DNA from: Rhizohabitans arisaemae
GTDB lineage: Bacteria > Actinomycetota > Actinomycetes > Streptosporangiales > Streptosporangiaceae
Length of the DNA: 64,000 nucleotides
NCBI RefSeq assembly: GCF_025996515.1
Contig: NZ_BLRH01000029.1
Location: 248,001-312,000 of the forward strand
Direction of reading: 5' to 3'
This document shows positions 1 through 64,000 of the stretch, one piece after another. The notes under the pieces were generated by a model. The model was not told the origin of the DNA, made no database searches, and saw only the letters and a program-made list of their open reading frames with translations. A program made the translations under genes and the position numbers. How positions within the stretch are numbered: the stretch's first letter is position 1; every line of letters starts with the position of its first letter.

Positions 1-612
1 CACCAGCCCGGGCGAGGGCCGGAACCCGACGACGTTGCAGAACGCCGCCGGGATGCGGAGGGATCCGCCCATGTCGCTCCCGGTGGCCAGGGGGGCCATT
101 CCGGTGGCGAGGGCCGCGGCGGAGCCGCCGCTGGAGCCGCCGGCGGAACGGGCGGGGTCGTACGGGTTGACCGTGGTGCCGAACAGCGCGTTCCGGGTGT
201 GCCCGCCGGTGCCGAACTGGGGCGTGTTGGTCTTGCCGAGCATCACCGCCCCGGCCTTCGCGGCCCGCGCCACGATCACCGAGTCCTCGGCGGGGATGTT
301 GTCGGCGAAGGCGGCGGAGCCGTACGTGGTCCGTACCCCCGCGGTCTCGGTGAGGTCTTTGTGCAGGATGGGCAGGCCGTGCAGCGCGCCGAGGTACTCG
401 CCGCGGGCCCGCCGGTCGTCGGCCCGGCGGGCTTCGGCGCGGGCGCGCTCCTCGCTGAGCGTGCACACCGCGTTGACGACCGGGTTCTGTTCCGCGATCC
501 GGGTCAGGTGGGCGTCGAGCACCTCGACGGCCGAGACCTCGCCGTGCCGGAGCAGCGCCGCCAGTTCGACGGCGGACTTCCCCGGCAGGTCTCGGCCGTT
601 CCGGCGGGTCAT
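1..612 (-). CDS. amidase (amidase signature family), C-terminus beyond window
   Basis: N-terminal 204 residues of an amidase; the gene runs off the left edge. The amidase signature is visible: the catalytic lysine in LHKDLTETAG, the Gly/Ser-rich stretch AGGSSGGSAAA and the second serine in GSDMGGSLRIP. These give the Ser-cisSer-Lys triad that hydrolyses amide bonds. The ATG overlaps the TGA of the molybdenum hydroxylase gene upstream (ATGA), so translation is probably coupled and this is the last visible step of the hyu/xdh-type operon. The likely role is removing ammonia from an open-chain amide made by the hydroxylase and hydantoinase-type enzymes; the substrate cannot be read from the sequence. 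Confidence 0.9.
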   Translation of the reverse strand, partial: MTRRNGRDLPGKSAVELAALLRHGEVSAVEVLDAHLTRIAEQNPVVNAVCTLSEERARAEARRADDRRARGEYLGALHGLPILHKDLTETAGVRTTYGSAAFADNIPAEDSVIVARAAKAGAVMLGKTNTPQFGTGGHTRNALFGTTVNPYDPARSAGGSSGGSAAALATGMAPLATGSDMGGSLRIPAAFCNVVGFRPSPGLV

Positions 613-3011
613 CCGCGGTTCCCTGACTCGGCGATATGGCTGTGGATCAGCGACGGGCTGAGCGGGGTCATCCGGAACGGGGGCAGGTCCAGCGGCTTGA
701 GCGCGTCCTCGATCGCCGACACGATCACCTGCGCCACCGGGATGGTTCCGGCCTCGCCGACGCCCTTGATCCCGAGCGGGTTGAGCGGCGACGGGGTCTC
801 CTGGTGGATCATCTCCACGTGCGGGATCTCGGTCGCGTACGGGATGAGGAAGTCCATGAAGCTGGCGTTGCGCAGCGTGCCGTCCTCGTCGTAGTCGAGC
901 TTCTCGTAGAACGCCCCGCCCATGCCCTGCGCGACGCCCCCGGCGATCTGCCCTTCCACGATCATCGGATTGATCATATTGCCGCAGTCGTGCACGCAGA
1001 CGTATCGGTGGATCTTGATGCCGTACGTGGCGGGGTCCACCTCCACGATCGCGCCGTGCACACCGTACGCCCAGGTGGCGTGCGGTGGAGAGTAGTAGTC
1101 GGTGGCCTCGATCCCCGGGTGCGCGCCCTCGCCCAGCGACGGGCCGTCGCTGCGAGCCGCGGGGGCGAACTGGGTGGCGCTCTGCGCGGCCTTGTTGAAG
1201 GCGTACCGGAGCGGGTTGCTCGCCGTGGCGACCTCGGCGAGGGTCACCCCCGCGGTCCCCGAACCCACCACGAAGGCCCGGCCGTCGGCCAGCTCGATGT
1301 CGTCCGGGTCGGCCTCCAGCATGTTCGCCGCGGCGTTGATCACCTGCTTGCGGGCGAGCACCGCGGCCTTGTGGATCGCGCTGCCGCTGACCACGGCCGC
1401 CCGGCTGGCGAACGTGGCCACGCCCCAGTCGTAGACCCCGGTGTCGCCCTCGACGACGATGATGTCCTCGACGCGGGCGCCGAGCTGGTCGGCGACGATC
1501 TGCGCGAACACCGTCTCGTGGCCCTGCCCCTGGGTGGTCAGGCCGGTGTTGACGAAGATCTTCCCGGTGATCGGGTGGATCCGGACATGCCCGCCTTCGT
1601 ACGGGCCGAGGCCGGTTCCCTCCACATAGAAGGAGACACCCAGGCCCAGGTAGCGGCCCTGCGCCCAGGCCTCCCGCTGCTCCTTGGCGAACGCCGCCAG
1701 GTCGAGTGCGTCCGTCAGCGCGGTTAGCGCCTTCTCGTACTCGCCGGAGTCGTGGGTGACCGCCAGGCCGTCGGCGAAGATCAGGTTCGGCCGGGTGTAC
1801 GGGAACTCCTCCGGCTGGATGAAGTTGCGGCGGCGCAGCTCGAACCGGTCGATCCCCAGCTCCTCGGCGAGCTGGTCCATCGCCCGCTCGATGGCGAAGT
1901 TGGCCTGGGGACGGCCGCAGCCCCGGTACGGGGTGACCGGGACCGTGGGGGTGTAGACGCAGGAGAACTCCACCCGGACGTTCGGGATGCGGTACGGCCC
2001 GGCGATCTGGCAGGCCGCGACCTGCGCCACCGCGATGCCGTACGGGATGAAGGCCCCGGTGTCGTGCAGGAACCTGTTCCGCAGCCCGAGAACCGTGCCG
2101 TCGGAGGTGGCCGCGAGCTCGATCTCGTGGATCTGGCCGCGCTCGTGCGTCATGTGCACGAAGTTCTCCGACCGGTCCTCGATCCACTTGACCGGGCGCC
2201 TGAGCTCCATGGACGCCAGCGGGACCAGGACCTCGTTGGCGTACGGGAAATGGATCTTCGGCCCGAAACCGCCGCCGACATCGGGGGCGATCACTCGGAC
2301 CCGGTGCTCGTCCAGCTCGAACAGGCTGGCCAGCGCCCCGCGCAGGCCGATCGGCGCCTGGGTGCCGTCCCATACGGTCAGTTCGCCGGTGACCTCGTCC
2401 CAGCGCGCCGCCGTGGCCAGGCACTCCATCGGCGCGGCCGTGCTCCGGTCCACCCGGACCTTGATCGAGGTGATGTGGTCGGCCGCCGCGAAGGCCGCGT
2501 CCGCGTCGCCGCTCTCCTGCACGAGGTGGGCGGCGATGTTGCCGGGGACGTCATGGTGCACCAGCGGGGCGCCCGGCTCGGCCGCCTTCTCAAAGTCGAC
2601 CTCCACCGGGAGCATCTCGTAGCCGACCTCGACCAGGCTGACGGCGTCCTCGGCGATGTACCGGTCCTCGGCCACGATGAACGCGATCGCCTGGCCGACG
2701 TGGAACACCTCGTCGCGGGCGAGTGGATACTGCGTGCGGCCGTGGGTGATGCACGGGTGCGGGATGAGCAGCGGCATCTGCACGTCCAGCGCGCCGAGGT
2801 CGGCGTGTGTGTAGACCTTCACGACGCCGGGCAGCGCCAGCGCCCGGGAGACGTCGACCCCGGTGATCCGGGCGTGCGCCACGCTGCTCCGCACGAACGC
2901 GCCGTGCAGGGCGCCGGTCAGCGGGATGTCGTCGACGTAGCGGCCCTTGCCGGTGACGAGCCGCTGGTCCTCGTTGCGCTGTACGCGGGCGCCGAACTGA
3001 CGGGTGGACAT
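609..3011 (-). CDS. molybdenum hydroxylase large subunit (xanthine dehydrogenase/CoxL family)
   Basis: 800-residue molybdopterin-binding subunit of a heterotrimeric xanthine dehydrogenase-type hydroxylase, which inserts water-derived oxygen into an electron-poor carbon, usually of an N-heterocycle. It has the N-terminal a/b hammerhead domain (VTGKGRYVDDI), the GGGFGPK loop, the active-site loop PYRGCGR and the C-terminal GVGEAG containing the catalytic glutamate. The loop is not the AYRCSFR of true form I CO dehydrogenase, so CO oxidation is unlikely. It lies 7 nt after the 2Fe-2S subunit gene and overlaps the amidase gene by 4 nt. Usual length for the family is about 780-800. Substrate unknown; family assignment is secure. 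Confidence 0.93.
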   Translation of the reverse strand: MSTRQFGARVQRNEDQRLVTGKGRYVDDIPLTGALHGAFVRSSVAHARITGVDVSRALALPGVVKVYTHADLGALDVQMPLLIPHPCITHGRTQYPLARDEVFHVGQAIAFIVAEDRYIAEDAVSLVEVGYEMLPVEVDFEKAAEPGAPLVHHDVPGNIAAHLVQESGDADAAFAAADHITSIKVRVDRSTAAPMECLATAARWDEVTGELTVWDGTQAPIGLRGALASLFELDEHRVRVIAPDVGGGFGPKIHFPYANEVLVPLASMELRRPVKWIEDRSENFVHMTHERGQIHEIELAATSDGTVLGLRNRFLHDTGAFIPYGIAVAQVAACQIAGPYRIPNVRVEFSCVYTPTVPVTPYRGCGRPQANFAIERAMDQLAEELGIDRFELRRRNFIQPEEFPYTRPNLIFADGLAVTHDSGEYEKALTALTDALDLAAFAKEQREAWAQGRYLGLGVSFYVEGTGLGPYEGGHVRIHPITGKIFVNTGLTTQGQGHETVFAQIVADQLGARVEDIIVVEGDTGVYDWGVATFASRAAVVSGSAIHKAAVLARKQVINAAANMLEADPDDIELADGRAFVVGSGTAGVTLAEVATASNPLRYAFNKAAQSATQFAPAARSDGPSLGEGAHPGIEATDYYSPPHATWAYGVHGAIVEVDPATYGIKIHRYVCVHDCGNMINPMIVEGQIAGGVAQGMGGAFYEKLDYDEDGTLRNASFMDFLIPYATEIPHVEMIHQETPSPLNPLGIKGVGEAGTIPVAQVIVSAIEDALKPLDLPPFRMTPLSPSLIHSHIAESGNRG

Positions 3012-3018
3012 CGCCTCG

Positions 3019-3537
3019 TCACCCTCTCTCGTTGCTGAGCTCCGCGGCGCGCTTGACCGCGGAAACGATGTTCATATAGCCGGTGCATCGACAGACATTT
3101 CCGGAAATTTCCTCACGGATCGTCTCGTCGTCGGCGGTGGCGAGATCGTCGCGCTCGTCGAGCAGGCCGGCGACCGCCATCATGAACCCGGGCGTGCAGA
3201 ACCCGCACTGCAGGGCGTGGCACTCCTTGAACGCCCGCTGGACCGGGTGCAGGGTGCCGTCGGCACAGGCCAGCCCCTCGACCGTACGGACCGACCGGCC
3301 GTCCGTCTGGGCCACCAGGGTCAGGCAGGACCGGGCGGGACGTCCGTCGATGTGCACCGTACAGGCGCCGCAGACCCCGTGCTCACAGCCGACGTGGGTG
3401 CCGGTGAGCCCGAGCCGCTGGCGGAGGAAGTCGCTCAGCAGCATCCGGGACGGGACCTCGGCCGTGACCGGCTCCCCGTTCACCTCGACCTCGACGACGA
3501 CCGGCTCGTCCGGCTCGAATACGGTCACCTCGCTCAT
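3019..3537 (-). CDS. 2Fe-2S subunit of molybdenum hydroxylase (CoxS type)
   Basis: 172-residue small subunit carrying two [2Fe-2S] clusters that pass electrons from molybdenum to FAD. The plant-type N-terminal cluster motif is GCEHGVCGACTVHIDG with a later Cys in RSCLTL. The C-terminal four-helix cluster has QCGFCTPGF and NVCRCTGY. The start is the ATG that overlaps the TGA of the FAD subunit gene (ATGA); a longer in-frame reading upstream is arginine-rich and lacks homology, so it is only antisense-like extension. Gene order FAD, 2Fe-2S, molybdopterin subunit is the classic cox/ndh-type arrangement. Confidence 0.94.
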   Translation of the reverse strand: MSEVTVFEPDEPVVVEVEVNGEPVTAEVPSRMLLSDFLRQRLGLTGTHVGCEHGVCGACTVHIDGRPARSCLTLVAQTDGRSVRTVEGLACADGTLHPVQRAFKECHALQCGFCTPGFMMAVAGLLDERDDLATADDETIREEISGNVCRCTGYMNIVSAVKRAAELSNERG

Positions 3538-4412
3538 CGCGGAACACCCACTCTCGTCATCGCCGTCTTCAGGGTTCTCTCCACCAGCCCGGCGAGCACG
3601 TGCCGCCGGTACGCCTTGGTCGTCGCGCTGTCGTCGGAGACCGTCACCGCGTCCCGCGCGACCTGACCGGCGGCGGCGAACAGCTCGTCGCCCGGCGCGT
3701 TGCCGGTCAACAGCTCCTCGCATTCGGTGAGCAGCGCCGGCACCGTGGCGATGCCGCACGCGCCGAGCCGGGCTCGGGAGATCCGGCCGTCCGGCCCGAC
3801 CAGCAGGGTGGCGGCCACCCCGGCCACCGCGTAGTCGCCGTGCCGCCGGGCGAACTCGGTGAACGCCCAGCCCTCACCCGGTTCCAGGACGGGCACCGCC
3901 GCTTCGACCAGCAGCTCGTCGGGTTCGAGCGCGGTGGTGAAGATGAACTCGAAGAACTCCGTCGCCGGGATCGAGCGGCGGCCCGACGGACCCTGCGCGG
4001 TGAGCGTCCCGCGGAGCGTGGTGAGCAGCGTGGGTAGCTCCGCCGACGGGTCGGCGTGGGCGAGGCTCCCGCCGATCGTGCCGCGGTTGCGGATCGCCGG
4101 GTGCGCCACATTGGTGAGGGTCTCCCGGATCAGCGGGTTGGCGGCGAGTGCCTCCGCGTCCTCCTCAACCACCCGCTGCCGGGTCATCGCCCCCATCCGC
4201 ACCATGCCGCCGCCCACCCGGATGTAGTTCAGCTCGTCGAGCTTGCGCAGGTCGATGACGACCTCGGGGTTGGCCAGCCGGAAGTTCATGGTCGGGATGA
4301 GGCTCTGACCCCCGGCGAGGACGACCGAGTCCTCGGAAGCGGCGCGGATGTCGATCGCCGCACGCAGCGTGGTCGGCACCGCGTATCGAAAACTGGATGG
4401 TTTCACGGTCAC
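3534..4412 (-). CDS. FAD-binding subunit of molybdenum hydroxylase (CoxM type)
   Basis: 292-residue flavoprotein subunit, normal length for the family. The pyrophosphate-binding motifs AGGQSLIP (about residues 33-40) and TIGGSLAHADP (about 111-121) fit the PCMH-type FAD domain, followed by a CO-dehydrogenase flavoprotein C-terminal domain. It takes electrons from the 2Fe-2S subunit and passes them on to NAD or another acceptor. It is the first of the three hydroxylase genes, 31 nt after the substrate-binding protein gene of the ABC importer, so import and oxidation are probably made from the same transcript. Confidence 0.93.
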   Translation of the reverse strand: MTVKPSSFRYAVPTTLRAAIDIRAASEDSVVLAGGQSLIPTMNFRLANPEVVIDLRKLDELNYIRVGGGMVRMGAMTRQRVVEEDAEALAANPLIRETLTNVAHPAIRNRGTIGGSLAHADPSAELPTLLTTLRGTLTAQGPSGRRSIPATEFFEFIFTTALEPDELLVEAAVPVLEPGEGWAFTEFARRHGDYAVAGVAATLLVGPDGRISRARLGACGIATVPALLTECEELLTGNAPGDELFAAAGQVARDAVTVSDDSATTKAYRRHVLAGLVERTLKTAMTRVGVPR

Positions 4413-4443
4413 ACCTCGCAGGGTCGGATGGTCGTCGCAGTCG

Positions 4444-5487
4444 TCACAGGCCGTTCAGCACACTCTCGAACTGAGGGTGGTTGAGCGGTGCTTTGGCGAT
4501 CAGCTCATCCTTGTTCTTGCTGGTCATCATGTCTTGGAACACCGCGTTCTTGAACGTCGGGGTCCCCCCTTCGATCGCCGCGCGCACCGCCTGGGCGGCG
4601 AGGGTGCCGGTCTCGGCGGCGGAGTAGTAGCGGGTCGCGGCCAGGTACGGCGTGCCGAGCCAGGTCAGCATCTCGGTGTCGGCGTCGCTGGTCACATGGG
4701 TGACGCCGGTGATGTTGTTCTGCTTCAGGTACGCGGAGATACCGTTGCCCATCGCGGCGGCGTAGGAGACGACGGTGGTGGCGTCCGGGTGGGCCTGGAG
4801 GGCGTTCTCCACCACTCCGACGGCCTTGCTCCGGTCGAAGAAGCCCTGCTCCCGTACGACGATCTCGAAGCCGCTGCCCTTCAGGGAGGCGTCCAGCCCC
4901 TGGTCGATCCGCTCGGAGAACCCCTGACCGACCACGCCCTGCACGACGATGACCTTGCCCGGCTTGCCGTTCTTCTTCAGCCAGTCGCCGATCATGGTGC
5001 CGCCGCCGACGGAGTCCACGAAGGAGACCCCTTGGACGTACTCGTCCAGCGGACCCGGCGAGGCCCAGAGCGCGATCCCGGTCGGGATGTTCGCCGCCTT
5101 GGCCTGCTTCACCCCGGCCAGTACGGTGTCCACGGTGTTGGGCAGTACGACCATCCCGGCGACCCCCTGGGAGATCAGGCTCTCCAGGTTCTTCAGCTCG
5201 GTCTGCACGTCGAAGTTGGCCTGGACGACCTTGAGCTGGTAGCCGGTGCCCTCCATCGCCTTGGCGATGCCCTGGGCGACGTACTTGGTGTACTCGACCA
5301 GGCCGTTGAGGGAGACGCCGATGGTCTTGCCGGCGCCGACGGCGCCCGATCCCGCTCCCGCCGCGGGTTCCGCGGCGGCGCCGCAGGCGCTGAGGACGGG
5401 AGCGAGTAGGCCGAGGCCGCCGAGTGCGGCGGCGCCTCGCAGGAGTGAGCGGCGGTTGAAGTCGGGGAGGGGGTCTTTCCGAATCAT
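4444..5487 (-). CDS. sugar-type ABC transporter substrate-binding lipoprotein
   Basis: 347-residue periplasmic-binding-protein fold (Peripla_BP_4, the RbsB/xylose type). The N-terminus has RRSLLRGAAALGGLGLLAP then the lipobox LSACG, so it is an exported lipoprotein, possibly through Tat because of the Arg pair. The start is the ATG at 5487; in-frame sequence further upstream is Arg/Gly-rich and overlaps the permease gene. It stands last of the three transport genes and just before the molybdenum hydroxylase. RbsB-like proteins are not limited to sugars: related binders take purines, autoinducer-2 and other small polar ligands. Context suggests the heterocycle or its precursor as ligand, which is inference. 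Confidence 0.88.
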   Translation of the reverse strand: MIRKDPLPDFNRRSLLRGAAALGGLGLLAPVLSACGAAAEPAAGAGSGAVGAGKTIGVSLNGLVEYTKYVAQGIAKAMEGTGYQLKVVQANFDVQTELKNLESLISQGVAGMVVLPNTVDTVLAGVKQAKAANIPTGIALWASPGPLDEYVQGVSFVDSVGGGTMIGDWLKKNGKPGKVIVVQGVVGQGFSERIDQGLDASLKGSGFEIVVREQGFFDRSKAVGVVENALQAHPDATTVVSYAAAMGNGISAYLKQNNITGVTHVTSDADTEMLTWLGTPYLAATRYYSAAETGTLAAQAVRAAIEGGTPTFKNAVFQDMMTSKNKDELIAKAPLNHPQFESVLNGL

Positions 5488-5528
5488 GATGACTCCATGT
5501 TTCTGCACGGGTTTCTGCCGGGGACGGC

Positions 5529-6545
5529 TCAGGCCCGGAGCCGGACCTTGCGGCGGCGGCGGAACTCGGCCGCCGCCGTTACCGAGACCGCGACGATCAG
5601 AATTCCGCCGAAGACGAACTGGTCGTAGGAGTCCGGTACGTTCAGGAAGGTCAGCGCGCTGGCCACGACGCCGAGGACGAGGACGCCCAGCGTGCTGCCG
5701 ATCATCGAGCCGCGCCCGCCGGCCAGGGAGGCGCCGCCGAGCACGATCGCGGCGATCACCATCAGCTCCAGGCCCACCCCGGCCCGCGGGTCGCCCGCGC
5801 TGACCCGGCCGGTGATGATCACGGCGGCGAGTCCGGCGAGGGCCCCGTTGAGCAGGAAGATCAGAACCTTGGTGCGGGTGGTGGCGACCCCGGAGAGGAA
5901 GGCGGCCTCCTCGTTGGCGCCGAGCGCGTAGACGTTGCGGCCGAACCGGGTGAAGTGCAGCAGCACCCCACCGGCGACCAGGCAGAGCAGCCAGATCAGC
6001 GTGGGCGTGCGCAGCCCGAGCAGGCTCCCGCTCTGCAGCCACTCCAGCCCGGTGGGCAGCGCGATCGGGGTGCTCTTGGCCAGGGTCAGCGCGATCGAGG
6101 CGAAGACCGCCAGCCCGCCGAGGGTGAGGATGAACGGCGGTACCCGGAGCAGGGAGACGAGCAGCCCCCAGACGATCCCGGCGCCCGCCCCGACCGCGAC
6201 CGAGACGAGGACCGCGACGATGTCTGGAACGTTCCCGACGAGCAGCTTCGCGGTGATCACACTGCCCAGCGAGACCAGACTGCCCACCGAGAGGTCGAGC
6301 TGCCCGCCGACCAGCAGGAAGGTCTGGCCGACCGCGAGGATGCCCAGTACCGAGCTGGCCACCAGCATCCGCTCGATGTTGCTGCCGGACAGGAACGCGG
6401 CGTTGCTGGAGGCCGCGATCACCGACAGGCCGATCAGGATGACCACCAGCGGCAGGTAGACGTAGAGGTGTTCACGGATGGCCGGGGTGAGCAGCCGGGG
6501 GGCGGCCACCCGGGGCCGGGCCGTCGCCATCTCGGTCGTCTGCAT
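5529..6545 (-). CDS. ABC transporter permease (RbsC/BPD_transp_2 family)
   Basis: 338-residue membrane protein with about ten hydrophobic segments, starting with YVYLPLVVILIGLSVIAAS and ending in FGGILIVAVSVTAAAEF followed by an Arg-rich cytoplasmic tail. The conserved loop with GGASLAGGRGSMIGS late in the protein is the RbsC-type coupling region for the ATPase. The ATG at 6545 was chosen because it lies 1 nt after the TGA of the ATPase gene; the longer in-frame start would overlap that gene by 60 nt. It forms the channel of the importer with its two neighbours. Confidence 0.9.
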   Translation of the reverse strand: MQTTEMATARPRVAAPRLLTPAIREHLYVYLPLVVILIGLSVIAASSNAAFLSGSNIERMLVASSVLGILAVGQTFLLVGGQLDLSVGSLVSLGSVITAKLLVGNVPDIVAVLVSVAVGAGAGIVWGLLVSLLRVPPFILTLGGLAVFASIALTLAKSTPIALPTGLEWLQSGSLLGLRTPTLIWLLCLVAGGVLLHFTRFGRNVYALGANEEAAFLSGVATTRTKVLIFLLNGALAGLAAVIITGRVSAGDPRAGVGLELMVIAAIVLGGASLAGGRGSMIGSTLGVLVLGVVASALTFLNVPDSYDQFVFGGILIVAVSVTAAAEFRRRRKVRLRA

Positions 6546-6546
6546 G

Positions 6547-8037
<1,491 letters not shown>

Positions 8038-8050
8038 AGTCCCTCGATAT

Positions 8051-8064
8051 TCGCCTAGCGGATA
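8051..8064. promoter_or_regulatory. putative IclR operator in front of the transporter genes
   Basis: TCGCCTAGCGGATA contains CGCCTAGCGGA, the exact reverse complement of the 11-bp core TCCGCTAGGCG found in the palindrome at 13157-13173. It lies 14 nt upstream of the ABC ATPase start, inside the 237-nt gap after the IclR gene. A weaker CTATTAGGCGATC sequence lies about 80 nt further upstream. An internal promoter under the same regulator would let the transporter and hydroxylase genes be expressed apart from hyuAB. Confidence 0.5.
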
Positions 8065-8274
8065 CGGTGTTCGTCTGACGGTGATGTGAAGTCTTGGGCC
8101 GGAAGTCGTGTATGTCAAGAGTTAAGTTCTGAAGTGCCCTATTAGGCGATCAGTGCACGTGAGAAACGTGGACATGCCGAAGCCGGCGGAGAATCAGTCC
8201 GGCAGCCGGATGCCGCCTGTTGCACACGGGATATCGGATGCCAGGCCCCGGTTGATCGGGACCTGAATCAACGC

Positions 8275-9099
8275 CTAACCCTGCGGCCGGAAATTGCGCA
8301 TCGGCTGCCAGCCGATACCGAGCGAGAGCGCCTGAGCGAGCCGCTGAACCGCCTCGATCACGAGCGATTCGTGCTGGCCGCCGTCCAGATGCGACCGGGA
8401 CACCACCGCGCAGATCGCGGCCACGACCTCGCCGGAGCTGTCGAAGACCGGCGCCGAGACCGAGCCCGTGAAGGTCTGCACATCGCCGACCGTACGGGCG
8501 AAGCCCTGCTTCCGCACGGCTGCCAGCACCTCGCGCAGCCGCTCCGGCTCGGTGATCGTTCCGGGGGTCAGCCCGACCAGCTGCCCGCCCAGATACCGGT
8601 CCACGAACTCCTGCGGGGCGTACGCCAGCAGCACATGCCCCTTGGACCCGGTGTGCAGCGGGAAGTGATGGCCGTAGGTCGTCCTGGTGATGATCTCACC
8701 GGACTGCGCCTCGTGCGAGTACAGCACCACCGCCATGCCCTCACTCCGCTCGACCAGCTGGAACACCGCGAACGGGGTGTCCTGCGAGGCCCGGGTGAGC
8801 AGCGGGATCGCCAGATCCAGCAGCCGATGCCCGACCAGGTAGGTCGAGCCCAGCAGCCAGGTCCGCCGGCCGATCCGGAAGACCCCGCCCGCGTCCCGCT
8901 CCAGGAACTGGTCCTCCTCCAGCTGGGACAGGGTCCGGTGCAGCGTCGCCCAGGACATGCCGAGGGCCTCGGCGGCCTCGGAGGCCCGCATCGGCTGCCG
9001 GGCGAGCAACTCCATCACCCGGAGCGCGCGGGAGACCCCCTGAAGGGTTGGTTTGGCGCGCTCCGGAGGACCGTCCGACTTCGTCGTGCGTCGCGCCAC
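8275..9099 (-). CDS. IclR-family transcriptional regulator
   Basis: 274-residue regulator with a winged-helix HTH in residues 18-80 (GVSRALRVMELLARQPMRAS, then TLHRTLSQLEEDQFL) and an IclR effector-binding GAF-like domain from about residue 90 to 260. IclR proteins usually control adjacent catabolic operons in response to a pathway metabolite. It sits between hyuB and the transporter genes on the same strand, so it is probably the local regulator. Two matching operator-like palindromic sequences flank the operon segments (8051-8064 and 13157-13173). Whether it activates or represses cannot be told. Confidence 0.92.
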   Translation of the reverse strand: MARRTTKSDGPPERAKPTLQGVSRALRVMELLARQPMRASEAAEALGMSWATLHRTLSQLEEDQFLERDAGGVFRIGRRTWLLGSTYLVGHRLLDLAIPLLTRASQDTPFAVFQLVERSEGMAVVLYSHEAQSGEIITRTTYGHHFPLHTGSKGHVLLAYAPQEFVDRYLGGQLVGLTPGTITEPERLREVLAAVRKQGFARTVGDVQTFTGSVSAPVFDSSGEVVAAICAVVSRSHLDGGQHESLVIEAVQRLAQALSLGIGWQPMRNFRPQG

Positions 9100-9221
9100 A
9101 GGTCACCCACTTCCGCCGATCCGGGCCCGGAACGCGGGAGGTCGCGGTTCGGGAGTGCTTGTGATTGTACGCACCGGCGAGCGGCCGCGGGCGGAGTAGA
9201 AACGATCTTCTCCGCCCCTGA

Positions 9222-11084
9222 TCAGACCGGTACCGCCTGCCAGTCGTCGGGATCGGACCAGCCTTCCGGCCAGACCAGACCACCCGCGCTCTGCACCTTC
9301 CGGAAGTGCTCACCCCGGTCGAACATGGGCAGGCCGTCCCGCGCGCCGCGACGCTCGGCCCGGAGCCGGTCGGTGGCCTCCTCGTCCACGGTGAGCCCGT
9401 CGGCGAAGACCACGCCGTACTCCGACTCGGCCGCCTCCCGGGTGACCAGCCCGCACCGGACGTCGTACCGGACCAGCTCGGTCTCCCGCTCCAAGGGGTC
9501 GCCCCAGCCGCCGCCGCCCGACGTCCACAGCCGGACCAGGTCGCCCGCGCGCACCTGGACGTCGTCCACCATGCCGGGGAGCGAGCGGACCACGCCGTCC
9601 TCGCCGGACTCCACCGAGACGCCGTACGGGTGCCCGGCGAGGCCGCCGTTGACGCCGTACGGAGCCAGCTCGGATCGGTCCGCGTTGGACAGGAGCAGGC
9701 AGTCCCGCAGCGCCCGTACCCGCTTGTCGTACCCGAAGCCGCCCCGGCGCTTGCCGGCCCCGGCGGAGTCGGCGCGCAGCGCGAGGCTCTCCACCAGCAC
9801 CGGGTAGCGCTGCTCGGAGAACTCGGCGGGCAGGTTGCGGGAGTTGGGCACGATGTGCACGACGTCGCTGCCGTCGGCCCACGGGCGCCCCGGCCCGCCG
9901 CCGCCGAGCACCTCGCGGAAGAGACTCAACTTGCCGTCCCTGGCGCGGCTGTGCAGGCCCCAGATCCGGATCGTCTCGTGGTCGGCCGGCATGATCCCGC
10001 CGGTGGCCTTGGCCAGCGCCCCGGCGAAGATGCCCAGGGAGCGGATGAGGATGAAGAACCGCAGACCGGTGGGGCGGCCGAAGTGCGGGGTGACCAGGGT
10101 GCCCTTCTCCGGGAAGACCACGTCGATGACGTCCAGCACGCCCTCGTTGATGTCGATCTCGGCGGCGCGCTCCGGCGAGTCGGCCAGGCAGCGCAGCACC
10201 GGGCCCATCCACTTGCGGACGAACCGGCCTTCGCAGTAGTCGATGGCCCAGTTGATCGGGCCCTCGGCCTCCGGGTCGGTGCCGGTGAAGTCGAGCGTGA
10301 TCTTCTCCGCGGTCTTGGTCATGGTGAGCCGCATGGCGTACAGCTTCCGGGTGAAACCGTCGGACTCGATGTAGTCCTCGAACGTGTAGACGCCGTCCGC
10401 GATCTTGGGCAGCAGCTCCGCCCGGATCGTCGCCGCGCAGTTCTCGATGATCGCGTCGAACGCGTCCTCCAGCGCCTCGACGCCGTACCGTTCGGCGAGC
10501 TCGGTGAGTCTGCGCGAGCCGAGCTGGCACGCCCCGATCTCGGAGTCGATGTCGCCCCGCAGGTGCTCGGGGAGTCGGGAGTTCCGCTCGATGATCCGGA
10601 ACGCGGTCTCGTTGAGCACGCCCTTGTCGTAGAGCTTGGCCGGGGGGACCACCAGGCCCTCACCCCACTGGTCCCGGACCTGGACCGGCAGGCTTCCGGG
10701 GACGCAGCCGCCCACGTCGTCGTGGTGGCCGAAGACCTGGGCGAAGCCGAGCAGGCGGCCGCCGTAAAAGATCGGCACGGTGGTGCACAGGTCCGGGACG
10801 TGGCCGCAGGAGCCCGCGCTGTTGTACGGATCGTTCCAGAAGAAGACGTCACCGGGGTTGATGTCGTCCCCGAAGAACTCGAAGATCGGTTCGATCAGGG
10901 AGCCGTACGACCGGCCGGTGAGCTTGCGGCCCTTGGCGTCGTACAGGCCGACCCGGTAGTCGTGCTGGTCACGGATCATCGGGGAGCGTGCCGCCCGCTC
11001 CACCGCGGCCTCGATCTCCACCTCGGCCGAGCGGATCGTGCCGGTGATGACCTCGAGTTCGATGGGCCCGAGCCTGGTTGTCAT
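9222..11084 (-). CDS. hydantoinase B/oxoprolinase family protein
   Basis: 620-residue HyuB-type subunit. With HyuA it forms ATP-dependent enzymes that open lactam or imide rings (5-oxoprolinase, N-methylhydantoinase, caprolactamase) or carboxylate ketones (acetone/acetophenone carboxylase). Visible family hallmarks are RDQHDYRVGLYD near the start, FFWNDPYNSAGSCGHVPD around residue 100, and a C-terminal GGGGWGDPLERE. The start ATG overlaps the TGA of hyuA (ATGA). Pairing with a molybdenum hydroxylase and an amidase favours a lactam/hydantoin ring opening rather than ketone carboxylation; this is inference. Confidence 0.92.
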   Translation of the reverse strand: MTTRLGPIELEVITGTIRSAEVEIEAAVERAARSPMIRDQHDYRVGLYDAKGRKLTGRSYGSLIEPIFEFFGDDINPGDVFFWNDPYNSAGSCGHVPDLCTTVPIFYGGRLLGFAQVFGHHDDVGGCVPGSLPVQVRDQWGEGLVVPPAKLYDKGVLNETAFRIIERNSRLPEHLRGDIDSEIGACQLGSRRLTELAERYGVEALEDAFDAIIENCAATIRAELLPKIADGVYTFEDYIESDGFTRKLYAMRLTMTKTAEKITLDFTGTDPEAEGPINWAIDYCEGRFVRKWMGPVLRCLADSPERAAEIDINEGVLDVIDVVFPEKGTLVTPHFGRPTGLRFFILIRSLGIFAGALAKATGGIMPADHETIRIWGLHSRARDGKLSLFREVLGGGGPGRPWADGSDVVHIVPNSRNLPAEFSEQRYPVLVESLALRADSAGAGKRRGGFGYDKRVRALRDCLLLSNADRSELAPYGVNGGLAGHPYGVSVESGEDGVVRSLPGMVDDVQVRAGDLVRLWTSGGGGWGDPLERETELVRYDVRCGLVTREAAESEYGVVFADGLTVDEEATDRLRAERRGARDGLPMFDRGEHFRKVQSAGGLVWPEGWSDPDDWQAVPV

Positions 11085-13138
11085 GCCAACCGCCTTTTCA
11101 TGATCAGGTTGCCGAAGGAATCGATGGTGGCGGCCCAGTCCGCGGGGACGACCACGGTGGCCCCGTACTCCTCGACGACGCACGGGCCGTCGATCCGCGA
11201 CCCGGCGCCCAGGTCGGCCCGGCGGTAGATCACGCAGTCCCGCCAGCCGGCCCCGCGCCAGTAGACCGGGCGGCGGGAAGCGGGCTCGGCTGCGGCGCTT
11301 TCGGTCACCCCGGTGAGTTCCGGGCGGTGGAGCCGGCCGACGGCCTGGACCCGGAGGTTGACGATCTCGACGTCCTGCTTGCCGGCGTAGGAGAACCCGT
11401 ACACCCGCTCGTGCTCGTCGTGGAAGGCCACGGCGACCGCGGCGAGCGACTCGGCGTCGGGGGTGCCGACGGGGACCGAGACCGTGACCTCGTACCCTTC
11501 GCCCACGTACCGCATGTCGGCGCTGCGCACCAGCTCCACCCGTGCGGCGTTGACCCCCTCGTCGGCGAGCTCGTCCTGGCCGAGCCGTTCCAGCTCGTTC
11601 CAGAGCGCCGTGACCTCCGCGGTCACCTCCGGGGAGACCTGCCGGACGAAAGTCCGTACATAGTCGCGCTTGACGTCGGTCACCTGGAGGCCGAACGCGG
11701 ACAGGTTGCCGGGGTTCGGCGGCACCAGCACCGAGGTCATGCCGAGGAAGTCGGCGACCTCGGCGGCGAGCAGCGGGCCGGCCCCGCCGAAGGCGACCAG
11801 CGTGTAGGCGCCCGGGTCGCGGCCCTTGAGGGTGGAGACCTGGCGGATTCCGGCGACCTGACCGGCGACGGCGACCTCCAGCACCCCCGCCGCGGCGTCC
11901 TCGGCGCTCAGGTCCCAGTGGGCGCCGAACTCGGCGAACACCGCCCTGGCCGACTCGATGTCCAGGACCAGGTCGCCGCCGACCAGCGACGCGGGGAAGC
12001 GTCCGAGCACGGCCGCGGCGTCGGTCACCGTGGGCCGGGTGCCGCCCCTGCGGTAGCAGATGGGGCCGGGGACCGCACCCGCGCTCTTCGGGCCGACCTT
12101 GAGCGCGCCGTTCGGCCCGACCCAGGCGAGGGAGCCGCCGCCGGTGCCCACCGTGGCGATGTCGATCATCGGGACCTTGACCGGATAGTTCTCGATCACG
12201 GTCTCGTTGGTGAGCCGGATCGTGAGGTCCTCGATCAGGGCGACATCGGTCGAGGTGCCGCCCACGTCCAGCGTGATGATGTCGGAGATACCCGCGCCAC
12301 GCGCCGACTCGATCGCGCCGAGCACCCCGCCGGCCGGTCCGGAGAGCAGCATGGTGACCGGCTTCTCCCCGGCGGCCTGGGCGCTGACCACACCGCCGTT
12401 GGACTGCATGATCAGGAACGGCAGGTCTCCGGAGCGGGCCCGCAACTCCTGGTGGGCGCGGTCCAGGTAGGTGCGGCAGTAGGGCTTGACCATGACGTCG
12501 AGCAGCGTGGTCATGGCCCGCTCGTACTCGCGGTACTCCGGCAGCACCGTGCTGGACAGGGAGACGAACAGGTCGGGGAAGGCCTCGCCCAGCAGCTCGC
12601 CGACCCGGCGCTCGTGCTCGGGGTTGGCGTAGGAGTGCAGCAGGCAGACGCCGAGGCGGTTGACGCCCGCGTCGACCAGCTCCTTGGCGGCGGCGAGGAC
12701 GGCCGCCTCGTCGAGTTCGCGGTGGACCGCCCCGTCGAAGGTGAGCCGTCCGGGCACCTCACGGACGAGGTGCAGCGGGACGATCCGCGGTGGCTTCACC
12801 CAGAAGAAGGAGTTCCCGTAGCCGTCGGGGACCGACTGCCGCGCGATCTCCAGCAGGTGGCGGAAGCCCTCGGTCACGAGTAGCCCGATGCCGTCGAATT
12901 CGTGCTCCAGCACGGCGTTGGTCGCCGTCGTCGTGCCGTGCACCACCATCTCGACGCTGTCGAAGTCGGCGCCCGCGAGGGCGAGGACCTTCTCGACGCC
13001 GGTGAGCAGCGCCCGGCTGGGGTCCTCTCGGTCACTCGGGGTCTTGACCACGTGGACGGCGCCGCTCACACCGTCGATGCCGATCACGTCGGTGAAAGTG
13101 CCTCCGGTGTCCACCGAGACACGCAAGCTACCGGCCAC
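11081..13138 (-). CDS. hydantoinase A/oxoprolinase family protein
   Basis: 685-residue HyuA-type ATPase subunit. The ASKHA-type phosphate-binding loop is near the N-terminus (SVDTGGTFTDVIGID) and the second, DVGGTSTDVALI, lies around residue 290. A third glycine-rich motif, AFGGAGPLLAAEVAD, is in the second half. It uses ATP to activate the amide carbonyl for ring opening by HyuB. Translation begins at a GTG preceded by AGGAG. It is the promoter-proximal gene of the minus-strand operon, facing the coxG-xdhC-moaA set across a 190-nt divergent promoter with a perfect palindrome. Confidence 0.92.
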   Translation of the reverse strand: MAGSLRVSVDTGGTFTDVIGIDGVSGAVHVVKTPSDREDPSRALLTGVEKVLALAGADFDSVEMVVHGTTTATNAVLEHEFDGIGLLVTEGFRHLLEIARQSVPDGYGNSFFWVKPPRIVPLHLVREVPGRLTFDGAVHRELDEAAVLAAAKELVDAGVNRLGVCLLHSYANPEHERRVGELLGEAFPDLFVSLSSTVLPEYREYERAMTTLLDVMVKPYCRTYLDRAHQELRARSGDLPFLIMQSNGGVVSAQAAGEKPVTMLLSGPAGGVLGAIESARGAGISDIITLDVGGTSTDVALIEDLTIRLTNETVIENYPVKVPMIDIATVGTGGGSLAWVGPNGALKVGPKSAGAVPGPICYRRGGTRPTVTDAAAVLGRFPASLVGGDLVLDIESARAVFAEFGAHWDLSAEDAAAGVLEVAVAGQVAGIRQVSTLKGRDPGAYTLVAFGGAGPLLAAEVADFLGMTSVLVPPNPGNLSAFGLQVTDVKRDYVRTFVRQVSPEVTAEVTALWNELERLGQDELADEGVNAARVELVRSADMRYVGEGYEVTVSVPVGTPDAESLAAVAVAFHDEHERVYGFSYAGKQDVEIVNLRVQAVGRLHRPELTGVTESAAAEPASRRPVYWRGAGWRDCVIYRRADLGAGSRIDGPCVVEEYGATVVVPADWAATIDSFGNLIMKRRLA

Positions 13139-13156
13139 GGCTCTCCTATTGACTAG

Positions 13157-13173
13157 TGTCCGCTAGGCGGACA
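13157..13173. promoter_or_regulatory. perfect palindrome in hyuA/coxG divergent promoter, putative IclR operator
   Basis: TGTCCGCTAGGCGGACA is a perfect palindrome (7-bp arms, TAG centre) 19 nt upstream of the hyuA GTG. The same core recurs at 8051-8064 before the transporter genes. IclR-family regulators bind palindromes of about this size. Placement between divergent operons suggests joint control of ring opening and of molybdenum-enzyme maturation. Confidence 0.6.
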
Positions 13174-13328
13174 TGATATCCACTCAGAGGACGGTAACTT
13201 TAAGACGTGTGCAGTGTCAACGGCAGATCAGGCCGGTGTAATCGACCGTTGTATTCGCGGAGTGGATTTGCTATCCGTTGAATGACTACGTCGCCAAAGC
13301 CGGTGACAGTTGTCTCGGGAGTGTGGGC

Positions 13329-13985
13329 ATGAAGCTCGAACAGGAATTCACCATCCCCGTCGAGGTGGACCGGGCCTGGGAGGTGCTGCTTGACGTCAAG
13401 CGGATCGCCCCCTGCTTCCCGGGCGCCTCGCTGACCTCCTTCGAGGACGACACCGTCGCCGGCTCGGTCAAGGTGAAGCTGGGCCCGGTGCTGCTCACCT
13501 ACAACGGCACGGCGCGGTTCGAGGAGCGCGACGCCGAGAACCGGCAGGTCAGGATCAGCGCCAAAGGCACCGACACCAAAGGCAACGGAAGCGCGAGCGC
13601 CCAGGTCACCGCGGTCCTGCGTGAGTCGGGCCCGTCCACCACGACCTGCTCCATCGTCACCGACCTCAACATCACCGGCCGTCCCGCGCAGTTCGGGCGC
13701 GGCATGATGCTGGAGATCGGCAACAAGATCCTCGGGCAGTTCTCCGCCAACCTCGCCGCGAGCCTCGCCGAAGCGGACCGGCAGCCCGAGCCGGTGGCCG
13801 CCCAAGCCGCCTCGGCCGGTGCCACCCGTCCGGCCGTTCCGGCCGCGAGCAGTGCGCCCCCGCGGGAGGCCGAAGCGCTTGACCTGCTCAGCGCCGCCCG
13901 GGGCAGCGTCCTCAAGCGGGTCGCCCCGGTGGCGATCGGCGCCGTCGTGGTCGCGGCCATCGTCATCTGGTGGGCGAACCGCTAG
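13329..13985 (+). CDS. CoxG/SRPBCC-family protein with C-terminal membrane anchor
   Basis: 218-residue protein with an SRPBCC (START-like) domain in residues 1-145 beginning MKLEQEFTIPVEVDRAWEVL, typical of CoxG, a protein encoded with molybdenum hydroxylases and thought to recruit or anchor them to the membrane. A low-complexity Ala/Pro linker follows, then a C-terminal hydrophobic helix VAPVAIGAVVVAAIVIWW ending in ANR. The ATG at 13329 has GGGAG seven nucleotides upstream; an earlier in-frame ATG lacks one and precedes the conserved domain. The tail could hold the hydroxylase at the membrane near the electron acceptor. Confidence 0.87.
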   Translation: MKLEQEFTIPVEVDRAWEVLLDVKRIAPCFPGASLTSFEDDTVAGSVKVKLGPVLLTYNGTARFEERDAENRQVRISAKGTDTKGNGSASAQVTAVLRESGPSTTTCSIVTDLNITGRPAQFGRGMMLEIGNKILGQFSANLAASLAEADRQPEPVAAQAASAGATRPAVPAASSAPPREAEALDLLSAARGSVLKRVAPVAIGAVVVAAIVIWWANR

Positions 13986-13994
13986 GGTCCGGCG

Positions 13995-15089
13995 ATGAAG
14001 GAGATCGCGGAGACGCTCCTGGCCTGGCGGCGCGACGGTATCCGTTTCGCCCTCGCCACGGTGGTCGCCACCTGGAAGTCCGCACCCCGGCAGCCCGGGG
14101 CCGCGATGGCGGTCGCCGAGAGCGGCGAGGTCGTGGGCAGCGTGTCCGGCGGATGCGTCGAAGGCGCGCTGTACGAACTCGCGCTCGAAGTGATCGAGAG
14201 CGGGGAGCCGCGCCTGGCCCACTACGGCGTCAGCGACGACGAGGCGTTCGGCGTCGGGCTGACCTGCGGCGGCATGCTCGACGTGCTCGTGGTCCCGGTC
14301 GACGACCACTCCTACCCCGAGTTCGCCGAACTGGCCGCGGCGGTCGTGGCCGGGAAACCGATCGCGGTCGCCACCGTGACCGGCGGCCTCCCCGAGATCG
14401 GCGGGCGTCTCGTCGTCACCGACGCCGGGACCGCCGGAACCCTGGGGCGGGTACGGCGGGACGCGGCGATCGCCGAGCTCGCCCGGGGCATGCTCGCCTC
14501 AGGCCGTACCGGCACCGTCCGCACCGGGCTGGACGGACGACGGCGGGAGGACGACCTGAGCGTGTTCGTCCAGTCCTTCTCCCCACCGCCCCGGATGCTG
14601 GTCTTCGGGGCGATCGACTTCGCCGCGGCGGTCACCCGGATCGGCAAGTTCCTCGGCTACCACGTCACGGTCTGCGACGCCCGCCCCGTCTTCGCCACCG
14701 CCAAGCGGTTCCCCGACGCCGACGAGGTCGTGGTCGACTGGCCGCATCGGTACCTCGCCACCGCCCACGTCGACGAACGGACCGCGATCTGCGTGCTCAC
14801 CCACGACCCCAAGTTCGACGTGCCCCTGCTCACGCTCGCGGTGCGCACCCCCGCCCGCTACATCGGGGTGATGGGGAGCAGGCGCACCCACGAGGATCGC
14901 AACGCCCGGCTGCGGGCCGAGGGCGTCACCGAGGCCGAGCTCGCCCGGCTCTCCTCCCCGATCGGCCTGGACCTGTGCGCCCGGACACCGGAGGAGACCG
15001 CCGTCGCCATCGCCGCCGAGATCATCGCGCTCACCTGGGGCGGCACCGGGGCACGGCTCTCCACCATCACCGAGGCGATCCACCGATGA
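13995..15089 (+). CDS. XdhC/CoxI-family molybdenum cofactor maturation protein
   Basis: 364-residue member of the XdhC family, which binds molybdenum cofactor, helps its sulfuration and inserts it into xanthine dehydrogenase-type enzymes. The N-terminal XdhC/CoxI domain has SAPRQPGAAMAV and GSVSGGCVEG; the C-terminal Rossmann-like domain has the segment MLVFGAIDFAAAV and YIGVMGSRRTHEDR. It lies 9 nt after coxG and overlaps moaA by ATGA, so the three are one transcription unit serving the hydroxylase encoded divergently. Confidence 0.92.
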   Translation: MKEIAETLLAWRRDGIRFALATVVATWKSAPRQPGAAMAVAESGEVVGSVSGGCVEGALYELALEVIESGEPRLAHYGVSDDEAFGVGLTCGGMLDVLVVPVDDHSYPEFAELAAAVVAGKPIAVATVTGGLPEIGGRLVVTDAGTAGTLGRVRRDAAIAELARGMLASGRTGTVRTGLDGRRREDDLSVFVQSFSPPPRMLVFGAIDFAAAVTRIGKFLGYHVTVCDARPVFATAKRFPDADEVVVDWPHRYLATAHVDERTAICVLTHDPKFDVPLLTLAVRTPARYIGVMGSRRTHEDRNARLRAEGVTEAELARLSSPIGLDLCARTPEETAVAIAAEIIALTWGGTGARLSTITEAIHR

Positions 15090-16081
15090 CCGGCGGCGGG
15101 CTGGTGGACCGGTACGGCAGGGTCGCCACCGATCTGCGGGTCTCGGTCACCGACCGGTGCAACCTGCGCTGCGTGTACTGCATGCCGGCCGAGGGCCTGG
15201 CCTGGTTGCCGAGGAACGAAGTGCTCACCGACGCCGAGCTGGTCCGGGTGATCCGTGTGGGCGTCGAGCTGCTGGGCATCCGCGAGGTGCGCTTCACCGG
15301 GGGTGAGCCGCTGATCCGGCCCGGACTGGCATCCGTGATCGCCGAGGTCGCCGCGTTGACCCCGCGCCCCGACATCGCGGTGACCACGAACGGCCTCACC
15401 CTCGCCCGGCACGCCGGCGCCCTGACCGCCGCAGGCCTGAACCGGGTAAACGTCTCCCTGGACACCCTGCGCCGGGACCGCTTCCGCGAGCTCACCCGCC
15501 GCGACCGCCTCGACGACGTGCTCGTCGGCCTGCGGGCCGCCGTTGCGCACGGCCTCACCCCGGTCAAGGTCAACGCGGTGCTGATGCGCGGGGTCAACGA
15601 CGACGAGGCCTGCGACCTGCTCTCCTTCTGCCTGGATCAGGGCTACGAGCTCCGGTTCATCGAGCAGATGCCCCTCGACGCCGACCGCCGCTGGTCCCGG
15701 GCCGACATGGTGACCGCCGACGAGATCTTCGCCTCGCTCCGTACCCGGTTCACCCTCACCCCGCTCCCCGGCCGGGGCGCGTCCCCCGCGGAGCACTTCC
15801 TCGTCGGCGGCGGGCCGGCCCGGGTCGGTGTCATCGCCTCGGTCACCCGCCCGTTCTGCGGCGACTGCGACCGCACCCGCCTCACCGCCGACGGCCAGAT
15901 CCGCTCCTGCCTCTTCTCCCGCACCGAGGACGACCTGCGCACCCTGCTCCGCTCCGGCGCCCCCGACTCCGAGCTCGCCCAAGCCTGGCGCGGCGCCATG
16001 ACCGCCAAACCCGCAGGCCATGGCGTCGACGACCCCACCTTCATCCAGCCACCCCGCCCCATGAGCGCCATCGGCGGCTAA
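15086..16081 (+). CDS. moaA: GTP 3',8-cyclase MoaA
   Basis: 331-residue radical-SAM enzyme for the first step of molybdenum cofactor synthesis, turning GTP into 3',8-cyclo-GTP. The N-terminal 4Fe-4S site is C25-x3-C29-x2-C32 in DRCNLRCVYC; the second C-terminal cluster site is CGDCDRTRL with a further Cys 13 residues on. The protein ends in the diagnostic Gly-Gly needed for activity. The start is the ATG overlapping the xdhC stop; the same frame stays open far upstream, but that stretch is Arg-rich shadow of xdhC. Its place here implies extra cofactor capacity induced with the hydroxylase. Confidence 0.95.
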   Translation: MTGGGLVDRYGRVATDLRVSVTDRCNLRCVYCMPAEGLAWLPRNEVLTDAELVRVIRVGVELLGIREVRFTGGEPLIRPGLASVIAEVAALTPRPDIAVTTNGLTLARHAGALTAAGLNRVNVSLDTLRRDRFRELTRRDRLDDVLVGLRAAVAHGLTPVKVNAVLMRGVNDDEACDLLSFCLDQGYELRFIEQMPLDADRRWSRADMVTADEIFASLRTRFTLTPLPGRGASPAEHFLVGGGPARVGVIASVTRPFCGDCDRTRLTADGQIRSCLFSRTEDDLRTLLRSGAPDSELAQAWRGAMTAKPAGHGVDDPTFIQPPRPMSAIGG

Positions 16082-16137
16082 CCCCGGTGCGATAGACGGT
16101 ACGGCGAGACGCAGGAAACCTCGGCTACCGGGAAACG

Positions 16138-16332
16138 TCAGCCTTCCGGCAGATTGGCCTCGACAAACGCCGGAGCCACCAGCCGCACGCGAGTTTCCGG
16201 CAGATCCCCGGCAAGTGCACGTACGGCCATCTCCACGCCGGGAGCGCGGCGAAAGCTCCCAGAGAAACCCGGCAGGGGCTGGGGATCTAGGACGTCGGAA
16301 ACTTTACGGTTTCCAGACCATCTCGGCGCCAT
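16138..16332 (-). CDS. short hypothetical reading frame, possible gene remnant
   Basis: 64-codon frame overlapping the end of the AbiEi-like gene by 46 nt. The second half (VEMAVRALAGDLPETRVRLV onward) has protein-like composition, while the first 25 residues are an antisense-like overlap region. I do not recognise it. Because an AbiEii-type nucleotidyltransferase normally follows an AbiEi-type gene, this may be the tail of a decayed partner, but no catalytic motif remains. Weak support. Confidence 0.22.
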   Translation of the reverse strand: MAPRWSGNRKVSDVLDPQPLPGFSGSFRRAPGVEMAVRALAGDLPETRVRLVAPAFVEANLPEG

Positions 16333-17438
16333 GTTTTCTCATGTTCCCGCATGAAATCGACGACTGACTCACCAGCGGCGGGCAGCCTTCCCGGACCTGA
16401 CAGACAATCCAGGACCAATTGACTTAGTGCCACGTGGGGCAGACCGTCGATCTGACGGAGTCCGAAAAACACAATGGGATCAGGTGGAGTGAGCACCAAA
16501 AGATCCGGGCTTTGATCGGTGGCGATCAGGCGTGGATCTTTGGCGAGGATGTTCGTGATCTTCGGCGTGGCATGGAGCATGGTCTGGCCACCGATGGCCA
16601 ACGGCGCGATCGCCAGAGCCGCCGCCGGTCCGGTCACGGCGAATGCGCCAGGAAACTGGCGTTCGAGGTCACGCAGTCCGGCGATGGCGACTTCCACCCC
16701 GCCGGGCGCTATATACCCCGTGTAGCGGCCGGGTTTGAGCAGGGCCGTCTGTGAGGCGCGTGAGCGTAACAGGGCCACCCAGTCGACCCGGGTGACCACT
16801 CTGTCGCGGCGCTTGATCAATCCTTCCTCTTCAAGGACGTCAAGCAGACGGGAGACGTAGGCGTTGCTCAAACCCGTGGCCGTGGCCAGATCAACCGCAC
16901 GGTACGGGGGACGCACATCTGTCAGGACTCGAATCAGGCGTACGGCCTTGGCGCCGCTCAAGCCCCGGGTGCCACCTCTGGTCCGCGATCGGGGGTCGCG
17001 TTCGGAGCCCTGAGTTCGGATCACCACAGCGGGGCGATCCATTCGGAAGGAGATGTTCCCGGTTAGATCGAGATAGCCACAGTCCCAATCCGCAAGCATG
17101 TCGCGGGTCCGCGGGCTGATCCAGGGCGCGATGACTATCGCCGCCGCGTTCGGGTGCAGGCGTTTCAGTAGTTCAAGACGGGGCCAGACCGCCCCCTGCA
17201 ATCGAGCCGGAGTCGGATCAAGCATGGTTTCTACCAGAACCTCGCCGTAGAGGCTCTGATCGGGACCTTTGACAGTGATGATCTCGTAGTTTTGGGCCCA
17301 ATGCTTCGATGAACCTGCGGGCTCCTGCTTCATCTCGATCTTCCACTCAGCGCCGAGTGCACTGCGCAGCCGTTCGAGGCCAAGCTCCAGCAGGTGGTGC
17401 TCGCTCTCCGGCGACCAGGCTCCCAGGCTTTCGGTCAT
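16287..17438 (-). CDS. AbiEi-like HTH regulator (type IV antitoxin family), orphan
   Basis: 383-residue protein. Residues 1-140 form an N-terminal domain of unknown type, followed by a helix-turn-helix at about residues 165-225 (VRLIRVLTDVRPPYRAVDLA, then GLSNAYVSRLLDVLEEEGLI) and a C-terminal domain resembling AbiEi antitoxins. AbiEi-type proteins repress their own promoter by binding inverted repeats. Here the 119-nt upstream gap is packed with TTGCCA/TGGCAA sites. The partner toxin (AbiEii nucleotidyltransferase) is absent downstream. Codon use looks less GC-extreme than in the neighbours, which hints at acquisition. It follows the B12/FhuF operon on the same strand but likely has its own promoter. 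Confidence 0.6.
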   Translation of the reverse strand: MTESLGAWSPESEHHLLELGLERLRSALGAEWKIEMKQEPAGSSKHWAQNYEIITVKGPDQSLYGEVLVETMLDPTPARLQGAVWPRLELLKRLHPNAAAIVIAPWISPRTRDMLADWDCGYLDLTGNISFRMDRPAVVIRTQGSERDPRSRTRGGTRGLSGAKAVRLIRVLTDVRPPYRAVDLATATGLSNAYVSRLLDVLEEEGLIKRRDRVVTRVDWVALLRSRASQTALLKPGRYTGYIAPGGVEVAIAGLRDLERQFPGAFAVTGPAAALAIAPLAIGGQTMLHATPKITNILAKDPRLIATDQSPDLLVLTPPDPIVFFGLRQIDGLPHVALSQLVLDCLSGPGRLPAAGESVVDFMREHEKTWRRDGLETVKFPTS

Positions 17439-17470
17439 TCCCTCAGGATGTCACAGGTACTTAACCGATC

Positions 17471-17551
17471 TTGGCAAAAGTTGCCGGGAATCGCGTTTTG
17501 CCACTTGCTGGCAAACTTCGAAATCTGGCAACTTTGCCAAGTGGTTGGCAA
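17471..17551. promoter_or_regulatory. cluster of seven TTGCC/GGCAA sites upstream of the AbiEi-like gene
   Basis: Copies in alternating orientation at 17471-17477, 17481-17485, 17497-17503, 17509-17515, 17525-17531, 17533-17540 and 17545-17551. TTTGCCA-CTTGC-TGGCAAA (17497-17515) is a perfect 7-bp inverted repeat; GGCAA-AAG-TTGCC (17473-17485) is another. The array lies 33-113 nt before the start codon of the regulator. Such density fits cooperative autoregulation, as reported for AbiEi antitoxins. Confidence 0.6.
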
Positions 17552-17556
17552 CAAAC

Positions 17557-18269
17557 TCAACCTCGGGAGCTCGGGCGTTTTCGGTCCAGTGAGCAGTCGC
17601 CGCACCGGGAGCCGCCGGGGACGCGATGGTACAGGCAGCAGGTGCGGCGCCGGAAAGCGAGATCCGGGCGGGTGAACTCGCCCTTGCCGCGGAGTTTCCC
17701 GGTGCCGAGGAGTTCGCCGGCGAGCCAGGCGATCGAATCCCTCAGGTCGGGGCGGGCCCGGCGGAGGTCGCGGGCCGCCTCGGCCAGGGCGGAGGCCGCG
17801 TTGCCGTACAGGAGTCCGGTCGCGACCTTGACCCGGAGCCCGGCGGCGAGCGGGACGAGGTGGCCCGTCACGACCTGCTCGTAGAGGACGGCCACCAGCG
17901 TCTCGCCGCACGGCGCCCACCAGCCGCGGGGCTCGGGCAGGGACAGCCCGGGTCCGTCCGTGCGCTGCCGGAGATCGCCGAGGTCCGGGACGACGCCGTG
18001 GACGACGACGCAGCCGAGGAGGGGCGCCCATAGCCGGCAGGCGTGCCCGAGCTGGACGACGGAGGCGGCGATCCGCAGCTCCGGCGTGCCGTACCGGGCC
18101 GCCCGCTCGGCCACCAGATGCTCCAGACCCGTCGCGTACGCGTCCCGGACCGGACGCCATCCGTCACCGGTCCCATCGATCGGAAGTGTGAAGAAGGAGC
18201 CCAGGGCGGCGACGTCGGCCAGCGCGGCGGCGACCGTCTCGGGCGGTGCGGGAGTCAACGGCTCTAGGG

Positions 18270-18276
<7 letters not shown>
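17557..18276 (-). CDS. FhuF-type [2Fe-2S] protein in a cobalamin-transport operon
   Basis: 239-residue protein ending with the FhuF signature: Cys-Cys (RRTCCLYHRV) then, after ten residues, Cys-x2-Cys (RCGDCS), which ligates a [2Fe-2S] cluster in siderophore-iron reductases. The rest is helical and fits the FhuF fold. Translation begins at a GTG overlapping the btuD-like stop by 7 nt, so it is the last gene of the riboswitch-controlled operon. FhuF is known as a ferric-siderophore reductase; the B12 riboswitch upstream raises the possibility that this copy reduces cob(III)alamin or removes its upper ligand after import. That is inference. Confidence 0.85.
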
Positions 18277-19072
<796 letters not shown>

Positions 19073-19076
<4 letters not shown>

Positions 19077-20143
19077 CGGGCCGCCCTCCGCCGCATCAGC
19101 CACAGGAAGAACGGGCCTCCGGCGAGCGCGGTCAAGATGCCGATCGGGATCTCCTCCGGGGCGATCAGGCTGCGGGCGGCGAGGTCGGTGAGGATCAGGA
19201 ACCCCGCCCCGAGCAGGGCGACCGCGGGCAGCGCCCGCCGGTGGTCCGCCCCGACCAGCAGCCGCACCATGTGCGGCATCATCAAACCCACGAAGCCGAT
19301 CGCGCCGCTGACCGCCACGACCGCGCCGACCATCAGGGCGACGACCACGAAGAGCGTCGCCCGGAAGCGGTGCACGTTCAAACCGAGTGAGGCGGCCGCC
19401 TCCTCCCCGGCCAGCAGCAGGTTGAGCGGGCGGCTCACCCCCAGCAGCACGGCGGTGCCGAGCAGCACCGCGGAGGCGGGGATCCAGACCAGGTCCCAGG
19501 TGGTGCCGGCGAGCCCGCCGAGCATCCAGCGGAACGCCGACTCGGTCTTGTGCGGGTCGCCGGAGGTGATGACCAGGTAGCCGGCGATCGCGCTGAGTAC
19601 CTCGGCGGTGGCCACCCCGGACAGCACCAGCCGGACGGTGGTCATCCGGCCCCCGCTGCGCGCCAGGAAGTAGACGAGGACCAGGGCCAGGAACGCCCCG
19701 CAGAACGCGGCGACCGGGAGGGTGAACATCCCGAGGAGCGTCACGCCGAGCACGAGGACCAGGACCGCGCCCACGGTCGCCCCCGAGGACACCCCGAGGA
19801 GCATCGGGTCGGCCAGCGGGTTGCGCACCAGCGCCTGCAGGGCCATCCCGCACACCGACAGTCCGGCCCCGACGACCCCGCAGAGCAGAACCCGGGGGAG
19901 CCGGACGTCCAGCACGATGGTCTCCCGGACCGCGGTCCAGGTGGGCTCGGCCAGTGCGGGATGGAGCCGGTGCAGCAGGATGCCCCAGACGTCACCGGGC
20001 GGCAGGGGGACCGAGCCGACCGCGATCGCGGCGGTGGCCGCCGCCCCGACCCCGAGGCCGAGCAGCGTCAGGACCAGGGTGTACGGCACGCGGATCCGGC
20101 GGGCCCCGGCCAGGGCGGCCGGGGCCTCGGCGACCCGGGTCAC
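19073..20143 (-). CDS. btuC: cobalamin/FecCD-type ABC transporter permease
   Basis: 356-residue membrane protein with about ten transmembrane helices, the FecCD/BtuC family length. Conserved features are RLPRVLLCGVVGAGLSVCGM with ALVRNPLADPMLLGVSSGA near residues 85-130 and GFVGLMMPHMVRLLVGADHR around residue 270, the latter being the ATPase-coupling loop. A GTG start overlaps the substrate-binding protein stop (GTGA), showing tight coupling within the operon. Confidence 0.86.
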
Positions 20144-21195
20144 GCGAAGCGGTCCGGATGGAGCTGCCGGGCGAGGGACTCCACGGCCGCGGGCACCCGG
20201 ATGCCCAGCACCGTCGAGGAGAGCGGGAGCACCGCGAAACGCTTGTTCTTGATCGCCGGTACGTCCTTGAGCGCCGGGTTGGCGAGCAGGAACTTCTTCT
20301 TGGTCTCCAGCGGCGTGTCGCCGTAGTCGTAGATGAGGATCACGTCGGCCGCCCGCTCCGCCACCTGCTCGAACGAGACGTCGCCGAAGACCTTGCCGAG
20401 GTCGGCGAAGATGTTCGTCCCGCCCGCCAGCTTGATCATCTCGTTGCCGATGCCGACGCCACCCGCGGTGAAGGCCGTCTTGTCCCCGCTGTCGTAGACG
20501 AAGACCTTGACCGGGTCGACCCCGCCGACCTTCTGGTTGACCCCGTCCAGCACCCCGCGCATCGTGGTGACCTGCTGTTCCGCCCGGTCGGAAACCCCGA
20601 AGATCTTGCCGATCGTCCGGACCTCCTCATCGACCCGCGCCATCGTCACCGGATTCCCGGCCGCGCACGACTCGATGTTGAGGTGGGATTGAATCCCCGC
20701 CTTGGTGAGAACGTCCCGGCCGCGTCCGTCCTTCTCACTGAAGGCGCTGGAGAATCCGCCGTACACAAAATCGGGTTCGACCGAAAGCAGCGTCTCGTAG
20801 GAGGGGAACTCCTTGGCCAGGACCTTGATCCCCTGATAGGCGGCCTCGTACTCGGGCAGGATCCGGTCGTCCAGGTAGGCCGTGCCCACCATCGACTTCT
20901 CCAGCCCGAGGGCGAGCATGACCTCGGTGGAGTGCTGGCTGAGGGTCGCAGCCCGCCGGGGCGCGCGTTCGTAGACGGTGGTCACGCCGCAGTTGGTCAC
21001 CGTGAGCGGGTATCCGCCGGCCGACGGCGCGGGAGCGGAGGGGTCGGCGGATAGGGAGGCGCTCCGCTCGGTGCCGCCGCAACCGGATGCGAACAAGGCG
21101 GTCGCCAAGGCCAGGGAGAACAGCGGTAAGCGGCGCCTGATTCTGCGGGTCTTACCGATGGAGGGGGTGAGGTCGGGCGGGTGGGATGGACCCAT
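20140..21195 (-). CDS. btuF: cobalamin/siderophore-type substrate-binding lipoprotein
   Basis: 351-residue TroA-like (Peripla_BP_2) binding protein. RRRLPLFSLALATALFASGCGG is a lipoprotein signal with Cys at the cleavage site. The ATG at 21195 has AGGAG a few bases upstream; earlier in-frame sequence overlaps the riboswitch and is not protein-like. The first lobe includes AATLSQHSTEVMLALGL and the second IYDYGD. Some corrinoid, siderophore and F420-precursor binders look alike, so the ligand call rests on the cobalamin riboswitch located 165-350 nt upstream. Confidence 0.83.
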   Translation of the reverse strand: MGPSHPPDLTPSIGKTRRIRRRLPLFSLALATALFASGCGGTERSASLSADPSAPAPSAGGYPLTVTNCGVTTVYERAPRRAATLSQHSTEVMLALGLEKSMVGTAYLDDRILPEYEAAYQGIKVLAKEFPSYETLLSVEPDFVYGGFSSAFSEKDGRGRDVLTKAGIQSHLNIESCAAGNPVTMARVDEEVRTIGKIFGVSDRAEQQVTTMRGVLDGVNQKVGGVDPVKVFVYDSGDKTAFTAGGVGIGNEMIKLAGGTNIFADLGKVFGDVSFEQVAERAADVILIYDYGDTPLETKKKFLLANPALKDVPAIKNKRFAVLPLSSTVLGIRVPAAVESLARQLHPDRFA

Positions 21196-21359
21196 GGACG
21201 GTCTCCTGGGAACAGGTCGCGGCCGTCGTTCCTCGACGACGCCTGCGACGGGGGAGGAGCCGGATCGTCCCGTGGGCAGTCGGACAGGCATCACCCGGTT
21301 TATCGGGCATAACAGCCACCGTCCTCTCTTGGGGAGATCCGCCCCAATTTCTGGAGGAG

Positions 21360-21545
21360 GCGACCGCGTGAGTCTCCTGGCTCTCGGGTCGAGGCTCGCC
21401 CCGGCCTTCCCGCCCGTACAGGGCAGTGGCGTCTTCGGGGTTCGCTCGCCGATCACAGTGGCGGGACCGCGCCGGATTCACACCGGCTTCCTCGTTCCGC
21501 CGTCGCCTACCCGGCTATCCTCGCATACGCCGCATAACCCACAAA
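21360..21545 (-). promoter_or_regulatory. cobalamin riboswitch (leader of the btuFCD-fhuF-like operon)
   Basis: Read on the minus strand, the diagnostic segments are present in order: GAAGCCGGTGTGAATCC, then GGTCCCGCCACTGTGA (together 21453-21491), and the B12 box AGCCAGGAGACTCACGC (21366-21382). These match the conserved core and B12 box of cobalamin riboswitches. Between it and the start codon at 21195 lie about 165 nt of leader, including the hairpin TTGGGG/CCCCAA (21330-21348) that may be part of the expression platform. No U-rich terminator is evident, so control of translation start is plausible. Outer limits are approximate. Confidence 0.9.
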
Positions 21546-21657
21546 GGCCCCAGTCCTGCCGGCGGCCTCCGGCACGGTGATCCCGCTGCTCCGGCCGGCC
21601 CGAGTTCGTGGACGGTCCACGCGTCGATCGCGACGACCGCCACATCCGATCCATGTT

Positions 21658-21750
21658 CCGGTACGGGCTGCCGCAGACACTCCCGCCGGAGGCGCTCATG
21701 CCTCGCGATCTCCAGTCGGCTGCCTTAACGGCCGGTACGGGCTGCCGCAG
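21658..21750. repeat. two copies of a GTAC-centred intergenic repeat
   Basis: CCGGTACGGGCTGCCGCAG occurs at 21658-21676 and again, identical over 19 nt, at 21732-21750. A third partial inverted copy (CCGTACCGGCTGCGG) lies at 21779-21793. They fill the gap between the riboswitch and the Mop gene, where no credible gene is seen. Related GTACGG-rich repeats occur at 24.9-25.2 kb, 53.6-53.7 kb and 60.1 kb. Confidence 0.6.
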
Positions 21751-21804
21751 GCGCTCGTGCCGGGTGGCCGCCGCAGGCCGTACCGGCTGCGGATCGGCCC
21801 TCGA

Positions 21805-22014
21805 TCAGGGTTCGACCCCCAGGATGACGTCGGAGGCTTTGATGATCGCGGTGACCTGGCTGCCCTCGGCCAGGGCGAGCTCGCGGGCGGCCTCCAGCGT
21901 GATGGAGGCCACCAGCCGGACGCCGACCGCGTCCAGCTCGACGTTGGCCGTCGCCTCCCCATGCGTGATCGCGATCACCCGCGCGGGAATCCGGTTCCGT
22001 GCGCTCAGCCGCAT
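21805..22014 (-). CDS. Mop-type molybdate-binding protein (single TOBE domain)
   Basis: 69-residue molbindin: MRLSARNRIPARV start, then the TOBE/Mop fold (NVELDAVGVRLVASIT, SQVTAIIKASDVILGV). Stand-alone Mop proteins oligomerise and store or buffer molybdate in the cytoplasm. The ATG is preceded by GGGGGAG. The nearby molybdenum hydroxylase, XdhC and MoaA genes give it an obvious use, though it is 5.7 kb away and in its own transcription unit. Confidence 0.9.
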   Translation of the reverse strand: MRLSARNRIPARVIAITHGEATANVELDAVGVRLVASITLEAARELALAEGSQVTAIIKASDVILGVEP

Positions 22015-22128
22015 GATTCTCCCCCTGGTACGGCCAGAGGCCGCCTGATGATCACGGCCTGCTCCGACCGTAGACGGCCTTGGGCGGAAAGCAAGGAACC
22101 ACCCGGTCCGGCCGGGGAGAATGTCGGC

Positions 22129-22491
22129 ATGGCGTACCCCGACATGGACCCCGGCGTCCGGCTCTTCTCCTACGGAACCTTGCAGGACCCGGCCGTCCAG
22201 CAGGCCAACTTCGGCCGCCTCCTGCACGGCCGTCCCGACGCCTTGCCCGGCTACCGGTCCACCCTGGTGGAGATCGTCGACCCGGAGGTGCTCGCGGTCA
22301 GCGGATTGGCCCACCATCCGATCGTGCACGCCACCGGCGATCCCGCCGACACGGTCACCGGGACGGTCTTCGACATCTCCGCCGCCGAGCTGGCCGCGGC
22401 CGACGCGTACGAGGTCGACGACTACACCCGAGTCCAGGTGCGCCTGGCCTCCGGCCTCGACGCCTGGGTCTACGTCAAAGCCGACCGGTGA
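22129..22491 (+). CDS. gamma-glutamylcyclotransferase family (AIG2-like) protein
   Basis: 120-residue GGCT-fold protein with the N-terminal signature LFSYGTLQDP (substrate-binding YGTL) and the segment AADAYEVDDYTR, which carries the likely acidic catalytic residue. Members form pyroglutamate from gamma-glutamyl amines or act on related gamma-glutamyl compounds. Length is typical of bacterial AIG2-like proteins. The start ATG follows GGGGAGAATG. It stands alone, divergent from the Mop gene. Confidence 0.88.
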   Translation: MAYPDMDPGVRLFSYGTLQDPAVQQANFGRLLHGRPDALPGYRSTLVEIVDPEVLAVSGLAHHPIVHATGDPADTVTGTVFDISAAELAAADAYEVDDYTRVQVRLASGLDAWVYVKADR

Positions 22492-22548
22492 CTTGAGCCT
22501 GTGCTGAGTCCGGTACTTGACCGGGCCGCGGCTTGTACGTCGTTCGAG

Positions 22549-22598
22549 TGATCATTGTGGCGTGTGCGCTCTGCAGGGCGCGGACAGCGCAACGATCA
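22549..22598. repeat. hairpin-forming palindromic repeat, copy 1
   Basis: Begins TGATCATTGTGG and ends CAACGATCA, so the ends pair (TGATCrTTG). An inner TGCGCT/AGCGCA pair extends the stem. It is one of two similar units in the 328-nt gap between the GGCT and NUDIX genes, where I see no gene. Confidence 0.55.
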
Positions 22599-22656
22599 TC
22601 CGGGTCCGGTGTGGGAGCCGTGCCGGGCCGATCCCGTGGCCCGTACGCCACCTGCA

Positions 22657-22703
22657 TGATCAATGTGGTGTACGGGCCCGGGGTGCGGACACCACAACGA
22701 TCA
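22657..22703. repeat. hairpin-forming palindromic repeat, copy 2
   Basis: Arms TGATCAATGTGGTGT (22657-22671) and ACACCACAACGATCA (22689-22703) pair at 13 of 15 positions around a 17-nt loop containing GGGCCCGGGG. Same ends as copy 1, 108 nt upstream. Such paired hairpins may be a dispersed palindromic repeat or stabilise the GGCT transcript 3' end. Confidence 0.6.
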
Positions 22704-22819
22704 CGCGGAGGGTGTCGGGGTTGTGGCCGTACACAAACCTGAGTTCGAGGCAGGCCTTAGGTGCCGGGGGTTTCCGAAGCGGATGGAAGGCGCGATCGGC
22801 CTGGTCTAGTCTCCCGGTC

Positions 22820-23308
22820 GTGACGATCAGGAACTCGCACTGCTCCTTCTGCGGCGCCGCCTTCGCCCCCGGCCAGGCGTGGCCGCGTACCTGCTCCGGC
22901 TGCGGGAACACCAGCTACCTCAACCCGTTGCCGGTCGCCGTGATGGTCCTGCCGGTGGACGACGGCCTGCTGGTGATCCGCCGGGGCGTCGAGCCGCGCA
23001 AGGGCGAGCTCGCCCTGCCCGGCGGCTTCATCGACGTGGGCGAGTCCTGGCAGCAGGCGGCGGCCCGGGAACTCCGCGAGGAGACCGGGGTCGTGGTCGA
23101 CGCCGGGGACGTCACGCTGTTCGACACCCGCAGCGCGCCTGACGGCACCGTCCTCGTCTTCGGGCTGGGGCCGCGGTTCGCCGCCTGCACCCTCCCGCCT
23201 ATGGCGGCCACGGACGAGACGATCGAGTGGCTGGTCGTCGACGCACCCCGGGAGCTGGCCTTCCCCCTGCACACCCAGGTTGTGGCGGACTACTTCACCC
23301 ACCGCTGA
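22820..23308 (+). CDS. NUDIX hydrolase with N-terminal zinc ribbon
   Basis: 162-residue protein. The N-terminal zinc ribbon has CSFCGAAF and CSGCGNTSY. The NUDIX box runs GGFIDVGESWQQAAARELRE then ETGV, matching Gx5Ex7REUxEExGU. The arrangement is found in actinobacterial NUDIX proteins that clean up nucleotide-linked metabolites (the NudC-like architecture, but shorter). The start is taken as the GTG at 22820, which places the zinc ribbon at the N-terminus; in-frame sequence upstream passes through the hairpin repeats. Substrate not predictable. Confidence 0.9.
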   Translation: MTIRNSHCSFCGAAFAPGQAWPRTCSGCGNTSYLNPLPVAVMVLPVDDGLLVIRRGVEPRKGELALPGGFIDVGESWQQAAARELREETGVVVDAGDVTLFDTRSAPDGTVLVFGLGPRFAACTLPPMAATDETIEWLVVDAPRELAFPLHTQVVADYFTHR

Positions 23309-23549
23309 CGACCGTACGGCCCGGTCCGGCGACCACCCTGCCGCGACAGCCCGTACATCGTGATCATCAGCTGCCGGTACGGCCGGAGGAGTGCCAGCGT
23401 GTGCAGCGTTGCGGATTCGGATGTGACCATCAGGCGGATGGCTTCGTCTGTGATGGTGTGAAAACGACATCCCGTTCGCGGAGGACGCCATCGGCAGTGG
23501 TATCGAGCGGCTCTATCGCGAGCACTGGCCTCTGGTCTGCGGATATCTC

Positions 23550-23954
23550 ATGCGCCGGACCCGTGACCCGCACCTCGCCGAAGATCTTGCTCAGGAGACC
23601 TTCGTCAAGGCCGCCCGCGCGATGCTCGGCTGGCGCGGCGAATCCCCGGCCGCGTGGCTGCTCGCCATCGCCCGCAACGTCCTCCTCGACCACGCACGGC
23701 GCAGCCGGATCACCCTTCCGCTGCCCTCTCCCGACGCTCTGGGCGCTCCCGAGCTCGCCCAGGACGCAATCGCGGTCCGCGACGTGCTGGACCGCATGCC
23801 GGAGCGGCAGCGGCAGCTGCTCACCCTCGTCTACCTCGACGGGTTCTCCCTGGTGGAGGTGGCCGCGATGACCGGCCGCTCCGTCTCGTCGGTCAAAACC
23901 GCCCTGTGGCGCGCCCGCGCAGCCTTTGCCGAAAGCTACGGAGGACACCCATGA
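23550..23954 (+). CDS. ECF-type RNA polymerase sigma factor, 5' end disrupted or mis-started
   Basis: 134 residues from the first in-frame ATG: region 2 (DPHLAEDLAQETFVKAARAM, then SPAAWLLAIARNVLLDHARR) and region 4 (MPERQRQLLTLVYLDGFSLV, SVSSVKTALWRARAAF). Homology clearly begins earlier: the same frame upstream reads FAEDAIGSGIERLYREHWP, the missing helix of region 2.1. No ATG, GTG or TTG lies between the TGA at 23451 and 23550. A GTG at 23458 in the next frame could be the original start if one base were missing in the CCC run near 23471. The anti-sigma gene overlaps by ATGA. Confidence 0.8.
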   Translation: MRRTRDPHLAEDLAQETFVKAARAMLGWRGESPAAWLLAIARNVLLDHARRSRITLPLPSPDALGAPELAQDAIAVRDVLDRMPERQRQLLTLVYLDGFSLVEVAAMTGRSVSSVKTALWRARAAFAESYGGHP

Positions 23955-24901
23955 CCGAGCAGGAAGACATCCCCCTGATCCCGGACTTCGATCCCGGCAG
24001 GACGAGACGAGCCGTACGGCGGGGTGTGCTGCGCACCGCGCTCGCCGCCACCGTGATATCGCTCGTCGTGGTGCTGCTGCTCAACCTGGGAGCCCAGTGG
24101 ATCCAGCGGCGCGGCGACCGGGACGACCGCATGCTGGACGTGCTCGGCACAGCCCTGCAGGTCGCCAACCCCGGCTACAGCACCGACGCCTGGAGATGCT
24201 GCGACGCCACAGCGTTCTCGCTCTCCTTCTCCATGCGGCTCACCCCGCTCCGGGCCGGGGGGTTCTCATCGCCGGACCAGGTCTCCGGCGGCGCCGTCTT
24301 CACCGTCAGTCAGAACCAGTTCGGGCGAGTCGAATGGCCGCCTCCGGGTTTCATCAAGGAGACGCCCCTGTTCACGGCGCTCGACTCGGTCGGCACGGAT
24401 GCCTCGCCGAGCAAGGCGGACACCAAGAGGATCCTGGACCGGCTGCCCGAGTCGATGTACGCCCTGGCGGTGGTCGATTTCGCCAAACCGCTGGGGGAAA
24501 GCGAGTTCTCGGCATTCGTCCGGCGGCACACAGCCGTTCCACCGGAGACGGCGATCTACGACGGGCGGATCGGCGGGACCCCGGTCGGCTGGCGCCTGGA
24601 CACCGTGCTGCCCGACGCGCCGCAAGGCGACGCCGCGGAGCTCGCCCCCGGCGAACTGCCGCGGAACGGGCTGGCCGGGTTCCGCCGCTGGGTCGGAGGC
24701 CTGCGCGACCATGACGCGGTCAACCTGGACAAGTTCGGACTCGGTCTGGAGCTGCTGCGCAAATCGGCCGCTGACGGCCTGGCGTACGCCTACGTCACCC
24801 AGCACGCCCGCGTCGGCGACCTCCGCGCCCTGATCGACGACCCCCAGGTTCGCACGATCAGAGTGGCCGACGTCGCGTACGATCTCACCGGTTTGAACTG
24901 A
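23951..24901 (+). CDS. membrane anti-sigma factor (sigma regulator N/C-domain type)
   Basis: 316-residue single-pass protein. A cytoplasmic N-terminus (residues 1-35, ending in an RRAVRRGVLR patch) precedes one transmembrane helix (TALAATVISLVVVLLLNLGA, about 37-56) and a large outside domain resembling the sigma-factor-regulator C-terminal domain. Translational overlap with the sigma gene marks it as the cognate anti-sigma, which would hold the sigma factor at the membrane until an envelope signal arrives. The short N-terminal part lacks a ZAS zinc motif. Confidence 0.78.
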   Translation: MTEQEDIPLIPDFDPGRTRRAVRRGVLRTALAATVISLVVVLLLNLGAQWIQRRGDRDDRMLDVLGTALQVANPGYSTDAWRCCDATAFSLSFSMRLTPLRAGGFSSPDQVSGGAVFTVSQNQFGRVEWPPPGFIKETPLFTALDSVGTDASPSKADTKRILDRLPESMYALAVVDFAKPLGESEFSAFVRRHTAVPPETAIYDGRIGGTPVGWRLDTVLPDAPQGDAAELAPGELPRNGLAGFRRWVGGLRDHDAVNLDKFGLGLELLRKSAADGLAYAYVTQHARVGDLRALIDDPQVRTIRVADVAYDLTGLN

Positions 24902-24960
24902 TCATGGGCACTTGAAGCGGCTGGGCGGCGTCGGCACTGCCCGTACACAGTGACCGTCGA

Positions 24961-25180
24961 GTGCCGGTACGGCCTGCGGCGGTTCGGCCTTGGCGGCGGC
25001 GGTGCCGATCGGCCCGGCGCGGCCCGTACCGTGCTTGGCGATCGGTGGGTTCCGATGCGGATGGGATACCGGCGGGCGCCGGGTTCGGGGGCAGACGACC
25101 CTGATGTGCCGGTACGGCCTGCGGCGGCGGCTTGGCGGAGGGGTTCCGGCGGTGTCGGAAAGACCCCGCGGCCCGTACCG
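24961..25180. repeat. intergenic GTAC-centred direct repeats
   Basis: GCCGGTACGGCCTGCGGC occurs at 24963-24980 and 25108-25125, within a 22-nt identity. GCGGCCCGTACC follows each copy, near 25020 and 25169, so a unit of about 145 nt is repeated. The 386-nt gap between the anti-sigma and amine oxidase genes holds these repeats and, near 25205, a promoter-like TTGTATACA region; no gene is seen. Confidence 0.55.
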
Positions 25181-25287
25181 GCGCGGAACCGTACCCAGAC
25201 CGAGGTTGTATACACCCCTTGCCAACAAAGGTAACCCATGGCATTCATGAGGTTGCTTTGAGTAGTCACCTAGGGGAGTGAGGCGCC

Positions 25288-26796
25288 ATGAGCAAGACCC
25301 CGTCGACGTCCGCGGAGCTCGGTTCGGCCATGCCCGAGGAGCTGGCGGATGCGGGAGTCCCCCGACCGACGCACGAACTGAGGGTTCCCGGGGATCTCGT
25401 CGAGGCGGCCGAGCACGGATTGGAGAGCAGGGGCGGGCCGCGCAAGCGGGTGTTGATCATCGGGGCCGGGATGGCCGGCCTGGTCGCCGGCTACGAGCTG
25501 ATGCGGCAGGGCCACGAGCCGATCGTGCTGGAGGCCCAGCAGCGGGTCGGCGGGCGGGTGCTCACCCTGCGCGACTTCGCGCCCGGGCTGTACGCCGAGG
25601 CGGGCGCGATGCGGATCCCCCGCGTGCACGACCTCACCCTCGCCTACTGCGAACGGTTCGGGCTGCGGCTGCGCCCCTTCGTCATGGGAAACCCCAAGAC
25701 CCTCGCCTACATCCAGGGGGTCAGGACCACGATCGGGGAGCTGAACGGCAACCCGGGGATCGTCGACTTCGGGCTGGCCGAGCACGAGCGGGGCCGCACC
25801 TACGAGGACCTGTGGCAGAGCGCCACCCAGGAGATCCACGAGCTGTACGCCGAGGAGGGCGAGGACGCGCTCGACCGGATCTGCGCGGAGTACGACCGGT
25901 ACTCCATCCGCAGCTTCCTGCGGGAACGCGGTTTCTCCGAGGGGGCGATCGAGCTCTACGGCGTGATGAGCTTCCGGGAGGCCAACCTCAACGCGGCGAT
26001 CATCGAGCAGTTCCGCGAGATCATCGGACGGGCGTTCGAGGACATGCAGGAGATCGAGGGCGGGTCGGATCGGCTGCCGACCGCCTTCTATCACGAGCTC
26101 AGGAACCACATCCGGTTCGGCCACGAGGTGACCGCCGTCGAACAGGACGATCATTCGGTGACCGTGCACGTCAAGACCGGCCTGGGCAAGACGACGATCA
26201 CCGGTGACTACGCGGTCTGCGCGATCCCGTTCTCGGTGCTGCGCGATGTGGAGACCAGGCCCGCCTTCTCCCGGCGCAAGCAGCGCGCCATCCGGGAGCT
26301 CAACTACAACGCCTCCACCAAGATCTTGTTCCAGGTTCGGCAGCCCTTCTGGGAGCGGACGGACGGCATCGTCGGCGGCACCACGGTCACCGATCTGCCG
26401 ATCCGGCGTATCTGCTACCCCTCGCACCCGGGCGCCGAGCAGGAGCGGTCGGTCCTGCTGGCCAGCTACACCTGGGGACAGGACGCGCTGCGGTGGGGAG
26501 CGATGTCCCCGGCCAAGCGGATCGAGCAGGCGCTGGAGGACGTCTCCAAGATCCATCCGCAGATCCACGACCACTTCGAGTTCGGCGTCACCCACGCCTG
26601 GTACGACGACCCCTACGCGGCCGGCGCCTTCGCCTTGTTCGAGCCACACCAGCAGACCAACCTGCACGACGCGATCATCGCGCCGGAAGGCCGCGTGCAC
26701 TTCGCCGGCGAACACTGCTCGCTCTGGCACGCCTGGATCGAGGGCGCCCTCGAATCAGGGCTCAACGCCGCCAAAGCCATCCACGAGGCGGACTGA
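25288..26796 (+). CDS. flavin monoamine/L-amino-acid oxidase family protein
   Basis: 502-residue flavoprotein. The Rossmann FAD motif is VLIIGAGMAGLVAGYELMRQ (about residues 54-73), followed by the GG motif QQRVGGRVLT. Near the C-terminus GRVHFAGEHCSLWHAWIEGA is the FAD-covering segment typical of L-amino-acid and monoamine oxidases. An N-terminal 50-residue extension precedes the FAD fold. No signal peptide is apparent. It oxidatively deaminates an amine or L-amino acid, releasing ammonia and H2O2. The ATG follows GGGGAGTGAGG. It stands alone and convergent with the oxylipin-like operon. Confidence 0.87.
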   Translation: MSKTPSTSAELGSAMPEELADAGVPRPTHELRVPGDLVEAAEHGLESRGGPRKRVLIIGAGMAGLVAGYELMRQGHEPIVLEAQQRVGGRVLTLRDFAPGLYAEAGAMRIPRVHDLTLAYCERFGLRLRPFVMGNPKTLAYIQGVRTTIGELNGNPGIVDFGLAEHERGRTYEDLWQSATQEIHELYAEEGEDALDRICAEYDRYSIRSFLRERGFSEGAIELYGVMSFREANLNAAIIEQFREIIGRAFEDMQEIEGGSDRLPTAFYHELRNHIRFGHEVTAVEQDDHSVTVHVKTGLGKTTITGDYAVCAIPFSVLRDVETRPAFSRRKQRAIRELNYNASTKILFQVRQPFWERTDGIVGGTTVTDLPIRRICYPSHPGAEQERSVLLASYTWGQDALRWGAMSPAKRIEQALEDVSKIHPQIHDHFEFGVTHAWYDDPYAAGAFALFEPHQQTNLHDAIIAPEGRVHFAGEHCSLWHAWIEGALESGLNAAKAIHEAD

Positions 26797-26805
26797 CGCC
26801 GCGGG

Positions 26806-27060
26806 TCAGCGGGGCTCCGGCGCGGGCCGGCGCCGGGCCCCGCGGGCGTAGCGGTCCAGGTCCGCGGCGGCGTCGGTCAGGTCGTCGGCGGCCCTGACAC
26901 AGGCGGCGCGGTGGGATCGCACCGCGTCCCGGAGCCATGGCGGGGCGACCCCGCTCTCCTGGAGGCGCGCTTCGATCGCGTCCAGGCGTTCGGCGCATTC
27001 GGCGAGCGCCCGGGCGTCGGCCCGCAGGATCTCGGCGTGGCCGGCGATCGCCTCGGACAT
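26806..27060 (-). CDS. small helical protein, last gene of the P450/COX-like operon
   Basis: 84-residue protein, strongly helical and Ala-rich (HAEILRADARALAECAERLD), with heptad-like spacing and a basic C-terminus RRRPAPEPR. It superficially resembles WXG100-type or ESX-target small proteins in size, but there is no WXG; it may form a helical hairpin. It starts 18 nt after the hydrolase gene on the same strand. I do not recognise a family; function unknown, perhaps an accessory to the membrane-associated enzymes upstream. Confidence 0.6.
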   Translation of the reverse strand: MSEAIAGHAEILRADARALAECAERLDAIEARLQESGVAPPWLRDAVRSHRAACVRAADDLTDAAADLDRYARGARRRPAPEPR

Positions 27061-27078
27061 CGGTCCTCCGTTTGATGG

Positions 27079-29223
27079 TCAGGTGGTCTGTACCGGCACG
27101 GCCGCGTCCCGGAGGGATCTGCGGGAGGTGACCGACACGCACAGGGCCGGACGTTCGCCGTCCAGCCCGAGCTCACGGAGCCTGCGGGCGAACGGATGGG
27201 TGTTCTGCCCGACGTCGAGCCGTACCCGGGGCATCGGATGGATCCGGCACCGGCCCTCGGTGCGCACGCAGGATCGCAGGGTGGTGCCGTTCCGGCTGGT
27301 GTAGGTGACCAGGTCCCGGTCGCGGGCGGGGAACCCGAGGCCGAGGGGTCCGTCCAGGGTGAGCACCCGGTCGCGGAGGCCGCCGACCGCGATGTGCGCG
27401 GTCCCCGCGGTCAGTTCGAACTCCATGGGCGCCAGGTAGGATTCCCCGCCCCACAGGGTGCGCGTCAGGTCGTGGACTCCCGCGCTGTCGACCACGGAGC
27501 CGGCCAGCACGTCCCCGGAGCACCGCCGGTCGGCGTCGCGCAGCAGGTCCGGCCAGACCCGGAGGGATCCCGGGCGCCAGGGGTCGGGGACCACGACCCC
27601 GAGATGGAGTTCGCGGTAGCCGCCCAGGCTGGTCCGCCGGTTCCAGCAGGCCCGGACGACGACGACGGCCCGGTCCCGCATCTGTACGGCGGGACCGAGC
27701 CCGGTCCCCCGGAGCAGCCGTCTCGCCGCGTCCGGCTCGACGGCGAAGTACGCGGTGAGGGCGCTGCCGTCCTGGCACCTGATCGGCAGCTCGACGGTCC
27801 CGCGCGGGGTGTCCACCGGATGGGTGGGCACGGTGAGGAACGGAAAACCCTCGGGGTAGGGGACGCGGTCGTACAGCCGGTACGCCTGGGCGCGCACGAC
27901 CGGGCCGTGGTACGGGGCGAGCCGCCCGTCGATCACGGCACGCTCCTCGGGCAGGTCGTCGGCGAGGTTGGCCAGGTAGCGCTCGATGCTGTGGCACAGC
28001 GGGAAGAGATGGGTGGAGTCCCGGTAGTCCACCGTGTACCAGTCGGGGTGCAGGTCGAAGCAGCCGCCCGCCCCCTGCCCGTCGAGGGTGGGGATGATGT
28101 CGTGCTGGTTGGTGACGCTCGCGATCCAGGTGTGCGGGTCGGCGGGTTTCTTGAAGTCGACGGGTGAGCCGACGGCGACCACATGGGTGACGCTGTAGCG
28201 GGCGCAGAACTCCGCGTCCTGCGCCAGATTCATGATCGCCGCCCCGCCGGCGCTGTGCCCGATGAGGGCGAGCTCGGCGCCGTGCGGCAGGCCGTAGTCG
28301 GCGACGGCTTTGGCCAGGGCGCGGCTGTAGGGGTTGCTGTCCAGCACGGCGCTGCTGAACGCGCCGAGCAGGTCCTGCGGAGAGTCGTTGTCGGGTCTCC
28401 CCGTCCGCATCCCGGGTGCGTGGACGACGTGCCGTGTCGTCCCGTCGGGGCCTTGGACGCTCTGGATGAGCATCCGCCCGGTCGTGCCGATCGCGTCGAT
28501 GTTGCGGAGGAAGCCGAGGAGGGTGCCCTCCGCGCTCAGCCGGGCGGATTCGGCGGCGGTGAGTTCGATACGGCGGGCGGCCCCCTCGCCGGTGTCCAGG
28601 ACCGCGACGGCGCGGTTGCTCAGGCCGAGGATCGGGTCGGCGCTGGCGTAGCCCTGGCCGGTGGCGATCAGCCAGGCGGCGGTGTCGTTGAGCGGGTTCT
28701 CGTCGAGCAGGGCGCGCAGGGCGAGCACTTCGCCGAAGACGGGGGCGAGTCCGCTGAGGGTGCGTACGGCCCCGCGGTCCTTGAGGAGGGCGCGCAGGGC
28801 CCGGATGGCTTCGAGGTCGCGGTCGGCGGCGGCCGCCTCGATGAGCCGTACCAGCAGGGGGTCGTCGGCGAGTTCGGGATGGGTGCGGGTGACGGCGGCG
28901 ATGCGCAGCCGGAGCGAGACGGCCATGACCCGCACCGCCAGGCTCTCCGCGCCCGCCATGGCGCCGAGCTTGCCCGCCAGGGTGCCGAGCCGGCCGCCGA
29001 CGAGCGCGTGTCCGAGGCCTTGGCCGCCGGTGAGGGCGCGCACCAGGGTGCGTCCGGCGCGGCAGCCCGCCGAGGGGGCGCGGGACACGGAGCCGAGCAC
29101 GGCCCGGTCGGTGAGCGCCGCGGTGGCGTGCCGGGCCGCCTCCTGGATCACGACTCCGATGTCGGCGACCTCGCGGGCGGCGTCGCGCAGCAACCCGGCG
29201 GCCGGGTCGGTCTCCTCGCTCAC
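27079..29223 (-). CDS. lipase-like alpha/beta-hydrolase fused to an acetoacetate-decarboxylase-like domain
   Basis: 714-residue protein. Residues 1-240 are a helical N-terminal domain without recognised family. Residues 260-430 form an alpha/beta-hydrolase with the nucleophile elbow LIGHSAGGAA (Ser324) and later NQHDIIP, whose Asp may complete a triad with a following His. Residues about 460-700 look like an acetoacetate decarboxylase-type barrel (RACWNRRTSLGGYRELHLGV); this part of the call is tentative. A GTG start overlaps the COX-like stop by GTGA. In context it could release a fatty acid from a lipid for the dioxygenase, or act on the oxylipin product. Confidence 0.65.
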   Translation of the reverse strand: MSEETDPAAGLLRDAAREVADIGVVIQEAARHATAALTDRAVLGSVSRAPSAGCRAGRTLVRALTGGQGLGHALVGGRLGTLAGKLGAMAGAESLAVRVMAVSLRLRIAAVTRTHPELADDPLLVRLIEAAAADRDLEAIRALRALLKDRGAVRTLSGLAPVFGEVLALRALLDENPLNDTAAWLIATGQGYASADPILGLSNRAVAVLDTGEGAARRIELTAAESARLSAEGTLLGFLRNIDAIGTTGRMLIQSVQGPDGTTRHVVHAPGMRTGRPDNDSPQDLLGAFSSAVLDSNPYSRALAKAVADYGLPHGAELALIGHSAGGAAIMNLAQDAEFCARYSVTHVVAVGSPVDFKKPADPHTWIASVTNQHDIIPTLDGQGAGGCFDLHPDWYTVDYRDSTHLFPLCHSIERYLANLADDLPEERAVIDGRLAPYHGPVVRAQAYRLYDRVPYPEGFPFLTVPTHPVDTPRGTVELPIRCQDGSALTAYFAVEPDAARRLLRGTGLGPAVQMRDRAVVVVRACWNRRTSLGGYRELHLGVVVPDPWRPGSLRVWPDLLRDADRRCSGDVLAGSVVDSAGVHDLTRTLWGGESYLAPMEFELTAGTAHIAVGGLRDRVLTLDGPLGLGFPARDRDLVTYTSRNGTTLRSCVRTEGRCRIHPMPRVRLDVGQNTHPFARRLRELGLDGERPALCVSVTSRRSLRDAAVPVQTT

Positions 29224-30803
29224 GGTTCGGCCCGCCGGGTCATGCCGACGAACCGCGGCCGGGTGTCCTCCGGGGTGTTGCGGTGGAGTACGTCGGAGAG
29301 CGTCCGGGTCGTGGCGATGATCCGCGCCCCGTACGGCGAGAAGGTCGCGGGTGTGAACACCCGGGTGGCGAGCAGCGGGTTGGTCAGCGCCTGGGAGAAG
29401 GCGTCGATAGCGATGATCTTCGTGAGGAGCGGCGGCAGGATGGCGTCGGGCGATCCCGGCTCCTCGGCGAAGAGCCCGACGTAGAGGTCGAGGTCGTCGA
29501 CGTCCCGGTAACGCTCCCGCAGCGCGTCGACGACCCGCCGGTCGCCGGAGATCTGCTCGAAGCGGCGGACCCGGGGGAAGCGGCAGTGTTCGCGGTAGCT
29601 GTTGTAGGGGGCCAGGTCCAGGGTGCGGGAGTCCGCGATGCTGGCCACGTCCACCTCCCGCAGGATCGGGTCGGTGTTGAACAGGCCGATCCGGCCGGCC
29701 CGCTGCCGGGAGGCGTCCTCGAAGAGGCGTCCGAGTCCGATCTCGGGGAGCAGCGGGCCGCCGAGCAGGGTCTGCGCCATCGGCAGGTCGCGTCCGCCCA
29801 CCGACAGGTGGGAGGGGATGAGGCTGTGCCAGCGGTAGACCAGGTTGAACTCCACCGAGGCCCAGTTCTGCCGGTGCCAGGACGCGCGGGCGAGCATCGC
29901 CGACAGTCGCGGGTCGAGGGTGAACCGGAAGTGGTACGGCGTGATGTGGTTGATGTACTCCTCGACCACCAGTTTGATGAGGAGCACGATGAGGATGTTG
30001 CGGGTCGTCTGGAAGAGCCGCTCGTCGTCCCAGTGCGGATGCCGCTTGGCCAGCAGGCGGGCCACCCGGTTGTGCTCACGCAGGAAGAGCGTGGTGAGCA
30101 TGGTGAAGCCGATCTGAATGTTTCCCCGGTCGCTGCCGGTCGCGAACAGGGTGTCCCGCTGGGCGTGGGTGAGCTCGGCGAAGCGGATCACGCTCAGCTG
30201 CGCGAACTCCGGCTTGACCTCGCCGTTCGCGCAGAGGTACGGCGGGAACTCCCCGCCTTCGACGACCTGGCTCTTGAGCAGCCCTCCCTCCAGGGTGCGC
30301 AACGCGGTGGCGGCCACCTCGTCGAGGCCGTACAGCTGGTTCAGGTCGATGTGGTGGTTGGAGCTGTTCTTCCGGGGATCGCGAGGGATCCCGGTGTCGC
30401 CGCGGAGGAACCCGTCGGTGAACCACTGCGCGAAGTAGGCGAAGAGCACGGTGGACCTCGGGCAGGGGATCATGGTGTCGCCGCGGACGAACAGCTCGCC
30501 GGCCTGTTCGGGGCTGGGGCGGTGGTCCTCGGCCCGGGAGACCGGAGGCAGGTGGCGGCCGCTGTAGCTCCGGTCGGTCAGCGAGGTCCAGGAGGTGTAG
30601 TCGGCCATGGTGCTCAGCGGTTCCGGCCGAGGCGGCATCTCCCGGATCGCCGAGTCGATCAGTGCGGCGTTGAGGCGCCGCCGTACCGGACGGACGGCCT
30701 GCGCCAGCTCCCAGAGCGGTCGCCCATGGGTGAGGGCGAGGAATCTGAGCCGGTTGACGGCCCCGTCGTTGCGGGCGGTCCGCGCCTTCCGCCGGCCTGT
30801 CAC
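29220..30803 (-). CDS. cyclooxygenase-like haem dioxygenase (animal haem peroxidase superfamily)
   Basis: 527-residue protein aligning by eye along most of its length with prostaglandin G/H synthase catalytic domains: MADYTSWTSLTDRSYSGRHL (about 66-85), FAYFAQWFTDGF (121-132), TLFLREHNRVARLL (238-251), FNLVYRWHSLIP (319-330), AFSQALTNPLL (468-478). Tyr323 and His326 match the COX catalytic tyrosine (Tyr385) and proximal haem ligand (His388); Ser470 sits at the aspirin-serine position. The distal histidine (His207 in COX-1) is replaced by Asp130 while the neighbouring Gln126 is kept. No signal peptide, EGF or membrane-binding domain is seen. GTG start overlaps the P450 stop (GTGA). Expected role: dioxygenation of an unsaturated fatty acid. 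Confidence 0.85.
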   Translation of the reverse strand: MTGRRKARTARNDGAVNRLRFLALTHGRPLWELAQAVRPVRRRLNAALIDSAIREMPPRPEPLSTMADYTSWTSLTDRSYSGRHLPPVSRAEDHRPSPEQAGELFVRGDTMIPCPRSTVLFAYFAQWFTDGFLRGDTGIPRDPRKNSSNHHIDLNQLYGLDEVAATALRTLEGGLLKSQVVEGGEFPPYLCANGEVKPEFAQLSVIRFAELTHAQRDTLFATGSDRGNIQIGFTMLTTLFLREHNRVARLLAKRHPHWDDERLFQTTRNILIVLLIKLVVEEYINHITPYHFRFTLDPRLSAMLARASWHRQNWASVEFNLVYRWHSLIPSHLSVGGRDLPMAQTLLGGPLLPEIGLGRLFEDASRQRAGRIGLFNTDPILREVDVASIADSRTLDLAPYNSYREHCRFPRVRRFEQISGDRRVVDALRERYRDVDDLDLYVGLFAEEPGSPDAILPPLLTKIIAIDAFSQALTNPLLATRVFTPATFSPYGARIIATTRTLSDVLHRNTPEDTRPRFVGMTRRAEP

Positions 30804-32107
30804 GGTCGCACGTCCGGTCCGGCGGGGTCCAGCCCGAGGACGAATCGGTCGGGGAAGACGCCGCCCGCTCGGATGATCTCCCCTTCCGGCTGGGGGAGCA
30901 GTCGAACCCCGGGACGGAGCAGCAGACGTCGTACGGTCTCGCAGATGACCACCCGGGCGGGGTGGATCCCGAGACAGGAGTGGTGGCCGAGGCCGAAGAA
31001 GAGCCGGTGGTGGTCCGGCCGTTCGGGACGGAACTCCTCGGGCTCGTCGACCACGTCCGCGTCGAACACGGCCGAGGCGGGCGCGGCGAGGACGAGGGTG
31101 CCCGCGGGGACGAGCGTGCGGCGCGGGGTCCCGGCGGCCAGGACGTGGTCGCGCTCGCAGATCCGGGGAAGCAGCTTGAAGAACGGGTTGAACCGCAGGG
31201 CCTCCCAGACGTACCGGTCGAAGCTCTCCGGGTCGGCGGCGGCTTCGACGGCCTGGGCCAGCACCTGGGGGCGGAGCAGCAGCTGCTCGGTCGCCTCGGC
31301 CATGGCCCCGGGACCGCTCTCCACGAATCCGAGCGGCAACCCGGCCATGTTGACCACGATCCGCTCGTCGTCGACGCCGATCCCGGCGGGCAGCACGGTG
31401 GCGACGAGCCTGGTGAAGACGTCGTCGGGCAGGTCCCGGCCCGCCGACCGGGCGGCCCGGAGCCGGGCGAGCCGCTCCGTCAGGTAGGCCTTCATCTCGG
31501 CTCCCGCCTGCTCGGACGCGGCTTGGATCCGCGGGTCGCCGCCGAAGTTGGCGAAGCCGTCGACGATGATCGCCCTGGTCCACCGGGAGAGGGTGTGCGG
31601 GTCGGGGCCGGGGAAGCCGAAGTATTCGGCGCACACGCCCAGCGCGACACGGCGGAAGAGCCGGTGGACGGCTTCGACGCGTCCCTGCGGGGCCGCGGCG
31701 TCCAGCGCCTCGTCGGCGAGGCGACCGGCCAGCTCGCGCACGCCCGCCACGTCGGCGGGGGAGAGCATGACCCGCATGAGCCCCTTCTCCCGCCAGTTCA
31801 TCGGGGTGGCGTCCCGGGAGAGCATGAACGGGGCGCCGAGCGCGGCCTCCAGCCGGGGTCCGAAGGCGCGCACGGTGAAGACCTTCTCGTGGGAGAGGAC
31901 CTCGGCCACGTCGGGGTAGCGGGTCACGACGGTGAAGCCCGGGGTGACGAAGATCGGCCGTCGCTCGCGCAGTTCGGCGAAGAGGGCACGCCAGTCGGTT
32001 CGCATCCAGTCGCGGATCAGGCCGATCGCGGACATCGGGTCCCGGGCCAGGGCTTGGTCGTATCTCTCCAGGTGGCTGCCCGTGGTCGCCTGATCGACAG
32101 TGCCCAT
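30800..32107 (-). CDS. cytochrome P450 with atypical I-helix
   Basis: 435-residue P450. The haem loop is FGLGHHSCLG (Cys378 as thiolate ligand) and ExxR is Glu302-Ala-Leu-Arg305. The I-helix reads IVVNMAGLPLGFVESG (about 250-265) and lacks the acid-alcohol pair (D/E)T that most O2-activating P450s carry; it has an Asn-x2-Gly instead, as in P450s that rearrange fatty-acid hydroperoxides (CYP74) and prostacyclin synthase-like enzymes. No ferredoxin gene is nearby. The ATG at 32107 has AAGGGG upstream; a GTG at 32164 would add 19 residues. It is the first gene of the operon with the COX-like protein. Confidence 0.87.
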   Translation of the reverse strand: MGTVDQATTGSHLERYDQALARDPMSAIGLIRDWMRTDWRALFAELRERRPIFVTPGFTVVTRYPDVAEVLSHEKVFTVRAFGPRLEAALGAPFMLSRDATPMNWREKGLMRVMLSPADVAGVRELAGRLADEALDAAAPQGRVEAVHRLFRRVALGVCAEYFGFPGPDPHTLSRWTRAIIVDGFANFGGDPRIQAASEQAGAEMKAYLTERLARLRAARSAGRDLPDDVFTRLVATVLPAGIGVDDERIVVNMAGLPLGFVESGPGAMAEATEQLLLRPQVLAQAVEAAADPESFDRYVWEALRFNPFFKLLPRICERDHVLAAGTPRRTLVPAGTLVLAAPASAVFDADVVDEPEEFRPERPDHHRLFFGLGHHSCLGIHPARVVICETVRRLLLRPGVRLLPQPEGEIIRAGGVFPDRFVLGLDPAGPDVRP

Positions 32108-32277
32108 GCCGTGGCCCCTTCGCGGAAGACGGAGCGAACATTGATCATCACGTTGTGTAGCCACAATCTAGGCCGGGGCCGGGCTTTCCTTGATGGCTAC
32201 CGTGTGCAGTGTTTTGCTTCCTGTAAGTGACTGACTCCTCACTCTCAAGTCATTGTCGGAAGTACCGCAAGCCGGTC

Positions 32278-33237
32278 ATGAATGGGGCCGTGACTTCCTC
32301 CCCCGGCGGACGGCCGGACTCGGGTGCAGCGGAGACGGTGGCGGTCGGCACCGGCCGCCGGACCGCCTACCTCGTCGTCCTCGTGGTGCTCCCCGTGGTG
32401 CTCCTCGCCCTGGCGGTGCCGGCCGTCTGGGGGTGGGGGATCGGCCCGCGCGATGTGGTCATCGCGGCGACGATGTATCTGATCAGCATCTTCGGCATCG
32501 CCATCGGCTACCACCGGCTCTTCACCCACCGATCCTTCAGATGCCGCAGACCGCTGCGGATCGCCCTCATGCTCGCCGGGGGCATGGCCGTGGAAGGGCC
32601 GGTGACGCTGTGGACGGCCGAGCACCGCCGCCACCACAAGTACGCCGACCGCCAGGGGGACCCGCACTCGCCGTGGCGGTACGGCGACGGCGGCTGGGCG
32701 CTGGTGCGCGGCATGGCGCACGCGCACGTCGGCTGGTTCTACACCGCGCGCCGCCGGTCCAACATCCGGCACTGGGTGCCCGACCTGCTCGCCGACCCGG
32801 ACGTCCGGCGCTTCGACGCCGCCTATCCGGCCGTCGCCGCGCTTTCCTTCGCCCTGCCCGCCGCGGTGGGCGGAATCTGGTCGATGTCGTGGGCCGGGGC
32901 GTGGACCGCCCTCTTCTGGGGTGGCCTGGTCCGGTACGCCGTGGTGCACCACGTCACCTGGTCGGTCAACTCCGTCGCGCACACCTTCGGCGACCGCCCG
33001 TTCCGCACCCGGGACCGCTCGTCGAACGTGCGCTGGGTGGCCCTGCTGACCTTGGGCGAGGGCTGGCACAACTGGCACCATGTGGAGCCGACCTGCGCCC
33101 GGCACGGGGTGCTCCGGGGTCAGCTCGATCCGAGCGCCCGGCTCATCCGCTGGTTCGAGCGTCTGAACTGGGCGGACGGTGTGCACTGGCCGGACCCCGA
33201 GCGGGTCGCCGCCCGTCGCGTCGATCCGCGCTCCTGA
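32278..33237 (+). CDS. membrane fatty-acid desaturase (acyl-CoA delta-9 type)
   Basis: 319-residue integral membrane di-iron desaturase. The three histidine boxes are HRLFTH (after GYHRL), EHRRHH and WHNWHH, the last within LTLGEGWHNWHHVEPTCA. Hydrophobic pairs YLVVLVVLPVVLLALAV and VIAATMYLISIFGIAIGY, then SFALPAAVGGIW, fit the usual four-helix layout. It introduces a cis double bond into a saturated acyl chain. Divergent from the P450/COX-like operon across about 170 nt, so it may supply the unsaturated substrate. The start is uncertain: ATG 32278 is used here, and a GTG at 32227 is possible; neither has a strong ribosome-binding site. Confidence 0.88.
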   Translation: MNGAVTSSPGGRPDSGAAETVAVGTGRRTAYLVVLVVLPVVLLALAVPAVWGWGIGPRDVVIAATMYLISIFGIAIGYHRLFTHRSFRCRRPLRIALMLAGGMAVEGPVTLWTAEHRRHHKYADRQGDPHSPWRYGDGGWALVRGMAHAHVGWFYTARRRSNIRHWVPDLLADPDVRRFDAAYPAVAALSFALPAAVGGIWSMSWAGAWTALFWGGLVRYAVVHHVTWSVNSVAHTFGDRPFRTRDRSSNVRWVALLTLGEGWHNWHHVEPTCARHGVLRGQLDPSARLIRWFERLNWADGVHWPDPERVAARRVDPRS

Positions 33238-33366
33238 AGGGGTCGTCGAGGCTTGGCGGCGGATGAACGATCATGTCGCCCCAGGTGCTTGACTTCCGCC
33301 GGCGGACCGGGATCCCGACAAACCGGCAGGGTGGCCACGGCAGGGATGGGATTTCCGTGATTTGGG

Positions 33367-33441
33367 CGGTCCTGACGGGACTTGAACCCGCGACCTCCAC
33401 CTTGACAGGGTGGCGAGCACTCCAAACTGCTCTACAGGACC
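33367..33441 (-). tRNA. tRNA-Asp(GTC)
   Basis: 75-nt cloverleaf on the minus strand: acceptor stem GGTCCTG/CAGGACC, D-stem GAGC/GCTC, anticodon stem CCACC/GGTGG with loop CTGTCAA (anticodon GTC), T-arm with GGTTCAAGTCC. Discriminator G; CCA is not encoded. A single-copy tRNA here; no other tRNA is seen beside it. Confidence 0.96.
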
Positions 33442-33695
33442 ATGTCTTTCGACTTCTGAACGGATCCTACCGTGGCGCGGAGAGCACTCGAACCGCTTGC
33501 GGCGCGGGATTTCAGCGGGCTCCCGGTCAAGACCGATCGCACCCGGTCGTGGGCGGCCGGTGGGCCGGCCAGGCGGGCGATCGCGCGGAAGTCCGTGGAC
33601 GGCGGCTCACCTGCGGCATGCGCTCTCCTCCCACATATATACACAGGATGAAACTGGGCAAATGGCATCGTTTCCGCCAAGAGATCAGGGTGATC

Positions 33696-33707
33696 TGGGG
33701 TAGCTTG
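33696..33707 (+). promoter_or_regulatory. conserved promoter element of serine hydrolase copy 1
   Basis: TGGGGTAGCTTG lies 40 nt before the ATG. The paralogue at 56297-57574 has TGGGATAGCTTG 37 nt before its own ATG. TAGCTT may act as a -10 element. The rest of the 306-nt gap after tRNA-Asp holds nothing else that I can identify. Confidence 0.5.
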
Positions 33708-33747
33708 TCCCTTTGGCTTGATTGATTGATCTTGGGGGCAAGACCAG

Positions 33748-35025
33748 ATGGCCGGTGGACTGACACGGCGTGATTTCGGACGGCGGATAGGGCTGGCCGG
33801 GCTCGGCCTGGCCGGAGGCGGACTGCTCGGCGGACTCCCGGCTCCCGCGCACGCCGGGGCACCGGCCTGGCGGGTCTTCGGCTCCAGGGGCCGCGGCATG
33901 GCCGAGTTCGACCTGACCATGAAGACGTTCATGCAGCAGCGGAACATCTCCTGCGGATCGCTGGCCGTCGCGCGCAAAGGCAAACTCCTGCTCGCCCGCG
34001 GCTACACCTGGAGCGCGGACAGCAAGCTGTTCGTCCACCCGCTCTCCCTGTTCCGGATCGCCAGTGTGAGCAAGCCGATCACGGGCGCCGCGGTCCTCAA
34101 ACTGGTCCAGGACGGAAAGCTCAAGCTCACCGACCGGCTGACCGACCTGCTCACCCTGACGCCTCCGTCCGGCAAGAAGCTCGACCCCCGCCTGAACCAG
34201 GTGACCGTGCTGAGGCTCCTGCAGCATCTGGGCGGATGGGACTCCGGCGTCACGACCGATCCGATGTTCAACGATTTCGCGATCTCCAAAGCGCTTGGGG
34301 TGCCGCTCCCGGTCGGCCGGGACGATGTCATCCGGCACACCAGCGGCCTGCCGCTGGACCACGATCCGGGCAGTAGGTACGCCTACGGCAACTACGACTA
34401 CATGCTGCTGGGCCGGATCATCGAGAAGGTGAGCGGCATGCCGTACGACCGGTATGTCCAGCAAAAGATCCTCGGGCCTCGGGGCATCACGCGGATGCGG
34501 CTCGCGCAGACGCTCAAGGCCGACGCCGCCCCGCGTGAGGTCCCCTACGTCTCACAGCGCAGCGGGCGAACCGTGCTGGACGGCTCCGGCGCCACGGTCC
34601 CGGCACCGTACGGTTCGTTCAACGTGGAGAACATGGACGCGCACGGCGGCTGGCTCGCGACCGCGGTGGACCTGGTGCGGTTCGCCGGGATCTTCGACGG
34701 CCCGAGCCCGGTCCTCTCCGCGGCGTCGCTCTCCCGCGCGTTCGCCCAGCCCGAGACGGGGACCAACGGCGACGGCTGGTGGTACGGCTGCGGCTGGCAG
34801 GTCCGGAACGTCGCGGCGGGGGGACGCAACATCTGGCACAGCGGCAGCCTCCCCGGCACCTACACCGTTCTTGTCCGGCGTTTCGACGGGGTCTGCTACG
34901 CCGCGCTGTTCAACCAGCGGGACAACGCCGCCGGTCAGGCCCACAACATCGACCCCGAGCTGTACCGGGCCGCCGACGCCACCAAAGCCTGGCCCAACGT
35001 CGATTACTACGGTCAGTACTTCTGA
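33748..35025 (+). CDS. Tat-exported serine hydrolase (class C beta-lactamase/DD-peptidase fold), copy 1
   Basis: 425-residue protein. A Tat signal TRRDFGRRIGLAGLGLAGGG ends at AHA. The catalytic domain has SxxK as SVSK in RIASVSKPITGAA (about residues 108-120), the Tyr-x-Asn-type motif in YAYGNYDYMLLGR and HSG in IWHSGSLPGT. It belongs to the beta-lactamase family that includes esterases and D-aminopeptidases; actual substrate unknown. A paralogue of identical length lies at 56297-57574. A strong hairpin follows the stop. It stands as a single-gene unit. Confidence 0.9.
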   Translation: MAGGLTRRDFGRRIGLAGLGLAGGGLLGGLPAPAHAGAPAWRVFGSRGRGMAEFDLTMKTFMQQRNISCGSLAVARKGKLLLARGYTWSADSKLFVHPLSLFRIASVSKPITGAAVLKLVQDGKLKLTDRLTDLLTLTPPSGKKLDPRLNQVTVLRLLQHLGGWDSGVTTDPMFNDFAISKALGVPLPVGRDDVIRHTSGLPLDHDPGSRYAYGNYDYMLLGRIIEKVSGMPYDRYVQQKILGPRGITRMRLAQTLKADAAPREVPYVSQRSGRTVLDGSGATVPAPYGSFNVENMDAHGGWLATAVDLVRFAGIFDGPSPVLSAASLSRAFAQPETGTNGDGWWYGCGWQVRNVAAGGRNIWHSGSLPGTYTVLVRRFDGVCYAALFNQRDNAAGQAHNIDPELYRAADATKAWPNVDYYGQYF

Positions 35026-35034
35026 TCGGACCCG

Positions 35035-35068
35035 GCGGGATGCGTGTCACGGGTCTCACGCATCCCGC
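35035..35068 (+). terminator. terminator hairpin after serine hydrolase copy 1
   Basis: GCGGGATGCGTG and CACGCATCCCGC form a perfect 12-bp stem around a 10-nt loop, 9 nt after the stop codon. There is no U tract, which is common for actinobacterial terminators. Confidence 0.75.
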
Positions 35069-35257
35069 TGCTCAGTCCCGGTCTCCTTGAGCGAGCACGA
35101 CCCCCGCACGCCGACGGCGTCGACCGGATCCCGCGGGTGCGCACCGCCCGGGAAATCGGCATCGCCGTGCCGGGACACGGCCCGTACCCCGGCCCACCGG
35201 CTCGTTCGCCTTCGCCGACCCGGCTTTCGGGCCGGTCCGGGGAGCGGTACGGCCGGT

Positions 35258-36760
35258 TCATCGTGCGGGCGGTGGGGAGCCGAGGACGCGGGCGGAGTCG
35301 GCGGTCGCCTGCCAGCGCAGGCGCGCTCGGGCGACGTCGGCCGGGTGGGCGTCACCCCGGGGGGTGGTCACCGCCGGCGACACGAGCGCGTCGGCCGCGT
35401 GCGCGGCGTCCCTGAAGAGACCGGATGCGATCCCCGCCAGCATCGCCGCCCCCACCGTTGTGGCCTCCTCGCCGGCGAGCACCCGTACCGGGACACCCCA
35501 CAGCTCGCTGCGGAGCCGTACGAGCTCGGGTTGTTTCGCGATGCCGCCGACGATCACGATCTCGTCGACCGTCGCGCCGGCCGCGCGCAGGGCGTCGATG
35601 CCCTCCAGCACGGTGAAGGCGGCTCCCTCGTGCGCCGCGCGGAACACGTGGGCGGCCGAATGGTGCTGCCCCAGCCCGGACAGCATGCCCCGTTCCGCGC
35701 TGTCCCAGGTCGGCAGCCGGCTTCCCGACAGCGCGGGGTTGAAGCCCACGCCGTCGCATCCCACCGGCAGCGCCATCGCCTCGCCGCCCAGCCGATCGAA
35801 CGCGTCGGCCGCCGAGCCGAAGCCCAGGAGGCGGGACACCCAGTCGACGGCGCCTCCCGTCATGCCGGTCGGGCCGCCGAGCACCCAATGGCCCGGCAGC
35901 ACGAAGGCGTTGAGCACCGTGCGTGCCGGAGGGGTCCAACGCGGTTCGCCGACGACGCTCAGCAGGACGTCGGTCGTGCCGGCGACGTCGACGGTGACCC
36001 CCGGGCGGACCGCCCCGGCACCGAGCGCGCCGACGCTGCCGTCCGGACCGCCGACCGCCACGCACGTGCCCTCCGCCAGGCCGAGACGCTCCGCCGCCGC
36101 GGCCGACAGGGTCCCCGCCGGTTCGTGGGCGCTCCGGACGGGTGGCAGCAGCGCCGGCGCGACCCCGGCGCGGCGGACGAGTTCGGCGGAGTACGCCCGC
36201 GCGGCCACGTCGAACCAGCCGGTGTAGGACGCGTGCGTCTCGTCGGTCACGGCGGCACCGGTCAGTCGCAGCACCAGGAAGTCCTTGAGCGACAGGACCC
36301 AGCGCGCCGCGCCGAGGGCGTCCGGACGCTCCCCGGCCCACCACATCAGCTTGCACGCGGGCAGTTCCGCGGAGACGGGACGGCCCAGCAGGGCGCCGTA
36401 CGGCCCGAGCCTGCGCTCAAGCTCCCGGACGTGTCCGGCGGCGCGCCCGTCGGGCCACAGCAGGACGTCCTCCACCGCGTTCCCCGACTCGTCGGCGAGC
36501 ACGACCCCGAGCTGGGCCGCGACCCCGATGCCGACGACGTCGAACTCCCGCGGCCGCAGCCCGCGCACCAGCTCCGCGACCTGGTTCCAGAGGCTCTCAC
36601 CGGACAGCACGGCCGTGCCGTCCAGGTCCCTGCTCGAAGGCGTCGGCGCCGAGCGCGAGGCGAGCGTCCGGCCGTTCACGGACAGGAGTGTGACCCGTGT
36701 GCGCGAACTTCCCGCGTCGACCGCCAGGAGCGCGCCACCTCCGGACGCTCGCCGCTCCAT
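35258..36760 (-). CDS. FGGY-family carbohydrate kinase
   Basis: 500-residue sugar kinase of the xylulokinase/gluconokinase group. The N-terminal phosphate loop is LLAVDAGSSRTRVTLLS; the second ATPase loop is DVAGTTDVLLS (around residue 255) and the C-terminal FGGY signature is in IVIVGGIAKQPELVRLR. It phosphorylates a sugar, polyol or sugar acid with ATP. The ATG overlaps the TGA of the ThDP-enzyme gene by one base (TGATG). It is the last gene of the minus arm of the second catabolic island, so its substrate is probably a hydroxylated carbon skeleton made there. Confidence 0.9.
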   Translation of the reverse strand: MERRASGGGALLAVDAGSSRTRVTLLSVNGRTLASRSAPTPSSRDLDGTAVLSGESLWNQVAELVRGLRPREFDVVGIGVAAQLGVVLADESGNAVEDVLLWPDGRAAGHVRELERRLGPYGALLGRPVSAELPACKLMWWAGERPDALGAARWVLSLKDFLVLRLTGAAVTDETHASYTGWFDVAARAYSAELVRRAGVAPALLPPVRSAHEPAGTLSAAAAERLGLAEGTCVAVGGPDGSVGALGAGAVRPGVTVDVAGTTDVLLSVVGEPRWTPPARTVLNAFVLPGHWVLGGPTGMTGGAVDWVSRLLGFGSAADAFDRLGGEAMALPVGCDGVGFNPALSGSRLPTWDSAERGMLSGLGQHHSAAHVFRAAHEGAAFTVLEGIDALRAAGATVDEIVIVGGIAKQPELVRLRSELWGVPVRVLAGEEATTVGAAMLAGIASGLFRDAAHAADALVSPAVTTPRGDAHPADVARARLRWQATADSARVLGSPPPAR

Positions 36761-38478
36761 CAGTTCTCCGGGGTGTAGGGCCGGAACGCGGGGAACGTCC
36801 AGGCGTTCACGGCCGGGTCGATCACGACGTCGACCAGGTACGGCCCCCCGGTCGCCAGCCCCTTGCGGACCGCCGCCGCCAGCCCCTCGACGTCGCGCAC
36901 CCGCTCGCCGTCCACGCCGCACCCGCGGGCGACCGTGGCGAAGTCGACGTCGCCGAAGTCGACGCCGATCGTCCGGTCGGCGCCGTAGTGCACGATCTGC
37001 TCCTGCCGGATGTTGCCGTAGCCGGAGTCGTTGAGGACCACGACGACCGCCGGGGTGTCCTCGCGCGCCAGCGTCTCCAGTTCGCCCAGGCTCATCCCGA
37101 GCGACCCGTCGCCGACGAACACGATGATCGGTGCGCCGGGCGCGGCGAACTGGGCGCCGATCGCGGCGGGCACCGCGAAGCCCATGTTCCCGAAGCCGAC
37201 GGGCTTGATGTAGGCGCCGGGGGAGCGCACCTCCCACAGGTACGACCAGACGCCGGGGTTGCCCGCGTCCACGATCGCGACGGTGTCGTCCGGGGCGATC
37301 CCGCGCACCACGCGCATGAGCGTGGCCGGCGAGACGGAGTCCCGGGCCTCGGCGTCGTGCCGGTCGATCGTCTCCCACCACGCCGCCCGGGCCGCCGACA
37401 GGTCGCGCAGTCGCGCGGCCCGGTCCCGGGCCGCGGCGGCGTCCGGCTCACCGGCGGCGACCGCCCGGGCCAGCGCGGTGAGCGTGGCCCCCGCGTCGCC
37501 GAGCAGGCCGGTGGTGCGCTCGGCGTAGTAGCGGCCGATCATCGTCGGGTCGACGTCGATCTGGACGATGCGGTCGGGCAGCGGCAGCGACCAGCGGCCG
37601 GTGGAGACGGCGTTGAGGCTGTTGCCGGCCACCAGCAGCAGATCGGTGTCGGCCAGCACGCGGGTGGACAGCCCGGTGCCCATGCGGTTGAGCGAGCCGA
37701 ACACCAGCTCGTGTCCGGTCGGGACCGCTCCAATGCCGTTGAACGTCGTCACGACCGGCATGTCCAGGGTCTCCGCGAGAGCCAGCGCCGCCTCGCCCGC
37801 GCGGCCCACCTTGACGCCGTTGCCGATCCACAGCGTCGGCCTGCGGGCGGTCAGCAGCCGGGCGGCGAGGTCGGCCACGCCCTCCGCGGCGGCGGAGGGC
37901 GCCGCAGGCGCAGGGCCGTACCGCTCGGGGATCCGGTCGAGCACCTCCTGGGGCACCGGCCCCTCGATCACGTCGCGCGCGAAGTCCAGCAGCACCGGGC
38001 CCGGGGAGCCGGTACGGGCACGCAGGTACGCCTCCTCCACCGCCTGGCGGATCGACCCGGCCGTGGAGACGAGTTTGGACCACTTGACCAGCGGCCGGAA
38101 GATCGACACGTGGTCGGCGCCCTGGGCGTCGTCGCGATCGAGGTCGGGAAGCCGGTTGTTGCAGGTGATCGCGATGACCGGGCTCGAGTCGCGGAAGGCG
38201 CCGCCGACGCCGGTGAGCATGTTGGTGGCGCCGGGCCCGGTGGTGGCCAGGCAGACGCCGGGCTCGCCGGTCAGCCGCCCGTAGGCGTCGGCCATGCAGG
38301 CCGCCGCGCCCTCATGGCGGGCGGTGACGAAACGGATCCGGTCGTCGCCCAGGATCGCGTCGGTGATCGCGAGCGTCTGCCCGCCGGGGACGCCGAACAC
38401 CACGCGGGCGCCCATCGCCTTCAGCAGGCGTACGACCAAGGCGCCCCCGGTCGTCGTCGCCGTATCCAACTGCGTCAT
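36760..38478 (-). CDS. thiamine-diphosphate enzyme (acetolactate synthase-like)
   Basis: 572-residue ThDP-dependent enzyme with the three expected domains. Catalytic Glu lies in TARHEGAAACMADAYGR (about residue 57). The ThDP/Mg motif GDGSLGMSLGELETLARED ends in LNDSGYGN. It belongs to the acetolactate synthase/benzoylformate decarboxylase group. Glyoxylate carboligase is unlikely because that enzyme lacks the Glu present here. The ATG at 38478 has AAGGAG nine bases upstream; a GTG two codons earlier is too close to it. Likely job: decarboxylation or ligation of a 2-oxo acid in the pathway. Confidence 0.88.
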   Translation of the reverse strand: MTQLDTATTTGGALVVRLLKAMGARVVFGVPGGQTLAITDAILGDDRIRFVTARHEGAAACMADAYGRLTGEPGVCLATTGPGATNMLTGVGGAFRDSSPVIAITCNNRLPDLDRDDAQGADHVSIFRPLVKWSKLVSTAGSIRQAVEEAYLRARTGSPGPVLLDFARDVIEGPVPQEVLDRIPERYGPAPAAPSAAAEGVADLAARLLTARRPTLWIGNGVKVGRAGEAALALAETLDMPVVTTFNGIGAVPTGHELVFGSLNRMGTGLSTRVLADTDLLLVAGNSLNAVSTGRWSLPLPDRIVQIDVDPTMIGRYYAERTTGLLGDAGATLTALARAVAAGEPDAAAARDRAARLRDLSAARAAWWETIDRHDAEARDSVSPATLMRVVRGIAPDDTVAIVDAGNPGVWSYLWEVRSPGAYIKPVGFGNMGFAVPAAIGAQFAAPGAPIIVFVGDGSLGMSLGELETLAREDTPAVVVVLNDSGYGNIRQEQIVHYGADRTIGVDFGDVDFATVARGCGVDGERVRDVEGLAAAVRKGLATGGPYLVDVVIDPAVNAWTFPAFRPYTPEN

Positions 38479-38492
38479 CTTCACGGGCTCCT

Positions 38493-39461
38493 TCAGTGGG
38501 TTCCGGTGTGGTGGGGCTCGGTGAGAGCGGCGACGGCCCAGCCGACGCCGGTCTTGACACCGTTCGGGCGCTCGATCCAGACCTCCAGTTCGAGCCCGGG
38601 GCCGTGCGGGGTCCGCACCTCGCCGAGTACGGCGCCGCCGACGGTGAGGTGGTCGCCGGCGAAGGCGGGTGAGATGAACCGCATGTCCAACTCGCCACTG
38701 GTCAGCCAGGACGGGCCGAAAAAGCGCGTCATCGCCTGGGTCACGAACGAGGTCTGCTGCTGGGCCTGCACCAGCGTGGCGTCCAGGCCGGACTCGGCGG
38801 CCCGCCCCGGATCGGTGTGCACGTTGCGGTAGCCCCGGCCGCCCCAGGAGAAGACGTACATCTGCTCCTGCGTGACGTGCTTGGCGAGCGGGGTGATCGG
38901 CGTGCGCGGCGCCAGGCCCGGCCGCGCCCGATCCACCGGGGCCGTCCCGGCGGCCACCTCACCGGTCACCCGCCGGCCGGTGGACGCGGCGGCGCTGCGC
39001 CGGCCGACGACCGAGCCGGCGTGCGCGCGCATGATCTCGATGCCGCGGTGGCGGACCAGTTCACGGCCGTCCTCCCCGCGGGCGACCGCCTCCAGGACGA
39101 CGTAGCCCTGGCCGCGGCGCTCGTACTTCGCCACGTACGAGCCGGTCAGGGTGACCTTCTCGCCGCGGCGCACCGGCGAGAGGAACGTCAGCTTCTCATG
39201 GGTGTGCAGTCCGCGTGCGGTGTTGCCGTCGTACTTGTCGTAGAAGAGGAAGAGCAGCTCGTTGGCGAGCACCAGCGGGTGCCCGATGGGGCCGCCGAAC
39301 GGCGATTGCTCGCCCAGGTACCAGTCGCCGTAGTCGTCGACGGCGAAGGCGAACGCCTTGACCCGTTCCTCGTCCACGACCACCTCCACCGGGCCGAACT
39401 CCTCGGGGATCTCGACCAGCTCGTAGAGGGCTTCCTTCTTCTTCGTCGGCGCCTGTGGCAT
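38493..39461 (-). CDS. MaoC-like double-hotdog dehydratase
   Basis: 322-residue protein with two hotdog units. The first (residues 20-150) is a FAS1-type dehydratase N-terminal domain; the second (190-315) has the MaoC core ending in FISPAFAGDHLTVGGAV. Typical activity is hydration of a 2-enoyl-CoA. The conserved acid/His pair of R-hydratase motifs is not clean, but HTDPGRAAESGLDATLVQ matches the active-site helix region of mesaconyl-type relatives. It lies between the CoA transferase and the ThDP enzyme, consistent with processing of an acyl-CoA made by the former. Confidence 0.85.
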   Translation of the reverse strand: MPQAPTKKKEALYELVEIPEEFGPVEVVVDEERVKAFAFAVDDYGDWYLGEQSPFGGPIGHPLVLANELLFLFYDKYDGNTARGLHTHEKLTFLSPVRRGEKVTLTGSYVAKYERRGQGYVVLEAVARGEDGRELVRHRGIEIMRAHAGSVVGRRSAAASTGRRVTGEVAAGTAPVDRARPGLAPRTPITPLAKHVTQEQMYVFSWGGRGYRNVHTDPGRAAESGLDATLVQAQQQTSFVTQAMTRFFGPSWLTSGELDMRFISPAFAGDHLTVGGAVLGEVRTPHGPGLELEVWIERPNGVKTGVGWAVAALTEPHHTGTH

Positions 39462-39516
39462 GTCAGGGCTCTCCCTTGCCTTGGTGGGCGATCAAAAGTC
39501 GTGGGTGCGGAGGCGT

Positions 39517-40701
39517 CTAGACGGCGCCGTCGACGCGTAGCGCGGCCACCTCGGAGTCGCTGTAGCCGAGCTCGGCGAGGATGTCCTCGGTGTCTTGGCC
39601 GACCAGCGGCGGCGGTGTCCGCACCCTGCCCGGCGAGCCGCTCAGCTTGATCGGCAGGCCGGGTACCCGGAGCGGCCCCAGCTTGGGATGGTCGATCGTG
39701 ACGAGCATGTCGCGCGCCTCGACCTGGGGCGACGCGATCACCTCCGGCAAGGTGGCCACGGGCCCCCACGGGATCCCTTGGGCCGTGAGCGACGCCCCCG
39801 CCTCCTCGACCGTCAGCGACGCCGCCCACGCCGCGACGATCTCCTCGATCTCGCGCGCGTTGGCCATGCGCGGGACGACGTCGGCGAACCGCTCGTCGGC
39901 CGCCAGTTCGGGGCGGCCCATGGCCAGGCACAGCCGAGGGAACAGCGGGTTCGTCCCGCCGTGCAGGTAGAGATGGCCGTCCTTGGCCGCGAAGACGTTC
40001 GCCGGTGCGTTCAACGCGTCGCGGCTGCCGGTGCGCGGGGGCGTCGTGCCCAGGTTCGCGGTGGCCATGACCTGCGTCGTCAGGGTGGAGAGGAGCCCGT
40101 CCAGGGAGGCGATGTCGACCAGCTGGCCCTGGCCCGTGCGGTCGCGGTGGCGCAGTGCGAACAGGGTCCCGAGCGCTCCGTAGAGGCCGGCGATGTAGTC
40201 GGCCACGTAGGTTCCGGCGAGGGTCGGCTGCGAGCCCTCCCCGGTCAGGCTCATGAGCCCCGACATCGCCTGCGCGATCGCGTCGAACAGCGCGCGGTGC
40301 GCCAGCGGCCCGGTCTGCCCGAAGCCCGAGATCGACGTCACCACCAGATCGGGGTTGAGTTCGCGCAGGCGCTCGGGTCCCAGGCCCATCGCGGCGAGGG
40401 TGCCGGGACGGTAGTTCTCGACGAGTACGTCGCTGTCGCCGATCATCCGTTCGAGTACCGCGAGGGCGGCCGGGTTGCGTGTGTCCAGCGTCATCGCCCG
40501 CTTGTTGCGGTTGAGGCCCAGCACATACAGGCTCTCGCCGTCGAGGAACGGCGCGTGGTGGCGCGCGTCCTCGCCGCCGGGCCGTTCCACCTTCACCACG
40601 TCCGCCCCCATGTCGGCGAGGATCTGGGTGCAGAACGGGCCGGCGATGAAGCGCGACAGGTCGACGACGCGAACGTCGCTCAGGGGGAGGTCGGAGTTCA
40701 C
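39517..40701 (-). CDS. family III CoA transferase (CaiB/BaiF)
   Basis: 394-residue class III CoA transferase. N-terminal LSDVRVVDLSRFIAGPFCTQ is the family entry motif; the catalytic Asp is in RALFDAIAQAMSG (about residue 166), and the conserved GQGQLVDIASLDG follows. It moves CoA between carboxylates without ATP. A GTG start overlaps the RpiR stop (GTGA). It likely activates the carboxylic acid intermediate that MaoC then hydrates. Confidence 0.93.
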   Translation of the reverse strand: MNSDLPLSDVRVVDLSRFIAGPFCTQILADMGADVVKVERPGGEDARHHAPFLDGESLYVLGLNRNKRAMTLDTRNPAALAVLERMIGDSDVLVENYRPGTLAAMGLGPERLRELNPDLVVTSISGFGQTGPLAHRALFDAIAQAMSGLMSLTGEGSQPTLAGTYVADYIAGLYGALGTLFALRHRDRTGQGQLVDIASLDGLLSTLTTQVMATANLGTTPPRTGSRDALNAPANVFAAKDGHLYLHGGTNPLFPRLCLAMGRPELAADERFADVVPRMANAREIEEIVAAWAASLTVEEAGASLTAQGIPWGPVATLPEVIASPQVEARDMLVTIDHPKLGPLRVPGLPIKLSGSPGRVRTPPPLVGQDTEDILAELGYSDSEVAALRVDGAV

Positions 40702-41579
40702 GTGCGCTTCCTTTGAATCGCCTGGCGGATCTTGTTACGGCGCTGCGCCTGCTCATCGGAGTGCTCCAGCGCGACCGCGACGTAGAGGATGTCGATGATC
40801 GTCATGGCGGCGATCCGCGAACTCACCGACTCCTCCCGGTAGCGCGTCTCGCGCGAGGAGGTGAACAGGTTGATGTCGGCCAGCTTCGTCAGCGGACTGG
40901 TCCCGTGGTTGGTGACCGAGATGACCGTCGCCCCCTCGGCGCGGACCAGTTCGGCCACGTCGCACAGATCCCGGGACGTGCCGGTGTGTGAGAACAGCAG
41001 CACGACGTCGCCGGGCCGCGCGGTCGTCGCCCACATGACCTGTTCGTGGTGGTCTTCGATCGCGATGGTGTCCTTGGCGGTGCGCAGGAAGTGGTGCCGG
41101 GCGTCGCGGGCCACCGCGGCGGACGCGCCGAAGCCGAAGAAGGCGATGCGCGACGCCGCGGACAGCGCTGCGACGGCCGCCTCGAGCGACGGCGTCTCCA
41201 GGCCCCGGCACGTGTCCTCGATGGCCCGGACATTGGCCGCGGCGACCTTCTCGGCGATGACGTCGACCCCGTCACCGGCCTCGATGTCCTCATGGATCGC
41301 CTGTGTGCTGCCGACCAGGTCGCGGGTGAGCGCGAGCCTGAACTCCGCGTAGCTGCCGTATCCGAGCACCCGGGCGAAGCGGCTGACCGCGGCGTCGCTG
41401 CTGTTGCTGCGCATGGCCACCTCGGCCACGCTCGCCAGGATCACCGCGTGCGGATCGTCGAGCACCGTGTCCGCCAGGCGGCGCTGGCCGGGCGTCAGGT
41501 TCTCGCGCATACTCTGGATCCGCGCGATGCAGCTCGCGCCGTCGATCACGGGGTTGGAATCATTCTGGGGCGATGTCAC
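40698..41579 (-). CDS. MurR/RpiR-family transcriptional regulator
   Basis: 293-residue regulator: HTH_6 domain in residues 15-90 (RMRSNSSDAAVSRFARVLGY is its recognition region), and a SIS sugar-phosphate-binding domain in residues 120-265 (RIAFFGFGASAAVARDARHH, VVLLFSHTGTSRDLCDVAEL). RpiR proteins sense phosphorylated sugars, which fits the FGGY kinase encoded in the same arm. The AT-rich inverted repeat at 44471-44500 between the two arms is a candidate operator. A GTG start is used; the gene begins 9 nt after the ALDH stop. Confidence 0.93.
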   Translation of the reverse strand: MTSPQNDSNPVIDGASCIARIQSMRENLTPGQRRLADTVLDDPHAVILASVAEVAMRSNSSDAAVSRFARVLGYGSYAEFRLALTRDLVGSTQAIHEDIEAGDGVDVIAEKVAAANVRAIEDTCRGLETPSLEAAVAALSAASRIAFFGFGASAAVARDARHHFLRTAKDTIAIEDHHEQVMWATTARPGDVVLLFSHTGTSRDLCDVAELVRAEGATVISVTNHGTSPLTKLADINLFTSSRETRYREESVSSRIAAMTIIDILYVAVALEHSDEQAQRRNKIRQAIQRKRT

Positions 41580-41588
41580 GACCTGTGC

Positions 41589-43007
41589 CTATCTTGTGAA
41601 CATCCAGTGGACGTGCTTGGACTCCCGGAAGGCTTCGAAGCCCTCGACCCCGAGCTCCCGTCCCATCCCGCTCATCTTGGTGCCGCCGAACGTCGTCGCG
41701 GTGGCGGCGGTCAGGGGGTCGTTGACGAACACGTTGCCGACGTCGAGCCCGTCGATGCAGCGTTTGACGAATCCGGGGTCGTTGCTCAGGACCGTCGCGC
41801 CCAGCCCGTACGCGGTGTCGTTGGCCCGCGCGATCGCCTCGTCGACGGAGGCGAACCCGGCCACGGGCAGGACGGGCCCGAAGGTCTCCTCGCGGAGCAG
41901 CCGCGCGGAGTCGGGCACGTCCACCACGACGGTCGGCTCGTAGAACCAGCCCCTGTCCAGGCCGGGCGGGACGCCGCCGCCGGTGAGCACCTTGGCGCCG
42001 GCCGCCACGGCCTCGGTGACGTGCTCGCCGACCCGGCGGCGGGCGTCCTCGCGGATCAGCGGCCCCATCACGGTGCCGGCCCGTGCGCCGTCGCCGACGT
42101 CGATGCCCCGCACGTGGTCGACGAGCGCTTCCAGGAAGTCCTTGAGCAGGGGCTGGGCGACGTAGATCCGTTCGGTGCTGGTGCAGCACTGGCCGGCGTT
42201 GAGCAGGCCGGCGAAGGCGACGGCGGGTACGGCGGTCTCGAGGTCGGCGTCGGGGCCGATGATGAGCGGGTCCTTGCCGCCGAGCTCCAGCGTCGTGCCT
42301 TTCATGGCGGCGGCCGCCGAGCTCGCGATGCGCCGGCCGGTGGCGGTGGAGCCGGTGAAGGCGATATGCCTGATCCGGGGGTCGTGGACCAGCGGCTCGC
42401 CCACCTCCGATCCGTAGCCCGTGACGACGTTGAGGACGCCGGGGGGCAGGTGGTCGGCGACGACCCTGGCGAACAGCAGGGTCGCCAGCGGCGTCTCCTC
42501 CGACGGCTTGACGACCACGGTGCAGCCGGCCGCCAGTGCGGGCGCGACCTTGCGTGCCATCAGCATGATCGGGAAGTTCCACGGCACGATGCACGCGACG
42601 GGCCCCACCGGCTCACGCAGGACGAAGTCGAGGACCTTGTCCTCGGCCGGGTTCACCGCGCCCCGGTCGCGCCAGGCGAAGCCCGAGTAGTAGGTGAACA
42701 GCTCGATCGCGGAGTCGATCTCGCTCTCGTTGTCGCGCCGGGGCTTGCCCTGCTCGGCGACGAGCAGGTCGGCCAGCTCGGCCCGGTGGGCGGCGAGCCT
42801 GTCGGCGATCTCGCGGAGCAGGGCGGCCCTGATGGCCGGTGCCGACCGCCGCCACCGGGGGAAGGCGTCGGCGGCGGCCCGTGCGGCGGCCTCGGCGTCG
42901 GCCGGGGTGCCGCGCACGACCGAACCGATCTGCTCCTCGGTCGCCGGGTTGACGACCGCGAGTGTGTCCCGGCCCGCCGAGGAGACCTCGGCTCCGTTGA
43001 TCCACAT
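41589..43007 (-). CDS. NAD(P)-dependent aldehyde dehydrogenase
   Basis: 472-residue ALDH. Conserved features are PWNFPIMLMARKVAPALAAG, the cofactor helix FTGSTATGRRI, catalytic Glu in TLELGGKDPLI (about residue 249) and catalytic Cys in LLNAGQCCTSTER (about residue 285). It oxidises an aldehyde to the acid. The ATG at 43007 overlaps the cupin gene's TGA (TGATG); a longer in-frame start would cover the cupin gene and is not credible. Confidence 0.94.
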   Translation of the reverse strand: MWINGAEVSSAGRDTLAVVNPATEEQIGSVVRGTPADAEAAARAAADAFPRWRRSAPAIRAALLREIADRLAAHRAELADLLVAEQGKPRRDNESEIDSAIELFTYYSGFAWRDRGAVNPAEDKVLDFVLREPVGPVACIVPWNFPIMLMARKVAPALAAGCTVVVKPSEETPLATLLFARVVADHLPPGVLNVVTGYGSEVGEPLVHDPRIRHIAFTGSTATGRRIASSAAAAMKGTTLELGGKDPLIIGPDADLETAVPAVAFAGLLNAGQCCTSTERIYVAQPLLKDFLEALVDHVRGIDVGDGARAGTVMGPLIREDARRRVGEHVTEAVAAGAKVLTGGGVPPGLDRGWFYEPTVVVDVPDSARLLREETFGPVLPVAGFASVDEAIARANDTAYGLGATVLSNDPGFVKRCIDGLDVGNVFVNDPLTAATATTFGGTKMSGMGRELGVEGFEAFRESKHVHWMFTR

Positions 43008-43405
43008 CACCGGTTCCCCGGGTCCAGGCGGTGCTTGTACTCCTCGTCGGTGACCGGGTCGAGCCACGTGTGCTCGCCGAGCGAGATCGCCGTGTGGATC
43101 AGGTAGCCGTCCTCCCCGGCGCCGTGCCAGTGTTCCGCGCCCGGAGGGCTCCACACCGTGTCGCCGGCCCGCACCTCGACGGCTTCGTCGCGCGTGACCA
43201 CGACGCCGCTGCCGCCGGTGATGTGCAGGATCTGCCCGTGGCTGTGCCGGTGCCAGTGGGTTCTGGCGCCGGGGGCGAAGAACACGGTGTGGACGGACGC
43301 GCCCTCGGCCCCGCGCAGCACCGGGTCGGCCCAGACCTCGCCGGTGAATCCGTCCGACTGCTTTATCGAGGGGGCGTCGGTTTCCCGCCCGTGGATGACC
43401 TTCAT
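43007..43405 (-). CDS. single-domain cupin protein
   Basis: 132-residue cupin. The metal-binding motif 1 is THWHRHSHGQILHITGG and motif 2 is PPGAEHWHGAG, giving a full set of His ligands. Similar small cupins (carboxymuconolactone- or tautomerase-associated) act as isomerases, dioxygenases or sugar-acid lyases. The start ATG has GGAGG upstream. It lies between the dehydrogenase genes of the same operon; reaction not predictable. Confidence 0.87.
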   Translation of the reverse strand: MKVIHGRETDAPSIKQSDGFTGEVWADPVLRGAEGASVHTVFFAPGARTHWHRHSHGQILHITGGSGVVVTRDEAVEVRAGDTVWSPPGAEHWHGAGEDGYLIHTAISLGEHTWLDPVTDEEYKHRLDPGNR

Positions 43406-43454
43406 GCTCTGTTCCTCCGATGGGACTGATTCAAACGGCTGCGGTGGGCGCGGC

Positions 43455-44351
43455 TCAGGGGGCCGGCTCGACGCCGGACCGGCGCTCCCACAGCCGCACG
43501 GTCTCGGTGTAGTCGGTCTGCGGGCCCAGCTCGGCGCCTGCCTGGGCCAGCCGCTCGTGCACCAGCGCGCACAGGGGCGCGTCGATCTCCAGTGAGCCCG
43601 CCAGGCCGGCCGCGATGCCGAGGTCCTTGGTGAACAGGCCGAGGGTGAAGTTGGCCGTGAACCGGCGGGTCAGCACCTCCTCGACCAGCGTGGTCTCCGT
43701 GCTGACGTTGCGTCCCGACGACGCGTTGAGCACATCGAGCATCACGGCGGGATCCAGGCCGAACTTGCCGCCGGTGACCAGCGCCTCGGCTGCGGCGACG
43801 AAGCCCGCGGCCAGCACGAAGTTGTTCAGCGCCTTCATCGCATGGCCGGTGCCGAGCGCGCCGGTGCGGAAGACCCGGGCGCTCATCGCGTCCAGGATGG
43901 GGAGTGCGCGTTCGGCGGCGGCCTCGTCGCCGGCGCCGAGCATGATCGCCAGAGTGCCGTCCAGCGCCCGCGCCATGCCGCCCGACACCGGCGCGTCGAC
44001 CAGCGCCAGGCCCTGTTCCGCCAGCTCACGGCCGAGCTCAAGGGTGTCCAGGGGGTCGGACGAGCTGCTGTCGATCACAACGGCGTCGCGCCGCAGGGCG
44101 GTGGCCACCCCGGAGTCCAGTACGGCCTCGCGCACCGCCTTGCCGTTAGGCAGCATCGTCACGACGGCTTCCACCTCGGCGAAGGCCGCCGGGGTGTCGC
44201 CGGCGACGGCGTCGAACTCGATGGCGAAGGCGTTCTGCCGTTCGGCGTCGGTGTCGCGTACCACGAGCTTGCGGCCCGATCGCGCGAGGTTGGCCGCCAT
44301 CAGGCGGCCCATGTTGCCCAGGCCGATGAAGCCCACCGAGCCCGCGCTCAC
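43455..44351 (-). CDS. 3-hydroxyisobutyrate dehydrogenase-family oxidoreductase
   Basis: 298-residue beta-hydroxyacid dehydrogenase. NAD(P) motif GFIGLGNMGRLMAANLARSG at the N-terminus; substrate-binding DAPVSGGMARA around residue 120; catalytic Lys in GTGHAMKALNNFVLA (about residue 170). The family covers 3-hydroxyisobutyrate, tartronate semialdehyde and L-threonate dehydrogenases; threonate-type relatives often sit with RpiR-type regulators and kinases. The GTG at 44351 is preferred as it starts just before the Rossmann motif. First gene of the minus arm. Confidence 0.9.
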   Translation of the reverse strand: MSAGSVGFIGLGNMGRLMAANLARSGRKLVVRDTDAERQNAFAIEFDAVAGDTPAAFAEVEAVVTMLPNGKAVREAVLDSGVATALRRDAVVIDSSSSDPLDTLELGRELAEQGLALVDAPVSGGMARALDGTLAIMLGAGDEAAAERALPILDAMSARVFRTGALGTGHAMKALNNFVLAAGFVAAAEALVTGGKFGLDPAVMLDVLNASSGRNVSTETTLVEEVLTRRFTANFTLGLFTKDLGIAAGLAGSLEIDAPLCALVHERLAQAGAELGPQTDYTETVRLWERRSGVEPAP

Positions 44352-44470
44352 AAAAGCCCACCACCTGTGGTTCCGACCCGATCGCGGACGTGGGCCGACC
44401 AAGGCCGGGTCCGTCCGCAGGAGATGACAGTCCGGTTCGTCATGGATGCAAGCTAGCTTCGTTGGAACAG

Positions 44471-44536
44471 AATTTCAAGCAGCGGCCGAATCTTGAAAAT
44501 CTATTGTTGACAGTCGGCTGCGAGCGGACTCACACT
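44471..44536. promoter_or_regulatory. divergent promoter with inverted repeat and leaderless-type plus-strand promoter
   Basis: AATTTCAAG (44471-44479) and CTTGAAAAT (44492-44500) form a near-perfect 9-bp inverted repeat with a 12-nt spacer: a candidate RpiR operator. Just downstream are TTGACA (44507-44512) and CACACT (44531-44536), 18 nt apart. The ATG of the aldo/keto reductase begins 7 nt after the -10, so its mRNA is probably leaderless. Confidence 0.55.
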
Positions 44537-44543
44537 GACGGGC

Positions 44544-45515
44544 ATGCAATTCACCAAGCTCGGCCGCACCGGCCTTACCATCAGCCGTTTGTGTCTGGGG
44601 ACGATGAATTTCGGGCCCCATACCAGCGAGGCCGACGCGCACGCGATCATGGATTCCGCGGACGAGCGGGGCATCAACTTCTTCGACACCGCCAACGACT
44701 ACGGACTGCACGCAGGCAAGGGGAAGACCGAGGAGATCATCGGCACCTGGTTCGCGCGGGGCGGCGGGCGGCGCGAGCGCACCGTGCTCGCCACCAAGGT
44801 CTACGCGAACATGGGCGACCGGCCCAACGAGGGCGGGCTTTCCGCGCTGAACATCCGCCGGGCGCTGGATGCCAGCCTGCGCCGGATGCAGACCGACTAC
44901 ATCGACCTCTACCAGTTCCACCACGTCGACCGTGAGACGCCCTGGGAGGAGATCTGGCAGGCCATCGATGTGGCCGTACGGCAAGGCAAGATCCTCTACG
45001 TCGGCAGCAGCAACTTCGCCGGCTGGCACATCGCCCAGGCCCAGGCCGCCGCCGGACGGCGCAACCTGATGGGCCTGGTGAGCGAGCAGTCCTTCTACAA
45101 CCTGCTGACCCGGGCGGTCGAGCGTGAGGTGCTGCCCGCCGCCGAGCACTACGGCCTGGGCGTACTGGCCTGGTCGCCGCTGAACCAGGGCTTTCTCGGC
45201 GGTGTGCTCCGGGCGGAGAAGGAAGGACGCCGCCGCCTCGCCGGCCGGGCCGCGGCCGCGCTGGCCGCGTACCGCCCGCAGATCGAGCGGTACGAGGACC
45301 TCGCGGCCGAGCTCGGGCACGAGCCCGCCGAGGTCGCTCTGGCGTGGCTGCTGCACCGCCCGGCCGTCACCGCGCCGATCGTCGGCCCGCGCACCATGGA
45401 GCAACTCGACTCCGCCGTACGTGCCCTCGACGTCGTCCTCGACGAGAAGACGCTGGCCCGGCTCGACGAGATCTTCCCCGGGCACAAGCCCGCCCCGGAG
45501 GACTACGCCTGGTAG
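44544..45515 (+). CDS. aldo/keto reductase
   Basis: 323-residue AKR of the voltage-gated K-channel beta/YghZ-like group. The catalytic tetrad is visible: Asp and Tyr in NFFDTANDYGLHAGKGK, Lys in LATKVYANMG and His in YQFHHVDRETP. It reduces or oxidises a carbonyl with NADPH. There is no ribosome-binding site; the promoter suggests a leaderless transcript. First gene of the plus arm, divergent from the 3-hydroxyisobutyrate-type dehydrogenase, and followed by a hairpin. Confidence 0.93.
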   Translation: MQFTKLGRTGLTISRLCLGTMNFGPHTSEADAHAIMDSADERGINFFDTANDYGLHAGKGKTEEIIGTWFARGGGRRERTVLATKVYANMGDRPNEGGLSALNIRRALDASLRRMQTDYIDLYQFHHVDRETPWEEIWQAIDVAVRQGKILYVGSSNFAGWHIAQAQAAAGRRNLMGLVSEQSFYNLLTRAVEREVLPAAEHYGLGVLAWSPLNQGFLGGVLRAEKEGRRRLAGRAAAALAAYRPQIERYEDLAAELGHEPAEVALAWLLHRPAVTAPIVGPRTMEQLDSAVRALDVVLDEKTLARLDEIFPGHKPAPEDYAW

Positions 45516-45520
45516 TGATC

Positions 45521-45546
45521 GCTTCGCCGGTGTCACCCGGCGAAGC
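45521..45546 (+). terminator. hairpin after the aldo/keto reductase gene
   Basis: GCTTCGCCGG and CCGGCGAAGC form a perfect 10-bp stem with a 6-nt loop, 5 nt after the stop codon. It separates this gene from the transporter operon. The rest of the gap to 45790 shows only the ribosome-binding site AAGGAG. Confidence 0.7.
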
Positions 45547-45790
45547 CGTCGACGCTTCGCGGCTCCCGGCCGCATCGCGTGCGACCCCGTACCCGGTGGG
45601 CTTGCGACGGCCCGCCGACCGCTCACCGACCCGCGACGGCAGGGGGACGGTGCCCCGTACCGGTGGCGCCGCGCCGGCGGGCTCGTGCGGTCTTCCCGTT
45701 TCCTGACGCGGACAGGTCTGTCTCGCGCGTCTTCGTCTCCCCGAAGCAGTACAACCCGGCATCCTGCGCCGGACAGCAAAAGGAGTGGCC

Positions 45791-46873
45791 ATGGGCCATC
45801 ACAAGCAGATCGGCATCGCATCGGCCTGTCTCGCGGTCGTGTTCACCGTGTCCGCCTGCGGAGCCAAGGCGGACCCGAGGAGTGAGGCGGCCTCAGCCGG
45901 CGGCGGGTCGTTCAAGGCATGCATGGTGCTCGACACCGGCGGCGTCAACGACCGCTCGTTCAACCAGACGTCGTACGCGGGGATGGTCGCGGCGAACAAG
46001 GCGAACCCCGGGATCGACATCTCCTACGTACCGTCGAACTCACAGAACGACTACCTGCCGAACCTCAACGCCATGGTCGCCAAGAAATGCGATGCGACGG
46101 TCGCGGTGGGCGGCCTCATGAGCTCTGCGGTGGCGCAGGTCGCGAAGGCGAACCCGGCGAGCCGCTTCGCCGAGGTCGACAGCGCCTCGACGGCGCCGAA
46201 CGTGTACGGCCTGCAGTACAACACCGCGCAGGGAGCGTTCCTGGGCGGCTACCTGGCCGCCGGAATGACGAAGACCGGAACGGTCGCGACGTTCGGCGGA
46301 CGGAACATCCCCCCGGTCACGACCTACATGGACGGCTTCTGGGAGGGCGTTCAGTACTACAACGCGCAGAACGGCAAGAACGTCCGGGTGCTGGGCTGGA
46401 ACGAGAAGGACCCCAAGGCCGGCACCTTCGCCCAGTCGTTCACCGACCAGAACAAGGGCAAGCAGATCACCCAGACGTTCGCCCAGCAGGGGGCGGACGT
46501 CGTCTTCCCGGTCGCCGCCGGGACCGGGCTGGGCGCCGGCGCGGCCGCGGCCGAATCGGGGGGCAAGGTCGCGGTGATCTGGGTCGACACCGACGGGTGC
46601 GTGTCCGCGCCCCAATACTGTGCGTACATCCTCACGAGCGTGACCAAGAACCTGTCCGGTTCGGTGGAGAAGTACCTGACCGAGGCGGCGGCCGGCCGGT
46701 TCCCGACCGGGTCGTACATCGGCACGCTGGCCAACGAGGGCATCGGGCTGGCCCCGTTCCACGAGTTCGCCTCGAAGGTGCCGCAGTCCCTGCAGGACCG
46801 GCTCGCCGCGGTGCGGCAGGGCATCGTCGACGGCAGCATCGAGATCACGTCACCGACCCAGCCGAAGAACTGA
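45791..46873 (+). CDS. BMP-family ABC substrate-binding lipoprotein (nucleoside type)
   Basis: 360-residue PnrA/BmpA-type binding protein. Signal IASACLAVVFTVSACG has a lipobox ending in Cys. Conserved ligand-site features are VLDTGGVNDRSFNQTSYAGM near the start and GGRNIPPVTTYMDGFWEGV in the middle. BMP-family binders usually take purine nucleosides. The ATG at 45791 lies after AAAAGGAG. It heads the operon with an ATPase, two permeases and hydrolases, so the ligand may be a nucleoside-like or ureide-like nitrogen compound. Confidence 0.9.
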   Translation: MGHHKQIGIASACLAVVFTVSACGAKADPRSEAASAGGGSFKACMVLDTGGVNDRSFNQTSYAGMVAANKANPGIDISYVPSNSQNDYLPNLNAMVAKKCDATVAVGGLMSSAVAQVAKANPASRFAEVDSASTAPNVYGLQYNTAQGAFLGGYLAAGMTKTGTVATFGGRNIPPVTTYMDGFWEGVQYYNAQNGKNVRVLGWNEKDPKAGTFAQSFTDQNKGKQITQTFAQQGADVVFPVAAGTGLGAGAAAAESGGKVAVIWVDTDGCVSAPQYCAYILTSVTKNLSGSVEKYLTEAAAGRFPTGSYIGTLANEGIGLAPFHEFASKVPQSLQDRLAAVRQGIVDGSIEITSPTQPKN

Positions 46874-46912
46874 CGCCTTGAGGTGGCTCAGACGGAGAGG
46901 CGGCGGCTTCCG

Positions 46913-48463
46913 GTGAAACTCGAACTACGAACGATCACCAAGCGCTTCGGTTCGGTGACCGCCAACGATCGCATCGATCTCGTCGTGGAGCCGGGCGAGA
47001 TCCACGCCCTGCTCGGTGAGAACGGCGCGGGCAAGTCGACGCTGATGAACATCCTCTACGGGCTCCACCGGCCGGACGAGGGACAGATCCTGATCGACGA
47101 CGCGCCGGTCTCCTTCGGCGGCCCGGGCGACGCGAAGGCCGCCGGCATCGGCATGGTGCACCAGCACTTCATGCTCGTCCCCGTCTTCACCGTGACCGAG
47201 AACGTCATGCTCGGCCACGAGCCGACGAAAGGCCTGGCGTTCCTCGACCGGCGGCGGGCCCGGCGGCGCGTCACCGAGATCTCTCACCGGTTCGGCCTGG
47301 AGGTCCCGCCGGACGCCGTCGTCGCGGACCTGTCGGTCGGTGTACGACAGCGGGTGGAGATCCTCAAGGCTCTCAGCCACGACGCCCGGCTGCTCGTGCT
47401 CGACGAGCCGACGGCCGTCCTGTCACCCCAGGAGACCGAGCAACTGATCAACGTGATCCGGACCCTGCGGGACGCCGGCACGTCGATCGTTTTCATCAGC
47501 CACAAACTGCGCGAGGTCTGCCGGATCGCGGATCGGATCACCGTCATCCGCCGCGGCGCCGTGGTCGGCACCGCGGACCCGTCGGCGTCGGAGGGCGAAC
47601 TCGCGTCGATGATGGTGGGGCGTCCGGTACGGCTCACCGTCGACAAGGTCCCCGCCGAGCCCGGTGAGGTGGTGCTGGATGTTCGCGGTCTGTCGCTGGT
47701 CGGCGACGACGGCGTGGTGCTCGTCGACGACCTGACCTTCTCCGTCCGGGGCGGTGAGATCTTCGCGATCGCCGGGGTGCAGGGCAACGGCCAGACGGAG
47801 GTGACCGAGGCGCTGGTCGGACTGGTGAAGCCGACAACCGGCTCGATCTCCGTCGCCGGCCGTGACCTGGGGCCGCTGTCGACCGGCGAGATCCTTGATC
47901 TCGGGGTCGGCTACGTTCCCGAAGACCGGCTGCGCGACGGGCTGGTCGGCGATTTCAGCGTCGCCGAGAATCTGGTGCTGGACCTTTACGACAAGCCGCC
48001 GTTCGCCCGGAGCGGCGCGCTCGACCTCGCCCGGATCGAGGCCGACGCCACGGCGCGGGTGCGGGAGTTCGACATCCGTCCGCCGGAGACGACCCGCGCG
48101 GCGGGAACGCTCTCGGGTGGCAACCAGCAGAAGATCGTGCTGGCCCGGGAGCTGTCCCGCCCGCTCAAGCTGCTGATCATCGCGCAGCCCACGCGCGGCC
48201 TGGATGTGGGCTCGATGGAGTTCGTGCATCGGCGGATCGTCGCCGAGCGCGACCGGGGCACGGCCGTCGTCCTGGTGTCCACGGAACTGGACGAGGTGCT
48301 GGGGCTGGCCGACCGGATGGTCGTCATGTACCGCGGGCGCATCGCGGGGGAGGTGCCGGCCGGTGCCCCGGCCGAGCGGATCGGCCTGCTCATGGCCGGC
48401 TCGGCACCGGATGACCAGGCGGCCGTTCCGCCCGGCGACGTGGCGTCGGCGGGTGTCCGGTGA
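46913..48463 (+). CDS. nucleoside-type ABC transporter ATP-binding protein (two domains)
   Basis: 516-residue double ATPase. Domain 1: Walker A GENGAGKSTLM, signature-like LSVGVRQRVEIL, Walker B LLVLDEPTAVL. Domain 2: degenerate Walker A VQGNGQTEVTE, signature LSGGNQQKIVLAREL, Walker B-like LLIIAQPTRGLD, where Gln replaces the usual catalytic-region acid Glu pattern, as is common in BMP-linked ATPases. A GTG at 46913 is used; another GTG at 46883 would add ten residues. Overlaps the next permease gene by GTGA. Confidence 0.92.
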   Translation: MKLELRTITKRFGSVTANDRIDLVVEPGEIHALLGENGAGKSTLMNILYGLHRPDEGQILIDDAPVSFGGPGDAKAAGIGMVHQHFMLVPVFTVTENVMLGHEPTKGLAFLDRRRARRRVTEISHRFGLEVPPDAVVADLSVGVRQRVEILKALSHDARLLVLDEPTAVLSPQETEQLINVIRTLRDAGTSIVFISHKLREVCRIADRITVIRRGAVVGTADPSASEGELASMMVGRPVRLTVDKVPAEPGEVVLDVRGLSLVGDDGVVLVDDLTFSVRGGEIFAIAGVQGNGQTEVTEALVGLVKPTTGSISVAGRDLGPLSTGEILDLGVGYVPEDRLRDGLVGDFSVAENLVLDLYDKPPFARSGALDLARIEADATARVREFDIRPPETTRAAGTLSGGNQQKIVLARELSRPLKLLIIAQPTRGLDVGSMEFVHRRIVAERDRGTAVVLVSTELDEVLGLADRMVVMYRGRIAGEVPAGAPAERIGLLMAGSAPDDQAAVPPGDVASAGVR

Positions 48464-49668
48464 GCGGGCGTACCGGCCCCGGCCGCCGCGTGCTCGACGC
48501 GCTCGTCCGCGCCGATTCGGTCGTGATGACGTCGCTGTCCCTGCTGTGCGCGCTGGCCGTCGGCGCGGTCCTGATCGTGCTCGCCGACCAGCCGACGCGT
48601 ACGGCGATGGGCTACTTCCTCTCCTCCCCCGGTGACACGTTCACGCTCGGCTGGCACGCGGTGTGGTCCGGGTACGCGGCGCTGTTCGAAGGGGCGGTCT
48701 TCAACCCCGGCAACAGCGGTATGGCGGTCTTCGAGCCGCTCTCGAACACACTGCTCAACGCGACGCCGTTGATCCTCGGCGGCCTCGCGGTCGGGACGGC
48801 CTTCCGCGCGGGCCTGTTCAACATCGGTGTGCAGGGGCAGTTGATCATGGGGGCGATCTGTGCCGGCTACGTCGGCTTCGCGTTCCGGCTGCCGCCCGTG
48901 GTGGGACTGCTCGCCGCCCTGCTCGCCGGGGTCGCCGGGGGCGCGGTGTGGGGCGGGATCGCCGGCTGGCTGAGGGCCCGCACGGGTGCGCACGAGGTGA
49001 TCTCGACGATCATGATGAACTACCTGGCGCTCTACCTGCTGAGCTACCTGCTCGGGGTTCCCGGCTTCCAGGCCCCCGGCTCGAATCAGGCGATCTCCCG
49101 CGAGGTGTCCGACACGGCGCGGTTGCCGCAGATCCTCGGCCCCGACCTCAGGCTGCACGCCGGCCTCGTCATCGCGATCCTCGCCGCGGTCGCCTGCTGG
49201 TGGCTGCTGTCACGCTCCACGCTGGGCTTCTCCCTGCGCACCATCGGGGCCAACCCGTCCGCCGCGCGCACCGCGGGGATGAACGTCGAGCGCGGCTACG
49301 TGACGGTCATGCTGATCTCCGGCGGGCTGGCCGGCCTGGTCGGCTGCTCACAGGTCCTGGGCACCAATCACGCGCTGACCGGCGACATCGACGCCGGGCT
49401 CGGCTTCCAGGCCATCACGGTCGCGCTGCTCGGCCGGGCCTCGGCGGGCGGCGCGGTGCTGGCCGGCCTGCTGTTCGGGGCCTTCGGCGCGGGTGATGTC
49501 GTGATGGTCGCCAACACGGGGGTGCCGGCGGACGTGGTGTCGGTCATCGAGGCGGTCGTCGTGCTCTTCATCGCCGCCCCCGCCCTCATCCGGTCGATCT
49601 TCCGATTGCCGGAATCCCGCGGTGGCGCGGCCGGCGTCGGACAGTTCGCGAAGGGATGGAACGGATGA
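48460..49668 (+). CDS. nucleoside-type ABC transporter permease 1
   Basis: 402-residue BPD_transp_2-family permease. Membrane segments include SLLCALAVGAVLIVLA, a central ILGGLAVGTAFRAGLFNIGV (the family hallmark FNIG) and LAGLLFGAFGAGDVVMV. GTG start overlapping the ATPase stop. Pairs with the next permease as a heterodimeric channel, the NupP/NupQ arrangement. Confidence 0.9.
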   Translation: MSGRTGPGRRVLDALVRADSVVMTSLSLLCALAVGAVLIVLADQPTRTAMGYFLSSPGDTFTLGWHAVWSGYAALFEGAVFNPGNSGMAVFEPLSNTLLNATPLILGGLAVGTAFRAGLFNIGVQGQLIMGAICAGYVGFAFRLPPVVGLLAALLAGVAGGAVWGGIAGWLRARTGAHEVISTIMMNYLALYLLSYLLGVPGFQAPGSNQAISREVSDTARLPQILGPDLRLHAGLVIAILAAVACWWLLSRSTLGFSLRTIGANPSAARTAGMNVERGYVTVMLISGGLAGLVGCSQVLGTNHALTGDIDAGLGFQAITVALLGRASAGGAVLAGLLFGAFGAGDVVMVANTGVPADVVSVIEAVVVLFIAAPALIRSIFRLPESRGGAAGVGQFAKGWNG

Positions 49669-50984
49669 CCGGTCACACCGTCACGGACACCCCGCACGAC
49701 CACCCCGCCGCCGCACGCGGCACGGCCGGGGTCCCCGCCTCGGCCCGGCGGCGCGTGCTCTCCGGTGTCGCCGTGATCGTCACCGGGCTCGTCTGCGCGC
49801 TGGCCTGGGGCCTGGGCGCCCACGCGGGCGACGCCGTCCTGCGCCTGTCGGCCGTCGGCGACGGGAGCCCGATCCTCCAGATCCGGGTCCCCGGAAGGCA
49901 GGCCGGGCTCGTGCTCGGCGCGGTCATCACCCTTCTCGGCGCCTGGCAGCTGGCGCGTGGTTTCTCCCGTCGCGCCATGCGCGCGGTGTCGGCCGTGGTG
50001 GTCGGCTGCTTCGTCCTGGCGTTCCTCTGCTGGGCGGGCACCGGGCAACCGGGCACGCCGGTCAGCGTCTTCGGGCTGCTTCAGCAGTCGATCTTCGCCG
50101 CGATCCCGCTCATCCTCGGCGCGCTCGCCGGCATCCTCTGCGAGCGTTCGGGCGTCATCAACGTGGCGATCGAGGGCCAGATGCTCACCGGCGCCTTCAC
50201 CGCCGCGCTCGCCGCGACCATGGCCCAGCACGCCGGCGCCGGGATCGTGCTCGCCTTGCTCGCCGGCGGACTGATGGGCCTGCTGCTGGCGGTGTTCGCG
50301 ATCCGGTACGCGGTCAACCAGATCGTGCTGGGCGTCGTGCTCAACCTCTTCGCGCTCGGCTTGACCAGCTTCGGCTTCGACCTGCTCATGCAGCGGGACC
50401 CCGACGCCTACAACAACCCGTCCGTCCTCGCCCCGCTCAAGATCCCACTGCTGGGCGACATCCCGCTGCTCGGCCCGCTGCTGTTCGACGCCAACATCCT
50501 CGTCTACATCACCTACGTGCTGATCATCGGTGTCCAGGTGTCGCTGTTCCACACCCGGTGGGGGCTGCGCACCCGAGCCGTGGGCGAGCACCCCAAGGCC
50601 GCCGACTCGGTCGGCGTCAAGGTGCGGGCCACGCGCTATCGCAACGTGATCCTCGGCGGGCTCGTCGCCGGCTTGGGCGGGGCGTTCCTGTCGATCGGCG
50701 CGGTCGGCGCCTTCGGCGCCGGCATGTCCAACGGCAAAGGCTTCATCGCCCTGGCCGCGGTGATCTTCGGGCGCTGGAGTCCACGCGGCGCGGTCGGGGC
50801 CGCCCTGCTGTTCGGCTTCGCGGACGCGTTGCAGACGCTGTCGTCGGCCATCACGATGCCGGTCACCATACCCTCGGCATTCCTCTCCATGCTGCCCTAC
50901 CTCGTCACATTCCTCGCCGTGGCCGGTCTGGTCGGCCATGTCCGGGCACCGGCCGCCGGCGGCGTGCCGTACATGAAGGGATGA
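49665..50984 (+). CDS. nucleoside-type ABC transporter permease 2
   Basis: 439-residue BPD_transp_2-family permease with the hallmark ILGALAGILCERSGVINVAI and a C-terminal AAVIFGRWSPRGAVGAALLF. The ATG at 49665 overlaps the preceding stop (ATGA); an in-frame ATG three codons earlier is possible. A long Ala/Arg-rich N-terminus precedes the first helix. Completes the importer. Confidence 0.9.
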   Translation: MTGHTVTDTPHDHPAAARGTAGVPASARRRVLSGVAVIVTGLVCALAWGLGAHAGDAVLRLSAVGDGSPILQIRVPGRQAGLVLGAVITLLGAWQLARGFSRRAMRAVSAVVVGCFVLAFLCWAGTGQPGTPVSVFGLLQQSIFAAIPLILGALAGILCERSGVINVAIEGQMLTGAFTAALAATMAQHAGAGIVLALLAGGLMGLLLAVFAIRYAVNQIVLGVVLNLFALGLTSFGFDLLMQRDPDAYNNPSVLAPLKIPLLGDIPLLGPLLFDANILVYITYVLIIGVQVSLFHTRWGLRTRAVGEHPKAADSVGVKVRATRYRNVILGGLVAGLGGAFLSIGAVGAFGAGMSNGKGFIALAAVIFGRWSPRGAVGAALLFGFADALQTLSSAITMPVTIPSAFLSMLPYLVTFLAVAGLVGHVRAPAAGGVPYMKG

Positions 50985-51017
50985 GGGTCCGCTCATCACT
51001 CAGGAAGGATGAAACCC

Positions 51018-51875
51018 GTGTCCAGAGTCATCGACCTCGGCGGCATCAAGGTCCACGCCCTCAACGACGGTGTGGTCCACCTGCCGCCCATGTACTACCC
51101 GGGACTGGACTTCGACGCCCATCCCGGGCTGCTCGCGGCCGACGGGACGTACCACATCCCGGTGGGGTGCTTCCTGATCCGGGGGGAGGGGTTCACCGTT
51201 CTCGTGGACGCCGGCCTCGGGCCCTCCCGCATCCCGTTCCCCGCCGAGATCGCCGCCGCGGCCGGGCTCACCGATCCCCCGGAGACGATCGCCCAGGGAG
51301 GTCTGCTGCCCGGCGCGCTGGCCGAGGCCGGTGTCGCACCGGAGGACGTCACCACCGTCTTCCTCACCCACCTGCACGCCGATCACATCGGGTGGATCGC
51401 CCCGGACGGCGCGCTGTACTTCCCGAACGCGGTGGTCATGTGCGGCGACGCCGACTGGAGGACGACGCCGACCGCGCCCGCGCCGGGTGAGATGGAGGGC
51501 CGGGCGGGGCTCAAGGTCGCCGAGGACGCCGGGGTGCTCCGCACCGTCACCGCTCCCGCCGTCGAGCTCGCCCCGGGAGTCACCGCGCGCCACAGCCCCG
51601 GCCACACCCCGGGGCACTACGTCGTCAGCGCGTCCTCCGGCGGCGAGGGCGTCTACCTGCTCGGCGACGCCGTCCACCACCCGCTGCAGCTCAACGACCA
51701 GGGCATCTCGTTCCTCTCCGAGGAGGAACCCGAACACGCGTTGCGGGCGCGCGAGGAGCTCTTCGCGGCCCTGGAGGGACGAGAGGTGTCCATCGGCATG
51801 ACCCACTTCCCCGGCCTGGAATTCCAGCGGATCACCACCACGGAAAACGGGCGCCGGTGGACCACCACCTGGTAG
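51018..51875 (+). CDS. MBL-fold metallo-hydrolase
   Basis: 285-residue metallo-beta-lactamase-fold protein with the metal motif THLHADHIGW (HxHxDH), a downstream His in ARHSPGHTPGH, Asp in VYLLGDAVHH and a final His in GMTHFPG, so a dinuclear zinc site is complete. It resembles lactonase/AHL-acylase-like MBL enzymes. The GTG at 51018 has AGGAAGG nine bases upstream; an ATG at 51009 abuts that site and is less likely. Operon position suggests hydrolytic opening of a ring in the imported compound. Confidence 0.88.
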   Translation: MSRVIDLGGIKVHALNDGVVHLPPMYYPGLDFDAHPGLLAADGTYHIPVGCFLIRGEGFTVLVDAGLGPSRIPFPAEIAAAAGLTDPPETIAQGGLLPGALAEAGVAPEDVTTVFLTHLHADHIGWIAPDGALYFPNAVVMCGDADWRTTPTAPAPGEMEGRAGLKVAEDAGVLRTVTAPAVELAPGVTARHSPGHTPGHYVVSASSGGEGVYLLGDAVHHPLQLNDQGISFLSEEEPEHALRAREELFAALEGREVSIGMTHFPGLEFQRITTTENGRRWTTTW

Positions 51876-51952
51876 ATCCGCGCGACCGTTCGTGGTCGAC
51901 TGGTGGCCCCGCGGCCGCCTTCGCGGAGTCCTGCCGGAGAACAGGGGGAGAG

Positions 51953-52165
51953 ATGGACGAGACCGACAGCATCCGGTGCCGGCTGCGCGCGCACGGCATC
52001 CGGGAGACCGAGGCCGCCGTGGGGCTCGCCGCGAGCTGGCTGCGCAACGCCGCACGGGTCCGGGCCGTCGTGGAAGAGGTCGTCGGCCCGGCGGCCGGCC
52101 CCGTCACCGCCTTCACCCACGTGCCTGCCGGTCTGCACGGCGAGGAGCGCCGTGAACGCCGCTGA
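51953..52165 (+). CDS. AtzG-like small subunit of an amidase complex
   Basis: 70-residue acidic helical protein: RAHGIRETEAAVGLAASWL and RVRAVVEEVVGPAAGPV match the AtzG-like/DUF4089 pattern. AtzG proteins bind AtzE amidases and are needed for a stable active complex in 1-carboxybiuret hydrolysis. GGGGGAG precedes the ATG. It overlaps the amidase gene by 14 nt, as expected for a stoichiometric partner. Confidence 0.78.
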   Translation: MDETDSIRCRLRAHGIRETEAAVGLAASWLRNAARVRAVVEEVVGPAAGPVTAFTHVPAGLHGEERRERR

Positions 52166-53561
52166 CGTGCTGGACGGCGGCGTCCTCGACGCCGCGCGAG
52201 CTCTGCGCGAACGCCGTGTGTCGGTCGCGGACCTCGTCGCGGAGTCCCTTGGGCGGATCAACGCGATCTCCGGTCTCAACGCCTACGTCGACGTCTTCGG
52301 GGACCAGGCCCTCTCGCTCGCTCAAGCCCACCAGACGATGCTCGACTGCGGCTACGACCTCGGCCCCCTGCACGGCATCCCGGTGTCGCTCAAGGACAAC
52401 GTCGACATGGCGGGCGTCGTCACCACCGCGGGCAGCGCCATCCTCAAGGACAACGTCCCCGTGGCCGACGCCTCGGTGGTGTCCGCGCTGAAACGGGCCG
52501 GCGCGATCGTGGTGGGCAAGAACAACATGCACGAGTTCGCCTGGGGCGGCACGACGGCGAACCCGCATTACGGGACGGCGGGCAACGCATGGGACGCCTC
52601 GCGCAGCCCCGCGGGATCGAGCGGCGGCTCGGCGAGCGCGGTCGCGGCACGCACGGTGTTCGCGTCCATCGGCACCGATACCGGAGGGTCGGTCCGCAAC
52701 CCGGCGGCGCTGAACGGGGTGAGCGGCATCCGCCCGACCATCGGCCGGGTGAGCAACGGCGGCGTGTTCCCCCTGGCGTGGACGCTTGACACGGTCGGCC
52801 CGATCGCCAAATCGAGCCAGGACTGCGCCGTCGTGCTCCAGGCCGTCGCCGGACACGATCCGCGCGATCTCCAGACCTCGGCCGAACCGGTGCCGGACTA
52901 CCTCGCCGAGCTGGAACGGCCGCTCGCCGGGATACGGATCGGCTGGATCCACGACTACTCCGTGAAGGACGTGCAACCCGCCGTACGCACCGCGTTCGAA
53001 GCGGCGACGGCGACCTTCGAGTCGCTCGGCGCGATCGTGACCGCGGTGGCGATCCCCGACCTCGACGCGATCGTGGACGCCCTCGTCGTGCTCGACGCCG
53101 CGGAGCCGAGCGCCTTGCACGGACGCTGGCTCCGTGAGCGGGGCGACGAGTACGGGCCGGACGTCCGTGCGCAGCTCGAGGCCGGGTTCGTGCTCAGCGC
53201 GGTCGACTACGTGCAGGCCCAGCGGTATCGCACGCACATCCGGGCCAGGTTCGCGGAGGCGTTCCGCGCCGTCGACGCGATCCTCACTCCGACACTGCCG
53301 TTCACCGCGCCGCGGATCGGCCAGGACGTGATCGACATCGGCGGCCGGGACCGCGACGTCCACACCGCCAACATGCAGTTCACGGCCCTCGCCAGTGTGC
53401 CGGGCCTGCCGGCGCTCAACGTGCCGATGGGCTTCGACGCCGGCGGGCTCCCCACCGGCCTTCAGATCATCACACCGGCGTTCGAGGAGGGTCGCGCCCT
53501 GCGGCTGGGCCACCGGTTCCAGATGGCGACGACGTTCCACCTCAAGGCCCCGCCGCGCTGA
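52152..53561 (+). CDS. AtzE-like amidase
   Basis: 469-residue amidase-signature enzyme. Catalytic Lys in GIPVSLKDNVDMAG (about residue 80), cis-Ser and nucleophile Ser in SPAGSSGGSASA and GTDTGGSVRNPAA. The GTG start has GAGGAG upstream and lies inside the AtzG-like gene. AtzE hydrolyses the amide of 1-carboxybiuret, but close relatives use other amides, so the substrate is open. It is the last gene of the plus arm and probably releases ammonia from the imported compound. Confidence 0.9.
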   Translation: MNAADVLDGGVLDAARALRERRVSVADLVAESLGRINAISGLNAYVDVFGDQALSLAQAHQTMLDCGYDLGPLHGIPVSLKDNVDMAGVVTTAGSAILKDNVPVADASVVSALKRAGAIVVGKNNMHEFAWGGTTANPHYGTAGNAWDASRSPAGSSGGSASAVAARTVFASIGTDTGGSVRNPAALNGVSGIRPTIGRVSNGGVFPLAWTLDTVGPIAKSSQDCAVVLQAVAGHDPRDLQTSAEPVPDYLAELERPLAGIRIGWIHDYSVKDVQPAVRTAFEAATATFESLGAIVTAVAIPDLDAIVDALVVLDAAEPSALHGRWLRERGDEYGPDVRAQLEAGFVLSAVDYVQAQRYRTHIRARFAEAFRAVDAILTPTLPFTAPRIGQDVIDIGGRDRDVHTANMQFTALASVPGLPALNVPMGFDAGGLPTGLQIITPAFEEGRALRLGHRFQMATTFHLKAPPR

Positions 53562-53763
53562 GCCACCCCGCACGTTTCCGGCCCGGCACCCCCGGGCTGT
53601 GTGCCCGGTACGGCCATGGGCGGGGCCGTGAGCTCGAACCGGCTCGACGGCATGTGGGGTACGGCCGCCACGGCGTGGCCTCAAGGCCGTACGGCGCAAA
53701 GCCAGGGGGTACCGGCCAGGATGTGGCCGCGGAGCCCGTACCGGATCGGGGGCATGAAGAAAG

Positions 53764-53792
53764 GGCCGGTCCCGAGATTCGGGACCGGCCCC
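53764..53792 (-). terminator. terminator downstream of the chitinase gene
   Basis: GGGCCGGTCCCGA and its complement form a perfect 13-bp stem with a 3-nt loop. Read on the minus strand it is followed by TTTCTT, so it ends the chitinase transcript, and it may act on both strands. The 53562-53763 part of this gap holds GTACGG-type repeats and no gene. Confidence 0.85.
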
Positions 53793-53835
53793 CGGTCACT
53801 GGGTGGCGCGACGCCTCAGGCCGAAGCCTTCGGCG

Positions 53836-55794
<1,959 letters not shown>

Positions 55795-55848
55795 GTAATG
55801 CTCCGACATCCAGTTGGGGGGTAGATGGGGGGGCAGAGGGAGTCGGAA

Positions 55849-55872
55849 AGGAAACTATTAGGAAGGTTTCCT
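55849..55872. promoter_or_regulatory. palindromic element in the chitinase promoter
   Basis: AGGAAAC and GTTTCCT (7-bp arms) flank a 10-nt spacer that itself contains AGGAAG, 55 nt upstream of the chitinase ATG in an unusually AT-rich spot. Similar TTAGGAAA/TTTCCTAA elements precede many actinomycete secreted-hydrolase genes, from memory. The remainder of the 502-nt gap shows no gene. Confidence 0.5.
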
Positions 55873-56261
55873 TTTTAATTTGAGGTGAACCTAACCGCTG
55901 TCAGCCGGTTCGTCAATGAGAGAACCCCGCCCTCAGGTTCGGTCGACGGCGTCGCCGTGAACGACAGGGTCCGTGATCCTCGGTTTGGCATGCGCTTTTG
56001 CCGCCCGCGACCCGGGCCCCGGCCCTCTAAAAGATCTTGCTGCTCGAACGGGTCCGCGACCCCCGGGGAATCCCGGTGAATGACCCCATTCGGCAATCCT
56101 GAGAATTGAAATCCGCGTTGAAAATTAGGCCCACCGAAGCGGTCGGCGGGCCGAAAACAAGTCCCGCCGAAAGATGCGTCCGGTTGCCGAAAAGGGTTTT
56201 GTGCCTATCGGTTCGCCGTCAAAGCGTCGAGCCGGAATCCATCCCCGCCGGAAAAGCAGGA

Positions 56262-56285
56262 AGCCGCCCGGTTGTCCGGGCGGCT
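56262..56285 (-). terminator. terminator after serine hydrolase copy 2
   Basis: AGCCGCCCGG/CCGGGCGGCT perfect 10-bp stem with a 4-nt loop, 12 nt after the stop; on the minus strand it is followed by TCCTGCTTTTCC. Confidence 0.8.
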
Positions 56286-56296
56286 CCGCGGGTGGG

Positions 56297-57574
56297 CTAG
56301 AAGTACTGCGGGTACAGGTCGACCGAGGGCCAGCTGGTCACCGCGTTGGCGGCCAGGTGGAGCTCGTTGTCGACGGCGCCGTAGTCCAGGCCGGATGGGT
56401 CGTCCCGCTGGTTGAACAGGGCGGCCCAGGTCAGCCCGTCCCACCGGCGCACCAGGAGGGTGAAGGTGCCGTCGAGGGCGCCGGTGTGCCAGGTGTTGCG
56501 GCCTCCGGTGACGTTGCGGACCTGCCAGCCGCAGCCGTACCACCAGCCGCCCGGGTTGACGCCGGTTTCCGGCACCGCGAAGGCGGTGGAGATGGATGCG
56601 GCGGAGAGCACCGGGTTCGCCGCGTCGAAGATGTGGCAGAAGCGCACCATGTCGACCGCCGAGCTCAGCCAGCCGCCGTGCGCGTCCATGTTCTCCAGGT
56701 TGAACGCGCCGTACGGATTCGGCACGTAGGTGCCGGAGGAGTTGAACACCGTCGGGCGCGAGTACTGCGAGGAGTACGGCACCTCGCCGGGTGCCGCGTT
56801 CGCCGCCAGCGTGCGGCCCAGCCGCATCCGGGTGATCTGGCGCGGCCCGAGGATGTGCTGCTGGACGTAGGTGGCGTACGGCACTCCGCTCACCGCCTCG
56901 ATGATCCGGCTCAGCAGCAGGTAGCCGTAGTTGGAGTAGGCGTACACCGAGCCCGGGTTGTGGTTCAGTGCGACGCCGTTGGTGTACCTGATGACGTCGG
57001 ACTTCCCGATCGGCAACGGTACGCCGAGGGCCGAGGAAATCGTGAAATCGTTGAACATCGGGTCGATGGTGATGCCGCGATCCCAGCCGCCGAGGTGGTG
57101 CAGCAACCGCCGGACGGTCACGTTCCCGAGGCGCGGGTCGAGTGAGCCACCAGGCGGCGGGGTGAGGGTGAGCAGGCTGGTCAGCGTGGCGGAGAGACTG
57201 AGCTGACCGTTCTGAACAAGCTTGAGGATCGCCGCCCCGGTGATCGGCTTGCTCAGGCTGGCGATGCGGAAGAGCGAGGTCGGCTGGGCGTTGGCCATCG
57301 AAACCGGTGCCCAGGTGTACCCGCGGGCCAGCTTGAGCTGCCCGTTGCGGGCGACGGCCAGCGATCCGTACCGGATGTTGCGGGCCTGCATGAAGGTCTG
57401 CATCCTGGTGTCGAAGCCGCTGAGCCCGGAGCCGATGCCACCGGTCACCCGCCAGGTGGATGTGGCGGCATGCGCTGTGCCCGTCTGCCCGGCGAGGAGC
57501 CCGGCTCCGGCCAATCCGATCCCGGCGCGGTTTACGATCCGGCCGAAATCACGTCGTGTCACCCTGTCGGTCAT
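56297..57574 (-). CDS. Tat-exported serine hydrolase (class C beta-lactamase/DD-peptidase fold), copy 2
   Basis: 425 residues, the same length as copy 1 at 33748-35025 and with most residues identical by eye. Tat signal VTRRDFGRIVNRAGIGLAGAG ends at AHA. Catalytic SxxK is SLSK in RIASLSKPITGAA; the Tyr-x-Asn-type motif is in YAYSNYGYLLL; the third motif is WHTGALDGT (HTG in place of HSG). Substrate unknown; probably an extracellular esterase or peptidase. Shares a promoter element with copy 1 and has its own terminator. Confidence 0.9.
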   Translation of the reverse strand: MTDRVTRRDFGRIVNRAGIGLAGAGLLAGQTGTAHAATSTWRVTGGIGSGLSGFDTRMQTFMQARNIRYGSLAVARNGQLKLARGYTWAPVSMANAQPTSLFRIASLSKPITGAAILKLVQNGQLSLSATLTSLLTLTPPPGGSLDPRLGNVTVRRLLHHLGGWDRGITIDPMFNDFTISSALGVPLPIGKSDVIRYTNGVALNHNPGSVYAYSNYGYLLLSRIIEAVSGVPYATYVQQHILGPRQITRMRLGRTLAANAAPGEVPYSSQYSRPTVFNSSGTYVPNPYGAFNLENMDAHGGWLSSAVDMVRFCHIFDAANPVLSAASISTAFAVPETGVNPGGWWYGCGWQVRNVTGGRNTWHTGALDGTFTLLVRRWDGLTWAALFNQRDDPSGLDYGAVDNELHLAANAVTSWPSVDLYPQYF

Positions 57575-57611
57575 TTACCTGTCCCAAGGATCGACTGCTG
57601 ATGTCGACCGG

Positions 57612-57623
57612 CAAGCTATCCCA
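57612..57623 (-). promoter_or_regulatory. conserved promoter element of serine hydrolase copy 2
   Basis: TGGGATAGCTTG on the minus strand, 37 nt before the ATG, matches TGGGGTAGCTTG at the same distance from copy 1. The 334-nt gap up to metG otherwise holds the metG terminator and no gene. Confidence 0.5.
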
Positions 57624-57865
57624 CACCTCTCTGACATACAGGGCAAAACCCACGGCTATTAGCTCAGATTTAGGCTTCTAAAGCTTGGCGTTTCACGTGA
57701 AACCACGCCATTTCCGTACACAAAGGTCTAAAAGGCCCCAGCTGGCCGCGCGACATCACACCGGCCGTACGGCCACAGCAGGCATAGGCCTGGCGTGGCT
57801 CTCGGTATCGGGGTGGTGGCCTGGTCGAGGGTGGTGGATGTCCGGGAGCGGACGCCTGCCGTGGT

Positions 57866-57895
57866 GTGCGGCGAGAATGTGGGTTCTCGCCGCAC
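57866..57895 (-). terminator. terminator after metG
   Basis: GTGCGGCGAGAA and TTCTCGCCGCAC form a perfect 12-bp stem with a 6-nt loop, 13 nt beyond the metG stop. No U tract. Confidence 0.75.
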
Positions 57896-57908
57896 GCCGT
57901 ACCGGGGA

Positions 57909-59606
57909 TCAGGCGTTCTCGGGGGCGCCGAAGCGCTCGCGCCAGGTGGCGACGTCGTCGTCGGTGAGTTTGCGGAACAGCACCTCGGGCACCCGGAAGC
58001 CGCGTCCGGCGGGGATCCAGTCGAGCTGGGCGATCCGCTCGGGTTCGGCCCAGCGCGCGCCGTACCCGGGGTCGGATTCCTCCAGGTCCCACAGGCTCTG
58101 CATGGTGCGTGCGGTGGCGGGGATGAGCGGCTCGGAGATCAGCCCGAAGAGGTGGATGAGGTTCATCCCGGTCCGCAGGGTGAGGGCCGCGGCCTCGGGG
58201 TTCTCCTTGATCTCCATCCAGGGGGCCTTCAGCTCCAGGTAGGAGTTGCCGGCGCTCCAGGCGGCCTTGAGGTGCTGGGCGGCCCGGCGGAAGTGCTTGC
58301 CCTCCAGCGCGGCCTCGTAGTCCGCAAGGATCTTGGTGAGCTCCTCGGCGAGTTTGCGCTCCGGCTCACCGGCAGGGTTCCCCTCGGGGACGGTGTCGCC
58401 GAACCGCTTCCGGCTGAAGGTGAGCACCCGGTTGACGAAGTTGCCGAGGGTGTCCGCCAGGTCCTTGTTGACCTGGGTGGCGAACAGCTCCCAGGAGAAG
58501 CTGGAGTCGTCGGACTCCGGCGCGTTCGCGATCAGGAAATAGCGCCAGTAGTCCGGGGGCAGGATCTCCAGCGCGGCGTCCATGAAGATCCCGTAGCCGC
58601 GGCTGGTGGAGAACTTGCCTCCGTAGTAGGTGAGCCAGTTGAAGCCCTTGATGAAGTCGGCGAGCTTCCACGACTCCCCGGTCCCCATGATCATCGCGGG
58701 GAACATGATCGAGTGGAACGGGACGTTGTCCTTCGCCATGAACTGGGTGTAGTGCGAGTCCTCCCACCAGCTCCGCCAGTCCCGGCCGGGTGCCTGGTCG
58801 GCCCACTCCTTGGTCGCGCCGATGTACTCGATGGGGGCGTCGAACCAGACGTAGTAGACCTTGCCCTCGTAGCCTTCCCGCTCGACCGGGACACCCCACT
58901 CCAGGTCCCGGGTGATCCCCCGGTCCTCCAGCCCCTCGTTGAGCCACTTCAGCGCGATCGAGGTGGTGAGGGTGGGCCAGCCGGCCCGGGACTCGATCCA
59001 CTCGCGGATCCTCGGCGCGAGCCGGGACTGCCGGAAGTAGAGGTGCTTGCTGTCCCGCACCTCAAGGTCACGGCTCCCGCTCACCGCGGACCTCGGGTCG
59101 ATGAGCTGCACGGGGTCGAGCAGCCGGGTGCAGTTCTCGCACTGGTCGCCGCGGGCGGCGTCGTAGCCGCAGTACGGGCAGGTGCCGACGACGTACCGGT
59201 CGGGCAGGAACCGGCCGTCCGCGGGCGAGTACACCTGCTTGATGACGCGTTCCTCGATGAGGTCCGCCGCGGTGAGCGTCCGGCCGAAGTGCTGGGTGAG
59301 TTCGCGGTTCTCCGGGGAGGAGCTCCGCCCGAAGTGGTCGAAGGAGAGCTCGAAGCCTTCGTAGATCTTGGCCTGGAGTTCGTGCTGCTGCCGGCAGTAC
59401 TCGGCGACCGGCAGGCCCGCGGCCGCCGCGGCCAGCTCGGCGGGGGTGCCGTGCTCGTCGGTGGCGCAGATGTAGAGGACTTCCTCACCCCGCTGCCTCA
59501 GGTACCGGGCGTAGACGTCCGCCGGGAGCATGGAGCCGACGAGATTGCCGAGGTGTTTGATCCCGTTGATGTACGGGAGGGCGCTCGTGATGAGATACCT
59601 CGTCAT
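57909..59606 (-). CDS. metG: methionyl-tRNA synthetase
   Basis: 565-residue class I synthetase. The HIGH-type motif is in [12 protein letters not shown] and the KMSKS-type motif is KFSTSRG. The connective domain carries a [17 protein letters not shown] zinc knuckle (four Cys). The C-terminal tRNA-binding OB domain found in E. coli MetG is absent, as in other short bacterial forms. It charges tRNA-Met with methionine in the cytoplasm and is essential unless a second copy exists. Confidence 0.96.
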
Positions 59607-59825
59607 GGCGGCTCGACTCCAGGATGATCTGTGTGTGAACGCACTGGTAGCGGAAAGCTAGCACAGCGCGGGATGGGCAATCTCCAGGATATTCACCGGG
59701 CGGATCGGCCACTCCAGGCGCCCGTGGGAGTGTTCCGGCGCGGATCGGGTACGGCCGGGGCGGCGCCGATCGCGGGCGCCGGGAAAAGGTCGCGGAACCC
59801 GTCGGCGCCCGCATACCGTTGGGGG

Positions 59826-60032
59826 ATGGACACTCTCGGCGAACTCACGGCGACCATCACCACGTCGGCGGGCAGCGTCATCGCCATCCCGGGTCTCACC
59901 GCCGAGCAGGCGGAAGGCCTGAGCACCCGGGAGATCGGGGACGGCGGATACCGGCTCACCACTCCGCGCGGGAGTGTCGTGGTCCGCTCCGGCTTCTCCG
60001 CCGCCCGGGCCAAGCCGGGGCAGGGGTCCTGA
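59826..60032 (+). CDS. small hypothetical protein
   Basis: 68 residues, divergent from metG: MDTLGELTATITTSAGSVIA, then a Gly-rich middle ending in RSGFSAARAKPGQGS. Composition is coding-like with high GC at third positions, but there is no proper ribosome-binding site and I recognise no family. Confidence 0.5.
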   Translation: MDTLGELTATITTSAGSVIAIPGLTAEQAEGLSTREIGDGGYRLTTPRGSVVVRSGFSAARAKPGQGS

Positions 60033-60169
60033 GGATCCGCCCGTACCGCCGGGAGTGGTTCGCGGGGGACAGGCCTCCGGGCGGCCCGGTGGCGATGGTC
60101 AAAGGTCGCCTCGGCTGATCGTCGCCGCGGATGCCGTACGGCCGCCGAGGCCCGGTACGGCTGCCGCGG

Positions 60170-60194
60170 CGCCCGTCCGCGGTGCGGACGGGCG
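60170..60194. terminator. hairpin between convergent small gene and carbonic anhydrase gene
   Basis: CGCCCGTCCGC and GCGGACGGGCG form a perfect 11-bp stem with a 3-nt loop. It lies between the stop codons of convergent genes, so it could end transcription from either side. Confidence 0.6.
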
Positions 60195-60240
60195 TGCGCC
60201 GTCGCCGGGACGGCCGGCCCGGCCTCGGCGGCGGGGAGGG

Positions 60241-60735
60241 TCAGAGTTTGACCTCGCGGAGGCGGCCGTTCTCCACGTGGTAGACGAATCCGCGGATGCC
60301 ATCGGTGTACGGGACGAACGGGTCGACCTTGATCCGGGCCGCGGACTGGACGACGTCCTCGTCGAGGTCGGTGAAGCTCTCCGCGGCCCAGTCGGGCCTG
60401 ATCCCGGTCTCGGCGTGGATCGACTCCTTGAACGCGTCGTCGGTGAAGGTGAGCATGCCGCAGTCGGTGTGGTGGATGAGAATGATCTCGCGGGTGCCGA
60501 GAAGCCGCTGGCTGATGGCGAGGCTCCGCAGCTCGTCGGCGGTGATCACGCCGCCCGCGTTCCGGATCACGTGGGCGTCGCCTTCGCGGAGCCCGAGCAG
60601 GGCGTAGATGTTGAGCCGGGCGTCCATGCAGGCCACGACGGCCAGGCGCAGGGCGGGGGGGATGGCCAGAGTGCCCTGGTCGAAGTCGGACGCGTACTGT
60701 TCGGCGTTGGTGAGCAGCTGATCGGTGACGCTCAC
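60241..60735 (-). CDS. beta-carbonic anhydrase
   Basis: 164-residue enzyme interconverting CO2 and bicarbonate. Zinc ligands are visible in ACMDARLN (Cys then Asp-x-Arg) and IHHTDCGM (His and Cys). The length matches the short actinobacterial clade. No signal peptide. It stands alone. Confidence 0.93.
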   Translation of the reverse strand: MSVTDQLLTNAEQYASDFDQGTLAIPPALRLAVVACMDARLNIYALLGLREGDAHVIRNAGGVITADELRSLAISQRLLGTREIILIHHTDCGMLTFTDDAFKESIHAETGIRPDWAAESFTDLDEDVVQSAARIKVDPFVPYTDGIRGFVYHVENGRLREVKL

Positions 60736-60874
60736 GGTGAGCCTCCACTTGTCGGGGACTCTCCGAGCATTACCTACATTCCTTACTCAGTCAACGGGTA
60801 TTTACCCAGGGTAACCGATTCTAGAATTACCGAATTTAGCCGGATTTGTCCGACTAGCCGTGTGCCGGATGGGG

Positions 60875-61513
60875 TCAGCCGGCGGTGAGCCCGGCGATGA
60901 TCGTGTCGATACCGGCGCCGAAGCTGTGGTCGAGGTCGAGGGCGCGGAGCCGCCCGGCCAGCCGGTGGGTGGCGGGGAACTCCTCGACCGGTAGCGTGCC
61001 GAGCTCGTCGATCTCGGCCGGGGTGGACGGTCCGATGGCGGCGTTGACCTCGGCGAGGGTGAAGCCGCTCGCGTAGGCGAAGATCAGGTTGCCCGCGTGC
61101 ACGATCCGGGCGGCGTCCAGCCCGGCCTCCTCCAGTGCCCGGTATAGGCCCTCGTAGAGCCGGTACTCCTGGAGGGTGATCTCCGGATAGGCGATCAGAT
61201 AGGGGAACAGCCGGGGGTGGGCGTGGCCGACCCGGCGGAGGGCGTGGCACAGCGACCGCACCCGTTCCCGCCAGTCGCCGTGGGCGGCCAGACTGAGGTC
61301 CATCTCGTCCAGCACCAGCTCCACCACCCCGCGCAGCATCGCGTCCTTGGAGGGCAGGTAGTAGTACAGCGCCGTCGGGAACACGCCGAGGTCCCCGGCG
61401 AGCCGCCGGACGCTGAGGGCTTCCACGCCCTCGTCGTCGATCGCCCGCAGCACCGCGGCGAGGATCAGCTCCCGGGACAGAGGGGGGCGTTCCCGGTGTT
61501 TCGCCCGCCTCAC
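60875..61513 (-). CDS. TetR-family transcriptional regulator
   Basis: 212-residue regulator: HTH in residues 12-60 (RELILAAVLRAIDDEGVEAL, then VFPTALYYYLPSKDAML), and a C-terminal ligand domain typical of TetR_C. The GTG at 61513 is preferred because a -35/-10 pair (TTGTAC, TAATGT, 17 nt apart) and the palindrome lie just upstream and would overlap a longer start. Divergent from the flavin amine oxidase gene, which it probably represses along with itself. Confidence 0.9.
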   Translation of the reverse strand: MRRAKHRERPPLSRELILAAVLRAIDDEGVEALSVRRLAGDLGVFPTALYYYLPSKDAMLRGVVELVLDEMDLSLAAHGDWRERVRSLCHALRRVGHAHPRLFPYLIAYPEITLQEYRLYEGLYRALEEAGLDAARIVHAGNLIFAYASGFTLAEVNAAIGPSTPAEIDELGTLPVEEFPATHRLAGRLRALDLDHSFGAGIDTIIAGLTAG

Positions 61514-61542
61514 ATCGCCTTCTTGATCACGCTGTCCACCGT

Positions 61543-61560
61543 ACATTAGATTTCTATTGT
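61543..61560. promoter_or_regulatory. palindromic TetR operator in a divergent promoter
   Basis: ACATTAGATTTCTATTGT: arms ACATTAGA and TCTATTGT match at 7 of 8 positions. It overlaps the putative promoters of both divergent genes, the usual place for an autoregulating TetR operator. Confidence 0.65.
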
Positions 61561-61589
61561 CCGGTGTACAACAACGTCGGGGAGTGATC

Positions 61590-63029
61590 ATGACAGGTGG
61601 CGATCTCCTGGCCCGCGCGGCGAAGGCCGTCGGGCTCGGTCCGTCCGAGAACAGGCGGCCGCCGGGCGGCCGGTGGACCGTGGACGACGGCAACCGGGAC
61701 GTTCCCGGCGGATCGGTACGGCCGGTACGGCGCGTCATCGTGATCGGCGCCGGGTTCGCGGGGCTCGCCGCGGCAGGTGGCCTGGCCGCCGCGGGAGCCG
61801 ACGTCCTGGTGCTGGAGGCGCGGGAACGCCGCGGCGGACGGGCGCACACCGTCCGGCTCGGCGGGATCGACGTCGATCTGGGCGCCGCCTGGATCCACAC
61901 CCCGGGCGGAAATCCGCTCTCCGAACTCGCCGACCGGGTGGCGATCCGCCGTACGGCGTACAACCTCGACCGCGTCGTCGCCGGGGCGATGCTGGTCGGG
62001 ACGGACGGTGAACGGTACTCCGGCTACCGACGCCTCAAACTGCTGGCCCGGATCGCGCGTTTCAGCTCGGCCGCCGCGCGCCGGCCCACCGGCGAGCGAA
62101 CCGCCCAGACCGTCGCCGGCCTGCTCGCCGCCTACACGGCCACGTTGGCCGACCCGGAGGAACGGCGCTGGACCGAGTTCGTCATCCGGACGGTGTCCGA
62201 GACCCAGAGCAGCGGCCCCGTCGAGACGGCGCCCGTCACTCCGCTCGCCGAGCCCGCCGGTTACCGCGGCGGCGACGACCTGCCCGTCGGCGGGTATCGC
62301 GGCCTGATCGCGGCGCTCACCCCGGATGTGGAGATCCGCACCGGCGCGGTGGTCACCTCAATCCGCCTCGACGGGGACGAGGTGAGCGTGACGACCGCCG
62401 ACGGCCGTACCGAACGCGGCTCCCACGTGCTGGTCACCGTACCCCTCGGGGTGCTGAAGTCCGGGGCGATCGAGTTCCGTCCGGCGTTGCCCGAGCCGAA
62501 GCTGCGGGCGATCGACGCGATCGGCTTCGGGGAGTTCGAGAAGGTGGTGCTGCGTTACGAGACCCGGTGCTGGGAGAAGCTCCCCGGCCTGCTGATCCGA
62601 GACGGGGACACCCCGCTGCGGGCCTGGCTGGACGCGACCGGTCCGCTGGGCGCGCCCACCCTGATCGCGCTGGCGGGCGGCCCGGCGGGCGCGGCCGTCG
62701 CCTCCTGGAGCGAGCACGAGACCGTGGAGCACGCCCGTGCCGTGCTCGACCGCGCGCTGGGCCGCAGGCTTCCGCCGCCGGTCGCCGTCGAGGTCACCCG
62801 CTGGCACCACGACCCCTTCTCCCGCGGCGCCTACAGCCACTACCCGGCCGGCACCACCGTGGCCGACGCGGAGGCGCTGACCGCGCCGGTCGCGGGCCGC
62901 CTCCTGTTCGCGGGGGAGGCCACCTCGCCCACCCGTTTCGGGTACACCGACGGGGCTTTCACCTCCGGCGTCCGTGAGGCCAAGCGCCTGCTCGGTACCG
63001 CCTCGGTCCAGCTGGTCCTGCGAGACTGA
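61590..63029 (+). CDS. flavin-containing amine oxidase
   Basis: 479-residue FAD enzyme. FAD motif VIVIGAGFAGLAAAGGLAAAG (shortened here), then ERRGGRAHTVRLGG and C-terminal GRLLFAGEATSPTRFGYTDG, which covers the flavin. It resembles polyamine/monoamine oxidases. The first 55 residues are a nonconserved extension. GGGGAG precedes the ATG at 61590. The TetR regulator and palindrome upstream suggest induction by an amine-like ligand. Confidence 0.9.
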   Translation: MTGGDLLARAAKAVGLGPSENRRPPGGRWTVDDGNRDVPGGSVRPVRRVIVIGAGFAGLAAAGGLAAAGADVLVLEARERRGGRAHTVRLGGIDVDLGAAWIHTPGGNPLSELADRVAIRRTAYNLDRVVAGAMLVGTDGERYSGYRRLKLLARIARFSSAAARRPTGERTAQTVAGLLAAYTATLADPEERRWTEFVIRTVSETQSSGPVETAPVTPLAEPAGYRGGDDLPVGGYRGLIAALTPDVEIRTGAVVTSIRLDGDEVSVTTADGRTERGSHVLVTVPLGVLKSGAIEFRPALPEPKLRAIDAIGFGEFEKVVLRYETRCWEKLPGLLIRDGDTPLRAWLDATGPLGAPTLIALAGGPAGAAVASWSEHETVEHARAVLDRALGRRLPPPVAVEVTRWHHDPFSRGAYSHYPAGTTVADAEALTAPVAGRLLFAGEATSPTRFGYTDGAFTSGVREAKRLLGTASVQLVLRD

Positions 63030-63077
63030 TTCGCCTGCATCCGATTCGGTGGGTGGGGTTCCCCGGGAGGCGAAACG

Positions 63078-63257
63078 GTGGAGGGCAAGGACTCGGTGAT
63101 CGTGGGTAGGGCGGCGGACCGGATCTGGAACCAGATGTTGCGGAAGTGGCCCAGGGACGACGGCGATCCGACCGATGATCCGGAGTTCCTGCGAGAGTAT
63201 CGGCGCCGGGTGGGACAGGATCCCGAGACCGGGCTGTATCCCAAACGGTGCCCGTGA
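63078..63257 (+). CDS. small conserved-looking protein
   Basis: 59 residues from a GTG with a good GGGAGG seven bases upstream. It reads VEGKDSVIVGRAADRIWNQM and ends in Pro-Lys-Arg-Cys-Pro. It is rich in Asp, Arg and Trp and has no membrane segment. Family unknown; the strong ribosome-binding site and absence of an overlapping gene support it. Confidence 0.5.
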   Translation: MEGKDSVIVGRAADRIWNQMLRKWPRDDGDPTDDPEFLREYRRRVGQDPETGLYPKRCP

Positions 63258-63295
63258 CCGCCCGAGGCCGCATCCGGTACGGCGTTCGCGGCCGA

Positions 63296-63342
63296 CGGCT
63301 CCGGTGGTGCGCGGGGTCGTGGGCCGCGCACCACCGGAGCCG
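63296..63342. terminator. very stable bidirectional terminator hairpin
   Basis: Perfect 19-bp stem (arms 63296-63314 and 63324-63342; arm begins CGGCTCCGGTGG) with a 9-nt loop. It lies between the small plus-strand gene and the end of the surface-protein gene. Confidence 0.85.
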
Positions 63343-63345
63343 GGG

Positions 63346-64000
63346 TCAGGTCCGGCGGCGACGTCGGTACACGATCAGTCCGAGTGTCCCCACGCCGACG
63401 GCCACGGCGGTGCAGGCCGACCAGATCATGATCCCGCCGGCATCGAGGAGCTGGGCCGCCACGGTGGATCCGGGAGGCGGGAAGGTGAGCATGGCGGAGG
63501 CCGTGCGTTCCACCACCCCGCTCCGCAGCACCAGTTCGGCCCGCCAAGGGCCGTCGGGCAGCCGGGCCCCCAGCTGAACCGGCACCTTTCCCACTCCGCC
63601 CGGCGCCAGGGTGGTGCCCGACTTGACGGGATACGGCCCGGCGGTCATGGCGTCCGGGCCCTCGGTGAGGGTGAGCGTTCCGCTCAGGTCCACGGCTCGC
63701 CCGCCGGTGTTGCGTACGGTGGCCGTGACCACCGGGAGCCCCGTGGTGGTCCTGGACGCCGTGATCTCGGTGATGGCGAAGTCGGTGGGCGGCTCGCCTC
63801 CCGGCCCGACCCCCAGATAGACGCGGATCCCGGTCCGATGGTTGATGCCGATGTTGTGCTTGGCGTCGGCGGCGGCCGCGTTCTCCGCCCAGAGCACCGC
63901 GTACCGCTCACCGGACGAGGCATTCTCCGGCACCTTGACCGTGACTCGCGCCACGGTCTTCTTCCTGGCGGGGACGTCGAGCTGAGTCGGCTCCACGCTC
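63346..64000 (-). CDS. partial surface protein, DUF916/WxL-interacting-like with C-terminal membrane anchor
   Basis: C-terminal 218 codons; the gene continues past the right edge. It contains immunoglobulin-like sandwich segments (VARVTVKVPENASSGERYAV and a later NTGGRAVDLSGTLTLTEG), then a transmembrane helix (IMIWSACTAVAVGVGTLGLI) and a YRRRRRT cytoplasmic tail. This is the layout of DUF916-type proteins that bind wall-associated proteins or act as cell-surface anchors. The N-terminal signal lies outside the window. Confidence 0.7.
   Translation of the reverse strand, partial: SVEPTQLDVPARKKTVARVTVKVPENASSGERYAVLWAENAAAADAKHNIGINHRTGIRVYLGVGPGGEPPTDFAITEITASRTTTGLPVVTATVRNTGGRAVDLSGTLTLTEGPDAMTAGPYPVKSGTTLAPGGVGKVPVQLGARLPDGPWRAELVLRSGVVERTASAMLTFPPPGSTVAAQLLDAGGIMIWSACTAVAVGVGTLGLIVYRRRRRT

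Follow-up and report, generated by a model that had tools for sequence, protein, structure and literature searches.

The question raised by this locus of Rhizohabitans arisaemae is whether five adjacent genes encode an oxylipin-type pathway in which a cyclooxygenase (COX)-like dioxygenase and a cytochrome P450 act as separate proteins. The window, meaning the whole stretch of DNA that was analysed, is 64,000 nucleotides long.

Gene organization of the cassette

Four of the genes lie on the minus strand. They encode a P450 of 435 residues counted from its ATG (30800..32107; Pfam p450, 2.8e-10), the proposed hydroperoxide isomerase; a 527-residue COX-like haem fatty-acid dioxygenase of predicted 10S-DOX type (29220..30803; Pfam An_peroxidase, E = 1.2e-51); a 714-residue lipase-like fusion of a helical N-terminus, an alpha/beta-hydrolase and a C-terminal domain with the acetoacetate-decarboxylase (ADC) fold (27079..29223); and an 84-residue small helical protein that is a conserved partner of the hydrolase (26806..27060). 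A 319-residue membrane fatty-acid desaturase resembling stearoyl-CoA desaturases (32278..33237; Pfam FA_desaturase, 4.1e-20) is transcribed divergently from the plus strand. This agrees with an earlier sequence-only reading, which listed four minus-strand genes and a divergent desaturase about 170 nt away; the gap between P450 and desaturase measures 170 nt. Its GTGA overlaps hold at the P450/dioxygenase and dioxygenase/lipase junctions, and the lipase/small-protein junction is instead an 18-nt gap. None of the NCBIfam models scored above cut-off against any of the five proteins.

The divergent promoter region contains an inverted repeat, TTGTG-N4-CACAA (32153..32166, no strand assigned), which is kept in 11 relatives and is a candidate operator. 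A genome-wide regulon search with the repeat returned one site only, the cassette's own, indicating that there is no regulon. A tRNA gene adjoins the desaturase. The accessory neighbour at the other end is a 502-residue L-amino-acid-oxidase-like flavoprotein (25288..26796, plus strand), a possible peroxide source, which is a neighbour in 13 of 80 loci and, in a single diverged lineage (L126), is found inside the operon itself.

Conservation and co-occurrence

A dioxygenase orthologue was found in 32 of 201 family genomes, and the same 32 carry the P450 and the lipase. The P450 occurs in one additional genome (G142), where only a fragment of the dioxygenase, residues 8-70, survives next to it. 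Co-occurrence of the P450 and COX-like genes, which the earlier reading had put forward as a check on the pathway, therefore holds almost without exception. Some 70 other loci also keep the cassette, which spans Streptosporangiales to Streptomyces in at least five arrangements. In most loci the desaturase is divergent, as it is in the window; in other lineages it is co-directional or has moved. All genes are co-directional in Acrocarpospora, the L126 order is LIP-SMALL-AMOX-P450-DOX-DESAT, and Streptomyces has two cassette layouts. Each locus examined, the window included, encodes the P450 and the dioxygenase by separate genes. Homologous operons without desaturase and lipase, which had been named as evidence that would count against the pathway, were sought among the P450-bearing loci; the desaturase is present in 67 of 70 and the lipase in 65 of 70, and several of the loci lacking one or the other are contig ends. 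The co-occurrence and the persistence under rearranged orders show that the cassette is not a chance neighbourhood.

The COX-like protein is a predicted 10S-dioxygenase

In the PDB, prostaglandin G/H synthases are the top relatives of the COX-like protein and align over nearly the full length (E = 4.5e-65), as the sequence-only reading had noticed; the next relative is peroxinectin A at 95 bits. Catalytic Tyr323, proximal His326 and central Tyr283, which correspond to COX Y385, H388 and Y348, are present in 81/81 dioxygenases. The distal His is replaced by Asp130 within F-T-D-x-F, also in 81/81, and a 2026 review gives F143tdsF at this site in Nostoc 10S-DOX (PMC13049297). Beyond FTDxF, the motifs shared with 10S-DOX (compared with PMC13049297) are Y-I-x-x-I-[TA]-P, the terminal D467-A468-F469-S-Q471-A472 (DAFSQA) that matches D-A-F-x-Q-A, and Arg226 at the COX Val291 position, where Arg occurs in 78/81. 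The COX Ser530 position is Ala468 and is Ser in 3/81. Ile53 aligns with COX Arg120; the adjoining Arg54 is variable (Arg in 53/81) and Arg59 is invariant.

A cyanobacterial protein that shows the Nostoc 10S-DOX layout shares 43% identity with the dioxygenase. The gene for this relative is followed by a 393-aa gene that is catalase-related in appearance, and another cyanobacterial locus has a catalase-family neighbour confirmed by Pfam. The P450-partnered dioxygenases all fall in one clade with 99% SH-aLRT support. A cyclooxygenase proper is ruled out by the change of the distal His to Asp130, by the lack of Ser530 and by the better match to 10S-DOX, and the protein is predicted to be a dioxygenase of the bacterial 10S type. 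Because the distal peroxidase His is Asp, the dioxygenase itself would probably not reduce the hydroperoxide efficiently.

The cassette P450s lack the O2-activating I-helix threonine

The I-helix of the window P450 reads G260-F-V-E263-S264, and position 264 is Asn in other lineages. The K-helix E302xxR305 is present, and the haem loop FGLGHHSCLG with Cys378 fits the canonical FGxGxHxCxG. At the position of the O2-activating Thr, the cassette P450s have Asn (37/71) or Ser (34/71) and in no case Thr (0/71); Thr occupies the same position in 20 of the 22 other P450s of this genome, controls that were taken from loci found by search. The I-helix acid is Glu in 60/71 and Gln in the Streptomyces members, which read QQNATQC and so have the NxxQ spacing of fungal LDS/EAS (compared with PMC13049297 Table 3). 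NxxQ occurs in 16/71 P450s (Streptomyces, Acrocarpospora and L126 members); the window P450 has Ser264 and Gly267, and its own clade has Ser.

The closest folds are ordinary bacterial P450s, for example CYP134A1 and CYP142, and not CYP74 or PGIS. The sequence-only reading had drawn a parallel with plant CYP74; the canonical Cys loop rules out CYP74 membership, and Glu/Gln followed by Asn/Ser in place of the I-helix Arg-Pro rules out CYP152 peroxygenase membership. No ferredoxin gene with a 3Fe-4S pattern was found at distances up to about 10 kb from the cassettes. Of the roughly 22 other P450s in this genome, just 2 adjoin a ferredoxin, and this low base rate makes the absence weak evidence. 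P450cin uses Asn at the I-helix position, and P450cam T252S is still active. The 8R/9R-AOS enzymes have Thr yet isomerise (PMC13049297). The I-helix residue is therefore not decisive.

Hydrolase fusion, small protein and desaturase

Pfam matches to the fusion are all sub-threshold (Lipase_3, 0.024; ADC, 0.009). The GHSAG motif (G322-H-S324-x-G326), D375, D381 and H411 are conserved in 66/66 rows covering them, and this GxSxG nucleophile with conserved Asp and His predicts an alpha/beta-hydrolase of the lipase/esterase type. Foldseek assigns the C-terminal domain to the ADC fold (E = 2.9e-10, probability 1.0). No conserved Lys that could form the ADC Schiff base was found in residues 456-714, and an active ADC enzyme was rejected since the fold is present and the catalytic Lys is absent. 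The lipase-like fusion of the earlier reading stands as a hydrolase-type protein whose C-terminal domain has an ADC fold lacking the catalytic Lys. A relative of the small protein adjoins a second hydrolase in the α-dioxygenase cluster of two relatives; a T7SS-like identity for the small protein was set aside, the Pfam match being sub-threshold (0.019). The desaturase scores 73 bits against PF00487 (cut-off 29.7) and has three conserved His boxes (HRLFTH, HRRHH and HNWHH).

A paralogous lipase adjoins an α-dioxygenase in the same genome that scores 402 bits to the rice enzyme, and this arrangement supports a fatty-acid context for the cassette. The second cluster, about 89 kb away, contains the α-dioxygenase, an FAD-linked oxidase and a TPP enzyme and, judged by these genes, looks like fatty-acid α-oxidation.

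Proposed pathway and alternatives

The cassette is probably a dedicated oxylipin-type pathway of separate proteins in which the P450 isomerises the hydroperoxide made by the dioxygenase. Gene set, conservation, co-occurrence and residues are read from the sequence, and from them we infer every reaction, substrate and product. The desaturase would act on a C16-C18 acyl chain, adding one cis double bond (probably Δ9) to give a monoene, and the alpha/beta-hydrolase would free the acid; the ADC-fold domain and the small protein may help to bind the acid or hand it on. The Tyr323 radical of the dioxygenase would take an allylic hydrogen, and O2 would then be added, most likely at C10 by analogy with the Nostoc 10S-dioxygenase, to yield an allylic hydroperoxide. 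The P450, which has no O2-activating Thr, would draw its oxygen from the hydroperoxide, isomerising it in the manner of fungal LDS/EAS, plant AOS and PGIS to a diol, an epoxy alcohol or a similar product. Of the substrates named earlier (oleate, linoleate and arachidonate), an oleate-type monoene is likely and arachidonate less so. The earlier proposal that desaturation, release, dioxygenation and P450 processing are encoded together as a split counterpart of fungal DOX-CYP is supported by the conservation across rearranged orders, the co-occurrence, the haem-enzyme residues and the paralogous lipase.

The P450 could instead be a conventional O2/ferredoxin monooxygenase that hydroxylates or epoxidises the dioxygenase product, or its alcohol, with a redox partner encoded elsewhere. 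The canonical haem loop and ExxR, the bacterial monooxygenases as closest folds and the acidic residue kept as Glu in most members are consistent with this, as is the scarcity of neighbouring ferredoxins among the P450s of the genome. Ser can also stand in for Thr in a P450 I-helix. The complete lack of Thr at that position, with Asn the commonest residue, the change of the acid to Gln in Streptomyces and the lack of a ferredoxin in any cassette argue the other way, and we regard a conventional monooxygenase as unlikely, if still a serious alternative. A P450 peroxygenase, which would use the hydroperoxide, or H2O2 from the flavoprotein oxidase, only to oxidise a different substrate while the cassette builds or modifies another metabolite, appears very unlikely; the oxidase neighbours some loci and the P450 substrate leaves room for it, but the I-helix lacks the CYP152-type Arg-Pro pair, no conserved neighbour would supply another substrate, and the desaturase and hydrolase indicate lipid.

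Two further readings concern the cassette as a whole. The presence of a hydrolase alongside oxidising enzymes, and of a second cluster resembling α-oxidation, would fit the degradation of unsaturated or peroxidised membrane lipid, by turnover or detoxification, to products with no role of their own. The retention of a substrate-making desaturase with the set suits synthesis over disposal, and we consider degradation improbable. The divergent transcription of the desaturase and the tRNA gene beside it would fit hitchhiking neighbours that form no pathway, but the set stays together across orders of Actinomycetota despite several changes of gene order, and this, with its co-occurrence among the family genomes, leaves almost no probability for that explanation.

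Comparison with known systems

The 2026 review describes in Nostoc punctiforme a linoleate 10S-dioxygenase and a catalase-related hydroperoxide lyase (PMC13049297). By that account, the two dioxygenases share the COX-related type, the catalytic and central Tyr, the proximal His, the distal Asp and the terminal motif, and in both systems a separate second enzyme would handle the hydroperoxide. The second enzyme is a P450 here and a catalase relative in Nostoc, and the actinobacterial set adds the desaturase, the hydrolase/ADC-fold fusion and the small protein; identity to the nearest orthologue-like sequence is the 43% given above. The fungal DOX-CYP enzymes (Ppo, LDS, EAS and AOS) likewise combine a COX-related dioxygenase with a P450 and have the bacterial-type HxC haem pocket, and the distal axial I-helix Asn of LDS/EAS is found in the 37 Asn-bearing P450s. 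They differ in being one polypeptide rather than two proteins, in having the distal His where Asp is found here, and from the window P450 in its Ser.

Animal COX with PGIS/TXS shares the haem dioxygenase fold, the YxWH motif and a P450 partner as a separate protein, whereas the distal His and Ser530 are missing here, Arg120 has no clear counterpart and no arachidonate source is expected. In the plant CYP74 pathway (LOX, AOS and HPL) a P450 also acts on a fatty-acid hydroperoxide, as predicted here; the dioxygenase here is a haem COX-type enzyme rather than a lipoxygenase, and the Cys loop is canonical. Pseudomonas aeruginosa converts an oleate hydroperoxide to a diol, using a 10S-DOX and a 7,10-diol synthase that are dihaem cytochrome c peroxidase relatives of unrelated fold (PMC4496055).

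A 2015 review treats bacterial COX-related dioxygenases as still putative sequences only (PMC4420034), and the cyanobacterial 10S-DOX is the sole bacterial COX-related dioxygenase treated in the 2026 review (PMC13049297). No earlier account of a bacterial dioxygenase-P450 system turned up in the literature searched, which excludes most subscription journals and leaves novelty unproven; the earlier reading likewise knew of no described system with this exact gene set. By its sequence features the cassette resembles a two-protein, bacterial counterpart to the hormone-like lipid pathways known from fungi, plants and animals. It may even be a surviving dioxygenase-P450 partnership ancestral to the fungal DOX-CYP fusions that makes diffusible oxylipins for signalling among actinobacteria or to fungi or plants, a speculation that we think doubtful. 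If the proposed pathway is correct, it would be a second bacterial oxylipin route, based on a P450, and would provide stand-alone P450s in which the steering of O-O bond scission could be studied. It would also make it possible to test the proposed bacterial forerunner of the fungal fusions. The cassette is present in many soil actinobacteria, including many cultured type strains, and the pathway is directly testable in them.

Organization and conservation of the cassette

All five genes of the cassette lie where the sequence-only reading had placed them. The P450 (30800-32107), COX-like haem dioxygenase (29220-30803), lipase-like hydrolase fusion (27079-29223) and small helical protein (26806-27060) are on the minus strand. 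The desaturase diverges from them and starts at 32278, leaving a gap of 170 nt to the P450, as that reading described. The GTGA overlaps that it reported are present at the P450/dioxygenase and dioxygenase/hydrolase junctions; the hydrolase and small protein genes are instead separated by an 18-nt gap. A tRNA-Asp gene (33363-33442, minus strand) directly downstream of the desaturase is a possible insertion site.

A family-level search of 201 genomes found full-length dioxygenase orthologues, at least 58% identical, in 32 genomes. Because these genomes are related to one another, they cannot be counted as 32 independent cases. The P450 occurs in the same 32 genomes and in G142, where a dioxygenase fragment (residues 8-70) is right beside it (L179, G142:C1:9717729-9719224). 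This locus is a decayed cassette consisting of the P450 and a dioxygenase remnant of ~63 residues. The hydrolase is found in the same genomes plus G003 (a copy at a contig start) and G110 (a C-terminal fragment only).

A scan of public genomes returned 80 loci, 70 of them with more than a P450 remnant; the desaturase is present in 67 and the hydrolase in 65 of these 70. Contig ends truncate L105, L107, L109 and L120, and the gene absences in L087, L113, L091 and L132 seem genuine. Most loci have the divergent desaturase. All cassette genes are co-directional in Acrocarpospora, and the order in L126 is hydrolase, small protein, L-amino-acid-oxidase-like flavoprotein, P450, dioxygenase, desaturase. 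In one Streptomyces group an inverted hydrolase gene lies downstream and the desaturase follows farther out; a second group has the hydrolase upstream. The cassette is conserved, and nothing argues more strongly that its genes work together than the way content is kept while order changes. Thermomonospora echinospora (L117) carries a second dioxygenase copy (59% identical) preceded only by the C-terminal end of a P450.

The divergent promoter region contains the inverted repeat TTGTG-N4-CACAA (32153-32166). Related loci totalling 1.57 Mb hold 11 exact copies, every one of them in this same gap, and the host genome (8.3 Mb) has a single match to the longer pattern; the loci are related, and the result denotes conservation rather than independent occurrence. 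The flavoprotein gene (25288-26796 in the window) is a neighbour in 13 of the 80 loci, lies within the operon in L126 (6630-8111), and could provide peroxide for priming the dioxygenase.

The dioxygenase resembles cyanobacterial 10S-DOX

The dioxygenase aligns with PGHS-2 nearly end to end and ends in DAFSQA. The COX residues corresponding to Tyr323, Tyr283 and His326 are kept, whereas Asp130 replaces the distal His207, Arg226 stands at Val291 and Ala468 at Ser530. Compared residue by residue, these features strongly support assignment to the 10S-DOX type that Oliw described from cyanobacteria (PMC13049297). A Scytonema protein (L182) that is 43% identical to the window dioxygenase has 544 aa, FTDSF at 143, the central Tyr at 307 and the catalytic Tyr at 344; the Nostoc 10S-DOX is reported to have 542 aa, with the corresponding positions at 143, 305 and 342 (PMC13049297). 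The next gene in L182 encodes 393 aa and, judged by its start, is a putative relative of catalase-related proteins. At another Scytonema locus, L140 (50% identical), Pfam confirms the gene immediately downstream as a member of the catalase family (1.5e-12).

A tree of 41 sequences (quick search, SH-aLRT support, without bootstrap) placed all P450-partnered dioxygenases in one clade (99% SH-aLRT), so the partnership probably had a single origin. L124 is the single member of this clade lacking a P450. Dioxygenases from Solirubrobacter, Frankia, Verrucomicrobia and cyanobacteria fall outside it and lack the cassette P450; the hydroperoxide-processing partner probably varies among phyla. The distal-position Asp is common to all the dioxygenases and is therefore older than the P450 partnership. 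Peroxidase turnover would be weak, and the hydroperoxide would leave intact. Two family genomes (L064, L065) encode a distant dioxygenase clade, ~46% identical, with the FTDSF motif like Nostoc 10S-DOX and no cassette partners.

The P450 as a candidate hydroperoxide-processing enzyme

The P450 has the canonical Cys378 loop and ExxR. The I-helix position of the usual O2-activating Thr is Asn in 37, Ser in 34 and Thr in none of the 71 cassette P450s. The host genome's 22 other distinct P450s, a set cleared by hand of duplicates, of one false frame and of the cassette P450 itself, have Thr (20), Ala (1) or Ser (1). P450cin also has Asn at this position, and P450cam T252S is active. The Asn is shared by PGIS, plant AOS and fungal LDS/EAS; it is dispensable, and some AOS carry Thr (PMC13049297). 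Like the NQxQ of LDS, the Streptomyces cassette P450s have Gln three residues after Asn (QQNATQC). Given the dispensable Asn, the Thr-bearing AOS and the P450cin and P450cam precedents, the I-helix residues are suggestive only. The structures nearest to the AlphaFold2 model (pLDDT 90.6) are ordinary bacterial P450s. The neighbourhoods of the cassettes yielded no ferredoxin gene. The P450 likely acts on the hydroperoxide of the dioxygenase.

Proposed fatty acid supply and a second dioxygenase cluster

The central domain of the fusion has an invariant GHSxG serine and conserved Asp and His. The C-terminal domain has an acetoacetate decarboxylase fold (Foldseek probability 1.0) with no conserved lysine and is therefore probably a binding domain; the N-terminal third is helical in a low-confidence model. 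A second hydrolase copy (46% identical) is ~89 kb away, outside the window, in a cluster (G000:C28:358830-368225; locus L176 4831-14226) with an α-dioxygenase, P450, FAD-linked oxidase and TPP enzyme. Its α-dioxygenase matches the rice fatty acid α-oxidase with a score of 402 bits and keeps the distal His, and the cluster looks like a bacterial fatty acid α-oxidation cluster. A small helical protein sits between α-dioxygenase and hydrolase in two relatives (L177, L178). Because the hydrolase accompanies two different fatty acid haem dioxygenases, its distribution supports a fatty acid substrate in both contexts. Two Sinosporangium loci (L091, L132; genomes G004, G069) have lost the cassette hydrolase and kept the α-dioxygenase-cluster paralogue, as if one hydrolase could serve both clusters.

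The desaturase, one of three in the host genome, is a membrane type with three His boxes, and its nearest PDB entry is stearoyl-CoA desaturase 1. Nostoc 10S-DOX oxidizes oleate as well as linoleate (PMC13049297), and by analogy a Δ9 monoene from the desaturase would suffice as the dioxygenase substrate. It is moderately probable that the full chain operates as written, with desaturation, release by the hydrolase, dioxygenation and isomerization by the P450. Our guess is that the product may have a signaling role, as do fungal psi factors or Pseudomonas diols.
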